Source of the DNA: Halocafeteria seosinensis
Taxonomy: Eukaryota > Sar > Bigyra > Bicosoecida
Direction: 5' to 3'
Assembly (NCBI GenBank): GCA_001687465.1
Contig: LVLI01000043.1
Location: forward strand, 62,001-126,000
DNA length: 64,000 bases
Part shown: positions 1-64,000 of the stretch, one piece after another
Position numbering within the stretch: position 1 is the first letter of the stretch
How the letters are laid out: each line of letters begins with the position of its first letter
Position numbers and translations under genes: made by a program
The notes under the pieces: model-generated
What the model was told of the DNA's origin: nothing
Databases searched by the model: none
What the model saw: only the letters and a program-made list of their open reading frames with translations

Positions 1-2
1 TA

Positions 3-470
3 CCGGCTAAAGCAGGATCCTCTAGCAGTGTTTTCTCGGGGAAGAACTCTTCCTCTAGAGGGCGCGCTAGCAAAGTCAGACCTGCCCTCCGGACCTTATC
101 CCGAGCGAGCTCCTTTTCGAGCACATCCAGTAAGACTTCCATGAGTACCGGTTCCGCCAACGCTTGTAAGGGGCTCGGTGACAAAAAAGCATTGCCATCC
201 TCGGTATTGCAGTTTCCCCCTACTGACGCGAAAAGTGTCATCGAGAAGCCTGGCCTAACCACGTTGCAAAGGCAGCAACGGGCAGGAGTATTGTTAACGA
301 CGCGGCAGACCAAATGCGACGTTCCAACACGACCTACCTCTTTTCTGGCAAAGCCGAAATCGACCAGCTCAATGACTGGTTCAAAGAGCAGGTTAGTGTC
401 TAAGCCGAACGTTAACATTTTTTCGCTTCAGGCTCAAAGTAACCGGGCATCAGCTTCGGCTGCTGAGTGA
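3..470 (+). CDS. 3' end of an unknown Ser-rich protein (partial)
   Basis: One reading frame is open from the left edge to a TGA at 468-470, so this is taken as the last exon of a plus-strand gene whose 5' part lies outside the window. The translated tail is rich in Ser, Lys, Arg and Ala and has no recognisable domain, membrane segment or coiled coil. It looks like a disordered C-terminus ending in an Ala/Ser-rich stretch. The next gene converges on it from the other strand, with about 95 bp between the two stop codons. An undetected intron in this piece is possible. The coding assignment rests only on the open frame and on the convergent arrangement with the neighbour. Confidence 0.4.
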   Translation, partial: PAKAGSSSSVFSGKNSSSRGRASKVRPALRTLSRASSFSSTSSKTSMSTGSANACKGLGDKKALPSSVLQFPPTDAKSVIEKPGLTTLQRQQRAGVLLTTRQTKCDVPTRPTSFLAKPKSTSSMTGSKSRLVSKPNVNIFSLQAQSNRASASAAE

Positions 471-565
471 CTTCAGCATACGATAACAAATGATTTCACA
501 TTGTAATTAATTTTTTAGATACATTAAGGATTTGGTAATCTATAGGCGCCTGTACAATTACTAGC

Positions 566-3500
566 CTAGCGACTGTCTGAAGTCCCTGTTGAGCCTCCCT
601 CCCGTGAGTTGAGGGATCTTGAGCTAACCTTTTTCTGAAGTGTTGAGCTCTCGTGCTGAGCCTGTCGAAGCCGACTTTCCAGAGTTTGCACGGCGTCGTA
701 AACATCGCTGATATCTCCTTTAAGTTGTCGAGTATCTGTATCGTCGTCAGGGGAAAGCTGTCCTCTGAAACTGCTAGGAGAATCCGCTTCAGGAGTAGAG
801 GTTTGCGAGCGCCCTTCTGAAACATTATGAAGTTCATTTATCTGACGTTCATAAGCGAGACAAGACTCTTTCCACTTGCTCATCTCCTTCTTCAGCGTTG
901 TGATTTTCTGAGTAATCGCATCAATCGTTGTCTGTTCTTCCGGATATTGCTCGCCGTTTTCCTTAGACTCAGGTACGACGCTACATAGATCAGAATGTAT
1001 ATCGGTCAAACTTCCCTCCATCGATTCTATTCTCTGACGCAGGTTTGAAGCCTCTTGTTCCAATTTCCTGCGGCGTTGCTTTTCTTCTTCGACAAGTTCA
1101 TCCAGCTTGTCTGCTCTTTCCGTCTCTTCACCTCGTCGTCGCGCTTCCTCTGACAATTTTTCGTCACGAGTTTCCAACTCCTTTTTCAGATCTTCGGTTT
1201 CTTGCTCCAGTAAGTCGTTTTTCCGTTTCAAAGAATCTATTTCTTTTTCTAATTCCGTTACTTTAGCCTCCGCTTGCGCTGTCAACCCTTTCTGTTGCTG
1301 CAACTCGTACCGGCACTGACGGACATTATTCTCGAGCTCATCGTTCTGGCGTTGCAGCCGCTTTACTTCCTTTGTGTCAGAATAGTTGAAATTTGATTCC
1401 CTCTCTGACCGTAGTGATTCCAACTCTACAGTTAATCGGGACAGACGAGATTCGAGCTGATCTCGCTCGTCTGAAGTCTCCTCTGCTTGGTCCAACACCG
1501 CTCGCAGGTCATCAGTAGCTTGCTGTGCATCGTCATAGTATTGATCTCTTTCTTCCTTAGTACTCTGCAATTCGGCTTCTAGATGTGAAGAGCCTTGTTC
1601 TAGACTGCGTACACGCCGTTCGTATGCTGATTCTGTCTCTGCTAGCTTTCCTTTTAATTCCTGTATTCTCCTGTCATAATCTCTTCTCTCATCCTCAAAC
1701 TTCTCAGCCTCTTGTTGAGCGAGCTCAAGACGCTCTTGGTATCCATCGCACCGCTTTTTCAGCACTGTTTCTCGTTGAGCGAGTACTCGAGTATGTTCAT
1801 TTGCTCCTTCCAAACTTGTTATTGCCTTTTCCAATGCCGTAGTTAGCTGTTTGCGTTTAGACGATAACTTATTGACCTCGCTCTCAAAACTTGACAACTG
1901 CGATTCCAAATCTTGGATTCGAAATCGCTGCTGTTGGTTAATTTTTTTCTGCTCGCAAACCTCGAGATGAAGGGCTTCCACTGACTTTGTGCTTTCTTGC
2001 AACTTTTTCGTTCCTTCCTTTTCAGTGTTTTGGACTTCGCATTCACGAAGATATCGGATCCGCGTTTGCATTTTCTCTGAAACACTATTTATGGCCGTGA
2101 ATATTGGACGAATTGTTGCTAAAGCACTATGCAGTTGATCGCTACTAGCAAATTCACTATCCGAATCGTCGAGATTTGTTACCCCTGCGTGGATCTGTTC
2201 GTTCACCTGCTGGCAGAGAGTCTCCATTTCATTAAGGGTGGTGAACACTTTGGAACTGCCTTCAGGAAAGGAGGATGTTTCAGCACTGGAGTGGACAGGT
2301 GGAGAAGCTCCGCTTTTCTGTTCGCTAGCTGAATCCGCCTTTTTAATCCCACTTTCAAGCTGAGCGCCTTGGATATCTAGCGTAGCACTATTTATTTCAG
2401 TTTTCTGCTCTCCTTCCTTCTTTTCAAAGTCTTTCTTCTGGTTCTCTTCCGTTGCCTGGCGCGTTGCTTGCCCTGCCTCATGTACTCGCTGTTTCGCCGC
2501 AGACACAGCCTCATTCAACTGGTCTACCGGCATATCGATGAAGCGGTCTAGAGCATTCTCTAAGACGGTTCTCTCCTCTTCTAAAGCCTGACGCGTGGAA
2601 ACCAATATACTTAATGGTAACCTCGTAACAAAGAAAAGACTCGGCACGTGGTACACACCTTTCGTTCTGTCTCCACCCTATCAGCACGCCTGCGCTCCTT
2701 TATCCAGTCATCTCTGAGCTGCTCTGACAAGCTCTTGATTGTTTGTTGATATTTTTGCTTCAGCTCTTCAAAATGTTTCTCGTGTCGAGCCTTCTGAGAG
2801 CATCAAGCAGATGCTAAGAACCAACGCATCGGCAGGATAAGACCACAGAAGTACTAACCATTTCTTCGTGCTCTTTGACAACATCGTGGTATGCTTGTTC
2901 ACAAACTTGGTACTTGGCAGACAATTCTTGGTATGCATGTCCCCCTTGATTGTATTTGGCTGCAATATCACCTGCGGATGTTTCCTCGCTTGCATCTGTG
3001 TCGGAACAAACGAGTGAGTGAAATTGAGAATGTACCGATATACTCTATCCTCAAAATTCTTACCAGCAGATTCCTGTTTCATCATGTGATCTATTGATGC
3101 ATTTGCACCCGTCTGTTGTGCACGCGAAACTCGTTGGGAGCTGTCGCTTAAAGATCGGTTCAAATTTGATGAGCCAGCAGAAAAAGAACGGTCCAATTTG
3201 TCGGTCAGCTTCTTCGAGTCGAGGTGTACGTGTTTCACGTCTCCAACTTCGAGCATCTTGTTGATTTGTTCATTATATCGATGCATTGACTTGAAGGCAA
3301 CTCTGATCGCTTTCTGCATAACTCTCAGTGGTCCGTTAGGTTCAATTTCGTCCTCCGTGGCGTTCTCCCACAGCGGCTCGAACTGCTGCTGTATGTGGAC
3401 CAGGCACTTTATGGCTCGTTCATTGTGCAAATGCAAGCCTTTCTTGAGCAAGGCAATCTTGGCATTCTGACGCTTGGACCTCTCCTCACAATATGTAACT

Positions 3501-3877
3501 TCATTTACAGCTTCATTCAGATCGTTTCGGGTTCGTTCCAATTCCCGTGATAACGCGTTGTAGAACGGATCTGCCGTGTTGGTTCCAGCTAGGAACGATG
3601 ATGCACCATCGGATACACCTCCTCCGGAGCTGGGGTACCCATTGGATTGTGTACGAGACTGATGATAGCGCTGGAATTGCTCCCGTAGCTCCTGCAATCT
3701 CTGCTCCTCATTGCGTTGGATATTCTCTCGATGTTCGCCTCGATCCATACTACTGCCACCACCACCAGATGCGGAGGTGTCCGTTCTACCCGTGCTGTAA
3801 GTCGGAGTGCTCATCAACATCCTTAAACAGTCGCTACGGGGCTTTGAAAGAGTCGACTTCCGGACGGAAAACACCAA
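566..3877 (-). CDS. Long coiled-coil protein, four exons
   Basis: Four exons fit on the minus strand: 3877-3064, 2995-2859, 2793-2659 and 2587-566. All three introns are GT-AG, 63-71 nt long, and keep the frame. The N-terminal 100 residues are Gly/Ser-rich and disordered. A helical region with a conserved-looking patch follows (FYNALSRELERTRNDLNEAV), and from roughly residue 330 to 850 the protein is almost continuous heptad coiled coil rich in Glu, Lys, Arg and Gln. The tail is short and Ser-rich. No catalytic domain is seen. The composition suits a centrosomal, basal-body or Golgi scaffold, but this is inference and I cannot name an orthologue. The start is uncertain: in-frame ATGs lie at 3877, 3820 and 3814, and the latter two open directly onto the disordered region. 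Confidence 0.75.
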
Positions 3878-3964
3878 ATCAACGGTTTACCAGCGAGTAC
3901 GACATGTCAATTATTTCTTGCAGTTTTGGCTGGTCACAAACTTCAATGGCCACGTTTCTGAAAT

Positions 3965-4771
3965 TCTGACAATCTATAATTCACCGTCACAAAGTACGTG
4001 GGATTGCCGAATATGGCTTGCATACCTCATATGCGTTTTCGCTGTACTAATCGCTTTTCATCGGTGTGGTACATATGTGAGCTTTGCCAAGCTGAACACC
4101 ATCCAGTAGCGTTGACATCAGACGTTTCCCGGAGAAGTCGGTAAAGGCTGGCGGTAGACATATCCCAGTGGGACACCACGATTTTCCGCACGGAAACTTC
4201 GATGAGAAAAGATGGAGGTAGCAAGTTCTTGTCGCCAAGTTCGGAACGTGATACTGGTACACCGGTCGGTATTCGAGGTCGCTTCCGGTTCGACGCTGGA
4301 GTTCCTTGGCCTACATGAGCGGAATTGTCTATATATATGTATGGATTTTGACGACATCTCCCGGAGAAAAGGAATGAATGTCACTTCATTCCATATGGAC
4401 AAAGGGGACATTGACGTATCCGATTTCTCTCCCCGAAATACGAATGGCAGTAAAGTACATGGATCAAAAAGTCCCGAGATACCGTACGAATGGCAGTGAA
4501 GTACATAGATCAAAAAGCCCCCGAGATACGAATAACAGTGAAGTACATAGATCAAAAAGTCCATGCCACCTACACCTACCGCCAGCCTTTACCCACTCCC
4601 CCGGGAAACTTCTGGATGTCGACGATCTACTGGACGGTGTTCAACGTGGCAAAGCTCACGTATATACCACACCGATGAAACCCGATTAGTACAGCAAAAA
4701 CACATGTGGGGCATGCAAGCCGTATTCGGCAATCCTACCTACTTCGTTACCGTGAACTATGACGATGTCAC
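3965..4771. mobile_element. Foldback (inverted-repeat) element, about 0.8 kb
   Basis: The left arm (about 3965-4165) and the right arm (about 4565-4771) are imperfect reverse complements over roughly 200 bp. Matching blocks include GGATTGCCGAATA (left, near 4001) against TATTCGGCAATCC (right, near 4722), TGCTGTACTAATCG, TTTCATCGGTGTGGTA, and GTAAAGGCTGGCGGTAG near the inner ends. The 400-bp centre holds short tandem repeats. No gene lies inside. Long terminal inverted repeats of this kind suit a non-autonomous MULE-type or foldback element. I could not define exact ends or a target-site duplication. It lies directly upstream of the coiled-coil gene and about 0.6 kb from a MULE-like gene remnant. 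Confidence 0.7.
4438..4561 (+). repeat. Three tandem repeats of 36-46 bp inside the foldback element
   Basis: Copies begin at 4438, 4484 and 4526. Each carries the core AGTGAAGTACATAGATCAAA, with one or two changes in the first copy, followed by a run of A and a CCC-containing end. Confidence 0.8.
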
Positions 4772-5389
4772 ATCTTTTGGCATCTCGGTTGCATGATATA
4801 GTCCCGGAGTTTAGGTATAGCGAGTTTACGCGCGCTGATCAACGATATTTGTCTCGTATTGCTAATATAAGAGGTGTTCGTGCTAGGGTTAGCTGGTGAC
4901 GAGGTTTTACCCCATAACTTAAGTGACTCCGTTGTTGTGACTCACCCGGTTGGTGTAACGGCCTGTTGCTGCAGTTAAGATGCGGGTTACGCAGATACCC
5001 TCAGTTAAGGTTGGCAAAATCAATTTGATTTGAAACAGCAGCAGGATTTCTGAAGAAGACAGTTAGTGTATATTGTTTGAGGTATCCTACTGCAAGATAT
5101 ACCAAGAATCCAGTAAGTTTGAGGTGGTTTGATAACAGATACATGTAGGGTACAAGCGTTGTACAGTGTACAGACTGTACCGGTTCCTCTGTTCAATACT
5201 TGAGACGGCCGAAAGGGAGTGCCATTGTCGTACTCTGTTCGATTAGGTTCAGATTATGTTTTGCTGGAGTTGTTCATGCCGTACTTGTCGCTGGTGGTAG
5301 GCCTATGAAGCCACTACATCCCCATGTCAATCAACGCTTACAAATCCTCAAAAAATTAACGGTCATCATGATCTTTTTACTGCATGCAG
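4772..5389. other. Intergenic, no feature seen
   Basis: No convincing open frame, tRNA or repeat was recognised between the foldback element and the transposase-like remnant. The last 190 bases have a weak plus-strand open frame that may be 5' sequence of the following gene. Confidence 0.4.
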
Positions 5390-6696
5390 ATGGCACAGTG
5401 CCGTTTTGACGGGTGCCTATTCGCCTCCAAAAGGAAGATAAGGGGACAGCAGCACTTAATAGAGAGTCATGGCTTTCCACATTTCCAGGAGAAGAAATTT
5501 ACTTCCTGGATGGAGCTCGTGTAATCTTCCTGGATACGCTTCAGGTGGGTCGGCGTAATACCAGTATATCTTCACTCTCTTATCCGTCATTAAATCTGAT
5601 ATCGTGCAGACAAGGGATAGCGTGAGTTATCTCTTCAAGGGGGATGTGGCTCTGAAAGACGGCAATAAAAAGCTATACTTCGATTGCCAAGAAGAGGCAT
5701 GTAGCAGCTCCATCACAGTCACCGCGCAGCATACAAGGAGCAGTAAAGAAGCCCTGGAGCTACTGTTTCCGAAGAAAAGCACAGACAAGATCGAGGAGTT
5801 AATGCGCTTTAACAAGCTGACAGCTAGCCACTTTCCAGATACGTGTCGCCGGAGTAGGAAATGTTGTACTCTCCATCATAGTCTTCCGGAACATGGACAG
5901 GACATGACTCACATAAACCAGAAGATTCGGATGTGTCGAAGTTTCCTATGCCCAAAACATTAAAGCAAAGGATGAGAAACATCCATGAGTCGACAGGTAA
6001 GGTCACCGTTTCCGTCGCTTGGACTCCGCTCCTCATCCATTTTGTGCTGACTGGAGGATACCTCAGGTGGGAAACTTCGTCCGTCGGATTTATTGCGAAC
6101 GTCACTTGACGAGTTCGAGAGAGTTTCCGGAATGAAGCCTTGGATTCAGTTCTTCCAACATTCTGCTTAGACGTACCCGCGACTGTCCAGATAAACGAAA
6201 ACGGAAGGCGCCCATCGAAAATCGAAACGCTAAGGCGAAGTCATGTGTATGATACGATTGTTCGCCCAATGAGGCGAGCAGCAGGATCTGATATGCAGAG
6301 GCTGCTGGTCCAGAGGTCGGAAGAAGTGAAGACTACAGACTATAACCCAAACTACAAAGGCAATTTCGTCCTGCTGAAGCTTGCTGGTTGGCCACTTGCT
6401 AATTGTTATGATCCGTGCAACGTTACCGAAAAGAGGCCAGATTTTTTCCAAAACATTAAAGACTCAGATTTCTTGATGTTTGTGTCCGTAAGTTAGTGCG
6501 TATGCTTCCGCCTAGAACTTTCTTGCACTATTTATTGCTGCAGACCCCAGAGCAACGAAGACAGTTCAAGAAAAACTCTTCGCGGTGTTGTATAATGGAT
6601 GTTACGCATCACTCTTCGAGATATGAGGGACAACTGTATTCGGCGCACGTCTTGGACTCCGGTAGACGGCCAGTACCGGTACATTTCATGCCATAG
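5390..6696 (+). pseudogene. C2H2/FLYWCH-headed MULE-like transposase remnant
   Basis: A first exon (5390-5518) encodes a C2H2-like finger (CRFDGC, then HLIESH) followed by KFTSWMEL. The second (from 5610) continues with YLFKGDVALKDGNKKLYFDC, the spacing seen in FLYWCH/WRKY-GCM1-type DNA-binding modules that precede MULE transposases. Further coding-like exons follow around 5900-5999, 6067-6170, 6191-6480 and 6543-6680. The last contains CIMDVTHHSSRYEGQLYSAH, which matches the neighbourhood of the first catalytic Asp of MULE transposases. The later catalytic Asp and Glu are missing because the frame ends about 25 residues on. The join between the exons near 6170 and 6191 is not in frame and a TAG intervenes. 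I therefore call it a truncated or decayed element gene. A short host gene with a domesticated N-terminus is the alternative. Confidence 0.45.
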
Positions 6697-7177
6697 TGCC
6701 AAACGAAAACGAATTAACGATTAGAGTAAGAGCTTCGTGCTGCTTCTTGACAACTACTCGTTCTTCTTTCTCGACTGGTTTGTAGCTGGACGAGGGAAGA
6801 TTAGATTTCCATGTTGCATCTAAGTCAAAACTTTCCGCTCTTCACAGGTCTTTTTTTTGTGCATCCTTGCGGACATTTCAACCTCGAGTCGGGAGGAATT
6901 CATTGAGTACACGTCCGGACCAGTGCATTGCCAACCGTGAATAGTTAGCTATCATTACACCACAACGACTCCAATTGCTTTACATATATATACATATGCG
7001 CCGTGGAAAGAGTGTATAAGGTGCGTGTTTCCATCAAGAAGAATTCTGGAATTCTTCTTTGTCGGTCCTCATGCTCATTATGCGTGTATAACATGGACAT
7101 GCAACCTTCTCATCCACGCATTATTACTTGGATACTTGATATATACTGTACTGAATGGTACCATGCATTGCAGAGTG
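6697..7177. other. Intergenic region upstream of the HECT ligase gene
   Basis: No gene is seen. The last 200 bases are AT-rich with TATATATACATATG near 6982. They probably carry the promoter and 5' UTR of the following gene. Confidence 0.4.
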
Positions 7178-10100
7178 ATGTTTACGGGCAGTACGCGCCG
7201 TCGACCCCATATTTCCTATCGAGGTAGAAGTCGATATGTGACAAAATCAGAGGCTATTCAAGAGTATGTGGCGCATATACAGACCAATTCCTCATCTTAT
7301 ATAGTATACACATGTATAACGTATGCTTGGAATGCTTGCAGAGCGCGACAAGAGAGAGAAAGACGCGAAAATGAACGACGCCAACTTGAAGCCCTTGAGT
7401 GCATCATCAAGAATTACAGGTGCATGCGAGCCAAATACAGCGAAAAGCAGCTCTTACGGAATGAATTTGATAAGAAGAGACTGGATATAGAAAAAGTAGA
7501 AAATTTGCTGGCTTCATCGGGACAAACGGACTTCGCGTTGCCGGTGAAGTCTTTGATTGAACTTCTTCGTCAATGCTTGGTGGTGTTTACACCTTATAAT
7601 GTGGATGATATTCACCGGCTCGCATGGGTTTCGAAGTTTTTGGCAAAGTCATTTGTGACGAACCGCGAGGGCGCCAACTTGGAAACAAAGGCGCGGGAGG
7701 TTGGAGATCCATTCATGGAGACAGTTAGGAATGTATGTGTTCTCACTCTGGTTGATTTGTACTGGACCATTGGGGTTTCGATGCAAAGCTATATCTCTTC
7801 AAATGTATCTCTACGAGGGTATCGATGTAGTCACATGCAAACCTACCCTTCGGCACTGTTTTCGGGGCAGCAGCATCAAGAAGCATGTCAGGCTCTGAAG
7901 CTATCTGTGGGGACCCTGTTATCTCTACTATCTAATCGCAGGATACAACGATGCCCGGACTGTCAAGCATATCTTCACCAAGTCGGTAGTGAAAGCCAAC
8001 AGTTTCGTGAACATGTTGCAACAGCTTGTGTTCGCGTTCTTATGGCTTCAAAACGGTTTGTAAGTGCGGTCGAAGGATACTCCTTAGGCAACATTCACAG
8101 TGATCAAATCAAGGACCGGTTTTTCGAAGAAGAAATTCTGATGATTGCTGATATTGCGCTTCGTTCAGTACACTCTTCCCAAAGCATGTTGACAGGAGAC
8201 GGAAATGTGTTAAAACTATGCGCTCAGATAATCTTTTGTATTCAATGGGACTCCGCGGACCTACCTCAAGTTATTCAAGATATCGTATATGATGGGCGAC
8301 TGCTCAGTATATTAATAACAAAGCTATCGTATTTAGAAGGAGGTAGTAGCGGGTCACCGAAAGAAGGGACTAGCATGGCCTCTGAAAATCAAAAGCGGCC
8401 GCGAAGTGAACGACTCCAGCCAACTTTTGAGGAATTAACTATGCCAAACATTTTTGTAAATGCGACGACGATGGTCAGCTACATAGCAACCCTTGTTCAA
8501 GCTAATCGAGGAAGCTCAACTCAGACTGGTACATGTTACTTGCTTTCACTGATGAGTCAACTAATACGGGAAATGCCAGGTGACCTGCTCGGGCTTCGCA
8601 ACTACATGCTTAACAATTCCGAAGAAACCAATAATGCAAGACTCAGTGAAGAAGACAGTGACAGCTCGCTTGATTTGATGGACGCAGATGACGAGGCTGC
8701 TGCTAATGCTGATCCAAACCTCAGTATTCTGGCTTCGATCAGATTGAAGCTGAGGGATGGTACCGACTCGCCTTTGCCGATCATGGAGGCAAAGAAAAGT
8801 TGGGAGACAAACAGTACATTGTGCAACGTGGTGAACGATTCTTGGAAAAGGCTAACAGAGTTTGGACAACTGGGATCACTTTTGGATACTGTTATCAGCT
8901 GGGAACCTCATTCGGAAGACCCGGCGGCAGACAACACTCTGCACCAGTCCCTTGAACTAATAGCGTCAGTGCTGATAAAACTGTACTGTTCGGATCTGCC
9001 GTTGCATGATGTGAGCGATCTTGGCACATCCACTGAAGTGATGAATCGGACTCGTCTGCCGCAGAGTGGTACCGCCAAGTTTATCAGGAATACCATTCTC
9101 CGGTTTGATATAAAGTCGAGAATGAAAAAGTTATGGAAGACGGTGAAACTCTGGAAAGGGACACACGGCGGCGGGATCCCTGACTTCTCTATGTTTACTG
9201 TGCCTTTTGTGTTCTCCAATCTATTAAATCAATTACTTTTCACATTGACGGATGATGATTTTTTTGAGCATGCCCATCCGTTTGATAAGAATGAGGTGAA
9301 AGCCGTAGTGGCATACTATAATCGGTTGCTGAAAACGTTCTGCTGGAGCTCTACCATGCTTAGAGATCGTTCATTCCATTCTCTGCTTTTATTGCAGCAG
9401 TGGATCGAGACCTATAAGAGACTCTATGAGCGACATATCCGACGGCCTGGAATCTACACGGAGGAAGAAGAATGGCTATGGGAGGATGTTTCTCTAAGCG
9501 TTAGTGGGGGTAGTGGAGAAGCGTTGCTGAACACAATAGAGTCTTCCGAAGGGCTAGAGGGCGAGCGCTCATTCTTCCGGAGTTTCTTCCACAGCTCGAC
9601 ACCGAATGAGACTAATGATAATAGAACTGTCTCGTTGAAATTTCTTTTGCTCCATGTGCCGATGGTTATTCCGTTCCGGGAAAGAGCCAGTTTATTTGAG
9701 ACGTTTTTGTCACGCGCTAAGGTACGACGACGCATGAAACTGGCAAGTGTATAAGTGCCAATAAAGATTCTCCTATATTTCCTTCGCAGGCTGGAAGAAA
9801 TCCTTTTTCTGGAAATACAGTACTCAGAGTCCAAAGAAGCTCCTTGTTACACGATGCCATGGAAGGATTTGCTGAGCTTAAAGACAAGGGAGGTCAACAA
9901 ATACTGAAAACTAACCTACAGCTTACGTTCGTAGACGACCAAGTACGTACTAACTAACCAGGTTTTACACTTGCTTGGGTTGACAGAAGGTCAATACATA
10001 TGCAGGGCCTTGAGGAGGAAGGTATTGATGGAGGCGGCCTTTTCAAGGAGTTTGTTGACAATGCCACTAAAGAGGCATTCGATCCTGAGAACGGCTTCTT

Positions 10101-11237
10101 TGATACTGCTGCAAATAACACATTGTACCCCCACCCTGACGCTAGATTCCGTGGTAAACGATGGTCTCACAGAGGTGCTTTAAACCATTTTGAATTCATG
10201 GGCGAACTCCTTGGTAAAGCTGTGTATGAGCAAATTCTAGTCGAACCAGCGTTTGCGTCATTTTTCCTGGACAAACTTCTAGTAAGAGAAGGAGGCTGAG
10301 AGCGTAATGATGATGCTAGTTTGTTACAAGTTATGTCTTGACACAGGGAAGAGTGAATACTATTGACGATTTAGCATCCTTGGATATGGAATTTTATAGG
10401 AGTTTAATCCGCTTGAAATACATGTCCTCTGATGAATTGGACGCCCTGGACCTTACATTTGAGACAACAGATGAAATAAATGGGAAGACCTTGAACGTAC
10501 CGCTTTGCCCAGATGGAGAGAACTTAACGGTGAATAGGTCGAATCTTCCTCGCTACTTATACTTGATGGCACACTACAAACTGAACAAGAGAATACAAAA
10601 CCAATGTCGCGCATTTTTGAATGGATTTAGGAAGCTTATTCCGCAACACTGGCTACGAATGTTCACAAGCCATGAGGTCCAGGTACGTTACCATATCTCA
10701 GCAGCACTCTGTTAGGACGACCGCATGGCTTTGAGTTGCAGCTCATCATTGGAGGCACCCCGCGGATCGACTTCGATGATATGTTCAAACATACTAATTT
10801 TGCTGGAGGCTATCATCGAAACCATCAGACTATTAAGGTATGCTGGGTAATTGTTGCTTCCGCTGGTATAAATGATGGGGCATACGAACATGATTGTATT
10901 TGCAGTGGCTGAGAGAAGTTCTTGAGGAAATGAATTGGGAAGACTCTTCGGCGTTCCTCGCTTTTATTACCTCATGCAGTCGGCCCCCTCTTTTGGGGTT
11001 TAAGATGTTGCAACCAAATTTGGGGATCCGATATGTCCCTGAGGAAGATAGGCTGCCAACAGCGTAAGCGATTCCGGTCGTTCTTTCGTTTCGTCTCGTT
11101 CACCACAGCTAGTAAATTCCATTTACAGGTCTACTTGCGCAAACTTGCTCAAACTTCCCAATTATTCGTCCAAAGAAATGCTCAGGGACAAACTGTTATA
11201 CGCTATTCGATCAAAGTCAGGCTTTAACATGTCGTGA
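7178..11237 (+). CDS. UBE3C: HECT-type E3 ubiquitin ligase, UBE3C/Hul5/UPL6 family
   Basis: Eight exons (7178-7263, 7342-9721, 9790-9942, 10006-10281, 10347-10682, 10742-10837, 10906-11063, 11129-11237) sum to exactly 1,198 codons. The N-terminus [18 protein letters not shown] followed by an Arg/Glu-rich helix and an IQ-like segment is the signature start of this family. The last 350 residues form the HECT domain: [40 protein letters not shown] and the catalytic loop [14 protein letters not shown] with the ubiquitin-accepting Cys, ending SGFNMS. Family members extend ubiquitin chains on proteasome-bound substrates in cytosol and nucleus. The length (1,197 aa) is close to that of the human protein. 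The start at 7178 was preferred over an in-frame ATG at 7025 because the upstream part is hydrophobic and unlike the family. Intron 3 has a perfect TACTAAC branch site near its 5' end. Confidence 0.95.
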
Positions 11238-11508
11238 GAAGTGTATGGATATTATGAGTCGTGTGGTCTCAATGAATAGGGTAGACGAGTGAGCACTGTA
11301 ACATTGTGACTCTCTTTCGAGTTCGCACGACCAGCGTAGATAGTCCTTGACTTTACCCATTTAAGTTACACAACATCGTTGGTAGACAATTTTGTACAAT
11401 ACATCTGTTCCTCTCGGTGAAATACGTGTTGGCTGAGTCAATATTCCATAGACTCACACGTTTCTAGATCGAGATATCATTAAGGTCAACAGCACTTTCA
11501 TACCGCCC
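11238..11508. other. Gap between convergent genes
   Basis: About 270 bases between the stop codons of the UBE3C and Nudix genes. It must hold both 3' UTRs. No other feature was recognised. Confidence 0.4.
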
Positions 11509-12770
11509 TTAGCCTGAATCTGACCGTTCATATTGTAGGAAGTCTCGGATCTTCTGTGATTCATCCAGTTGCGTAAGAGGTTCCACTGCATTGGCGAAGT
11601 ATTGACCTTGTGCAAAAGAAGCCACTTTGCCTTCTGCATCCATTCCAAAGTAACCATATGAACTTTTCACTCCAAGAGAGAGTTAAATGAATGCAATACG
11701 CACCTAGAGCATAGTCAAAGTGCTGAGCTGCATTCTGGATGTGCTGCCAGCTATTGTGCAGTGGAATCAATAACACCTGAATTTGTTCATCCCGTTCAGT
11801 AGCAGGCTGAGGATCCTTGTTATCGGGGTCCTCTTCATCAACTTCCATGAATACGGGAGCATATGCTTCTGTAGACTTCCAAGGGTCGACAAATACCGTG
11901 GGACCTACGTGGCGAACGACGCCTTTCAGTCCTGTTTCCTCCTTCAATTCCCGGACGGCTGCTTCTTCTGCACAAGATGAATACACCTCCATATTCTCAT
12001 ACTACATGCTCTAATAATTGCCGATACCGACGCTGAACTTCATTTACCTGGTTTCTCTCCTGGGTCGATAATACCGGAGGCGAACTCAATGACGCCGCGC
12101 TCCACGGGAGGTCGTCCGTTCGCTATCAACACAAGTTTACGAGGGCTCCCCCTTCGATGCGTGACGGCTATACTGCGAGGACAAAAACGGGATCCCATGA
12201 TACCTGCACCCAAGGGGCTGGGGAAAACCTCGGGGGCACCTACATCTCGACGCCATCAATCTTGGAAGTGGATCCTGCTCGAACAGTGGAAGTGGTTCGC
12301 TGACAGAATTCCCAGTCGTATGTTTCCTCCGACGAAGTATTCGAGATGTAGAAGGTCTTTTTCATGAGCTCAAGCCATTTACCAGTAGCTCCCGATCCCA
12401 TCGACTGGACCTCCTTGATCGACATGGGAGGTATGGGTTCACCAATATACTCGATATCTGTGTCGTCCTCGCCCGCGTGGGAAGAAGTGGAAGTTAAGTT
12501 TTCGAAACTTCGAATCCGTGACTGCTTCCTCGAGGTTCCCGGAAGTCGCTCCAGCGCTTGCGCAAGCTGCGTTGGAAGTTTGTCACACTTCGCATACATC
12601 CAATGCACCCCAAAGGCGGCGACAGCAATTCCACCAATCAACCATGAGCGATGGTTTTGGGATAAATCAGTCCACCAGGAAGTCAGAGCGTTTCCCAACT
12701 TGTCCTCCGAGTTGCTTTTGTCAGCAGCTGACATTGCAGCACTAGTGTATGACGATGTCGATGGTGGCAT
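11509..12770 (-). CDS. Membrane-anchored Nudix hydrolase, NUDT5-like (ADP-sugar pyrophosphatase type)
   Basis: Exons 12770-12244, about 12217-12048, 11967-11704 and 11669-11509 give 373 codons plus stop. After a short polar N-terminus comes one membrane segment (WLIGGIAVAAFGVHWMYA) and an acidic linker. The NUDT5-like part follows: TGKWLELMKKTFY, YDWEFCQRTT, IDGVE, then VIEFASGIIDPGEKP joined across an intron to EEAAVRELKEETG. This is the Nudix box with its metal-binding Glu residues. Family enzymes hydrolyse ADP-ribose and related nucleotide sugars. The N-terminal anchor is unusual for NUDT5 and suggests attachment to an organelle or ER membrane. The first junction is odd: the frames fit only if a 26-nt intron (GTAGGT to CCCCAG, 12243-12218) is removed. 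Otherwise there is a one-base frameshift there. The last intron is also short (34 nt). Confidence 0.85.
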
Positions 12771-13239
12771 TTTAGTGTTTCGTTTCTCGAGAAAACGAGC
12801 CAGCTATTCCAATTTAACAAACCAAACAACTCAGATTCGTCTAACACTTCTATGCAGTTAAGTGGATCAAAGTAACAGAAAAATCCAGCTCTGTTTTTAT
12901 TATTTTTTCTCGACAGTCTACGGTACCCCTCAAGGAATAATGTTACTCAGTTTCTGTAATTACATTCTTTCTGTAGAATGGCCTGAGATCGAAATGCTGT
13001 CGTATCCGACAACGGCGTTGTTTAGCTTCGCTTATTTATACCCAGTATCAGCTTGCGAAGACGAGTACTATCGTTTCTTACCGACACAGTTTATATCACA
13101 CCAATGTGTACGCACCACACATTGCTTTATGCCTCTAACTATAGCCAGAACTTCTGCAGCAGCAATCTGCAAGGAGCAGTTCACTTGCTGTAGGTAGCCA
13201 GGGAGTTTCAAGCATTCCTGGGAGACTATACATTCCCCT
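12771..13239. other. Intergenic, no feature seen
   Basis: Promoter-side region of the Nudix gene and 3' side of NPRL2. It has several random open frames but none with protein-like content. An extra 3' exon of NPRL2 within about 13070-13240 cannot be excluded. Confidence 0.35.
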
Positions 13240-14691
13240 TCACTTTGCTCGTAAAATTGTTTCATATTTACTGCTTTCGATCAATGCCTCCATTATTTTT
13301 CTCGAAGGTTGGTGAGACACGCAGCATAAGTGATCCACACACCATTTTCCGTTCAAGAGGTCGTGCTCCTCTAGTTGATCGAGCAGCGTCTTGTTATTGA
13401 GGACCTCCCCATCGGGAACCTCCTCGACGCGACGAACTCTCACAGGGAAATGATGCAATCGTCTTATTAGCCCATGAGCAACGCCGAATGTAATGAAACG
13501 TTTCTCGTTTAACCCATATTGCCCAACTTTCCTATCTACGAACACATCTGAGGCACGGCTCCCTGCTCCAAAGGAAGCATACAGTCTGAATAGAATATTT
13601 ATATTAAGAGAGAAACTCGGTGATTGGTTATCATCTCCACTTTCAGACTTCGTTTTTGTAGGATCGACATAGTCCAAACAAGCGTTTTGCATATCCTCGT
13701 TTGTTAGCAATTTCTTCAAATTGCCGGTGATGGCATACACGTTAGAGAACTGGAATATATCAATTAGCTTCACGAAGCCATAAACTAGCAGCTGCTGTAT
13801 ACAACACTTTACGATCTCGATGGGAACATCCGAGAATTCGGCAATAGCTCGGACGTATTTCGTTCCGTCAATAAAGGGAGTAATTCGTCTCAAGCACAGA
13901 TCCCAGTCAGGCCCAACGACTGCATCCAGATCACGGATAGGGAGTGGAACATCTTCGGCATCCACATTTTCCGGCTCGGGTACCGTCGGCAACAATTTCA
14001 GGGACAGAAAGCGCCCTGCAGCAAAATGAATTGATTCCAACAAAACCTCGTTAATGGTCACCGTCGAGTTGCTGGCGTACCTGCGATCGCCGGAACAACG
14101 CACTCTCCCGACTGAACGAGACCAACATGGACTCGGCGTAGTAAGGCGTGAACATTGTGTCTGTAGTGGGATTCCCCCAAAGAGCTGATAAAGTGTAGTT
14201 TCCGCTCAGCATCGTCGAGGAATTGGCCCAGTTTCCTCAAAACTTGCGCGTACGGTTCTTGGTCGGAAACGCTGTCAATATAGAATCCCACACTGAATAA
14301 GAAGACATTACGATCATAATGGCTGCTGTCAATGCGCACGGGGTACCCCAGGACCGTGAAGTCCCTGCGTTTGATGGACATGACGCTTCCACATAGTCCC
14401 GGTTTAGTGATGAGATAAGGACTTATAGCATCAAAATCACTCGAGGAAACGAACCTGCATGTGTATATGGTGCGTACGTACTCCATGAAATACAGCCGCC
14501 TTCCATTGAGGCAAGGACTTACTCCTGGGGATACTGCGTATACAAGAGCCCATCAGAGCATGCATACAGACAGCCTCGTTAAGATATACACCTGTTAATA
14601 TATATATATATATACATACCTGGAAATGGAGCACGGGGCCTTGTTTGTTGTCGAATTCACAGTAAAACACGCCTTTGAGGATGTTTTCCAT
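13240..14691 (-). CDS. NPRL2: NPRL2, nitrogen permease regulator 2-like subunit of GATOR1
   Basis: Exons 14691-14620, 14533-14523, 14454-14081 and 14015-13240 sum to 411 codons. The start MENILKGVFYCEFDNKQGPV matches the NPRL2 longin-type start. SPYLITKPGLCG, the DRNVFLFSVGFYID strand-helix, ITPFIDGTKYVRAIAEFSDV and IDIFQFSNVYAITG follow in family order, and GLIRRLHHFPVRV lies near the end. In GATOR1, NPRL2 with NPRL3 and DEPDC5 acts at lysosome or vacuole membranes to restrain TORC1 when amino acids are low. The second exon is only 11 nt. Without it the frame fails, and with it the protein reads FQYPQEFVSSSDFDAISPYL, in line with the family. Intron 1 is AT-repeat rich. The extreme C-terminus is not conserved, so the last splice or stop is less certain. 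Confidence 0.92.
14523..14533 (-). other. NPRL2: 11-nt microexon of NPRL2
   Basis: Minus-strand TATCCCCAGGA sits between an acceptor ending ACGCAG and a donor GTAAGT. It adds YPQ and part of a Glu codon, and its length (11, not a multiple of 3) is exactly what is needed to link the flanking exons in frame. Confidence 0.75.
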
Positions 14692-15049
14692 GGTTCCATT
14701 CTTCTGTACAGGAGGTATTTCTATGACCCCGACTGGGAATATATGTATATATATATAAAGGAGCTTCAGCAAAACATTACAATGTATGTATGAAACAACT
14801 ACATAGTGGAAAATTGTTTGAAGGTTCTGTCTGCCGCTGTATGCCGCCGAAAGGAAATAGGCTAGCAATGCGTTCAAGACTTGCACATGTATTATTCCTC
14901 ATAGACAGCACACCAAATACTGCTAGGTATCCAATGCTGATGCCGTTAGTGAGTCTGTCCACAGCGATTACTGTGAAAAACAGTGTGTATGTTAGTACGT
15001 AGTACACCGTCCGGTCCGCGTACGGTATTAGGTCTCAGTTGGGCGAGCG
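14692..15049. other. Gap between NPRL2 start and P4-ATPase end
   Basis: Contains an AT-dinucleotide-rich patch at about 14741-14757. It is probably the NPRL2 promoter and the P4-ATPase 3' UTR. No gene was recognised. Confidence 0.35.
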
Positions 15050-18000
15050 CTAGCGCTCTAACCTTCCGTATTGCTTGTACTCTCTTCTGGCAATGCTTGA
15101 CACAACTTCCGGATCACTCGTTTGAATCAGAGAACGCTCAGTTTCCTCAATTCTCTTCCTTCTAATGAGTGCGTACATCCAAACGGGCAACACGCACACT
15201 ACAACGATTAGTCCTAGAGTGTACATATGAAAACGCTGCGAAAAAAGGTCAACGAGAGTGCCTAAGCCGATTCCGTCCCCTATGAGGACACCACGCAACC
15301 ATAACAGAACGGGATATGCCAACAGACACAGTGTGTTAACGACGTGATTGATCCATACTGGTCTGTGAGACAGGGCTAGTAGAGTAAGGAACACTACGAT
15401 GAGGAGAGCTGTAAAGTTAAAGTAGGAAAAAGCTGGGATATCTGGGGCAGCATCTGGAGAGGCAAACGTGGAGATCAACAACATCGCCCCCGCTTGAAAA
15501 TACCCTGTTGCCAAAAGAGCGGAACCCTGCTCTTCAAACGGAATCGCAAAGCGGAATCGCTGCGCATACAAATGAGGGTGCCGTTCAAGCTTGGAGATTT
15601 CCCATTCTCGATCCAGGACTAAAAGCAATGCGGGAAGAGCTGTATATATCTGCAAAGAAAGAGAAAGAAAGAGAATATTAAATCACAAATAGCTTCACCA
15701 GTACAAAATTAGGAAGCCCGTACCATATTATACGTAGTGAGACAGAAGGTATCGAACAAGGAGCAGCCGCTGAAAAGGCACGCAGGAACGTATCCCACTT
15801 GAGCGGAGCAAAGCACGATGCTCTTGTAGAAGCAGAAAAGGGCAGTAATGGAAGTGCGATGAAGGCTTAAACGCCCATGGACCAACATAAGACGTTCAAG
15901 AAAGCGAAATCTCGATATGCTAAAATCGGCAGACCGCGACGCTTGCATTCCTTCTCTTCCCACTAGTCCTACTCCAACATTGGCGGCCAACAACATGGGA
16001 CAGTCATTGCCACCGTCTCCGATTGCTAAAGTTCTTCCTCGGATCAAACTATGTTTGGATCTTCGCACAAATTGCACGAGCTCTGCCTTTTGAGAAGGAG
16101 ATGCTCGGCAACAAATTACGCTTTTGCAACCGGTCTCAACCAAATGTTCAAACTGGACGCTAAAATACTTAAGCAGAAAAGGGAGAGCACATCCATCTAT
16201 GACGAGGGTATACTCCATTCGTTTCCCCTTGCACTTCAAACAAAGGTTATCATTGATATGCCTTAATTCAGCTGAGACATCTCGCTTCGAATTTCCTCGA
16301 ATGGCCAGTACGAATTTCCTTTTCCTTTCGCTGAGCAGGGATTCTATGTCAGAAGCAGGGCTTTCCATGTGAAGATTGCAGAAACAACCGCTGCGCATTT
16401 CTCCATACCCATCCATCACAGAATTGCTGCCAGAGGAGGAACGGTTCTTTAATGAGATTGTTTCTTGAGGTTCATCCATTAGACGCGACGCCAAAGCTAT
16501 CTGAATGGCTGTGGTGTACTTATCCCCGGTGAGCATCCAAAATCGACAACCACCTAAGCGGAGATTCTCGATTGTTTCGGGTACCCCCTGCTGCAGAGTA
16601 TCCTCTACAGCTGAGGCACCAACGAGTTCGAACTGACACTCGAGCTGACCTGCGGCTTGTTCAATGGCTTTCTCTCTGCCAGCCACCTGCCTTCTCGCGC
16701 CTTCCCATTGCGTTAGCCATTCGGCGTACTCTGACCCACTCATGCGACGCACTACCACCATCAATGTTCGCAACCCTCTATTCGCAAACATTTCGATTTG
16801 ACGATTTGTTTGTCGGCGCAATTTGGCTTCTGTCGATTCTCTCTCACAGTGTCGGAGTCTGGGAAACAAGGCTTCATCCGCGCCTTTGCAAAGTACAAAT
16901 ATCATTGACGTTGTTTGGCACCTAATTACGACACTCATTCTCTTTCTTTGCGAAGTGAAGGGAATCACGTGCAACAGTTCGAGTCTTTCTTGGTGCGTGC
17001 CGCGAACTCTTGAGGAATTGATTTCTTCTTTCACCCACACTCTCTTGGCAGCAGGGTCTTTGTCACAAGATCGGAGCCGCGAAAACAAATCTTCCGGGAG
17101 TGATGCTTGAAACTGAATCAGTAGCTCCTCACTTTCATCATCGAACCTATTCCTTTCGAAAAGAGTAATACCAGCCCGCGAAGCTGCGTACACCAGAGCT
17201 TCCTCATCGGGAGACGCAGACTGAAACTCGACACATCGATATACCTGAGTAAGGTCGAGACTACCCAATTCCGCCTTCGGTAGCTCTACGCCAGCTTCGT
17301 TCGCAGCCAAAGGCATGCTGTGACAGATATCATCTCTATCTGTTGCGTCCCGGCTTCGCAATGCATCACGCTTCACAGGCTGAACAGAGTTACATACGGC
17401 CAGAGTCAGCCAGTATATTTCTGTCCTGGAAGAGAGCTCCAAATTGTGAAGCCTTGAGGCATCAGGTTTGCCTTTTACGGAGACAGGACTCCAAACATCT
17501 TGTGAGTCAAGAACCTCGCCGTCTACACTCCCCATCTTAAAATTCATTACGTTATCCGTGAGGGTCCCGGTTTTGTCGGTGAAGATAGTGTCAATGCATC
17601 CAAGGTCCTCGATGATGTCGCTATTATTCACCATTGCACGAACATCAGAGGCCTCATCGTATACATGTACATCATTCGTTATCAGATACGCATAGTAACT
17701 CTTAGCCAGGTCGAGAGTAACACGTAGAGAGATAGGGATGAGCATCGAAATGAGGAGAAGCACCCTGAGAGGAATAATGAGAAACGCATACCAAGGTCTT
17801 CCCTGCTCTTTAGATTCTGGAGTAATATACCACGGGTCCGACTGGCTTGCAGCAATTACGCCAAACATGGACACCAATACAATCTGGATAACAAAGAGGC
17901 TCGCGGTGTGGTAGTTGATCTGTGCATCAACGCTTCCCATTTTTGTTGGAGGCAACGAGGTGTTTTGCCCTAACTTGGTTTCTCTGCCAGTATATACTGC

Positions 18001-19224
18001 TACGCCTACCACATATTCGGTATCCTTTAGAGTGGTTCCTTGTTGAATTAGATTACCGGAGTCCAAGGGAAACGAATCCCTTCTTCCGGAAGCAGCAGCC
18101 ATCTCAACATCGCCTCCGGAAACGAGTTCGCCCTCGAGGTTGTTTTCCAAGGATAACAATGCATTGAGTTTGTGAACATCTGCGTTCGGTGGATCGCACT
18201 TAATGCAGCATCGCATTTCCGTTAATTGCCGATTGGAGAGCGTATTTGTAAAGTGCAGGGCGTAGCGAGGCTTGAGATCCGTCTCGCCATCGAGATTCGC
18301 TGTCTGGACGTAGCACACCCCTTTATCATCCTGTTCCGTCATTCGGCTCTTTAGGGCCACAAGATCGCATGGTACTTGTTCGTTTTTCTTGACAATAACT
18401 AGATGCCCGGGACGAATGTCTCGGGCTTGTAGAACGGTGGTCGATATCCCTCCTTGCAATATCTCAAATGGTTTGGAGTTCACTTCTTCGTCAGCCTTGT
18501 ATCGGCGGTAATCATCGTACGCTGCTCGAATCGCCGTGATGACCAGGACTACTATGAGAGGCGCCCACGTCGTGATGGGATTCACTGGCGTAATCGCGCT
18601 CCATAGTTGCAAACATGCAATAAACAAAAAATATCGATTCATGTAACTGCGGAACTGATCATATAAGTTCTGCAGCAGGACACACATAATTCGTTCCAGA
18701 TGAACTCTTGACGCTTCTCGGTGGTCTCAAACTGGCCCACTGAGTGCAGCAAGTTCAGCAATGCAGTTGTCGAAAATACCATCGGAAACACTTACATGAG
18801 GGATAAAGGTCCATAGCGTGTATTTAGTGCTTCGGACAGCGTTGTTTGGCAGTTCTGGCGTCTTTTCAGGCCGATTCAGGTAGACGATTCTCCATCCATG
18901 GGCATCTTTATCACCCTCCTCACTCCCTGAGTCATCTGAACTCGAACTTCCGGCTATACGATCCTGTATATCGTCTCGAATCTGCGAATATCCCCTCTGA
19001 AGGGCCCTTGAAGTCCGGCGGTACATGGTTTTCAGAGCGTTCCAGCACTTATACAAGGCCGTTCTCCTCTCTTCTTTTTTTGATATATCTTGCTCAATGT
19101 CCAGACTACCAGTTACATCAGGTGGACACGATGAAGAAGACCGAATTAATGCATGAGAAGAGCTGGAAGTGGTGCTGTCACGCTCTCGAAGCCCTCCTCG
19201 ATGGAGCATTACCACCACCACCAC
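15050..19224 (-). CDS. P4-type ATPase, phospholipid flippase
   Basis: Exons 19224-18796, 18669-15724 and 15649-15050 sum to 1,325 codons. After about 80 disordered Ser/Asp-rich residues comes the P4 start (RIVYLNRPEK, NAVRSTKYTLWTFIPH, then NLYDQFRSYMNRYFLF). Further P4 hallmarks are the PISL motif in TM4, the phosphorylation loop FTDKTGTLTDNVMNFK, SPDEEALVYAA, the hinge LTGDKYTTAIQIA and AIGDGGNDCPMLLAANVGVG, with the usual C-terminal membrane segments. Family members move aminophospholipids or glucosylceramide to the cytosolic leaflet of Golgi, endosome or plasma membrane, usually with a CDC50 partner. The actuator loop reads DGETDLK where most P4 classes have DGETNLK. Asp at this place is known from the Neo1/ATP9 class, yet other motifs look like the ATP8 type. 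An alternative ATG lies near 19206. I cannot assign a subclass. Confidence 0.93.
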
Positions 19225-19809
19225 ACACGATCATACACTACTAATACTACTATTGTTATAATCATATATATATAGAAACAGAAAAGGAAAACAACAGCTT
19301 CAATACACGGACAGTAGGGCTCACTAACCCGTGAGAACCCAACTGAGATGGTTATGACGCTATTCACAGTGAATAAAGGCTTTACAATTCCCATGTACGC
19401 ACCGAATATGTTCGATTACACTATATCACTGTGTATACCATTTTTCAGTGGATGGTGTGCTTGGCAATCCACTCGAATCAAGGGACTTCACTTTCTGCTT
19501 CGCCCCTGCGGCGAAGGAGATTTCGTATCAACTTTGTCCCACTCTTCTTAGGTATACATTTCGAAGACACTATTATTAAAGTTAGTGTAAATGCAGGACC
19601 GACCAGACGGCGAAACTACTACGAGCACACTTCCAAATCCAACTTGTTATAGTGAGATCGTATCGGATGTCCCATGTCCCATAATAGCGAGGCAGTATCG
19701 TGCTAAATCAATCACTTACCCAAACATTGACTGTTGCTTTAATGACGGGGGTATGGGTATCCAATGTACCAGCGGTCAGCACCCGCACTTCGCTAGATCC
19801 ATACATATG
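19225..19809. other. Intergenic, no gene recognised
   Basis: Promoter side of the P4-ATPase gene. Short open frames on both strands have no protein-like features. Confidence 0.35.
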
Positions 19810-22176
19810 CTAGTCTTCCATAAGATCATCCAGGTCAAATTCTCCCCAATCGTCCTGGTTGTTTGTGTTTTGTGAAATAAACGAAGGTAGAAACATACCG
19901 ATACTCGATCGCCGCCTCTCTCCATGATCAGCAGACCCACGTACTGAGGGTATGCTCCCGCTACCTTCGTCAACTCCGTATCCGTGTCCTGTTGTTGATG
20001 GTGCTGAGCCCTCAGCGGGAGGTCGACTATCAAATGTCACGGCTTTGCCTTTCGGTGTATCGGCTGCATCAAATGAAGAATGTTGTCTTCTGCGGCTAGC
20101 TTCTATTTCGGAAAAAGGCATTCGAGCTGGGCGCTCGGCATCTCCTATTCTCCGTGAGGCAGGTGAAGAGGGACTGGAAGGTGAGCCCCTCCGAGGACTA
20201 TTGAAAAGCATAGCTTTAATTTGATGCTCCCTTCTTTGGGCTGCCCGGCGGTCTTCTGCCGATGGCCGTTGTTTCTGTGGCGAGTGCGGACTACCTGAAT
20301 GTGGGCTGCCAGATCCGGGTAATAACGTCTTGTGGAGCAATTGCAGTTGGGCGGGGCTCAGTACCCCATATTTGGCAACAGTTTCATCCTCCATTGACCC
20401 ATCGCTTGAGTCGCTTTCGTCTGCGGTAGCCGATTGTTTGCTCTGAGAAGCTCTTGGCTGTATAGCGTATGTAGCAAAGACTTCATCGTCAAGCGGTTCT
20501 TCACTTTCATCCTCCTCGCTATTTGCTACAGCAGTTATTGTTGGAGACGTCATCTCTTGAGCCAATATTTCTCGGTCACTCTGGGCTGTATGTGGCGGCA
20601 TTGATTCTTCATGAGAAGGAGCAGAGTATGCTGCTGGTTCGGTTGCAGCCATTTCGAAACCAAAAGGACTATCTTGCTGACCAAACGTGAGGGTTTCGCT
20701 TTCTGTCGCCGGGGACATTGAGTACCCTGTGTAGTATTCATAGTCTTCAGGATAAGAATTATTGTCATCTCCAACGCCGGGCACTGTGTGATGTTCAAGA
20801 AGTGATCGCTCCAGCTGAAGGATTGCGCTTTCTCCAGGAGGTTGACCCGTTCGAGGAGTCTCCTCCGTAGTCTCTTTCTCAGGGGGATGTAGGTGTGTTT
20901 GCGATACTTCATTGTGCCCAGCGCTCTCCATTGCTATACTGTCTCTACCTTGCGAAATATTTGAAGTGACTGGGGAACTTGCTCCGGATGAGATATTTCC
21001 TGATACGGAGGTATCTCGAGTTCCAGCGGTTGAGACTGGCGGTCCCAATTCATTTCCCGATAAACCCTCAGTCTCGTGTTCACCATTAGTTTCATCTTCA
21101 CCTTGAGATACATTAGCGTAGATACTAGTTTCATGTACATACACCACATCCTCGTCTGACTTATCACTGTCCGGTAACGTACCGTCCGTAGTACTGTCTG
21201 TAGTGTCTCTCCTGGATGTTTGTCCTGCTGGGACGGTAGGGCGACGATCTTTCACCCTTATCTGCTGTAGTTGATCAATCGCCCCTCCTATACGGTCATG
21301 TCGTATATCTTGTTTCCTTTGCTCTGCTCGCCTTTTTTCTTCTTCCAGTGCATGCTGCCATTTTTCCACTAATTTTGAATGACGAGTCGCACGATTAGAA
21401 CTCCGTCGAGACCTTCTGGGAGTATGCGTTCCTGATTCAGAATGAGACAGTTGCGATTGCGAAGAGGAGACCTGTTCTCTTGTCGATGAGGAAGGCAACT
21501 CTTCTGGTTGCCTGTCTACACCTTGGCTTTGTGCCCTGTCTACACCTTGTTTCTGCTCTGGGGTGGGAGGATTTCGTAATTTTTGCCCTCCATAACTTCG
21601 TTGTTTCAAGGGAGATGAAGGTAAGTTCTGAGAACTATCAGCTTCTTGAAACTCATCCTTCCGTGAATGAAGTCCGGATTGCACACCATTCGTGTGCATT
21701 TGCGGTCTTTCGTCCGTTGCAGCTGACGTTTGTCGTACCGAAGTACCGCTGTCACTAGAAGTCTGTCTTCGGTCCCCTGAGGCGCTATACGTGCGCAGTG
21801 GGGAACTTCGTGGATCTTGGAACTGCCTAACGTTGACATAGCTCTGTGGACTTGACGGAGGGGTGTTCTCTGGAGGAAGCTCTAAGTCGTGACGATTCGG
21901 TTGTCTTAAGTTACTTTCGCTGCGCGGTGAGGAGAAGTGAGCTCTATACCCCACTCCAGGTGGGGACGGCGGTGAAGCGATCTCGGAGCGCACAATGTCG
22001 CGTAACTTATCAACGGAAGAGGGCGTCCGTGGTAAGGAGGGGGAATCCTCATTATGTGCTGCAGGAGGAGGAGTTGCCGTCCGTGGCGACGGCGAACGCG
22101 GGGAATCGTGATGGAGGCTTCGGGTTGCTTTCATGGCTCCAAGTCGTTCGTAGCTTCGGTACGATGCTGCTGCCAT
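19810..22176 (-). CDS. Large disordered Ser/Pro-rich protein with acidic C-terminal motif
   Basis: A single uninterrupted frame of 788 codons. The first 250 residues are rich in SP, SSP and RRS motifs, typical phosphorylation-prone disordered sequence. One basic helical segment follows (LVEKWQHALEEEKRRAEQRK, around residue 270). The middle is Glu/Ser/Thr-rich. A second SP-rich stretch (GSGSPHSGSPHSPQKQRP) precedes the end. The last residues DDWGEFDLDDLMED form a short acidic-aromatic motif resembling ligand peptides for clathrin-adaptor ear domains. No enzyme domain is present. The only ATG near the 5' end of the frame is at 22176 (MAAASYRSYERLG). I do not recognise an orthologue. A trafficking or cytoskeletal adaptor role is a guess from the C-terminal motif alone. 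Confidence 0.75.
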   Translation of the reverse strand: MAAASYRSYERLGAMKATRSLHHDSPRSPSPRTATPPPAAHNEDSPSLPRTPSSVDKLRDIVRSEIASPPSPPGVGYRAHFSSPRSESNLRQPNRHDLELPPENTPPSSPQSYVNVRQFQDPRSSPLRTYSASGDRRQTSSDSGTSVRQTSAATDERPQMHTNGVQSGLHSRKDEFQEADSSQNLPSSPLKQRSYGGQKLRNPPTPEQKQGVDRAQSQGVDRQPEELPSSSTREQVSSSQSQLSHSESGTHTPRRSRRSSNRATRHSKLVEKWQHALEEEKRRAEQRKQDIRHDRIGGAIDQLQQIRVKDRRPTVPAGQTSRRDTTDSTTDGTLPDSDKSDEDVVYVHETSIYANVSQGEDETNGEHETEGLSGNELGPPVSTAGTRDTSVSGNISSGASSPVTSNISQGRDSIAMESAGHNEVSQTHLHPPEKETTEETPRTGQPPGESAILQLERSLLEHHTVPGVGDDNNSYPEDYEYYTGYSMSPATESETLTFGQQDSPFGFEMAATEPAAYSAPSHEESMPPHTAQSDREILAQEMTSPTITAVANSEEDESEEPLDDEVFATYAIQPRASQSKQSATADESDSSDGSMEDETVAKYGVLSPAQLQLLHKTLLPGSGSPHSGSPHSPQKQRPSAEDRRAAQRREHQIKAMLFNSPRRGSPSSPSSPASRRIGDAERPARMPFSEIEASRRRQHSSFDAADTPKGKAVTFDSRPPAEGSAPSTTGHGYGVDEGSGSIPSVRGSADHGERRRSSIGMFLPSFISQNTNNQDDWGEFDLDDLMED

Positions 22177-22415
22177 GGTACCGCCTCTAAGCCGTCGAAA
22201 AGGACATAGTAGTGGGTATTTATCCCGTACTGGCGGTAAAATACACTTTTTTTGGCGCGCAAAACTGCAAATCCCCTTTATTCAGTTCCAGGATCACTCC
22301 AGAACTCCTATATTCACCACGCGGACTCTATTAGGAGCATATAAACGTTAGCATCTCTAACATGTCAACAAATACCAATACCATTTATGTACTGAACTGA
22401 CTACTCCCATCCCGC

Positions 22416-22426
22416 AAGTTGAAGTT
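22416..22426 (-). promoter_or_regulatory. Candidate upstream motif AACTTCAACTT
   Basis: Reads AACTTCAACTT in the sense of the minus-strand gene starting at 22176, about 240 bases upstream. Longer versions of the motif lie upstream of two other genes in the window (59303 and 63749). Confidence 0.35.
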
Positions 22427-22765
22427 GGGATTCAAGTCATTGAGTAGGACTTCCTTCGTCCCCTTGAGTGTGTTTTCGGGTGAGTGACCACATTACCACC
22501 TTAAACTGGTTTGGTTCTACTGAGTAGAGCCCTATTTCACACTGCAAAGACGTAGGTTGATGCGCTTGAATGGACAACATCGACCTTCACAGAGGACAGT
22601 AGTGCACGCATGACCGCATCCATGGTATGTATGTTCGATCGTAACAAACTCGCGCTTCGCATAGTTTGCATTCGGGGAGCATCAACTCTGCTGAATTAAA
22701 AACTGTGCCAAATTAATGAAAAGTGAGAGAAGCAAATCCGCACTTAAATTTTCTCATTGCTAGTT

Positions 22766-22803
22766 ACACACACACACGAATGTGACAGATAGCCCACCGG
22801 CCG
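22766..22803 (+). repeat. Dispersed repeat, copy 1
   Basis: CA-repeat stem followed by TGTGACAGATAGCCC and ACCGGCCG. The same core occurs at 49502-49535 and 59009-59044. The CACACA and TGTG parts can pair, and CGGCCG is palindromic. Confidence 0.75.
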
Positions 22804-23016
22804 GGAAGTTGACCACATCCTCTTAACGAGGAGCGGTAAGCGCCCGTGTTAAGCAGCGACGGTACACAGTCAGCTATATTAAGTTTCATAACGCCCCTTC
22901 GGTTTGAAACGCATTTGTATTAAACTCACTATGAGAAGTTACGTTCTACCAGGCTGGAGGTATATCAAGATACCACAGTGCTTTTAAGTCTACTTCAGTA
23001 TACACCGATGGTCGAA

Positions 23017-25085
23017 TCAGTGTTTGTTTGCCGACTCCGATGCGTGGTTACTGACTACGCTTTGGACAAACTGAACCACTTGCTCGTGTTTGTCAGATTC
23101 CACCTGGAACAGAAGTGTATCCCAAAAGACCAACAGTAACCTCACTCCATATCCCACGTTTGACCCACCAACAACAAACAACTTACCTGGATTCTATATC
23201 CGCCATCGCGAAGACTCGGGCCGAGTAGAGCAATATATCCATCCTTGTCTTCTCGAACGTGCTTGATGTCACTTAGTGGCACTGCTCCCTTCTTCTTTTG
23301 TTTGGTCTTGTCCTCGTAGTACACCAATTCAGTGGCGGACAACTCGTAGTAGCGGGCTTTGCGAGGCGTGAGTCCTAACCGCTTCTGACCCTCCTTCTCC
23401 ATTTGGCCTTCGATAACCTCAGGAAGGTGAAATGGAAGGGGTGTGCCTTGATCAAACCCAATTGAGGCTGGACGCTCCTTCCTAGTGTCCGGTTTCTCGG
23501 AGGACTTTGGACTACGAGCAGATTCGGTACTCCCTGCCGTGTCACCGCCACTGCAAGTGGCCTCCTTATCAGCCGACTTGCTTTCTTTCTCCTCTTGGCT
23601 CGTTTCCTTCCTCTGGTTTTCTGTGTCACTCACCTTAGCGCTAGAGTGACTGTCGCCAGCTTCGGCCTCCTTATCAGCCGACTTGCTTTCTTCCTCCTCT
23701 TGGCTCGTTTCCTTCCTTTGGTTTTCTGTGTCACTCACCTTAGCGCTAGAGTGACTGTCGCCAGCTTCCGAGGAATCATGGCTATGCTCCTCATGCCGAC
23801 CAGGGACAGCAGTAGTGTGAGTCGCGTCACCAATGCCTGTTTGCTCAGTGCCTTCCGTGTTGCCTTCATCATGCTCGTCATTACTTGAGCTAGCATCGTT
23901 ATGCTGGTTTGCATTAGTTTCAGATTGATCAACGGAGTGCTCGTCCATCTCGCTACCGGCATTTTTCTTGGCAGCCTTGGCCGTTTCAGTATCGCTGGTA
24001 TGTTGATTCTGTGTTCCAGAAGTAGCGCCGTCACTGGCTTTGCTATTCGTTTGATCTTGTTCTGGTGTCGATTCAGCCGTAACTCTTTCATCCTCCGTTG
24101 CTTTTGGTTGATGTCCTGCCGTGTCCAATGTATTCTTGCTTTCGGAATCCATTTCTCTAGCCGATATTTCTCGAGTTCCAGCTGCTTGCTTGCTTTCCGT
24201 CGGAGTCTCATCCTTGGCTTCTTCCTCAGTGCCAGTTTGCTGCTCTGAAATGTTTCCATCTTTCCCGTACTCAGCACTAGACTTGTTCTCCGCTACTTCA
24301 GAATTTACAGGAGTCTCTTCTTGTGCGGCGCCATCCCCAACATGTTGTGCTGCGGCATTGTTTTCTTTGGATACCACATCGTGGCCCTCAGCTTGCTCGT
24401 TTTTTTCGGTTTCGGTCGTATCCTGAGTAGGCTTCTGCTCTTCATCGGTTATCGGGGTTGTGGTATCTTGAACAGTCTGCTGGGTTTGCTCCGGTTCCTT
24501 CTCGCCCACAGTCTCTCGGTTCTCGTCGGCATTCCCTCTCTCTGGTACTTGCTGGCTCTCATTGGCTTCCGTTCCCGCAGTATCTTTGGATATGAAACCG
24601 TGGTCCTCAGCTTGCCCTTTTTCTTCGGTTTCTGCCGAATCCTGAGTGGGCTTCTGCTCTTCATTGGTTACCGCTGTTGTGCTATCTTGGACAGTCTGAT
24701 GGGTTTGCTCCGCGTCCGTTTCGTCAGCAGTCTGTTGGGTCCCGTCGGCACTCTGTCCCTCCGCAACTTGCTGCTTCTCATTGACTTCGGTGCCTGCAGT
24801 ATCTTGAGTAGGCTGTTGGTATTCTACAGATGGTGCTCCCGCGGCATCCTGAGCAGTTCCTTTACCTTCCTCGTTTTCCGCTTTACCTCCTGATGGTTGA
24901 CCTTCTGCTGCATTCACCTCTGTTTCTGCATGCTTCACCGTATCTTCAGTTTCCGCATTCCCGATGTTGCCTTCTTCTTGTTTGGAGCCTACGTCGACAT
25001 TTCCATTTGCACTCTGAGATGTTGGAGGTGTTTCCTTGACTGCTTCTTTCGCAGCAGTGTTCTCTTCACTCATTGCTGTGGACAT
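23017..25085 (-). CDS. Acidic Glu/Thr/Ser-rich protein with C-terminal PH domain
   Basis: Exon 25085-23187 and exon 23103-23017 give 661 codons plus stop, with an 83-nt GT-AG intron. Residues 1 to about 530 are low-complexity and very acidic (Glu, Gln, Thr, Ser, Asp, Asn) with repeated variants of TVQD, EEQKPTQD and AGTE. The C-terminus is a PH domain: EGQMEKEGQKRLG, KARYYELSATELVYYED, KKKGAVPLSDIKHVRED, YRIQ and, after the intron, VESDKHEQVVQFVQSVV as the closing helix. PH domains bind phosphoinositides or proteins at membranes. The acidic part may be a spacer or a binding surface. Two near-identical 105-bp tandem copies (35 residues each) lie at about 23560-23770. Without the second exon the PH domain would lack its helix, which supports the splice. 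Confidence 0.85.
23560..23770 (-). repeat. 105-bp in-frame tandem duplication in the PH-domain gene
   Basis: Two adjacent units encode EAGDSHSSAKVSDTENQRKE plus SADKEA with only a few base differences. The similarity implies a recent duplication or copy correction. Confidence 0.85.
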
Positions 25086-26060
25086 AACTTAGTCGTATCT
25101 CGGTCGTGTTTGCGGTGCTCTACAGAGACTTCTTAACGGTACTATTTTCCAAGGGGGATCCAGAAGAATTGGACCAGGAATGTTTAAGAAACTACTATTT
25201 CACTGCAAATTTGATAAAATTTGCAAATTTACCTCTGTTGTAGGGAAATGCACGACACCACAGCGTGTTCGACACTCGCTCCTGTCCCTACAGCTGGGTA
25301 ATGAAGGCCCACGGAGCTCACTCGTGCGACAATGTTGGGGTAGATCCAATGCTAGCTAGGCTTCTCGCAGTTTCTAGCTATCATGTAGTATCAAATCTGC
25401 TTGTAGTATCCTCCTGTCAGTGATTCACAGAGAAGTCGCATCTCATCTCGGTTCCCCTCCGGAATCTCAGCTCACGGTGTGGCAGTTCCCCGCAGCATCC
25501 CTGATTCCATTCGAATGACCCAGACGGGTCAGTGATCTCTGGCAGACGAAAACTGCTACAGAAATCATTTCATTCTATACGGTATTGATGCACAGCACTC
25601 GCAGACTGAATAAACGTCGAGTGATGAGTGGAAACATCCATCGCGTCCCGCCCACCACCCATCTGTGTAGTGGACTGATGGCACGACGTTACGTTTTCAG
25701 CATCATGGTAATAGGACAATAGCAGCCCTCATTCACGCATTGATGGTACAGTACTGTATGCTTGCCAGCTGCGAGAGTCTGCTGCCGGCCTCATGTGACA
25801 CCACACACTGATCACGGCGGTATCGGTTGCTCATACAGGCTGTAATCTTTACAGTATACTTACCCGCGCGGCGGCGCCTCCTAGGCATAATAATTGGCAG
25901 CAGCATTTCCGCAACAATCCGCAAAGAGGTCTCGCATTCATAATTACCCAGATGAGTCTACAACCTTGTTTTCCTTGCGCAAAACAGTACCATCGTAGGA
26001 CATTGATGATTAAAAAGTTTTCGTTATGGGCCCAAAATGACTGAGGCCGGGCGCCGCCGC

Positions 26061-26172
26061 TTGGATACGTGTGGAACCTTCTCCCCTAGTAATTGTCGAA
26101 CTCGAAGAAGGGGCCAGAGACATTGCAAAAGGAGTGCCTTAGAAACACCAGTAGATCCTATTCATTCGCGTT
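26061..26172 (+). pseudogene. Decayed coding fragment, copy A
   Basis: Plus-strand translation gives LDTCGTFSPLVIVELEEGAR then DIA before stops. The copy at 31596-31710 gives LDTC, PFPLVVVELEEGARDIANF. Most differences fall at synonymous or conservative sites, so an expressed protein is the likely ancestor. I do not recognise it. Confidence 0.5.
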
Positions 26173-26517
26173 CGAAATATATTCCTACTCCTGAGACTCC
26201 TGATCGTTCCCGTCTCCGATTGACTGTGCTTCCGGCAAATCCAACGCTGGAGCAAACACCACAGGGAGTCAGTAGCAGCCGTATCGCTCTCATCCAACTC
26301 GTATTCTGCCTTAGAACTACAATAGCTACAATTAGAACCAGGAATGCTATAGCCATCAGATTCATCAGTATCCGATGCAATGTTGGCGAGAGACTACATT
26401 GGAAGTAACTCAGGATGTTAACTCAATGATCGTACAACTTCTTTCGAAACAAGTGACTCAAGGGCATCGAGTGAATTACGCAAACCAAGGAAAACTTAAA
26501 TCTGTGTTTGAAATTCA

Positions 26518-26600
26518 ATAAAAGGGGTATTTTGAAACGCTTTGAGAAGGGGCTATTTTTTGACAGTTGAGAATAGAAAAGGAGTATTTTTGAAATTTTC
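26518..26600 (+). repeat. Three degenerate A-rich repeats
   Basis: Variants of AAAAGGGGTATTTTGAAA occur near 26520, 26547 and 26577. They have no coding content. Confidence 0.5.
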
Positions 26601-26901
26601 AACAACTTGGGCACTGTGGCTACTGCATGTATTCATGATAAAATAAAAGCGAGTACATACAGACCAGTGAGAACTAGATTTAATAACGATCACTGCAGCG
26701 ACCCGTAATAAGGCTGCAAATCACGCTATGCGGTTCAGCAACGTAGTTTAAGTATAGGTAAACAGAGGTCTATACATCGCCTCCCATGTAGTTAAGTTAC
26801 ACCGGACATAAATTTTCACAACCCTAACCGCTATGCTGAATTTTGCACCGGTCGTGCGATTTGGGCATAAATACAAAAGGAAGGCTATAAGAGTAACTAG
26901 T

Positions 26902-29745
26902 CTAGTACGTTCGTTCAGTGACGAACCACCCGAAGGAACGCAACATAATTTTAGAAAACGAGTCTTCAATGAGTGGATCGAGTTCGGCCCAGGCGTCCTC
27001 CACCATATCAATGGCTTGCTGTACGCATGCATCTAAAGCACCACACTCTTCCAACACGTTAATGCAATGAGTTATGGTCTCAGGATCACTTGGCTTTGCC
27101 TTGATGGTGGTCCACAAGTCTGTCATCTCTTCACGAGACAAGCGAGCCATCGCCTTTACAACTGGAATGGTGACTTTCCCTGCGGTTATATCCTCTCCTA
27201 GATTTTTCAGACGTACATCTTTAACACGATCAGCATCACCTGTTACCAAACCACGAAGGTTTAGGACATCATCCATCACTTGGAAAGCAACACCCACATT
27301 CTCAAAGTATTTCCCCACTGCCTCAACCTGTTCTTTCGTTCCTTTACCTGCTATTGCGCCCATTCGAGCGAGTGAGCCGGCGGGAACTGCCGTCTTCAAT
27401 CGATGTATAGCAAGAACACGTTGCTCGGGTAGCGCGGAATCACCGCGAGAGATGCAGTCATCCATCAGGTAATCAAGTCCCGCAATGTCTAAAGCTTGGC
27501 CCGCATGGCCCCCACGAAGAGCAGCGAAGTATAAATCGTACACCTCATTTAGCTCTTTGTCGGAGAGGCAATCGAGTTTCAGCATCTGTTGACTTTGGAA
27601 ATACGCCGCCGTTCCAGCGTTAATTGCTATCGATTCTCCATAGACCAAATGGCAGCTTTCAACTCCACGACGGACGCTGGACTTGTCTTGGATGTCATCT
27701 ACGATAAGAGATCCAACATGCATGAACTCAGGCATAGCCAGCCAGTGCAAAAAGCTGCGAGCATCCCCTCCCACGACGTCTATGCAAGCCAACGCTCCAT
27801 AACTTCTCCAAGATTTCCCACCCCGATCGCAAATATGTCGGACAGGAGCAATAATACCGTCATATATCTTATCGTAAGGAACACCTTCCATGTAGTGCTG
27901 AGTCTCGGGAGTAGCGACCAAACGAAGGGTCTCCTCGTAGTTCGGATTGTCTGGGTAAATTTCTTGCACCATCTGGCGAGTTTTCTTCCCGACAGCTTTA
28001 AAGAACGTATTAAGCTCCGACAATGGATTAAATCCGTTTCTTTCAATGAAACCTCTTCCAGTAACACGTTTACCATTCATTGTTCCCTGTACATCAACAC
28101 GGCCTTCCCAGAAAGCCGGCTTAGCAAGAATTGTAATAAACTCCTGATCGGCAAAAGGGGCAGTAAGGGTCAGGTCAACGCCAACTGGTTCAATGTTGAC
28201 TCTCCATTCGGTGGGATACTCGTTGAAACTTCTTACAGAGGTCCACCATTTTGTGCCTTCGAAAACAAGGTCTCGTGATTGAAGTCGTGCTCCTTGCGGG
28301 TCAATAATGATTGCTCTCGTTTCCATTACTTTCTGCGCTGTGCTTCGTGGGTCAACAAGCACTGCAAGAGACAGTTCATGATCATTGTCGAGCTGGATGG
28401 CTGCCCAATTCCAAGCATAGTTCGATACGGGAACAGTCTCTTCACTTCGATATCCACCGAATTCGTGGTCATACCAGCCAGTTCCCGAAGCAACTCGCCG
28501 AGACACACCATCTACTTGGAAGGACCCGGAAAGGGTGCAGCGAGGAATCAGGTAATAGTACATGTCATCTCCATCATGGCCCTTGACCACACCATCTGCT
28601 CCATGACGGACCGCAGGCTTAACCGGATCACAGACGAAATCAATGGCAGTATTTCCGTCCTCGGTGGATGCCTTCAATATATAACGCCCCTTTCTGTCTT
28701 TCTTAACAGATGCTGTTTCGAAACGAATGTTGAATTTGTTCTCGTTGCATTCGATTTCCTCCTTGAACATTCTGTCTGGCCTCGGAACGTTGCCCTTGTC
28801 AAAAATTTCTAAGTACGCACGGCGTAAACGCGGATCGCGAACCATGCGATCATCTTCCAATTGTTTTTTGACGATCTCCGGTGTGTCCCTGTCCACAAGG
28901 ACTTCTTGGTAGTACTTTTCGTTTTGAACATCAGTAAATCCAAAGTTCAGTGCGTGTGCGTAAGTCTTTTCCCCAGTCTTTTGATCAACCGTTTTCGCGA
29001 TCCTAAAGAAACAGACGAAGGCACTGTATTCATTCCCTTCGGTATCAGTGAAATGTGTGTTGTAGTACCACCACTCGGTGTAACTCGATTTGTGAGGTAA
29101 ATCATGCTTTACCAGATCAATGGGTCCAATATGTGGAGGCCAGTCAACACGTTCGGCGGGTTTCACGAACCCACGGAAGCTAGTGGTGTCCAACACTCGG
29201 CTTCCAATGGAAAGGAGATTTTTCAGGTAGTCATCCAGTTGCAGTCGCCTGAGATCAGCAAAATCCGGATGTACGCAGCAACCTCCAGAGGAGCTACTAT
29301 TTGACTCAGTATCGGATATGTCTTCGGGAGAAGAGTCTTGGAGAGTTTCTGGGTCATCCGGTTGTTCAGTTCGCCCAGTGGTCATCCCAGGGACGGAAAA
29401 TTGGGGAAGCTCATACTGGAACCACCGACGGTTTTGCAATTGCACACCGTCGCTAGAATTTAGTACACCGTACGCGTAAAGATCATCTTGTAGCACCTCG
29501 AAATCCTTGAAAGATCTCCAAACTTTCTGAGACGATCCATCCGATTTCTTCGACCGCACACAGAAAAGGACATCCTTCTGGTGGGAAGCTGGTTTATAAT
29601 CCACAACAGACACATCCGTGATGGAATATGTCATTTCATCATCTTCAGCGGGTGTGTAATCGAGAAGAGCATCCTTTCCAGCTCCAGGAATCGTTTGCCT
29701 GTACAGATTGCACACGCAATAATCCAACGAGTTACCGTGACACAA
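26902..29745 (-). CDS. Fusion protein: PX-like domain, AttH/CrtC lipocalin-like domain, isoprenyl diphosphate synthase
   Basis: A single intronless frame of 947 codons. Residues about 35-180 look like a PX domain (YSITDVSVVDYKP, VWRSFKDFEVLQDDL, RLQLDDYLKNLL). Residues about 200-590 form the AttH/CrtC fold with its EWWYYNTHF and TGWYDHEFGG signatures. This family includes carotenoid 1,2-hydratase and fungal cyclisation or hydration enzymes. Residues about 625-947 are a trans-isoprenyl diphosphate synthase: GGKSWRS, first metal motif VDDIQD, GGHAGQALDIAG, LKTA, second motif FQVMDDVLN and GEDITAGKVTIP. The DDxxN form of the second motif occurs in eukaryotic type III GGPP synthases, so the enzyme is probably active. 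Together this suggests a prenyl chain made and then modified on one chain at a phosphoinositide membrane. The true start may be MTYSITDVSV or may lie in an upstream exon, since an acceptor-like CTGTACAG occurs near 29700. Confidence 0.88.
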   Translation of the reverse strand: MCHGNSLDYCVCNLYRQTIPGAGKDALLDYTPAEDDEMTYSITDVSVVDYKPASHQKDVLFCVRSKKSDGSSQKVWRSFKDFEVLQDDLYAYGVLNSSDGVQLQNRRWFQYELPQFSVPGMTTGRTEQPDDPETLQDSSPEDISDTESNSSSSGGCCVHPDFADLRRLQLDDYLKNLLSIGSRVLDTTSFRGFVKPAERVDWPPHIGPIDLVKHDLPHKSSYTEWWYYNTHFTDTEGNEYSAFVCFFRIAKTVDQKTGEKTYAHALNFGFTDVQNEKYYQEVLVDRDTPEIVKKQLEDDRMVRDPRLRRAYLEIFDKGNVPRPDRMFKEEIECNENKFNIRFETASVKKDRKGRYILKASTEDGNTAIDFVCDPVKPAVRHGADGVVKGHDGDDMYYYLIPRCTLSGSFQVDGVSRRVASGTGWYDHEFGGYRSEETVPVSNYAWNWAAIQLDNDHELSLAVLVDPRSTAQKVMETRAIIIDPQGARLQSRDLVFEGTKWWTSVRSFNEYPTEWRVNIEPVGVDLTLTAPFADQEFITILAKPAFWEGRVDVQGTMNGKRVTGRGFIERNGFNPLSELNTFFKAVGKKTRQMVQEIYPDNPNYEETLRLVATPETQHYMEGVPYDKIYDGIIAPVRHICDRGGKSWRSYGALACIDVVGGDARSFLHWLAMPEFMHVGSLIVDDIQDKSSVRRGVESCHLVYGESIAINAGTAAYFQSQQMLKLDCLSDKELNEVYDLYFAALRGGHAGQALDIAGLDYLMDDCISRGDSALPEQRVLAIHRLKTAVPAGSLARMGAIAGKGTKEQVEAVGKYFENVGVAFQVMDDVLNLRGLVTGDADRVKDVRLKNLGEDITAGKVTIPVVKAMARLSREEMTDLWTTIKAKPSDPETITHCINVLEECGALDACVQQAIDMVEDAWAELDPLIEDSFSKIMLRSFGWFVTERTY

Positions 29746-32002
29746 ATGCAGTCACATTTACGAAGCGTTTGTAAAAGGAGGGGGAATCAATTTCTGGTCC
29801 TTGACCCGCAATATTGTGCCTAGAGTCTACCAAAACAGACACTACATACCATACATGTATGGTAGAGGAAACTGAGAGATTCTACAGGAACCGACAAGGG
29901 CTTATTTGTCATCGTTGAACTCTCGTACAACAACATGGACGTAACGCGTTTGCACAGATTTCTGGGTCAGCCAGAATATCGAGCCATCAGCGCACAAGGC
30001 TTACTGGATAGAACTACCGTTCGAGCTGCTGGCGCGTTGTGGACGGTCCACCTATCTCCGCTTCCCTTGCTCCCCCCCGAGAAAATGATTTTTGTTGTTT
30101 TCTTTCTTTGTGTCCGCACCAACACTGCATTGTAGCAGCTTCTCGGTTTCTGGGGCATGCAGCGTATGTTTGCAACTAGGCAATCTGGCATACGCTGCTT
30201 ATAGAATGCAGCAGCAGCAGGGGAAAAAGGGCCCTCCCCGTCCCTTGGAATGGAGATCAGACCACCCATATGTACATGTACGTATAAAGATACACTCCTT
30301 GACCACATGCTTGGTGCCCACCGCGACGGATACGCATGGGCATGCGTATTAACAGACGCTGGAGTTTGCGTTTGGCCAAGCAGGGCTCCTACAGGCTCAC
30401 CATCCCAACCACAACCACAAAGTCTACTCCATGCGGCAAGAACTCCACACCGCACCCTATGAGAAGACGGAGCTTTGTTCACTTACATTCTCTTGTCCGC
30501 GTTCATCGTGTTGGAAGACACTTGAAGGGAGATCTTGCGCTCAATTGTCTCACAGTACCAGCTAACGTTATGCGGCTAAACAGACCAAGTGTGTGGTACC
30601 GGTAACAAGACACCAATCAAACTGCATTGTGATAAAATTCGGGGACCTCCCCAGTATTCCAGGCAATCTTTCCTTTGTGTGTGCTACTACGGAAAAGAAT
30701 TGATTGGCAGGAACGCCTTCGGTATTCGAAGTGCTTTCATCCAACATCCAAATGCAATCATTAATTATAATTCATATCAAACGGCATTGGATTGATTAAG
30801 GATTATCTCGAAGGAGTGGTTGTTGGTCAGACTCTGTCGAGTTCGCGTGCTTCTGTTTCGCAAAAATGGCAGATACTGTAAGGTGGTCACAATACCTTGC
30901 AAGGGCTACAATCCCAATGCGTTACCCCCGATGGCATTGCATCGTGACAATTTCTCGCCCCATTGCGCTATCTGGAACAAACTTTCATCGCCATCGGGGT
31001 CATCGGGGGCACAACTTTACAGGATTAAAGACAAAATTTAGTCGGACGAAAAAGAGATGAAGAAAGCCATTAACAGCGTCTAACTAATTAGAGCTTACTG
31101 GTATTGGTCCCCACTGCCCTAACAGACGTTGTCCGGCGCCTCTTCCCTGAGCAAGCGGGCAATGACTCTCGAGCACGTTGCCAAGGACACATATACGACT
31201 AAAGTCTCGGGCATGCTGCAAAGGATAGCGTGCCACGCAAACGATCCGCCGTCATGACAGGGATAGCAGTGGAACTGGGGAACTACGTCCGCATGGCTCA
31301 AATGCCATTGCAGAGGTGCTCGTGGTACCAAAAGGCCCACGAGCACAGTGTAGGTCGATGCGACAGTGCGAAATCCGCTCACAGGGCAGGACAGCAGGGA
31401 AAGCCCTCATCGCGGCAGAATCCGAGAAGATGAAACGGACACAATACGGACAACTGAGGGATCACCACATGGAAAGTATTCCGTTCCGGGCAAATGACTT
31501 CGGTAACAAAAGATCTAAAAGGGCCGCATGTTGGATGTTATGTTTGCTTATAGTCTTCCCGCTTCTCGCAGCGGAATAAGGTTGATCTGTCAGAGTTGGA
31601 TACTTGCCGTCCGCAAGTTGCGGAACCTTTTCCTTTAGTCGTCGTCGAGCTCGAAGAGGGTGCGAGGGACATTGCAAACTTTAGATAAACTGGTAAATCC
31701 TATTCGCGTTGAACGAATGCAGGCATAGGGGACGGGGAGCTAATGCTACTAAAGTTACAAGCATTTGTCTAGGGGCACGACATAAACCTCAGCGACTGCC
31801 GACGTCTGACCGCCACAGCTATAAGTGATATCAATGATACACCGGATAAATGCGAATGCTCTTCTCATAATAGTCCGGAATGCCATGGTATGGTTTTCTT
31901 CTTCTTCCTTTCTTCGTAGTTTGCTGTCCTACGCATCCTGCTGTGTTGGAGGCACTTGCCGGCTTGCTCTCTTGTTTCCCACATAGATTGTAGACTGTCT
32001 TC
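29746..32002. other. Long intergenic region, no intact gene
   Basis: More than 2.2 kb without a convincing gene. It contains an 18-bp perfect palindrome (TACCATACATGTATGGTA, about 29848-29865), a small inverted repeat TGCTCGTGG/CCACGAGCA near 31317-31345, and the decayed fragment copy B. Open frames of 60-170 codons on both strands overlap each other and have no domain-like content. Confidence 0.5.
31596..31710 (+). pseudogene. Decayed coding fragment, copy B
   Basis: Related to 26061-26172. It reads LDTCRPQVAEPFPLVVVELE then EGARDIANFR and a stop. The shared TCCTATTC and ATTCGCGTT downstream show the homology extends past the coding part. Confidence 0.5.
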
Positions 32003-33115
32003 TCATCCGAACTTCGATTTGTATTTCTTGAGTCTTTGAGAGATAGATCCTTGGTTAGGTTTAGGTTTCTTAGTAGATCCTGCTGGGTTGGAAGTGGACT
32101 CTCGAGCCGAGGCCTGCGTTAGACTACAGGACGAAGACGGTTCCATGCCAGATGAATCCTCATTACTCGTCCTAACAAGAGAACATGCTGCGTAAAATGA
32201 AGAATGGCTCTCAGGTACAGAGCTCTCTCTTCCTTCGGCACCACTACATTGGTTGTCTCGTGAAGCCAAGGCGGTCGTTCCACGGGCAGACTTCATCCTC
32301 GTGCGAGATACGACATACTGGTTGTTCGTGTCTCTCGTCCGTTTTCTGGACAGCCTATTCGTTATGGAAGAAGAAGCTGATGTCGAAGAGGTGCATTGAC
32401 TTGCTATGCTAGTAGATATCGGGGCATCTTCCACAGTCTCGGAATCTGAATTGGAGGATGAAGTTTCGTCTTCTTCATCCTGGGATAACTTTTGGCTCGC
32501 ATTCATAAAGTGTTTTCGCAAGAACGGAAATGCTTTTGCAGACTTCTTCGCCGTCGTTCCATGTTCCTCCTCCTCCTCGTCATCATCATCATCCCAGTTC
32601 AATCCCTGATTCTCGGATGGTGGAGGAGCCGGTTGCGAGTTGGCTGAGGGCTCTTCTTCATCGTCCTGTTGCTCCACGGCATCCTTATCAATGCCCATCT
32701 GCACTTCTTCATTGTATTGCACATCCTCCAGAGGAGGCGTAGCCGTACGAGCATCATCCTCGTCCTCACTGTGAGGACGAGTTCTGCTATCGTTCTCACG
32801 CCTCCTCGTATGGTGGTGGCATGGAATCGTAGCTCTCGACGATGCGTTGTTTGTCTCGTACATATCAAGAATCCCGTCAGAATCCTCTTCTTCGTCGTCG
32901 TCGTCTTGCTGTTCGCCACTCGTCATTGTGTCATTTAGACCACCCTCGGGGTCAGGAGCTTGGGAACTAGGTTCCTCACCCTCCAAACGGCGATTGATCG
33001 CTTGTGCCGTTATCCAGTCCTCGTCTTCGCCATCGTCCACGTGGGTACTTAAAGAACCACCGGTATGAAATTGCGGGGCAGGGTCATCCATGGTTATCAA
33101 ACTTCTCGCGGTCAC
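32003..33115 (-). CDS. Acidic, disordered nuclear-type protein
   Basis: A single frame of 370 codons. The N-terminal two thirds are extremely acidic with runs such as QQDDDDEEEDSD and WDDDDDEEEEEH. The last 150 residues are Ser/Thr-rich with basic clusters (NRLSRKRTRD, and TKKPKPNQGSISQRLKKYKS at the end) that may act as nuclear localisation signals. No folded domain is recognised. The coding call rests on the length of the frame and a composition typical of chromatin- or histone-binding acidic proteins. Function unknown. Alternative starts are MTARSLITM and MDDPAPQF. Confidence 0.6.
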   Translation of the reverse strand: MTARSLITMDDPAPQFHTGGSLSTHVDDGEDEDWITAQAINRRLEGEEPSSQAPDPEGGLNDTMTSGEQQDDDDEEEDSDGILDMYETNNASSRATIPCHHHTRRRENDSRTRPHSEDEDDARTATPPLEDVQYNEEVQMGIDKDAVEQQDDEEEPSANSQPAPPPSENQGLNWDDDDDEEEEEHGTTAKKSAKAFPFLRKHFMNASQKLSQDEEDETSSSNSDSETVEDAPISTSIASQCTSSTSASSSITNRLSRKRTRDTNNQYVVSRTRMKSARGTTALASRDNQCSGAEGRESSVPESHSSFYAACSLVRTSNEDSSGMEPSSSCSLTQASARESTSNPAGSTKKPKPNQGSISQRLKKYKSKFG

Positions 33116-33311
33116 TGAGGATAGACATGCAAAACTAACAACCCTTCTCGAGTTGTCGGAAGTGAAGTCGATATAACTTCGCTTCTACTTTATACGTCGG
33201 TGGAAGAAACAATTCCGCTACTAGAATATAATCGACTTTCAAAACGGCATAAGAGAAATAAAGTGTCACTCAGGTGTAATGTACGATTCATTCGTGGCTG
33301 TGTTTGGCTAT
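33116..33311. other. Gap upstream of the acidic-protein gene
   Basis: About 200 bases holding the promoter of the acidic-protein gene and the 3' UTR of the giant gene. Nothing else seen. Confidence 0.35.
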
Positions 33312-36300
33312 TTATGAAGTGAGTTCTTGAGATTCCAGCAGCGTTGACAATTCTGAACCTACATACGACCCATACTCTTGCAACTGTAAGGAGTAGCCTC
33401 GATGAATAGCATAGACGATAGAATGACCAATAAACCTAGCTAAGGCAAGCTGAAGTTTCGCATCAACTTCGGAAAACGTCGAGTCCTCAGTATGGGCAAG
33501 CTCTAGAATACCGACCGTAGCACCTCCAGATGGATCGACAATAGGCAGTATCATCATGGATCCTTTGGAAGCAACGTCTCTTTGAGGGTCTGCAAGAGAG
33601 TCCACAGTAACATCAGAGACAACTACTGGACGCTTTTCTGATATCGCCAATAGCCCCAGTGCCCCCACTATATTGGACAGTTTCACATTTTCTCTATTCC
33701 ACCCAAACAAATGCAGTCGAGACTCTACATTCTGCTTCATCGTCAACTTTTCAAAATATCTGCACACCGAGCGCAGGAAATTCGACCAAGTATCTTTCAA
33801 CCCGTCCTTCGGAGAGTGCTCCGCCAATGGTCGAGCATGGGTAGAGCCATAAACAAGCAGATGAGGTATTTGTGGCATCCGAGGAGGCTGAGCCGGGTGG
33901 TGGTCCGACGCTTCATCTTCATTCCGTGAGAGGGACTCACTCAGGTGGTAAGACCTCCAACAGACTTCTCCAATCAGTGAGCAAATTATACCATGCATAT
34001 CTCGGAACTTCCTTTGGACGTTGTCAGCCTTAGATAACGCTTCTTGTAACTGTTTCTTGGTCTCCAGCCGGATGCTTTCCGTCTTTGACGATTTCTGTTG
34101 CACAACAGATTCCAAATGCTCTACCTGTTCGGAGAGTCGGTTCTCCACCTCACCATGAGCTTGCCCGTAATTTGAAAGCGCTTGAATCATGTGGTGCAGG
34201 GGAAACGATATATCTAGTAACTGCATAGATCTCTTGATGACCGTTGAGATAGCAACCAGACAATTCTCGGTCAATTTCGCATTCTCTGACCGAAGTACAA
34301 CTACGGCAACCAATGCTTCCTTAGAGGCCGCACGATGAAGTCCGGAGAAAATTTTGGTTTCAGTCTGGTCTCTCGAGCGAGTGATGGGAACAAAAATGGA
34401 CGTCGTCCCCTTTTCTGTTTCCATTTGTTCGCAGGCACTTGCATCATCCAAATGTCCACTCAGTTCGTCGTATAAAAGCGGCGGCAAATCGTTCGCGGAC
34501 CCGTTGACCTGAAGTTGTTGCCAAAGCAATATAGCTTTACCAACAGTACGCCTAGTCTTTGAATTGACACTAGGGGGGTTCTGTCCGGTGTAGGTCGCTT
34601 CGATACTCTCGCTATCCTCACCGACATCCCCAAACGTTTCTTGTTCAGTGGTGCTGTGCACCTGCGCCACCATAACAATGTTTTTGATGCTCGCCATACC
34701 GTCATGAGGAGTCCGGCTACCCTGTACAGAGCCATGGCGATGACTTCGCAACTTGGAAGGAGTAAGCAAGTCAGTTGGGGTAGCACTTCCAAACGCGTTA
34801 CCCATTGTAGTTGGATGAGCCTCATTCTTCTCCGTAGACCCAGCAAAGATTCTTAACGAGAGAGCACCGAACCCCTCCATGAGATGAACACATACTCTCG
34901 TCAGAAGAGTATCATAAATATCCGATGAGCTCTGTTCCAATTCTGTCGGAGCCATTTCTTGAGCTGCGTTGGCCAAGTCATTTCCCTTGTGAATAATGCT
35001 TTGAATCGTCCACTGCAAAGAGTCATTGACTCGAGCTAACACTTGTTTATGCAGTTTTTCGGATTCTTCGTGTCGTTGCTTCTTCTTCTCAGTGATTTCT
35101 CCCTGCTGCAGCAACCTACCACTTAAGGCTGAAGTCACCTTGCCAACACTAGACGAGCATCTATCAATGTCACCCTGGACTCTAGACATAGATCGTTTCC
35201 CACTATAAACCAAGCTTTGATGCAATGCCTTCAACTGCTGTAACTCTCTGTTCAAACGAGATGTTACACGCTGAAATTTTCGAAGCTTATCCGACAGTTG
35301 CTTGTTAGACGCTTGTAGCCTCTGCCTCAATTTGTCAGCACTTTCATAGTGAGATTGTTCATTTCTTAGCTCACTTTGAAGTTCCTCAATCCGGGAGTTC
35401 AAAGAGTTCACTTCACTTGTATGACGATCTTCCAAGCGCTCCAGTTGGTCACTGTAGCTTTGTATTTTCTCGTCCGTACTATTCACAATCCTTTGATGCC
35501 GCTCCGACAGCTCATCCAATTCTTGTTGCAATGCAGATACTTCACTTTGGCGATGATATTCCTCATCTTTGAGGTTTTTTCTCAGTTTATTCGCCTTAAG
35601 AGTAGAAAAGACGACTAACATGCTCATCGTCGAACTTACCTGCTGCCTACCCCAGGACTGTTCCACAATATGGGTAAGTTTCTCCAGTCGACGCATCATC
35701 TCTGCTTTCCACAGCTGCGTATTGTGTTGCACAGCTCTAGTCACATATTCCTCGTTGCGTTCAATCTGGTTTCTCAGCGATGTAATCGCGGTCTCCTTTT
35801 GCTGTAGGGCATGGGCCTGCTGTACAAGCCGGGAATTGATTTCTTTCTCGCTCCATTCTGCTGAGCTAGGCTCAGCTCTGCCCTGAGACGGATTCTGCAA
35901 CGAGTATATCTGTTGGGTTGCCAGTCCTGCCAGCAATCCTACCCAATGGCTTAGTAGACCAGACCAACGCATAATCGCCCGCACAAAACCATCTGGTGCA
36001 CTTCTTCGACCCGTGCTAAAGCTTGGGCGACTTAGCGTTATTTGCAATATTGCAACAGTCTTTGTGCTGCCTGCTACGTGCGTCGTAAACGGGACGAAGA
36101 GCCTGGTACTTCGCTGGTGCTCTTCGCACACCGCCTTCTGGCTGTAAAAGCACTGCATAGCGTAACTCTCGCGGTGGCTATGTCCATGATCGACTCCCCT
36201 ATTGCACATTTCGTCAATACTGTAGTATGTTATCTCTCGGTTTTCGACACTGGTTTGAAACAACAAAAACTTGCATGTTTCATACCGGAACTCAGTGCCT

Positions 36301-39300
36301 AAATTTTCTAGTGCGTCATCACTCAAAGAGGATAGTTTTGCTTGGAGAAGTTTCTGAACAAGGGACCCAAATTCCTTCTCGGCGTTTTCCAAGGACGAGC
36401 CGATGCTCTCTAGCGAACTTGTATCATGAGCAACAAGCCGGCGAAGCAGACCTCGGACAGCTTTAACCGAACTCACTAATAGAGTATTTTGCAGCTGTGA
36501 CTGCTGAAGCTCTTCCTGCTTTTCACCATACTGCGCTTCCATTCTCTCCATTTCAGCGTTAAGCTCTTCAACCCGTCTCTTGTACCTCTCTGTTTCAGAG
36601 GTTAGCCGATTGTTCAGTTTCTGCATTTCATCTGCTTCCTGGCGGAAGCGGTCTACTTCCAAATTTGCCTGCGACAGCTGTTCTTCCGTATTGTCAATCC
36701 GGTCCTTATACTTATCAACTTGGGAACCCAAATTTTCCTTTTCCTCCGTCATGGTTCGTATAGTTTCCTGTAACTGTCGTTCACGCTCGCTGATTTCTTT
36801 GCACGTTGATTCCTTTTCCATAAGAATACCCTTATCCCTTTCAGTGAAAGCTTTCATTTGAGTTAAATTGTCTCTACACTCTTCCAAGTTCTTCGATGCG
36901 TCGTCGTACCAACCCTGTAGGACCGAATACTGCTGCCTCAGGACATCCAATTCGTGATCCCGCTTCTCCACGGCCACTTCCGATCTGCGTTCCGTATCTT
37001 CCAGATTGTGGACCTTGGACCGTAGTTCATTACGCTGCTGTACTAGTGTTTGCACCTGTGAGTCTAAACTATTAACTTTTTCTATGTTGTCCTTTATCGA
37101 TTGCTCCAGAGAGGCATTCCTCTGTCGCAGCTCGGATATCTTGGAGCAAGCGTCCTCGTAGTCACCCATTAGGTCTTCTTGGTCCTTGCTCATTTGAGCG
37201 TATTGCTTGCGAGAATCATCTAGCTGATTTGACACTTTCTGAAGCGCAGCCCTGAATCGCTGTATCTCTTCGTTCTTACCTCTCAATTCCTCTGAAAGGT
37301 CAGAAACCTCATTCCGGGATTGGTCCAAGTGAGTTCGCATATCCGTCGTGTGTTGTTCCAGCGAGTCCACTCTTTCACGAAGATACTTATTCTCTTGGAG
37401 CTTTTCTTCTTCCAAGTCCAGGTACCGTTGCTTGTTCTTCTCGGCAAAGGAGGACCAGCGCCCTACTTCAGCTGTGAGGTTTTCAATCCGTTGTTGCAAA
37501 CTATATTTTTCTTTTAAGGATGTATCCAGGGAGCTACTGAGCTCGGAGAGTTGCCCTCGAAGAGTTGAATTGAACGATGATAGTTGCTCTACTTCTCTCT
37601 TCACCTCGTCAATTTTCCTCGAGTACCCTTCCTTCATAGTCTGTATCGCGCATCTTTGCTCTGTAAATTCAAACAACTCCGAAGATAAGTCCTCGGCCAA
37701 CCGTGCCAACAGTGGTCTCCAGAACTCCGTGAGAGAGCCATTATCTTCAGAATAATCCAAAGTAGCGTATAATAAACAGCCTCCATAGACGCCTTCCCCG
37801 GGAACAATCCATGGTGTTGCAACCGCAAGGATAACCTCTTCATGGTTCTTTGGTTGCAGCGAGTAACATACGTTTCTGTCCTTGATCATCGAAACTTCTG
37901 TGGATTGTGAATGCAACGAGGATACCACAGAGCTTGCTATCTCCTCAAAGTAACAGGATGAGAGTTCCGAAGACGAGCGGAAATAAAGAGGAGCAATGGA
38001 CACTGAATTAAGTGACGTCGATATGCCACCCGCTTTTTCGACCACATCTGCAATTCTTTCATCGATTAAGTTCAAAGCGGAGAGTTCTGATATCGACACG
38101 GGCGACCTCCCACAAAACCGCAAGGGTAGTAGGCTCGATTGTGACATAGAGCAATGGAGTTCACTACAAAACGCATTGATACTCTCCTCTGCTTCAACAG
38201 AGGTATATGATCCGGTACTTAGCGACATATTCTTTCTTTCCGCTCTTCCCGTGTTCCTAATTTGACTTTTAATGCTTTGAATGCTATCAGCAAATTTCTG
38301 TGCTTGCTCCGTCGTAGCGGTGCTTTGGTGTCTAAGATTGTTGATCTCTTGACGCAGAACGTGGTTATCTTCCTCTTTCTTAACCGATTGAGTTATCTTG
38401 TTTTGGAAATAGTCTAACTGCTTCAATCCTAGTTCCACCAAATGCAGACAGCACTGACCCAACCAGCCTTGCAAGGATATAGAATGAGCAACACACAGTA
38501 TAGCAAACCGTCTGCTATGTTTGCAAGAAAACGGTAAAACTACTACTGCCGGGCCGTAAATGTTGACATCACCCTCTCGCACCTTCTGTTTGACTTCCTT
38601 GAACGATCCCGCGAACCAATAACCTGGAGACGCGTCATGCCCGTGGTTGCTTTGAATAACGCTAACAACGTTTTCCTTAGAGGAGAATGCGATTGCAGGC
38701 TCAATAGAACGCGGATCGCAAGCCGATTCTAGCGAGCTCCCAAAAAAGTCACGTGCTACTCTGTGAGCTGATCGCTCCACAGAATCACCCAGATCTAGTG
38801 CGATCTCTAACCCATGGTCTGTTGCTCGCCGTGTAAAGTGCACCCGAGACGCAAGATAGCTAAGACTACGAGAAAGTACTTCGGCAAGCTGTCGCCCGTG
38901 GAATTCGACTCTTGAGTCGTCAACCACGACATCTTCAGAAGAATCGGAAACACTAGTCTCGAATACATTTCGAGTGACATCCAAAACGTCGATCAGCATT
39001 TCCTTCTGGCATTCGGATACATTTTCCAATCGTTCCAGTCCTTGCCGAGAATTCGCTAAATCGGTGAGAAGATCCTGTTTTTCAGATTTTAAGTGGTCGA
39101 CATCATTCTGTAGGTTTCGAAGACTGCTCTCACTTTCATTTACCTGCCTTTCATACTCTGAACATTTATCCTGCAAATTCTGTATTTCTGATTGATTTCG
39201 GAGGTTTTTCCGACTGAGACTTTCCGTTGCAAACGATAGCGAGATAGCATGATCGTAGCAATTAATTAACCCTTGGCAAATGGTCGAAAGACCCGGATGT

Positions 39301-42300
39301 ACTGCGGTCAGGACGAAGTGGACAAAGCTAGGGCTTGTTGTCACGGCGGATTCAGTGGCATACAAAACGACGCTCCCTAAGCGACTATCCTCCTTCCGCG
39401 CGTTCTGGCTAATGACAGGGATGCCGATAGCTATTGTTCCATTCTCGTCTCCAGAGGATACAATCGAACTGATATCGTTGTAGCTCCGCCGGCTCTCGTT
39501 CACGTTATCCTCGAAATTGCTATTGATGGACACCTCATGTTTCCGTTCCATCGCACGACTGCCGACGACGGCTCCACAATTCGAGGCGGTATCTTCGTTT
39601 TGCTTGTTGCCGGCAGATCTCTTGACGCCTTCAAGAATTTCGAGGGGCAAGTATTCAATGGTAAAGCACTCAAGGTATCTCTGGTCTATAAGATCCTGAA
39701 AGGAATGCATGCTCGATTTTGCTTTATTAAATACGGACCTTAACCAAGATTTGCATAAAGAGTTGGCCTGATGACGAAAATGAGTTGACCACGAGCTAAT
39801 CTCAGCTGGGAAGTCCGATGAAGTGGAAGACAAATCTACAATGCTCTTACATGCCGTCATTGATTCTACCGCCGCACAATAAACGCTATCCAGACATACA
39901 CAAAGCGATTCATTTCGCTGGCGCATATCTTCATCCATGTTAGCCACTGATGCCTCCAGGGTTTCGTTGCGTTGTTTCAGCTTGCTCATTGTCCGCGAGT
40001 CTGACAACTGCTTCCTGAGCAAAGACATGTAATCCACAACAAACTCACTCAGCAACGGATCCAGGTAGGCAATAACATTTTCCTTCATAAATGAGTGCTC
40101 CAGATTAACTCGATCCTCAAAGTTGTTTGTGTGACTATCGCCAGCAGTAGCCTTTAAAGGAAGCATGAGTCCTAATAGAACAAGGACCTCGTCATCTCCT
40201 GAATCCGTCTGAGGCTTCGCCAAAGTGAAAGGAAGAACAGCGACAATCCTTCGCGAGCTACCAGATCCGAGTGAAAAAATAGGTCTCAAACTGAACGTTC
40301 CTCTTGAAAACTGGGATTTCGATTCCTTGTAAACCTTCATCTGTTCAGCCATAAGGTCCACCGGCAACCATAGAGGTGAAGCCTCGCCAGCATCTTGGTT
40401 ATAAGAAATGGGGAATTCAGAATCGGACCCAGAGACGCAGGCACTGCACGAACCGAGATAGCAAGATCTGGTATGCTCGCACACTTCAGACAAAACGCCC
40501 CCAACACAGAAGAGCTTTGCATCGTTTCCAACCATATCATCAAGTTCACCCTTACTGGTCAAAGTCAGATGCAACCAGGCAATCCGCATTAGTTCAGGTG
40601 AAAGAGTTCGTAAACACGATGTCCAAATGTTGTCCACGGAGGGAGTTTCGTGGCCTCGATTGCCCGTATTGTTAAGAGATTTAACAATGCTAGCATGCCA
40701 ACGGTGAAGCTGTTTCCATAACTCAACAGTGAGCTCTGCTGCTTGCCGTTTGACTAACGACTGACTCGACTTCTTGTCAGATTCTAAGCAGCGACGTTCG
40801 ATATCTTGCAGATGGTCTTGTATGGATTGATTGTGCATCTTCATACGGTGAACGTCTTTATAGCGTTTCCAGCGTAGAAACGTATCCTTCAAAGCGGAGA
40901 GTCGAGAAACTTTGCGTCGATAAACGAGGAAAGCTTGCCTCAGCACGCCAGCGAAATGTGCAGCTTTAGTCACTTCTTGCTCGTGTATAGCCTTTAGCTC
41001 CTGTTGAAATTCGCGCAGATTTGCATTATCTCGTGATAGCCTGTCACGAGCTGTACTGACCTCTTTGCATTTGTCTTTCCACTCCTGAAGGGAATGCTGC
41101 ACATCACTGAGATGGTTCAAAGATTCATTATACTTCTCCTCGGTATGTTCAATTTGATCCTGAGCATCTTGCAGCTTCTTGGCTAGGGAGTCTCGCTCGG
41201 CAGTAAGTTTCTGTAAACGCGACCTCCATGCAGAATCCGTTCGCTCCTCTGAATCCCGGGAGCTCTGCAGCTCTGTTTCAAGACGGGAACAGCGTTGTTC
41301 CACTTTCCTATATTCTCCTTCAAGTTGGTCCCGTTCTCGGGAGAGCTCTCTATTGCGTTCCTCCAGCTCTTCATTCTTTTTCGAATAGGACTTGTTTTCT
41401 TCGGTTAGGGACTTGATCTCATTGCTTTGCGAGTCATTGTGTTGCTCTAGCCTAGAGCAGAAGTTGCGATAACTAAGCCACGCAAGGCGGTAAAAGGAGA
41501 CTTGAAACAGCCTATTCGCACGTTCTTTCTCTAGCTTTCTGCGAACCCCAATGGATACAGAGGTTTGATTTCGCCATTTCAACGAGATCCGCTGAGAACA
41601 GAGCGCAATTCTAACTGCACGTTGTAGAATCTTCCCCAGACAGACGCATGCCAAATTAGCCAAGTTGAACATTCCGCCTTTCACATCTACAGTCAATTTC
41701 ACTAATGCCGTTGCATAAGCGGAGTGAGCACCGCACTCAGTTTCATCCGTTTCCTCGGGGCTAAAAATAGGAATGAGCAATTCGCGATAGGAGGTCACTC
41801 TTTCGCTGAAAGCGAATGTCGGCTCTGATTTCTGAGGGAACACATCTGAAACGCCACCCGGTACCCACGCATTTTCCTTGCAATCCCATAAACCGTAATT
41901 GTGCTGCCACTGAAACAGTGATACTGAGGTTGCTGAGTGAGGAAGCGTTGCACCGTCAGTGGAACGAATGCATTGCAAATGACAATCAACGAATTCGAAA
42001 GGCTTATCTCCAAACGGTGTGTTTTTCCGTCCCCGAGCCAGAAAAGAGCATTCAGCTAGTGTTACTGCTGTATTTTCCAGTCCTTTAAGGAAGCAGTTTG
42101 AGTGAATTGTCTGCATTAGCCGTCCACGACAAGCAGCATCATCTAGATCCGTAAAGACTACGAGCTGCTTCTCGTAAAATGCATCCCACAGCTCAGTCGA
42201 TCCTAGATGGCTGCTGAAAATTTCCGATGTGCTTATCCCACCTTTTCCACCATATTTTTCTTCCTCTGGTACAGTTCCTCCAACTCCTTCTCCAGTGGGA

Positions 42301-43249
42301 TTGCGCGACGTTCCCTCGAACGTGTCCCTATCCGATATTTGACCATCATCGTGTTCGGTATGCGCTTCAGTGTAACTTCGCGCTGTATCAACGTTTACTG
42401 AAAACTTTCTAGTTGTTTGTGTGCTCGATGTTCCATGCCCTTCACAGGACGAGGACTGCCTGTACTGCTTCCACTGGTCAAGCTCGTAACGGAGTGCTTC
42501 GATTTGAGCGTCCTTTCGTGTGAGTTCTTTTTCGATTCTCTCATCCACTTGCACTCGCCGAGAATCCGATTTGAGTAGTGTTTGAAGTTCTTTCTGTGTG
42601 TCATGAAGCTGTGCTGTCGTTGCTGCAGCAGTAGACGCAATACACGGGGTGCATATAACCTTTTAAGCTCAGAGATAACAAGACACGTACTATCATAAGT
42701 TTCCTTTAGTTCGTAATACTTTCGTTTCCAGTATTCTGCTTGTCTCTGTAACTCATGCTGTTGCTGCACACTGGGACGCTGCGGTTGGCTGACTGATCGT
42801 TGCGAAGTGCTCTTGTGTTCGGCTCGACTAGACGTCGTTGTCGACTGGAGGGTTTTCCTTGGGGTTCTTCTGTACACGTCATCGTCGTCACCATTACTAC
42901 TGGATTCACTGTGGGGGGAATCATATCCAAATATACGCTGGGATCGTTTCACCAAATCTGCATCACTCGCCTCCAGAGAAGACACGTAGGAGGACATCAT
43001 CGAAGTTTTCCGTTCTTCCGTATGGGCTTCATCCTGCTGCGCGCGGCTCTCTCGAGCGTGTAAACCGTCGTCATTGTCACTAGAATCGCCTGTTTCAGTC
43101 TCTTTGTGCTCGATAAAACTTGGTCGTTGGGCTCCCGAACCTCCTCTTTGAGGAGCTCTTACAGACGTATACGAAGCGCCCAGATCCTCTTGTTCCACAA
43201 AGCGACTCCACGGCGTCTCGTCCATCGTATGTGCTCGGTCAAAGCTCAC
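33312..43249 (-). CDS. Giant coiled-coil protein with about eight GAF-like modules
   Basis: Exon 43249-42691 joins exon 42622-33312 across a 68-nt GT-AG intron. A further 45-nt in-frame intron (GTAAGT to TTAAG, 35639-35595) is likely. The protein is about 3,270 residues. The first 200 are Ser-rich and disordered. Then coiled coil alternates with globular blocks, each holding a GAF-like pattern (a hydrophobic strand with Pro, a loop, a strand such as VGILELA, then a helix). The clearest block is the last (33800-33370: MMILPIV, GATVGILELAH, FSEVDAKLQLALARFIG). Degenerate equivalents lie near 42220-41560, 40740-40000, 39930-39230, 38930-38400, 38230-37640, 36470-35880 and 34950-34180. A pure coiled-coil rod spans about 37640-36480. 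GAF folds bind small ligands or mediate dimerisation. No catalytic domain is present. The gene diverges from a TTLL gene, which hints at a cytoskeletal or ciliary role. I know of no named orthologue. Confidence 0.85.
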
Positions 43250-43336
43250 TGGAACACCTGAAAATGGTGTTAATGAAACAAAATCTAGATTTCAAAAACG
43301 CTGTTTGAACGTTGTCAGACTTTAATCGCCCATATT
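43250..43336. promoter_or_regulatory. Short divergent intergenic region
   Basis: Only 87 bases separate the first ATG of the giant GAF/coiled-coil gene from the first possible ATG of the TTLL gene. The distance is about 350 bases if TTLL starts at 43598. A shared bidirectional promoter is likely. No TATA box is obvious. Confidence 0.4.
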
Positions 43337-46300
43337 TTGTGTTTCCAGCGCCCAATTCCAATTCCACCAACACTACTGAGATCAGTGAAGATACGCAAAC
43401 TTCATCATGGAAATCGCCATACCCACATCAAAATTGCATTTCCTTATGCCCTCAGAGCCCTCGGTAGATCCTCAGACCCGTCAATCTTTTCTTTGGCCGT
43501 TAGAGTGGGGCTATTTCAATGCCTTTTGACGGCTTTGTCAGGACTCCTTCGATACTACAACTACCGGCATTCGGATCTCAATGTGATTAGTGTGGCCATG
43601 GACACGCGACAGGATGAGGATGAATGGATCTTATCGGTGAATATGGCCACGGGAGGAAATGGCTCCCAACTTCAACCTGGGGCGTCTCAGGACCGAATTT
43701 CGTCTCATTCACGCCCTTTTCACGGCTCTCCGTCCCCTTTGATGCCTTCGAGGTCGGCTCAGACTCGTGGCAAGTCTAGAACGAAAAGCCGATCGAAAGG
43801 CCGTCCTTCAGAAAACGGTGAAAATGAGGAAAAAAGCGCCTTGGAGCAGCAACAGGAGAGCGCTAAACTGGAATTTCAGCGAGAAGTCGATAAATGTCGC
43901 TATGCAGCTCAGCAATACAGGGAAATCGTCGCCTCTCTACCGCGGCGGTCGGTCCTCGTACGGAACACCACAGTCCCCGTCTTTACGAGCGAGCAACAGG
44001 ACCCCCAGGACGATGAAGCTCCAGTCCGACAACATGGAAGTCTAATTTCGTTACAAGAGCTCCAAGGGAGATCTAGTACCCCTACGTTCAGTTTTAGGAA
44101 GGCTATGATCAATGGAGGCCTCGTGGTCCAATTTTCTGGGATCCAAGAATCCGACCCGGAAACGGCCTGGAGTAGCCGACAAGCGTTCTCGAAACTAATG
44201 ATGGCGCTTAGGAAAGTCAAACAAGCCAGTCGTAAGAGGCAATCGGCAGGTCTTTCCACGAGACCTCTGACGTTGTCTGAGAAAGACCTTAGCACAGGCT
44301 CGGTGGAACCTCGCCTGCAGCCTGTAATGTATTATTCCGTGTGCAATAGCCAGTCACCTTTGATGCATGCCATATTACAAACGAATGGGTTCCAACTCGC
44401 ACTGTCTTCCGAATATATTTCGGAAGAAGACACAGGGAGCAAGCAGCGTATTAGTCAGTTCTATAAGCAGGCTTTGCAAGGGGCCAAGGGAAGTCGTCCT
44501 CCACCGCCACCGTCTACTTCTGCGTATGAACAGCCTTTAAGACTGCAGGAAGACGGTGCTTGGCGCAAGTCGAACAGGAAAGGAACGAACAAGAGACTAG
44601 GAACCAGAAAATCGCAAGGCAAAGTGCCTCCAAAATCGGTTTCACTGCGAATACCATTGTGCTTAGAGACACTGGGTATCACACAACAGAAGCCTTGGCA
44701 CCTGCAGTGGATATCTGCCTACATGAAGACTCACGATTACAAAGGCATGACCCGGTTTCAGAAGATTAATCAATTCCCGTGGTCTATCGAGCTGACCAGG
44801 AAAGGTACGGAAAACGATCTCACGCTTACGAGTATTACTCACACGAAGTCTTGTTGGGCCTGTTTGCAGATTCACTTGCTCATAATTTAGACCGGATGTC
44901 ACAAACGTACGGAGCCAAGCATTTCGATTTTCTACCGGCTACTTATGTACTTCCGTCAGACGCATCTGCCTTTAATCAAATATGCGAGAGTGATCCCGTA
45001 AGCTTTCAACTTTTTTTGTCATGCCTTGTGCTGGATCTCATGAAAGATGGGTCCTTCCTTTATGTGTTGCTTCAGGAAGCTGTATGGATCGTAAAGCCCT
45101 CAGGAGCTGCCCAAGGACGAGGAATATACTTGACCCAATGTCGAAATGGCTACTCAGGAGGGGGACTGCCTCCACCACCATTGGCTGGTAACGGCAAACC
45201 CAAGCGAACGTCAAGAGAAGCTTCTGCTGTTCCCGGCCAGAGAGTTGATACAGACGAGGAAGAGGATGATGACGACGTTCAAGCAGGGTTGGCCAATGGA
45301 CAATCAGCTGAAAGGTTGGCAGCAAGCCATCTCCCTTCGAACCCTATTGCGCGCATTGCTGCTGCCAAGGCTTCAGGCGTTGATGTTGATTCGCCAGTCT
45401 TTTCCTCTTCACATCCTTTGTCTCCCTCGAACAAGTCCCAGCATAACGAAGGTTCTCCTCCCTCGAGCCCTTCTTCGCCCAGCATGAGTAGTTCGTTTCC
45501 GTCTACAGACACATGCATCGTAAGCAGGTACATCAAGAATCCTCTTCTGATCGATGGGTTTAAGTTCGACATCCGTATATATGTTGCGGTAACGTCATTT
45601 GACCCGTTGGTCGTGTACGTCCATCGCCAAGGATTGACACGTTTTGCTACGAGAGAGTACGATGACAACATCAACAACCTGAACGATAAGTTCATGCACT
45701 TGACTAACTATAGTATCAACAAACATAACCAAGACTACGTAATAGGCTCTGGTACTAGACAGTCTAAAGGTCCTTCCAGTGGAAAAGGATCCAATACCGA
45801 GACGGACGAAATCGAAGGAGATGGTGAAGGTCATAAATGGACTATTTCGGCTCTGCTGAAGCGCTTATCGTCCGAGGGTTTTGATGTGGATGCACTCTGG
45901 TGTAAGGTAGAAGACCTGGTAGCGAAGACATTACTCTCATCTCAAGAGCGGATTGTCCAAGCGACACGGCGGCACGTACCTTTCCCGCATGATAATTGTT
46001 TCCAGCTCTTCGGTTTTGATATCATGATAGATGACCGACTGAAACCGTGGCTCCTCGAAGTTAATCTATCTCCTTCTCTCGGGATTGACAGCCCGCTTGA
46101 TTTTCGAGTCAAATCCCAAGTGATCTCAGATCTCCTATCTTTAGTGGGCTGCCGAGTACCTCCGGCTATTACTTTCAGCTCAAAACAGAGTGTATTGGAT
46201 ATCTCTCCAGAGAGTATTGACGTACCCGCAGCCTCCGGTAACGAGAAAGCAGATCATCCCCAATCAACCAAGTCTACTCCAGCAACTGCGAAGGGCTTGA

Positions 46301-47766
46301 GCAGGGCAAAAAAGCAAAGTAATGCTCATCGCCCCGCTCATACTTCGGCAACAACTTCCAGGAAGTCAAAACCCCAAGCGAAACAGGCCATCAGTTTACC
46401 GCGCATTGCTGGGCTACCAGAAACGGATGATTCTCCTCCTGCTTCACCCAGACCTAGATCAGGGGAGTCCGAAAATATTTCGCAAGAGTCCGTTTGCGAG
46501 GCATGCTTTCAGAAATTACAGAAGGTGTCAATGGAATTTCATAAGAAATGGTTGCTCGTGCTGTACGATTTCCTCGGTCTCGATGGAAATGATACTGGAA
46601 ATTTGGTCGATTCCGACCTTCGGTCCAATGGGATTGGCCTGTGGATAAACTTGGCTTTAGGCTATCCTACTCGGCTTTGTCGGTTTGTACAGGTATACGA
46701 ACCCATTTTGCCGGAGGAGATCAAAGAACTGGTGGGTGTAGCAAGGACACGGTTACACAGAGACTGTCAGGAAGAGAGCAGACCTGAATCGACAACCGAC
46801 AGAATTAGGAGGCGAATTTCTGCTCAAGGGTCGCGCAAATTGGATGGCGACCTTGCTTTCGATGAACAGACAGAAGCGAGAACCGGCTCCGACAAATATC
46901 AGAACGTTCGCTCAAGTTTCTCTACACCAGCCCAAGAGTCTGGTAACAAAGCGTTGCCTTCTAACCTTTCTGACTTAATCAAAGGATATGCGAAGAGCGG
47001 AAAAACTGTGTGGAAGGACTATCCTAATTATATCAACTTAGCAGTGGACACTCATCTCATCCCAAGATCTGTGCGCAGAGCCATTCTTGATACGCTAGAT
47101 ATGTCAGAAGAAGATCGTCTGCTCATCTCCAGGTTTGAGCAAGAGCATGCTCGTCGAGGACAGTTTCAGCGAGTTCTACCCACTGCTTATAGAAACAGTC
47201 TTTCATGGAAAACTTACTTTGAGGCCGCCAGATCGTCGAAGGATAAAACAGAAGATGTTTTTCCCGTCTATTTGTTAAAATGCTATGAGATTCATGAATC
47301 TTACTGCCACTGTGCTAAGGAGGTTAAGAAAATCCCAAAGACGAGTCTGATTTCTGAGTCAAGCAATCAACTGATATGGAAGCGGGTTACTTCTCGACTC
47401 CAGCCTATAACTCTCGATCGCATGCTCACAATTGCACGTAGCGGTAGTGGCTTGGTTCGGAGAGTTGTCCAGCACTACGAAAAACGGGAGAAGCAAGCAT
47501 GGGAATTCCTCAATCACGATCATAACAGAAGATACTACGCTGGTAAGAAACCAAAGCATCTGCCTTCCGAAGACTCTCGCAAACCCGGGAGTTTTCGGTC
47601 TAATGTTAACGAAGACCCACAACGCAGCTTCAACCGAAACGCCCTTTCGGCGATGTTTGATGCCTCTAATCTACATGTGGCTGCTACGTGGCAGTCTCAT
47701 TTGAAGGCGATTCCTCAGAACAAAATAACTATTCTTCCACCTCCAGAGCATGGGTCTGGTGATTAA
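43337..47766 (+). CDS. Tubulin tyrosine ligase-like enzyme (TTLL4/5-type, probable tubulin polyglutamylase)
   Basis: Exons 43337-44804, 44870-44997 and 45076-47766 sum to 1,429 codons. The ATP-grasp TTL domain is clear: RFQKINQFPWSIELTRK joined over the intron to DSLAHNLDRM, FLPATYVLP, VWIVKPSGAAQGRGIYL, RYIKNPLLIDGFKFDIRIYV, FMHLTNYSINK, and FDIMIDDRLKPWLLEVNLSP. These carry the ATP, Mg and substrate residues of the family. An acidic, Pro/Ser-rich insert of about 110 residues splits the domain between GRGIYL and RYIKNP. The second intron (78 nt, a multiple of three) is open in frame but interrupts the conserved run before VWIVKP. The C-terminal 550 residues are basic and partly helical, as in long TTLLs that bind microtubules. 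The start is uncertain. MDTRQDEDEW at 43598 is the likelier one because the upstream 87 codons look non-coding. Confidence 0.92.
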
Positions 47767-47868
47767 TGTATGTACAGGTCTGCTTGCAATAACGAGAACA
47801 TTTTGATTTTAAGCTGCCATAATAATAAACAACGCGATGTTCGTGTCTTGTTCGTGTGTATTGGAGCG
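47767..47868. terminator. 3' gap between convergent TTLL and UBE2N genes
   Basis: Just 102 bases separate the two stop codons. AATAATAAAC near 47821 is A-rich and may serve 3' processing of the TTLL transcript. Overlapping 3' UTRs are likely. Confidence 0.35.
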
Positions 47869-48773
47869 TCACTGAGGCTTTGCGTATTTTTCCGTCCACT
47901 CTTCGGCTGCGCGGAGGGCACCTGGAAGATCTACTTTCCATCTTTCAGCGACCTGAACGAGGACATAGCATAGACGACTTAGGCGCTTTCCTGGTAAGAC
48001 GAACCAACGATTTCACTTACTTGCGCATCCAGCGGATCTTCCGGATTTGGAGTTGACATTAGAGCCTGGATAGACAGTAACACTGTTCGGATCTGCAGCG
48101 CCGGTGTCCACTTGTCTTTTAGAATGTCCAGACAGATTCGCCCTAATTTGTCAACGTTTGGATGATAAATCTTTGTAAGGAACCTAATTTTCGGAGGTAC
48201 CATAGGATAGTCTTCTGGTAAGAATAATTCCAGTTTAAATCTTCCACCTGAAGTGACAAAATCCACAATTACGAATCCCGACTTGCCAGATCCACGACTT
48301 ACTAACTCGGATAACTTACCTTTGTAAGGGGACTCTGAGGGTCCTTCTAAAGTAACATCGAAATATCTTAAATTATCTTCAAAGGGTTTGGCTTCAATTC
48401 CTTCGACGGGTTCACTTTGAAGACGGTGAATTTCCTGAACCAATCGAATGCACAAAAAATTCCGTGAATACCCAGAGGAGGTATCGAACGGAATGCTGGA
48501 TAGGATTTCATGCTTTATTTACTCCCAATAAGCTTGAATGAGGAGCTCAATGAAAACGACAAAAAGGGTTTACAAGGGTGCATGGGACCCCATTGGTTTA
48601 TCCAGCCTGTATCAGGTATCTTATGACAGTCTAAACAGAAAAAAGCGCATAGCCATACTGAGGATAGCATCGAAAGAGCACTGGTTGTCCTAAATGCACT
48701 GTATGAAGCTGCAAACATGCATTACCTTTTGAATACGCTTGGAAAGCCCCCCTCCACCTCCTGCTTGAGCCAT
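47869..48773 (-). CDS. UBE2N: Ubiquitin-conjugating enzyme E2 N (UBC13)
   Basis: Exons 48773-48726, 48434-48320, 48247-48021 and 47952-47869 sum to 158 codons. The sequence runs [99 protein letters not shown] and VAERWKVD. The HPN motif and the active-site Cys in GRICLDIL are intact, and the match to UBC13 is close over its whole length. With a UEV partner this enzyme builds Lys63-linked ubiquitin chains in DNA-damage tolerance and signalling. The N-terminus MAQAGGGGG is a few residues longer than usual. The first intron is 291 nt, long for this window, and was found by requiring the family start. Without the last exon the protein would lack its C-terminal helix. Confidence 0.95.
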
Positions 48774-49705
48774 TATTGAGGACCCCCGCTTACTGTGTAT
48801 ACGCTTGCGTCAATGCCACACTATCAAGTATGCTGTCTACGCAGTAAAACGCATCTAAACCTTACTGTATACGCTATAAAACTTCTTGAAGCGACGACTT
48901 GTCGCAGCAGGAGGCGACAAACATTGCGTTCACTTTGTTCGGAAGAAGTTCACTTTGAAACTTTCCCTCGAGGGAGCAAGCACAGGCGGAGTGGTGAGGT
49001 GATAAGCGCTGAAGACAGTGCAACAATGACGGATAATTCCCTCTCGATTGAAAAGCGCGCGCCGTGGACAATTGATGCGAGCACAACATAAATGGCTGGG
49101 TTGGTAGGATAGACATGGATCCATATTGAGGAAGCGAGGTTCTTAGCACGCCACCACGGCAAATATTCTCTGAAACCTGAACGTTCCCGGCGCGAGACGC
49201 ATAAATGTTGAAAGGAACAAATACACATGGAATGTGAAGACAACTGGGCGAGACAGACACGAAATAAGCAGATCCGGTGTCGTCAAAAAGTGCAGAAGGG
49301 GAAGAATACCGAAAATGTTTGGTTCAGTTTATGCTTCCTGCCGGCACAGGGATCATTTCGCGAGCAGGCGGCACTCTAGAAAAGCCCTACCATAAGGACA
49401 AAAAAGGTAAATACTGGAACGCATCAAGCAGTACTGTACCTGTATCACTTGGTGCGAAGACAGGGTACAGTAGAAGTACAGTGTAGCAGTTAGCAGTAGT
49501 GGACACACACACATATGTGACAGATAGCCCCCAGTATTGCTACTGTAGTGGACGGTTAATCGTCTTGTGATTCACAAGTTGTGAACCCCTTACGTTCCAT
49601 TCCACGACCCCAACGAATGCTACTCCTTGACCAAAGAGTCATTGCATTTATTTACAGGTTGCCATAGATAAAGTTTTTTGCTTTTTGTATTCACGGCAAC
49701 TGGTT
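48774..49705. other. Intergenic region with one dispersed repeat
   Basis: No gene seen. Contains the TGTGACAGATAGCCC repeat copy at 49502-49535 and otherwise only short overlapping frames. Confidence 0.45.
49502..49535 (+). repeat. Dispersed repeat, copy 2
   Basis: CA-rich stem followed by ATGTGACAGATAGCCC. It lacks the ACCGGCCG end present in copies 1 and 3. Confidence 0.7.
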
Positions 49706-50689
49706 TCAGTTTCTCACTTTAAAAACTCGCACACCCCCGCAGCCATCCTCTTCCACCACGTACTTTTTCCCTGTTACTCCACCACATCCTAAAACTGCCA
49801 CAATACCAAATATGATACCAACGACAAGCCCAGCACCTACATCAACCGAAACCCCACTACTCTCCTCGACCTCCTCATCATCATCCAAGGTTGCAGGAGC
49901 AATCATACGCTCGTAGACCACTTCTCCAAACGAAGATGCACTCACATTGATGGGTACATTTTCCTCTCTCGAAAACTTGGCGAAAAAGGCGTTCTCATAA
50001 GATGCACTATTTACTCGTCTCTGTATTTGGTCCATTACCTTCCTCACTTCTTCGACCTGCCTAACGCTATACTCAGAGTCTCCCTGAATTTGGCTCTCTC
50101 CCTCTCGTGTAACGAAGACTAACATGTCAACGGTCGTGCTGTCCTGTGTACTCCTGAGCAATTCTACTTTATCCTTTTCTTTGATAAAGAAAGTAGAATT
50201 GGATTTGAGGTGTAAGACTTCTCGCAGAACCCTGTTTTGAGAGCCTGGTGGATAAAAACGACGGTTATTCTCAGTGTCCTTTGGATGGCGGTACTGGTTG
50301 CTGCGGCTTCTAAAATAGTCATCCCCAACACCAACAAATGTAGCCTTGCAGACGAAGAAAGTGTCCTTGTCCGTCACTTCCGGTTCGACATTCGCTGGTA
50401 CTGGAGATGGTGAGCTAGTAGGCGTATTGGTTCTACTTGGTGTCGGAGTGGCGGTAAGAGTCCGCGTAGAGGTAGGTGTTGCAGTAATTGTCTTCGTGCT
50501 GGTGGGAGTGGAAGTAATCGATCTTGTCGAAGTAGGAGTCCTAGTAATTGAGTTTGTCGAAGAAGCTGATGGGCTAATATAGGGGGACTTGGTAGGTGAT
50601 GCGGAAGTCAAATGAGCTGCACGACAGCGAGAAGCCAGAAGCAGGGCAAGAAAAATCACCATTCGCACCTGCATTGCTCCGGAGTCCAT
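49706..50689 (-). CDS. Type I membrane protein with mucin-like Thr/Pro repeats
   Basis: Start MDSGAMQVRMVIFLALLLAS provides a signal peptide, which is why 50689 is preferred over an in-frame ATG at 50773. After cleavage near RCRAAH comes a Thr/Ser/Pro stretch with five or more imperfect copies of TPTSTR-type units, likely heavily O-glycosylated. An ectodomain of about 160 residues follows, without recognised family. Then come an acidic linker, one membrane segment (VGAGLVVGIIFGIVAVLGCG) and a short cytosolic tail with GCGGV. This is a cell-surface or secretory-pathway protein of unknown function. The SITSTPTSTKTITATPTSTR pattern is common in protist surface proteins. It is a single exon, and no introns are needed. 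Confidence 0.75.
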   Translation of the reverse strand: MDSGAMQVRMVIFLALLLASRCRAAHLTSASPTKSPYISPSASSTNSITRTPTSTRSITSTPTSTKTITATPTSTRTLTATPTPSRTNTPTSSPSPVPANVEPEVTDKDTFFVCKATFVGVGDDYFRSRSNQYRHPKDTENNRRFYPPGSQNRVLREVLHLKSNSTFFIKEKDKVELLRSTQDSTTVDMLVFVTREGESQIQGDSEYSVRQVEEVRKVMDQIQRRVNSASYENAFFAKFSREENVPINVSASSFGEVVYERMIAPATLDDDEEVEESSGVSVDVGAGLVVGIIFGIVAVLGCGGVTGKKYVVEEDGCGGVRVFKVRN

Positions 50690-51280
50690 ACTAGTTGAAC
50701 ACTGAAACGGTAGAACGCTTTTCCCTAGTTCAAGTTGGTTTGTAGCTTCCTCTGTATGGTCAGTTCTCGTCATACGGGTGCTTTAGAAATCGAAGCTTCT
50801 CTCAAGCTCGGGGACAGTCTTGCTCTTAGTTCGTCGTGCACTGTGCCATCAACAGCTTTATTGTTCTTCAACTTTCTGTAAGCAAACAAACATGAATACC
50901 CGAGTGGAACATGACAGGTATTTTACGCTGCAGTTGGCGCACTTGAGGAAGACGACCTACTACTGATTCAGTACTGAACAATACCCACCACAACTCACAC
51001 CACCGTACATTGTGCAAGTACCATCGCCAATCCATGAAGATGTATCAAGCCTTGGCTGCCAGCAAGTTGATTGACTCTAGTGATGTCTGAAAGATTACAA
51101 GCAGCTATTCGAAGAAAAGTGGTCTGACTCTTGCGAGGGGAATCCATTGGGGAGCAAAAAAGATCTGCTCTCACATCTGCTCTCACCACCTTGTAGTGTT
51201 CTACACTTCCAAACCCATGGCAGTTTTGAAGATAAGTCTGTATAAATGGATCCTTCTATCATATGTATGCATACTTACCT

Positions 51281-51332
<52 letters not shown>

Positions 51333-51336
51333 GTGC
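51281..51336 (+). repeat. (TG)n microsatellite
   Basis: Nearly pure GT repeat over about 55 bases with one GC interruption near its end. Confidence 0.95.
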
Positions 51337-51759
51337 CCGTAGATTCTCCGTAGATCAAACCATGACCTCTCGGCGACCTCTCGCAGACCGCGTCACCAAA
51401 CGAGGTCGCACCTGCGGGAAGGTCTGGATGCGGGCGTAGATGAATCAGGCCAACGGATCCTATGCAACGATATTTTTGCTATGTCATTCATCGCAGCATA
51501 ACACTGTTCTTGTTCGCATACCAACATAGGTGGTATCACATAACTCCATATAAAAATATGGAGCTTCGTCCTGGATCCGAGAGAGGTCTACAGGTAAAGC
51601 TGAGAACACAAGAATGCGGTGTTGACATTTTGACCAAATGGCCAGGAAGAGTAACTGGGTGATTGTAAATGACCTCAGTGAGGTCTCCGCATCTCCCTAT
51701 TTACGTTCTCGGCCAAAGTAAGAAAGAGTACTAACACGGTCTCGAGGCCTTAAACAAGC

Positions 51760-51860
51760 CTGATAAGTAGGCATCAGCGAGAAACTCTGAACTTCTCGAG
51801 TCTGAAGGAGGATGACGATAAGTAGGCATCAGAGAGAAACTCTGAAGGAGGATGACCCAA
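51760..51860 (+). repeat. Direct repeat of about 40-60 bp
   Basis: The segments GATAAGTAGGCATCAG, GAGAAACTCTGAA and GGAGGATGAC occur twice in a row. The first copy carries an extra CTTCTCGAGTCT insertion. Confidence 0.75.
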
Positions 51861-52178
51861 GTTCAATGTGGATACTCTGAACGCTGAATAAGCAGCATCG
51901 TACATCGTCTACTGTCTCTGTATGCGATAGCGATTCCTTTTACAGCACTGGGCACCAGCACTCTACACGTAGTAGTACATTGTATACCACACTCACCCAC
52001 CTACCATCTCCACCTATAACATGCGACGTAAATTGACCTTTTCTTGTGTAGCTATTACAATCAGTCCCGTTACTACACACCTAAGAGAAAAGAAGAAACG
52101 AAGATCAAGCTATCACCGATTTCCAACTGTGTACATCTGGGTCCGCCACAATAGCAACTGACGCAGTGACGTTGTGGA

Positions 52179-53497
52179 CTAGCGGGAAGACTCCATGCTT
52201 ATAATAAGCTCCTCAAATTTTGTATTAGTCCTGTGCAGGATGGGATACCGAGGAGGACGTCGTTGTTTTCTACTCGCTTTGCGATACCTTGGGGGTGTGG
52301 CCTGTGCGGAGGTTAAGAGTTCCAATAAGTCAGCGACCCCCTCCCCTTTGCGTTGCCCAGGAATACCACCAAGAAACGTTATCTGAGCGTGGTTTCGACC
52401 TAAGTACTCCCACTCGAAGACGGGGGCTTTGAAAATCCCACAAGTCTTTTCCTCTGGATCCACGACTCTGAGTATATCTTCGATGTCATCGCAGTCCATG
52501 GGTGGGGGATACATATACTCCTTAACCCGAAGGGTTTCGGGAATAACGAACCACACCTCGTAAATTGCGCTTAACCTTTCCAAAAATTCATCCGACTGGG
52601 GATGTTTCTTTGCATATCGGATCCTCGTCCCGTCTCCCACGAGACTACTATGGAAGTAAGCAATCTTAAAATCGCTATTCTCATCCTCGTTCTGCAAAAG
52701 CATCCACCATTCATACGTGGTAGTTTCGGAGGACTTCTCATTTTTTTTTTCTTTTTTCTTTTTTCACTTGCCTGGTACTGAATACAATAGTCGAGGTCCA
52801 CAAGCAGAAGAGGCTTTCCCACGTCAGCAAAACGCTATGGGGGCAATTCCCAAAACGTATGTATATACGTGTCTAAGTCGTGATGATGATCGTCGAATGT
52901 TTGAAGGAAAGCAGACAGATCTCGGAGAGTCGTATCCGATGGATCGCCATGAAACCGCTTGCAGCGAAGGTAAGCACCGTTCCCGGGCGCGTAGTTCAAA
53001 TAGTCGTCAATTACGAATACCTTAGACAGATCTCTGCTCAGACGAGTCAGATCTTTCACACCGTCGGTAAACTCCGTACAACGTCTGTCGAACACATGTG
53101 TAATTTTTCGGTGAGGGTCGATATGGTCGAGTATCGCCAAGAGGCGCTCTCCAACTGAAGAGCTGAAAATGCAAACCTCGAATTTGTCGCAAATCATGTC
53201 AAGAAACTCATCCAGGAAGGGCCGTCTTTGGACATATTCAGACAGTTTTGTCTTCTTTTCGCGGATCGAACTACTATACGAAATCTCGAACCCGTCTTCG
53301 CTGATCTGTGGCAGCAGAATGAAGAGCTGATGTCATACATAAGGTCAGACAGGAGCTACATATACATAAGGGTTTACCTCTTTACTTCCGTAGGGTCTAA
53401 TCAGGGTGTGATCCATATCAATGATAGCGAGAAGCTTCCCTGTGTAGCTCTGCTCGACCTCCCTGGGACTTGTATTGTACCCGCGCGATGTCTTCAT
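52179..53497 (-). CDS. Tandem FCP1-like HAD phosphatase protein, second domain degenerate
   Basis: Exon 53497-53378 encodes LLAIIDMDHTLIRPYG, the DxDxT catalytic motif of FCP1/SCP phosphatases. The exon from 53305 continues with KLSEYVQRRPFLDEFLDMIC, FEVCIFSSSVGERLLAIL, DLSKVFVIDDYLNY and a C-terminal helix, a complete FCP1 core. A second FCP1-like unit follows: GKPLLLVDLDYCIQY (DLDYC in place of DxDxT), then, across a 38-nt GC-AG intron (52771-52734), FLERLSAIYEVWFVIPETLR, and a basic tail. The second unit therefore looks like a pseudo-phosphatase. An in-frame TAG at 52835-52837 lies between the two units and no canonical intron removes it, so there is a nonsense change, a sequence error or an unusual splice. 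The first unit probably dephosphorylates Ser/Thr on RNA polymerase II or another protein, by family analogy. Confidence 0.7.
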
Positions 53498-53867
53498 TTT
53501 AAGTAATTCGATGTCTTTTCTGTAGAAAAGAATTAGGCGTTCTTGATTTCAACTCGAGCGACAAACTCTGGGAAAGCGCAACATCTTATTTTTGTTAACG
53601 ACTTCGTAAGATTTTACTTCTTGCTAGTGTGTTCTTCAAGGTAATCTAACTTTTGGTTAGGAAGAAGTCAGGGCGGCGAGAGGAAACCATCGAGAAACGC
53701 GCGTAGCAGAATGCGCGTGTACCGAATCTCGCAGCTAATACTACTTGAAGTTATACGTGCATTATGTGCATGTACAGTATGCACACTACATGATACTACA
53801 GAACCCATCCAACCCTTGGAATTCCCGGTAACATGTCTGCATGTGATACCCAATATGCAATCAGAGA
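53498..53867. other. Intergenic, no feature seen
   Basis: Promoter side of the HAD gene and 3' side of the first ankyrin gene. No gene or repeat recognised. Confidence 0.35.
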
Positions 53868-56408
53868 CTAACGTGTTAGGTTTCGTTCGTGTTCCGTCAA
53901 CTCCTGCAATTGCAGCGATACTGTTCTTAAGCGAGCTTTAAGGCGCTCTTGTTCACACCTTAGGTCCTTCCCTTCTTGTTTAATGCGCTGTTTCAAGTCT
54001 TGACTATTGGTTGCGAAACTTGCCCCAACCCCACTACCGCTGCTACTGGATAGTAAAAAGCTTATCTCGCTATGAGAACCACCACTTCCGAAGCTAGATG
54101 GGCGTGTGAATGGAGTTCTTCCTTTCTGCACAAGTATTTAGGCCCTTTAGTTTTACCAGAATCCTAAACTTAGTGCCGTCACTTACAGCATCTTTCGACT
54201 CTGGGTCCGCTCCGAATGTGTGCAATAAAAGCGAAGCGACCTCTTCATGTCCCGCCTGTTTGGCAAAGTGAAGGGGTGTCCGTTTTAGCTGCTGCATGGA
54301 GGAGAAACCTTGTCGAACACCAAGAACGGAGACCGCGTCAACTATACAACATACCTTTGACTCTTTCGTATCGGGGCTCATACGGCAGTCCTCAATGAAG
54401 AATTTTACGATTTCATAATGTCCTCGATAGGCTGCCCAGTGCAGCGGCAACATACCACACTGCAATTTGGCATTGGATTTAGAATGTGAGTGAGCCTGGC
54501 AGAATACGGTTGACTAACCTTGCCGTCTCCTGTATTCTTGTCTAAACGGAATTCGTACACAAGGATAATAACCGCACCTATCTGCCCATCCTGGCATGCC
54601 GAATGTAACGGCGTAAGCCCGCGCTGCAGCCAGTCAGAGCCACTCGGAGTACGCACAACTTAGCACACTATAAAGCGGGAGATGCTTACCTTGTCAATCC
54701 CTTCAGGGGAAACGCCATACTTCTTAACGAGTTTTCTCAAAAGATCCAACCTCCCATGTTTGGCCGCAACATGAAGCGGGGATACTCCGTGCTGAAATCA
54801 CCTCAAAACGCTTTAGCACAATACTAATCCATGAATGGAGAGAGCAAGAGCTTACCGAATCTCTCAAGTCGGCATTGACGTGGTACCGCTCTATGAGTGC
54901 TGTCGCCACACCCTCCTGAGCATGTTTAACAGCCACATGGAGTGGGGTGGCACCAGTCTGCAAGGAAGGCTAGCATTCCATCAGGCGGTGTGGCAACAGA
55001 GAACACTCGAAAAATGAAATACGTACAGTATGAAACCTTGACGCCGGGTTTGCCTTGTAACGCCCAATGAGCATATCCATAAAGGCTATATTGCCACAGC
55101 TGGCGGCGGCATGTATTAGCGAATATCTTTTCGCGTTATCTTCCCGTATGCATTCGCTAATATCATCTTCTCTGAGAAAAGCGTTGCCCCGCAAATGTAT
55201 CGATAGGTACCTGTCCAACTGTGAGAAAAAGGATATATCTTGATCTCGCAGTAGTGAGAACAGCTTCTTTCGCGCTGCACTCTCCGTCGAATGCTGGGCT
55301 GCGCTGTACCTCATGTCAATCGTTGATGCATTGTTCGACAACCTTGACTCTACTCGCTCGGGGCATCCAGCAGGGGGAGATTCTGCCCCATCAACAGGAT
55401 TACTTCCTCCAGGGCACACAGCCACCCTCGGATCACTAGTAGTTTGAGATCCCACTGAGGGGACTGAATCTCCTGGTTCATCTGTGTTGCAACGTTGATT
55501 CCATAGCTTCTCTTTCACCGCATGCCGTACCCAAATCCGTGATAGGTAATTATTTTGTCCTCTTTGTTCATGTCGTGAGTCACCAGAATCATTTGGTGGT
55601 TCCCTACAAGCATGAGAATAACTGGTCGTAGTGCCTCCGCTGCCTTTGATGGTTCTTCCTGTATCTATTACATTCTGAGGCAGATCATAGACCGACGACG
55701 GCATTTCCAAGAATTCATCGAGACATTTTTGACGGCTTTGATCGGCTTCAGTCATTGCTCTGATTCTTTGAGAGAGATACTCTGCAATTTGCGGTCCCAC
55801 GTCACTGTTATCAGTATGGGCTAACGCCCAGTCACGAGCAGTGTATCCGCGCTGCAAGGAGAGCTCATCACTACCGGTAACGATTGCCACTGAAACCATA
55901 AGTGACTTACAAAATCAACTTTCGTTGGATCGGCGTTGTACGTTCCAACGAATTTCGTAACCAATTCGAAGTGACCTGCAGAAGCAGCACAAAACAGCGG
56001 TGTCCACCCTGCATCATTGGGTGCGTCCACATCCGCTTTGTGCTTGTCCAACAAGTGGAATGCAATTCGATTTTGGCCCACACTGGCCGCCAAATGGAGT
56101 GGGGTTTGTCCAGTATCCTGCAACAATGTAGCTTAGTCAATTCGTGCTACCCGACTTGAATCTACCACTTTTCTTCGTGAGGACGAGGACACTTCAACAA
56201 TGATCTCTCTAGCTGCCGAGACTGCATGCAGAGAACGTACCGTTAAAAGAACGTCAGTGGCCTTGTAAATCTGGTAGGTAGCTTTTAGTTGAAAGGCGAC
56301 TTCATCGAGTTTAGTTATATCTCCATATCGAAGTGCGTTCTTGAAGTCCCGCTTCTCTTTTCGCGTTAGTATTACTCGACACCTTTCGCTTTCTGACGCA
56401 GTCGGCAT
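53868..56408 (-). CDS. Ankyrin-repeat protein A, nine exons
   Basis: Exons 56408-56241, 56117-55911, 55851-55027, 54957-54856, 54791-54690, 54623-54519, 54459-54355, 54288-54187 and 54125-53868 give 657 codons plus stop. All introns are phase 0 and short. Ankyrin repeats include TGQTPLHLAASVGQNRIAFH, GWTPLFCAASAGH, ATPLHVAVKHAQEG, GVSPLHVAAKHGRLDLLRKL, GLTPLHSACQDGQIGAV, LPLHWAAYRGHYEIVKFF and RTPLHFAKQAGHEEVASLLL. A 275-residue exon with Ser-rich disorder separates the first pair from the rest. The C-terminus is a short coiled coil. Exons 4-8 each hold exactly one repeat of 34-35 residues. This is a protein-interaction scaffold with no catalytic domain. The partner is unknown. Confidence 0.88.
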
Positions 56409-57065
56409 TTTGAACCAATTGGCAGAGGTTAATCCGAAAACAAAGACCCTGAGAAATCGAAAATTTTATCCAAAGAAACAACACAATACCAAGAAATGCA
56501 TTAACTTGAAGTGTGCAGGATCGCAGAATCTGTGAAGTATCTGTCCCAAGCTTCACAACTTTATTCACAAGGGTCACCCTCGAACTGAGTGAACCATAGC
56601 CACTGCCGTAGATGCGTAAAGCCTCTTTTCTGAGGTGGTCGTCCTTCCTTAATTGAAGAGAACGTTAATTCAGCTCGGACCGCGGCGTTAAAAATGCAAT
56701 CCCTCATCCTGATACCCCCGTCAAAACTTGACGTTGGGAACTACAGTAGTTCCACTTTCCAATATAAATGTTGCAGAATATGCCATATGCCATTAACCTA
56801 AACAGTAGTATAATAAGGACGTCCGCGGTGGATGACCGCATCAGAGGATCAGTATGTCTACGAAGTAAGCCTGTAGAGGTCCGCACGAAATCCACGCGTT
56901 AAGAATGGTAAGTGCGATGAAATGGGAAGGAGGTGAAGCAGCAACGAAGAAACCATTACAAGCATTGCAATGTATATTCAAAGATACGAATCAAGTAATA
57001 GCTAATATGGACGTATTTCATTCAGTTGGGCTACGCAACCACCTAAGAAACCTGAAACCCTTCCG
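56409..57065. other. Intergenic, no feature seen
   Basis: Contains the promoter of ankyrin gene A and the 3' region of ankyrin gene B. Open frames here are short and lack protein-like content. Confidence 0.4.
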
Positions 57066-58345
57066 TCACTCAAGACCGGTTCGTCCATATCGCCCTGAGC
57101 TACTAGCACCGGTACTTTGATTCCTTCGTGTTGTAACCAGTTCAGTATACAGGTTGTTCTTGTCCTGAGTCAAGCGTTCAACCTCCCGGCGGAGTTCGGC
57201 CGAGTTCATCTGTTCGCGTTCTAGAGAATCCCTTAGACCATCCATCTTACTGTCTTGCTTCTCAATGGTTTCCTGCTTTCGATTCAAATCTTGTTGCAAG
57301 GTGGCGGCTTTATCAGAGTTTTTTCTAGCATCCTCTTGTGTCTGTCAAGGAAAGAGACTTATATCCATGATGCCGAAGGCAAGGAATACTTCCTGATAAC
57401 ATACTCTTTCTAGGAGGGAAGTCAGTTTTTCGATTTGAGCATCCTTGTCTTCCAACTGCCTAGTGAAGGTGTTTTCAACGCTTACTCGCAATCTGGCTAC
57501 TTCATTTTGTATCTTGCCACTGTTGGCAGCGGGAGCCACGGTCTCTAAGTACTTCGCCGTGTTGCGGGTGGCAAGTGAAAGGGGTGTTCTCCCTTCCTGC
57601 AGAGCGCAGAATCTCTCATGAAATTCAGCTCCTACAAGCAAACATGACCAGTACGATCAAAGTACCTTGTCTTCTGTTGCCGCGTTGACTCCGTATCTCT
57701 CGATGAGAAGTTGTACACAGTCCTCATTCCCCTTAGCAGCAGCAAGATGCAGCGCGGTTTGTCCGCTCTGAAAGCCGAATCGCAAAACGGGTGGTCTATG
57801 GATATGCTAATTGGAAAAAAGCAATAGCAGACGAACCTTATCTTTGTAGTGACAGTTAGCTCCGTAAACGTCGGCAAGTAGCCTCATACTTTGGATATCA
57901 CCGCCCTCTGCTGCCCAGAATAGCGCAGTCCGTCCAAGCTGCAGATAATGTTGTATAGGGTAAAACTGGTAGGTGATTAAAATAGCGAATGTACGTACTT
58001 CATCCGTGGCATCGACATGTACGCCGTGAGTAAGCAAAGTATCCATGCAGTCGACCTTCTGGGACTTGGCTGCCACAATCAACGGGATATCTCCCTGACC
58101 ACATGGGAAAAGCAGACCCTCAAGGACTGAACAACATGACACGTATTGATGTCTCTTACCTTGATCGAGCCGCAATTATTGAGGTTCGGGAGGTTGTCTT
58201 GGCGCAGCAAATTTTCGAGGTTCGCCACATCGCCCGCCCTGCACGCATCTTGTATCACCGAGAGGGGCTCCTGCATGTTAGCCGGTTGGCGTTTGTGATA
58301 CTGACTAAGCATTCTACGCCTCATTGTATCCGATAATTGGCTCAA
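57066..58345 (-). CDS. Ankyrin-repeat and coiled-coil protein B, six exons
   Basis: Exons 58345-58160, 58094-57999, 57938-57837, 57767-57666, 57596-57405 and 57341-57066 give about 317 codons. Repeats read DIPLIVAAKSQKVDCMDTLL, LGRTALFWAAEGGDIQSMRL, GQTALHLAAAKGNEDCVQLL and RTPLSLATRNTAKYLETV, one per exon, with phase-0 introns as in the neighbouring gene A. The C-terminal 150 residues are coiled coil (LEREQMNSAELRREVERLTQ) with a short Ser/Gly tail. The layout of ankyrin repeats then coiled coil matches gene A in miniature, so the two are probably paralogues from a tandem duplication. Function is unknown. Confidence 0.85.
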
Positions 58346-59008
58346 AGGAATTGCACCTATGCAAAAGATCTCAACTGGATCGCTGAGAAATTTCCTGACA
58401 CTGCTTCAACCTCGATACAACGATTGATGTATTCCACAGCGCTACGTTGATAATCGTTCACGGAATAGAAAATTTTTGACCTTTTTTTTCTTCTTCTTTT
58501 TCTTTCTGTGACTTCGCACAATCAACACGGTTAAACTTTCTGATGCGTCATGCACTCTGCCTGCGTTGTGTGTATTCAACTTCAACTATAGTAAGTACCC
58601 GTCTGCGTGCTGTTCGCTACATTTGTGAAAATGGGGGCAGCTGCGGCGCTGCGACCAGGAATCCAAACATGCAACAACATCGTGGTCTAAACAACGATAG
58701 AGCTGAGGTTGGATGATTAGCACCGGAAAGATACATCGTACTTGTGGTCAAGAGGGTTGGAACTTCAATTAGAAAGACACGAGGGCTTATCATCACATCA
58801 GCTACCGGTTCCAACACAACGTATGAAGGCGTAGCCTCGGCTAACGGGCACTTAACTTGTCACTGACTGCTATGCGACTTTGAACGGCAAGATTGTAGCA
58901 GCTGTACTCCAGTGCAGTACTCTGTACAAACTGCACTGTAGATGGATAGGTAACTGAATTCCAGACTGAGAATTTCCAGTATGTGTGACACCTTGTGTGT
59001 ATTCAACT

Positions 59009-59044
59009 ATCACACACAAATGTGACAGATAGCCCACCGGCCGT
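59009..59044 (+). repeat. Dispersed repeat, copy 3
   Basis: CACACACAA followed by ATGTGACAGATAGCCC and ACCGGCCG, nearly identical to copy 1 at 22766 over more than 30 bases. Confidence 0.75.
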
Positions 59045-59302
59045 GCTACAATACTTGTACAACTGGGATACTTTACCCAAAACACAACTATCACCAACAG
59101 CAATGCGAGCGATGTAATCCCTGAAGAAAAGCAATCATCATACCACGCTGCACGCAATCGAACATTGAATGCAAACCTTCGCGGACGAGTCCTTTAGCAA
59201 TCCAGCCCTGTCCAGAGAGGCTCTGGGTGTGTGTATCCAGCCCTACCCTAAACTTTAGGGCCTAAAGACTCTTAGTAAAGAGATTAGCAATTCCTGATGC
59301 GG

Positions 59303-59318
59303 ACTTCAACTTCAACTT
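59303..59318 (+). promoter_or_regulatory. Candidate promoter element ACTTCAACTTCAACTT
   Basis: Perfect copy of the motif at 63749-63764, each in sense orientation 145-180 bases upstream of a gene start (59481 and 63894). Both are followed within 12-20 bases by a TTTATT-ATTGTGG-like segment. Confidence 0.5.
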
Positions 59319-59480
59319 CCCATGAATGGGCTCGGGTCTTTATTGTGGTCAAAGATAAGGATACAGTACTTGTTTTGTCCATGTTTGGGGGTGGTACATA
59401 TGTGGCTTGGTTAGGTTGATTAAGCTTGCCTTGGGGATCTGGTCTCCTCTGTGTATTTAGCGTAGTTAGAGGACTGAAAG

Positions 59481-60380
59481 ATGCCGGCCACCGCGGGACG
59501 AGTTCGCATGTATGTCATATACACGTTCATATACACCCTTGTTGTCCCATTCACTCACTTTTTCCTGTCTTATTCGATGCGCTGCAGGCCTGCGAACAAC
59601 CGGGTGCATGTGAGCAGCACGTTGGGAACGACGGATGTATGGAGAAATGTGATCAAATACGACCCGTATGCCAACGAAAATGAAAATCAGCAATCACAGG
59701 TACGTAGGGGTCATATATTCGACTATTTGAGCTGGAGAAAGGATTTGAATTATCTCGTGGAGGGAATGCAGGAAGGAACGGAACGAGCAGAGCAAGGGAA
59801 GGGCTTGATGCAGCTAGCGAAAATGAAGAAAATGGTATGTCGACGTGAATATGTACAAGGAGTATTAATTGTTATTTATTGAGTCTGGCGTTTTCTTGTG
59901 CAAAAACAGGGAGATGATACTGGAGAGAGCGAAAAGAAATATGACATTCGAAAACTGTCGCATCGTCGGAACAGATTGTCGTTGGAAGCGGCAACCACTT
60001 TAGGATGGGCCCCGAAGTTCGAAGATTACAAAGAGAGTAAAGATGACGATGATGATGGCTCCACAGCGTCAAGCGAAGGAAGTTCTTCGGATGATAGCGA
60101 CTCTTCTGAGGACAGAAAGCACCGGTCTAAGCACAAGAGCTCTCACAAACGCAAGCATTCTGGGTCCCGTGACAACAAAAAATCATCCAGGCAGCGGTCT
60201 TCCTCGAAGAGGTCAAGGTCAAGATCACGCGATAGGAAGTCCAAGCACCGGCACCATCGCAAGTCTTCTTCTCATCACAAGAAACACCATAAGAAAGACG
60301 ACCGTGAGCACAAGTCTCATAAGCACCACAAGAAGGAAAGGAAGCGTCGTTCCCGGAGCTCTTCGTCGGAATCCGATTAG
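59481..60380 (+). CDS. Lys/His/Ser/Arg-rich probable nuclear protein
   Basis: Exons 59481-59509, 59588-59699, 59763-59834 and 59910-60380 sum to 228 codons. The N-terminus GRVRMPANNRVHVSSTLGTT followed by VWRNVIKYDPYA is conserved-looking, and joining exon 1 to exon 2 restores it. The third exon boundary is inferred: the 63-nt intron 59700-59762 is in frame and could be retained. A short conserved-type block (YDIRKLSHRRNRLSLEAATT) precedes an acidic Ser/Asp stretch and a long SR- and KH-rich tail (repeats of KHK, SSKRSRSRSRDRKS). Such tails are typical of splicing-related proteins in nuclear speckles. I do not recognise the family with certainty. Confidence 0.8.
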
Positions 60381-60784
60381 CGCATACACATTTCATGAAT
60401 GACTGAACAGCAGAGATGCTGACATATGAATGTGTTTCCTTTTATTCGGCAATACAAACGGACTATGAATGCAAGTTTAGCACCGTGTGGTAGGTATTGA
60501 ATAGAAGCAAGTCTTCCGGATATCTGATTAACTCCCAATCGATATCGATGTATGTAACATGTGCTGCATATTCACTGGGGAGCATGTCCTCCTCCCTGAG
60601 TAACTTGGCGCTCATTGCCAGTAGGCTTTTCTATTTGAATGAGTCGATATAAAGTTTATAAACCCAGCAAACTCTCAATAGGGTACAATAGTTAAACCCA
60701 ATAACCGTGTTTGATACAGTGGCCCCCAAAAAGAAAAAAAATAAAATATTTATAATTTTCTATCTTTTTCCGCATAAAATAACA
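60381..60784. other. Intergenic, no feature seen
   Basis: AT-rich in its last 100 bases, just before the COMMD9 start, and probably holds that gene's promoter and 5' UTR. Confidence 0.35.
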
Positions 60785-61921
60785 ATGACATCAGCTAATG
60801 AGTCTGGTCAGCAGCATCCATTGAATGCATTGCTGTATATTCAGAGCAAAGAGGGCCTCCAGAGTATCCTCCAGATCACTTTCCGCTGCCGACATCTCTT
60901 TCATACAGCGTTCCAGGATGATGAGGAGGTGTCCTACACACCATCGGAGCTGTATAGAAGGGAGAAGAAGGACCAAAAGTACTTGAAATCGTCGGATAAG
61001 GGGGGAAATGGCGAAAAACACGCTGTAGGAGCCCTGAGTTCCACGGACCGAATGCTCATTGAGGTGCGTATACACGTCTTTTCAAGGCTCTCCGGGGCTC
61101 TTATATCTGCATGAGGAAGAGTTCAATTGATTCATGTGTGTGTTGTTATGTCCGTGGGAGCGCAGGAAGCAGTGAACAGAGCGGCGGACCACTTTGAAGA
61201 GAAGCCTTCCGTGAACCAAACTATTCAGGTATGGCCTCAAACTCGTTATTATGGCAGAAATCTAAAGCCCACAAATAAGAGATGAGAATGGTTTGAAATT
61301 TGTTTTCGTTGCGTGTCGTTGCAGCTCTTGGAAGAGATAGCCAAAGTTATCCGCACTCTGCTGGTCCAAAGTGCTACACTACAAAGTGCTGAAGATATCC
61401 AGAAATTACTTCCAGAAGGCGTGGATGAAAGGCTGCAAGAGCTACTCACAAAGGTAATTCCAACGACTCCTATCTGATGTTCATGAGAGGGGATGGTCTG
61501 GAAGTTAACATCTTCGAATTTGTTATTATTTGCTGCAGCAATTGGGAAAAAAGTTAGGACTATGGAGATCAGCGAGTAGTGAAGGCAGACTGAAAAATCC
61601 TACCCTAGAGTCTTTTAATTGGCAAGTGGATCTATCGACGCACTTTTCTGATATCCAATCCGCAACGAAGCAGCCGCACACTGTGCTAAACTTTGATGTG
61701 CGCCAACCTCCGAAACATGAAGACGAAATTGGAGAAACTCAATCAATAACATGCCGCTTGAACAAAGGTTAGTTCGCTGCTCGTCCTTAGTATAATGTCC
61801 CTCTTGCATCTAATAATCCTAGGGATTTGTGAGTACAACAGAGACTCTCGATACAATGCTTTCAAGTTTTCACGAAATCCGTGATCAGTTGACTGCAATG
61901 GCTGGGGAGCCTTCCGGTTAA
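60785..61921 (+). CDS. COMMD9: COMM-domain protein, COMMD9-like
   Basis: Exons 60785-61063, 61166-61228, 61325-61453, 61539-61767 and 61842-61921 sum to 260 codons. The C-terminal COMM domain shows LESFNWQVDLSTHFSD and ends with RLNK|ETLDTMLSSFHEIRDQLTAM, almost the exact COMMD9 closing helix. The fit appears only if the last acceptor is the TACAACAG at 61841. The N-terminal helical half contains a 30-residue polar insertion, making the protein longer (259 aa) than the human one (198 aa). COMMD9 is one subunit of the ten-member Commander complex that recycles membrane proteins from endosomes. It acts as an obligate assembly partner, not as an enzyme. The gene is convergent with its neighbour, only 32 bases from stop to stop. 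Confidence 0.9.
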
Positions 61922-61953
61922 TCGTGGAATTCGTTGAATAACTACCAGTCTGG

Positions 61954-63597
61954 TCAACCTCCATTGAGTGCAGACCAAACTGTTGCGATGAACATATCCT
62001 TTTCTTGGCCACCAAGGCATTCAATCAAGTCCATTAGGTCGTGGCGTCTGGCTAAATCTTGGACTTCAGCGGGGGGTTGTTGACCGCGTAGCGGAAGCGG
62101 GGGCTCGATAACTAATTCAGCGAGCAAATCTTCATTGTGCCCGTGGGCAAACTCGCGAAGAGAATGGGCCAAATGATTCGTTTCCAACCGACGCTCTATC
62201 AGGGCCTGTATGAATGCACTGCGAATAGGACCAGAGGCTACTGACCACAATTCAAAGAGAAGCTGCATCCTTTGTTTAGGAATAAGCGTGTGTATACCGG
62301 CTTCTGGTGCAGCCGTATGTTGGTTTCCGGATGAGCTCTGCGTGTTAGGGGACTTCTGCGTAGGTGGCATTACTATCTTTGTTTCTTGAAGAGCTGAATG
62401 CGACTTATCCCCGCTAAGTGTGCGGTACTGTTGCGACACTGGATCCCGTAGCTTACTCTCATAATGATGACCGCTGGTATGATCTTCATCATCGATATCT
62501 GTACTATCGCTATTGTTCGCATCGAAACCATTTGCACCGCCGTTGTAGAAAATGGAGTGTGAAACGACGTCCGATCCCTTTGCCTCGCCGTTATTTCCTT
62601 CCACAATGCCATTGAGTTCCCTACGGGAGGAGGTAGTAGCCCACTTGGTTTCCGGTTGATCATACGCTGCATGCCTGTTTCTTACGTTTTCGATGCAGAC
62701 GCCATGACTCGCACCCAGTCCTTCAACAGCACTACAGAGGTTATCTTCAGTATCTATATCTTGAGACTCTGGAGATACTACAGCAGAGTCATCATTCCTT
62801 CTAGCCTCAGTTGTTATGTCAATGAAACCCAGCTCACCATCATCTCCTTCCGGCCTCCCAGGAATGTCTACTGGTGAAGCCGCTCCAAATCCCTCAGAAC
62901 CAACATCACAAGTTCTACCAGCCCTCGCGTGTCCATCAACTGCACTCCATCTTCCAGAGTTTGAATTGACTCTGTTCGAGCTTCCGGTTAGCTGGTTCTG
63001 GTGTTGCCTCAAAATGGCATTTCTACTCAGATCCGAGTGGTGCTTCACCACATGGAAGCCACTGTCTCCGCCAGATCCCACAGACACTGAATCATCACTA
63101 AGAATGCTCTCATTCCCGGCATCCGGAGGGGAATTCTGCATTTGAAATCCAAACAGTGCTGGCTAACACAGAGAAGCAAACAGTACGATACCACTTCGTA
63201 CCTGTATAATTCTAACATTGCGATGTGTACTCGGCTCTTGCCGTACACTCTCCATGCGCGTTCCATTGGCCACAGCATCTGCTTCCCGTCAACACCAAAA
63301 TGTCTCTCAATAACAAACAGCAAGAGAGCAATAAATTACGCTTCCTCCTCACGTACCTAAGTTGTTGTGGAAGGAACTGGGTCGCGACATTCCGAAGCTC
63401 CCGGGACTGTCGCCCGCCCATGACACCTCTTCAGAATCATCAGAATCATAAAAAGTGGCTTCCATAACTTGGTCCCGTGGAGGTGGAACTGCATTGTGTC
63501 CACTTAATGGCGCATTCAAATCCGAAACGCGATTAGGAAGTGAGGATGAGTCGCCTCTTTCGGAGGCTCTCTCCCTCTCTGGAGTTCGTTCAGCCAT
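61954..63597 (-). CDS. Ser/Asp-rich protein with a helical C-terminal region
   Basis: Exons 63597-63357, 63281-63202 and 63135-61954 sum to 501 codons. The small middle exon (80 nt) is needed to keep the frame. The first 380 residues are disordered, rich in Ser, Asp, Asn, Gly and Glu. The last 115 residues look folded and helical (MQLLFELWSVASGPIRSAFI, FAHGHNEDLLAELVIEPPLP, RRHDLMDLIECLG, KDMFIATVWSALNGG). No domain name comes to mind. The start MAERTPERERASERG was preferred. In-frame ATGs lie a few codons further up. Function unknown. Confidence 0.75.
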
Positions 63598-63893
63598 GAC
63601 CATCGACCGACCCCTCAAGAGGGGTTCGTTGCCGACATTTTCACACCACTATTACAACTCGTTCCATCCTCCTCCCTTTTATTGTCCAGCCTAATGTAGG
63701 AGGGTCCCGACGGAAAAGCGCAATCGTACAATCTTTTCGGAGACTTTTACTTCAACTTCAACTTGGGACCTGCCGTTTATTCATTGTGGACGCGCTGATT
63801 TCAGCCAGATTTGAGACTGTAGAGTGTATGCATCGCTCGGGTGGGAAAGCACCGTTTGATTGAGTGATTTTCCCCTGCTGTACGCGCGGGAAA
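63598..63893. promoter_or_regulatory. Divergent promoter region with CTTCAACTT motif
   Basis: About 300 bases between two divergent start codons. It holds ACTTCAACTTCAACTT at 63749-63764, 130-145 bases upstream of the plus-strand ATG at 63894. Confidence 0.45.
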
Positions 63894-63927
63894 ATGCCAC
63901 CGAAAAAGAAAGGCGGCAAGAAAAAAG
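63894..63927 (+). CDS. First exon of a gene leaving the window
   Basis: ATG followed by MPPKKKGGKKK and a canonical donor GTGAGT at 63928. Basic Lys/Gly starts of this kind are common in several ciliary and ribosomal proteins, so no identity can be given. The rest of the gene lies beyond the right edge. Support comes from the start, the donor and the upstream motif shared with the gene at 59481. Confidence 0.55.
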
Positions 63928-64000
63928 GTGAGTTAGCGACCTCCATGTGGGGCTGTATACAGCTTATTTGACGCCTGTTATGGCTCCTTTGCATGATATA

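Follow-up and report, generated by a model that had tools for sequence, protein, structure and literature searches.

The window, as the whole 64,000-nucleotide stretch of Halocafeteria seosinensis contig LVLI01000043.1 under analysis is called here, contains a minus-strand gene for a 938-residue protein in which the Pfam domains PX, CrtC, Lipocalin_9 and polyprenyl_synt follow one another in a single frame. Its features are listed below, with residue numbers referring to the 938-residue spliced protein.

26902-30506, minus strand: whole gene, encoding a 938-residue protein
30506-30504, minus strand: start codon ATG (next in-frame ATG; yields 938 residues)
30487..30506, minus strand: exon 1 (6 codons and 2 bases), by homology to the paralogue exons L037:3410-3457 and L037:9455 and to the N-terminus of P0002
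30486, minus strand: GT donor, the 5' end of the 788 bp intron
29699..30486, minus strand: intron of 788 bp, GT..AG (GTAAGT...ACAG), position and phase matched in both paralogues on contig C199
26902..29698, minus strand: exon 2, the remainder of the 938-residue protein; stop codon TAG at 26904-26902
29176..29544, minus strand: diverged PX domain (PF00787), residues 59-181; Pfam 15.8 bits, E 0.02, below the cut-off of 21.6
28456..29079, minus strand: CrtC N-terminal lipocalin domain (PF07143), residues 214-421; Pfam E 3e-21
29068..29076, minus strand: EWW motif, E215-W217, from alignment conservation
28468..28470, minus strand: D417, counterpart of the CrtC catalytic acid Asp268, mapped via Roseobacter litoralis CrtC
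28405..28413, minus strand: W436-x-W438, counterpart of CrtC W283/W285 in the R. litoralis alignment (residues described in PMC12402844)
28033..28419, minus strand: Lipocalin_9 (PF17186), residues 434-562; Pfam E 3e-21
27055..27849, minus strand: isoprenyl diphosphate synthase (IDS) domain (PF00348), residues 624-888; Pfam E 1.3e-44
27685..27699, minus strand: first Asp-rich motif DDIQD, residues 674-678, from motif reading and alignment
27259..27273, minus strand: second Asp-rich motif DDVLN, residues 816-820, from motif reading and alignment

A sequence-only reading of this DNA had reported an open frame with a set of diagnostic motifs, and both were found in place: a 949-codon frame at 26905-29751 (minus strand) carries every motif that was quoted. 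The same reading had called the gene intronless and started it at a TTG (29745), neither of which held. Each of the two paralogues on contig C199 has a corresponding first exon, with splice donor and acceptor at the identical position, and P0002, a sequence 91 % identical with a header like that of an assembled transcript, is continuous across the exon 1/exon 2 junction. The 788 bp 5' intron thus has the backing of both genomic copies and of a relative that seems to derive from a transcript. By comparison with these copies, the 5' part of the 26905-29751 frame is read as non-coding, with the predicted coding sequence starting in the upstream exon. In the window copy ATC stands where the paralogues have their ATG, so that translation probably starts here at the next ATG. 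A retroposed origin, which had been offered as one explanation for the supposed lack of introns, was rejected since the 5' intron contradicts it. Also discarded was the idea that the fusion arose by chance or through faulty assembly, because the arrangement occurs in three genomic copies, in P0002 and in nearly all listed homologues (see below).

Both lipocalin barrels scored above their Pfam cut-offs (77.2 and 76.4 bits against 22.5 and 26.2), which places the middle region in the CrtC/AttH superfamily, and the C-terminal domain possesses the two Asp-rich motifs, GGKxxR, KT and distal K of a trans-isoprenyl diphosphate synthase. The proposed order of PX-like segment, AttH/CrtC domain and IDS was thus borne out by the Pfam profiles. 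An AttH/CrtC-type middle domain agreed with the Pfam match and the retained acid Asp, and a prenyl synthase of active type is predicted from the intact set of IDS catalytic motifs. In the profile comparison CrtC, Lipocalin_9 and PF00348 were over the cut-off, whereas PF00787 was not. The NCBIfam IDS models that matched the window protein were all far under their cut-offs, GGPP_syn giving 96.5 bits against 500, and no terpene cyclase domain was listed by Pfam at E values up to 1.

The suggestion that the enzyme is held at a phosphoinositide membrane is weak: a PX-like segment is present, but it scored below the Pfam cut-off (15.8 against 21.6 bits) and it reads RSF, with Ser in place of the second Arg that some relatives show in RR(Y/F). 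This Arg is the mark of the PI3P-binding type of PX domain. It was found in 19 of the 57 rows with an N-terminus longer than 100 aa (five RRY, four RRF, seven HRY and three RRA). All eight PX-flagged relatives that were scanned were above the Pfam PX cut-off (best E 6.2e-17), whilst the unflagged P0003 was below it with 20.2 bits. The thraustochytrid branch has a strongly hydrophobic segment in the N-terminal region.

The fusion was sought in other genomes, as the sequence-only reading had proposed, and proved to be present in both bacteria and protists. Scoring of 8000 candidates gave 1080 matches; among the 120 of these that were listed, 119 combined CrtC, Lipocalin_9 and PF00348, and 30 had a precomputed PX annotation. 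Named eukaryotic relatives were from Cafeteria, Mucochytrium, Hondaea and EukProt entries, and named bacterial relatives from Myxococcales, Kofleriaceae and Deltaproteobacteria, to which a further search added Schekmanbacteria. A genome scan from a Myxococcales protein yielded 25 loci, 21 of them with the fusion, and 15 of these 21 were titled as Myxococcota/Deltaproteobacteria groups, a share that the Myxococcales seed may have inflated. Distant fusions were detected in L087 (25 %), Tolypothrix (35 %) and Streptomyces canus (31.5 %). The fusion occurred in three of 395 genomes of a Bacteroidota sample (starting genome included) and in 12 of 195 genomes of the phylum of G011 (already known ones included). 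A search with the CrtC domain only (94 matches) recovered several proteins at 35 % or more without PF00348, many on short contigs or perhaps from split gene models. No relative of the Tolypothrix fusion was found among viral contigs.

A FastTree phylogeny was reconstructed from 141 sequences (five short ones were dropped) and 737 columns. One clade of 72 sequences with support of 1.0 contained all 30 PX-flagged proteins, all five named eukaryotic entries, and the window protein with its two paralogues; the bacterial loci were outside this clade. The root, L087, has a very long branch and is unreliable, and transfer from bacteria is for this reason something we infer. The lateral origin suggested earlier is plausible, subject to the uncertain root, as an old event common to the eukaryotic clade, and it is not specific to this gene.

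Conservation was counted in an alignment of 142 sequences from bacteria and protists, some counts being taken on ungapped rows. In the IDS domain D674 was present in 142/142 and D675, D678, D816, D817, N820 and K775 in 141/142 each. A small Gly-Ser precedes the first Asp-rich motif, which we take, from the chain-length rule, to be compatible with a product of C20 or longer. The middle region was equally constrained: E215 was found in 137 of 137 ungapped rows and W216 and W217 in 136 each, D417, W415, W436 and W438 each in all 141 ungapped rows, and Y388, H418, E526 and E538 in 142/142. The S. canus relative has Glu at the position of the acid Asp, the Tolypothrix relative retains the acid Asp and WxW, and in the N. 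stercoris relative the IDS is kept with an N-terminal part in which Pfam found no CrtC match.

The middle domain was compared with CrtC. For the Rubrivivax gelatinosus enzyme (RgCrtC), PMC12402844 describes Asp268, W283, W285 and W110 as essential and reports hydration of C12-C20 terpenes, beyond carotenoids, and PMC4717167 reports H239, W241, Y266 and D268 as each lethal when replaced by Ala. Alignment with R. litoralis CrtC (L092, annotated as carotenoid 1,2-hydratase) placed Asp268 at D417 and W283/W285 at W436/W438, so that superfamily, acid Asp and WxW pair are common to CrtC and the window domain, and the type of reaction to be expected would be one that begins with protonation of a terminal isoprene unit. 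The N-terminus of R. litoralis CrtC, which covers RgCrtC W110, did not align, and EWW is a mere candidate counterpart. The window domain differs from CrtC in being fused to an IDS, in the sites of H239 (D385 here; D in 122/142, H in 2/142), W241 (Y387 here; F in 134/142, Y in 8/142) and Y266 (W415 here), in which neither His, Trp nor Tyr is kept, and in the location of the fusion loci, which were seen outside any carotenoid cluster. The NCBIfam CrtC equivalog NF045922 gave 521 bits with R. litoralis CrtC and no match with the window domain at E 0.01. As three of the four Ala-lethal residues differ and NF045922 is unmatched, the middle domain, judged by its residues, belongs to the CrtC superfamily and keeps the acid and WxW, yet is no carotenoid 1,2-hydratase.

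Amongst solved structures, the closest sequence relative of the middle domain was AttH of Nitrosomonas europaea (PDB 2ich, E 1.2e-12), which shares the EWW, WxD and WDW motifs but is a 335-residue chain without an IDS, labelled putative. The best PDB relatives of the IDS were GGPP and polyprenyl diphosphate synthases (5e8k and 3mzv), with which it has all catalytic motifs in common and from which it differs in having an N-terminal CrtC domain. Fusicoccadiene synthase PaFS and similar bifunctional terpene synthases (PMC8190136) also make and then transform a prenyl diphosphate within one chain, although the partner there is a terpene cyclase domain rather than a lipocalin-type CrtC.

The source assembly (30.6 Mb, 605 contigs) contains three copies of the fusion, two of them in tandem on contig C199. 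A profile search of the genome, which proceeds exon by exon and did detect multi-exon genes, found PF07143 in exactly the three fusions and PF00348 at five places, comprising these fusions, an FPP-synthase-like gene and a Coq1-like gene, the last two named by motif reading. Nei-Gojobori dN/dS values in the three pairwise comparisons were 0.10-0.11 for CrtC, 0.07-0.12 for the IDS and 0.17-0.26 for the N-terminal part; both enzyme domains are thus constrained in every copy. PF00494 matched two genes: a NUDIX fusion, whose partner was read as squalene synthase and not as phytoene synthase, and on contig C284 a split gene with an apparent resemblance to the complex I factor NDUFAF6. No phytoene synthase was recognized in this PF00494 search. 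Three strong PF00432 loci were consistent with protein prenyltransferases, for which reason GGPP is probably needed, and no stand-alone GGPP synthase was seen in the exon-by-exon search, which a strongly split gene could escape.

The 21 bacterial fusion loci gave 75 neighbours (up to two per side), with 25 of 123 families listed, so that glycosyltransferases of further families may have escaped the tally. PF04101 (GT28-type) glycosyltransferases occurred three times among these neighbours, at L026, L027 (a borderline 21.4 against the Pfam cut-off of 22) and L029. At L026 the fusion, the glycosyltransferase and IspH lie almost gapless on one strand. These are three of the four loci with titles other than Myxococcota/Deltaproteobacteria, uncultured bacterium (L010) or Klebsiella (L015, where the label is probably wrong). 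In the fourth, L025, neither PF04101 nor another glycosyltransferase was seen among the neighbours scanned, and no glycosyltransferase was found among the four and three neighbours scanned at L086 and L087, from the phylum of L029. The L026, L027 and L029 genomes have PF04101 at two, three and two places, which makes chance neighbours unlikely (roughly 0.003 per genome, assuming 3000-4000 genes, for a test picked after seeing the data). The most elaborate arrangement was a 1509-aa chain in Tolypothrix sp. PCC 7601 consisting of sulfotransferase, glycosyltransferase, CrtC, Lipocalin_9 and IDS, flanked by ABC exporter genes (membrane fusion protein, DevC and ATPase); in S. canus an ABC transporter pair adjoins the fusion. 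Clustering of neighbours across 25 loci, with genes called by a codon-score script, gave no conserved operon partner in most loci. The widest family (~205 aa, without a useful Pfam match) was present in six of the 25, a short-chain dehydrogenase family in four, and a ~596-aa family in four, three of them directly downstream; further families occurred in two or three loci, e.g. GTP cyclohydrolase I at L009 and L011.

The fusion, the intact motifs, the selection on both domains, the recurrence of the arrangement and, in some lineages, the glycosyltransferase linkage are seen directly. The reading we prefer, with a probability of about 0.5, is that the protein would be a bifunctional isoprenoid enzyme whose IDS makes a prenyl diphosphate and whose CrtC domain hydrates the far end of it. 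The C-terminal IDS would link IPP units to a C20 or longer prenyl diphosphate, whose omega end would be bound by the CrtC/AttH-like domain of the same polypeptide. Asp417 would protonate the terminal double bond, Trp436/Trp438 and possibly Trp216/217 would stabilize the cation, and water would be added to yield an omega-hydroxy prenyl lipid. Several bacteria would go on to glycosylate this hydroxyl, and Tolypothrix would probably sulfate it too; in eukaryotes the PX domain, or the hydrophobic segment in the thraustochytrid branch, would retain the enzyme at a membrane. Activity, chain length, hydration over cyclisation, transfer between the domains and membrane location are what we infer here. 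The idea of chain building followed by hydration or cyclisation, already present in the sequence-only reading, is supported by the IDS motifs and the retained acid Asp, and a fused chain maker and hydratase would explain the conserved residues, the fusion, its neighbours and the absence of a recognized carotenoid synthase in the protist.

More tentatively, at odds we would put slightly under even, the fusions may represent a new class of isoprenoid synthase, present in marine protists and several phyla of bacteria, that unites prenyl chain building with proton-driven hydration by a lipocalin-type domain and opens a hidden route to omega-hydroxy-prenyl glycolipids. The sulfotransferase-glycosyltransferase-hydratase-prenyl synthase chain would be its most elaborate form, and a single uptake by protists would have been followed by the gain of a membrane-targeting part, either PX or the hydrophobic segment. 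If so, bacteria and protists would have a widespread, unstudied branch of lipid chemistry, with prenyl chains hydrated within their own synthase and then glycosylated in some organisms. It would account for many database proteins whose sole name is 'geranylgeranyl pyrophosphate synthase/predicted secreted hydrolase', advise caution against the use of such proteins as plain GGPP synthases, and provide a cofactor-free hydratase already tied to its substrate supply. A search of titles and abstracts of open-licence PMC papers, partly confined to the best matches of longer results, found no description of a CrtC/AttH-IDS fusion. The earlier remark that no protein of this order had been described fits this result, although the order itself is common in sequence databases.

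Hydration is not the only outcome that proton-driven chemistry would allow. The middle domain might instead act as a class II-like terpene cyclase that protonates the IDS product and closes rings without adding water, which we consider unlikely. The mechanism of CrtC was itself proposed by analogy to squalene-hopene cyclase, with an acid Asp and aromatic cation stabilizers in common (PMC4717167). The changes at H239, W241 and Y266 could fit cyclisation or another proton-driven reaction, the loss of H239/Y266 and the aromatic swaps possibly giving a drier pocket, and the Glu of S. canus and the N. stercoris IDS without a Pfam CrtC match also speak against hydration. On the other hand, the glycosyltransferase linkage and the Tolypothrix chain point to the formation of a hydroxyl, which a cyclic alcohol would also provide, and the linkage was spotted after the fact at only three of the 21 loci. 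A place in a carotenoid pathway, with the IDS supplying phytoene synthesis and the CrtC domain hydrating a C40 carotenoid, appears highly improbable. It would draw on the homology to CrtC, on a PF00494 protein in 17 of the 21 fusion-bearing bacterial genomes and on G010 (L018), where another PF00494 gene, ~4.6 kb away from the fusion and on its contig, might point to a C30/C40 link and so counts against hydration of a shorter chain. This role is weakened by the unmatched NF045922 and by 10 of the 21 bacterial genomes, in which a PF00494 gene and a separate IDS lie within ~3 kb of each other while the fusion is on a different contig; and as no phytoene synthase was recognized in the source genome, a C40 substrate is unlikely.

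The protein might also be mainly the GGPP synthase of the cell, with the lipocalin-like domain holding or passing the chain or tuning its length and the PX domain placing it at a site of Rab prenylation, a role to which we give a low probability. GGPP is probably needed, and with three of the five PF00348 places being fusions and the others FPP-synthase-like and Coq1-like, the cell may depend on the fusion for a supply of free GGPP that complete hydration would use up. Such a role sits poorly with the near-invariant acid Asp and WxW and the strong selection, which would be unusual in a passive carrier. Whichever reading is right, a testable question follows, namely the source of GGPP in the protist if its sole GGPP synthase candidates found are fusions. 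Aurantiochytrium limacinum has a separate 417-aa GGPP synthase, described without a predicted transmembrane domain in PMC10141969, which also counts against such a role. The same paper reports two more putative GGPP synthase genes of A. limacinum that failed to replace CrtE or support β-carotene synthesis; if one of these were the fusion, a product other than free GGPP would fit.

The most elaborate of the distant relatives of the window fusion was encoded on a plasmid of Tolypothrix sp. PCC 7601, where ABC exporter genes flank a four-part chain; the CrtC–IDS part of this chain is also carried, at 100 % identity, by Tolypothrix PCC 7712. The 1509-aa protein looks like a putative complete glycolipid pathway in a single polypeptide. 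The features of this locus and of the other distant bacterial loci were as follows.

L093:11646-16175, Tolypothrix sp. PCC 7601 plasmid: sulfotransferase, glycosyltransferase, CrtC and IDS in one 1509-aa protein
L094:12318-13801, Streptomyces canus: ABC transporter ATPase and permease genes, adjoining the fusion
L096:8034-9520, Streptomyces sp. NBC_01431: ABC transporter ATPase and permease genes, adjoining a stand-alone IDS
L095:13362-18078, Nitrosomonas stercoris plasmid: IDS, followed by flavin monooxygenase and methyltransferase genes

The ABC ATPase/permease arrangement was alike in the two Streptomyces loci. The N-terminal half of the N. stercoris IDS protein had no Pfam match, and this protein is possibly a relative of the fusion that has lost the CrtC active site.

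Three myxobacterial-type loci (L016:12329, L017:4295 and L024:12355) share a conserved protein of ~596 aa, encoded downstream of the fusion and in the same orientation; it was without a Pfam match in L016 and L024, the two loci scanned singly. Two matches in the window are ordinary eukaryotic neighbours.

Window 15712-18726 (-): phospholipid-flippase-type P-ATPase
Window 44770-47763 (+): tubulin-tyrosine ligase

A strongly hydrophobic N-terminal segment was found in P0060, P0061, P0062, P0066 and P0075 and in P0074, P0077 and P0093, proteins placed by the tree in the thraustochytrid branch and in the group sister to it; the segment lies in the N-terminal region occupied by the PX domain in other relatives.

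Elsewhere in the window genome, contig C109 encoded a fusion of a NUDIX domain, which on visual inspection resembled isopentenyl isomerase, with a squalene synthase-like domain. The sole place in this genome where UDPGT (PF00201) was found was contig C284, which also carries a split PF00494 gene; their occurrence on one contig is probably coincidental.

L034:700-2934, on C109: NUDIX–squalene synthase-like fusion
C284:10926-11611 and 22007-22483: PF00201 place and split PF00494 gene, ~10 kb apart

Two source labels were doubtful. The contig of L015 (CAMDBH010000001.1), titled as a Klebsiella pneumoniae MAG, is probably mislabelled, and its fusion was 59 % identical to a myxobacterial one. The PX–CrtC fragment P0153, named ‘archaeon’, is most likely of eukaryotic origin.
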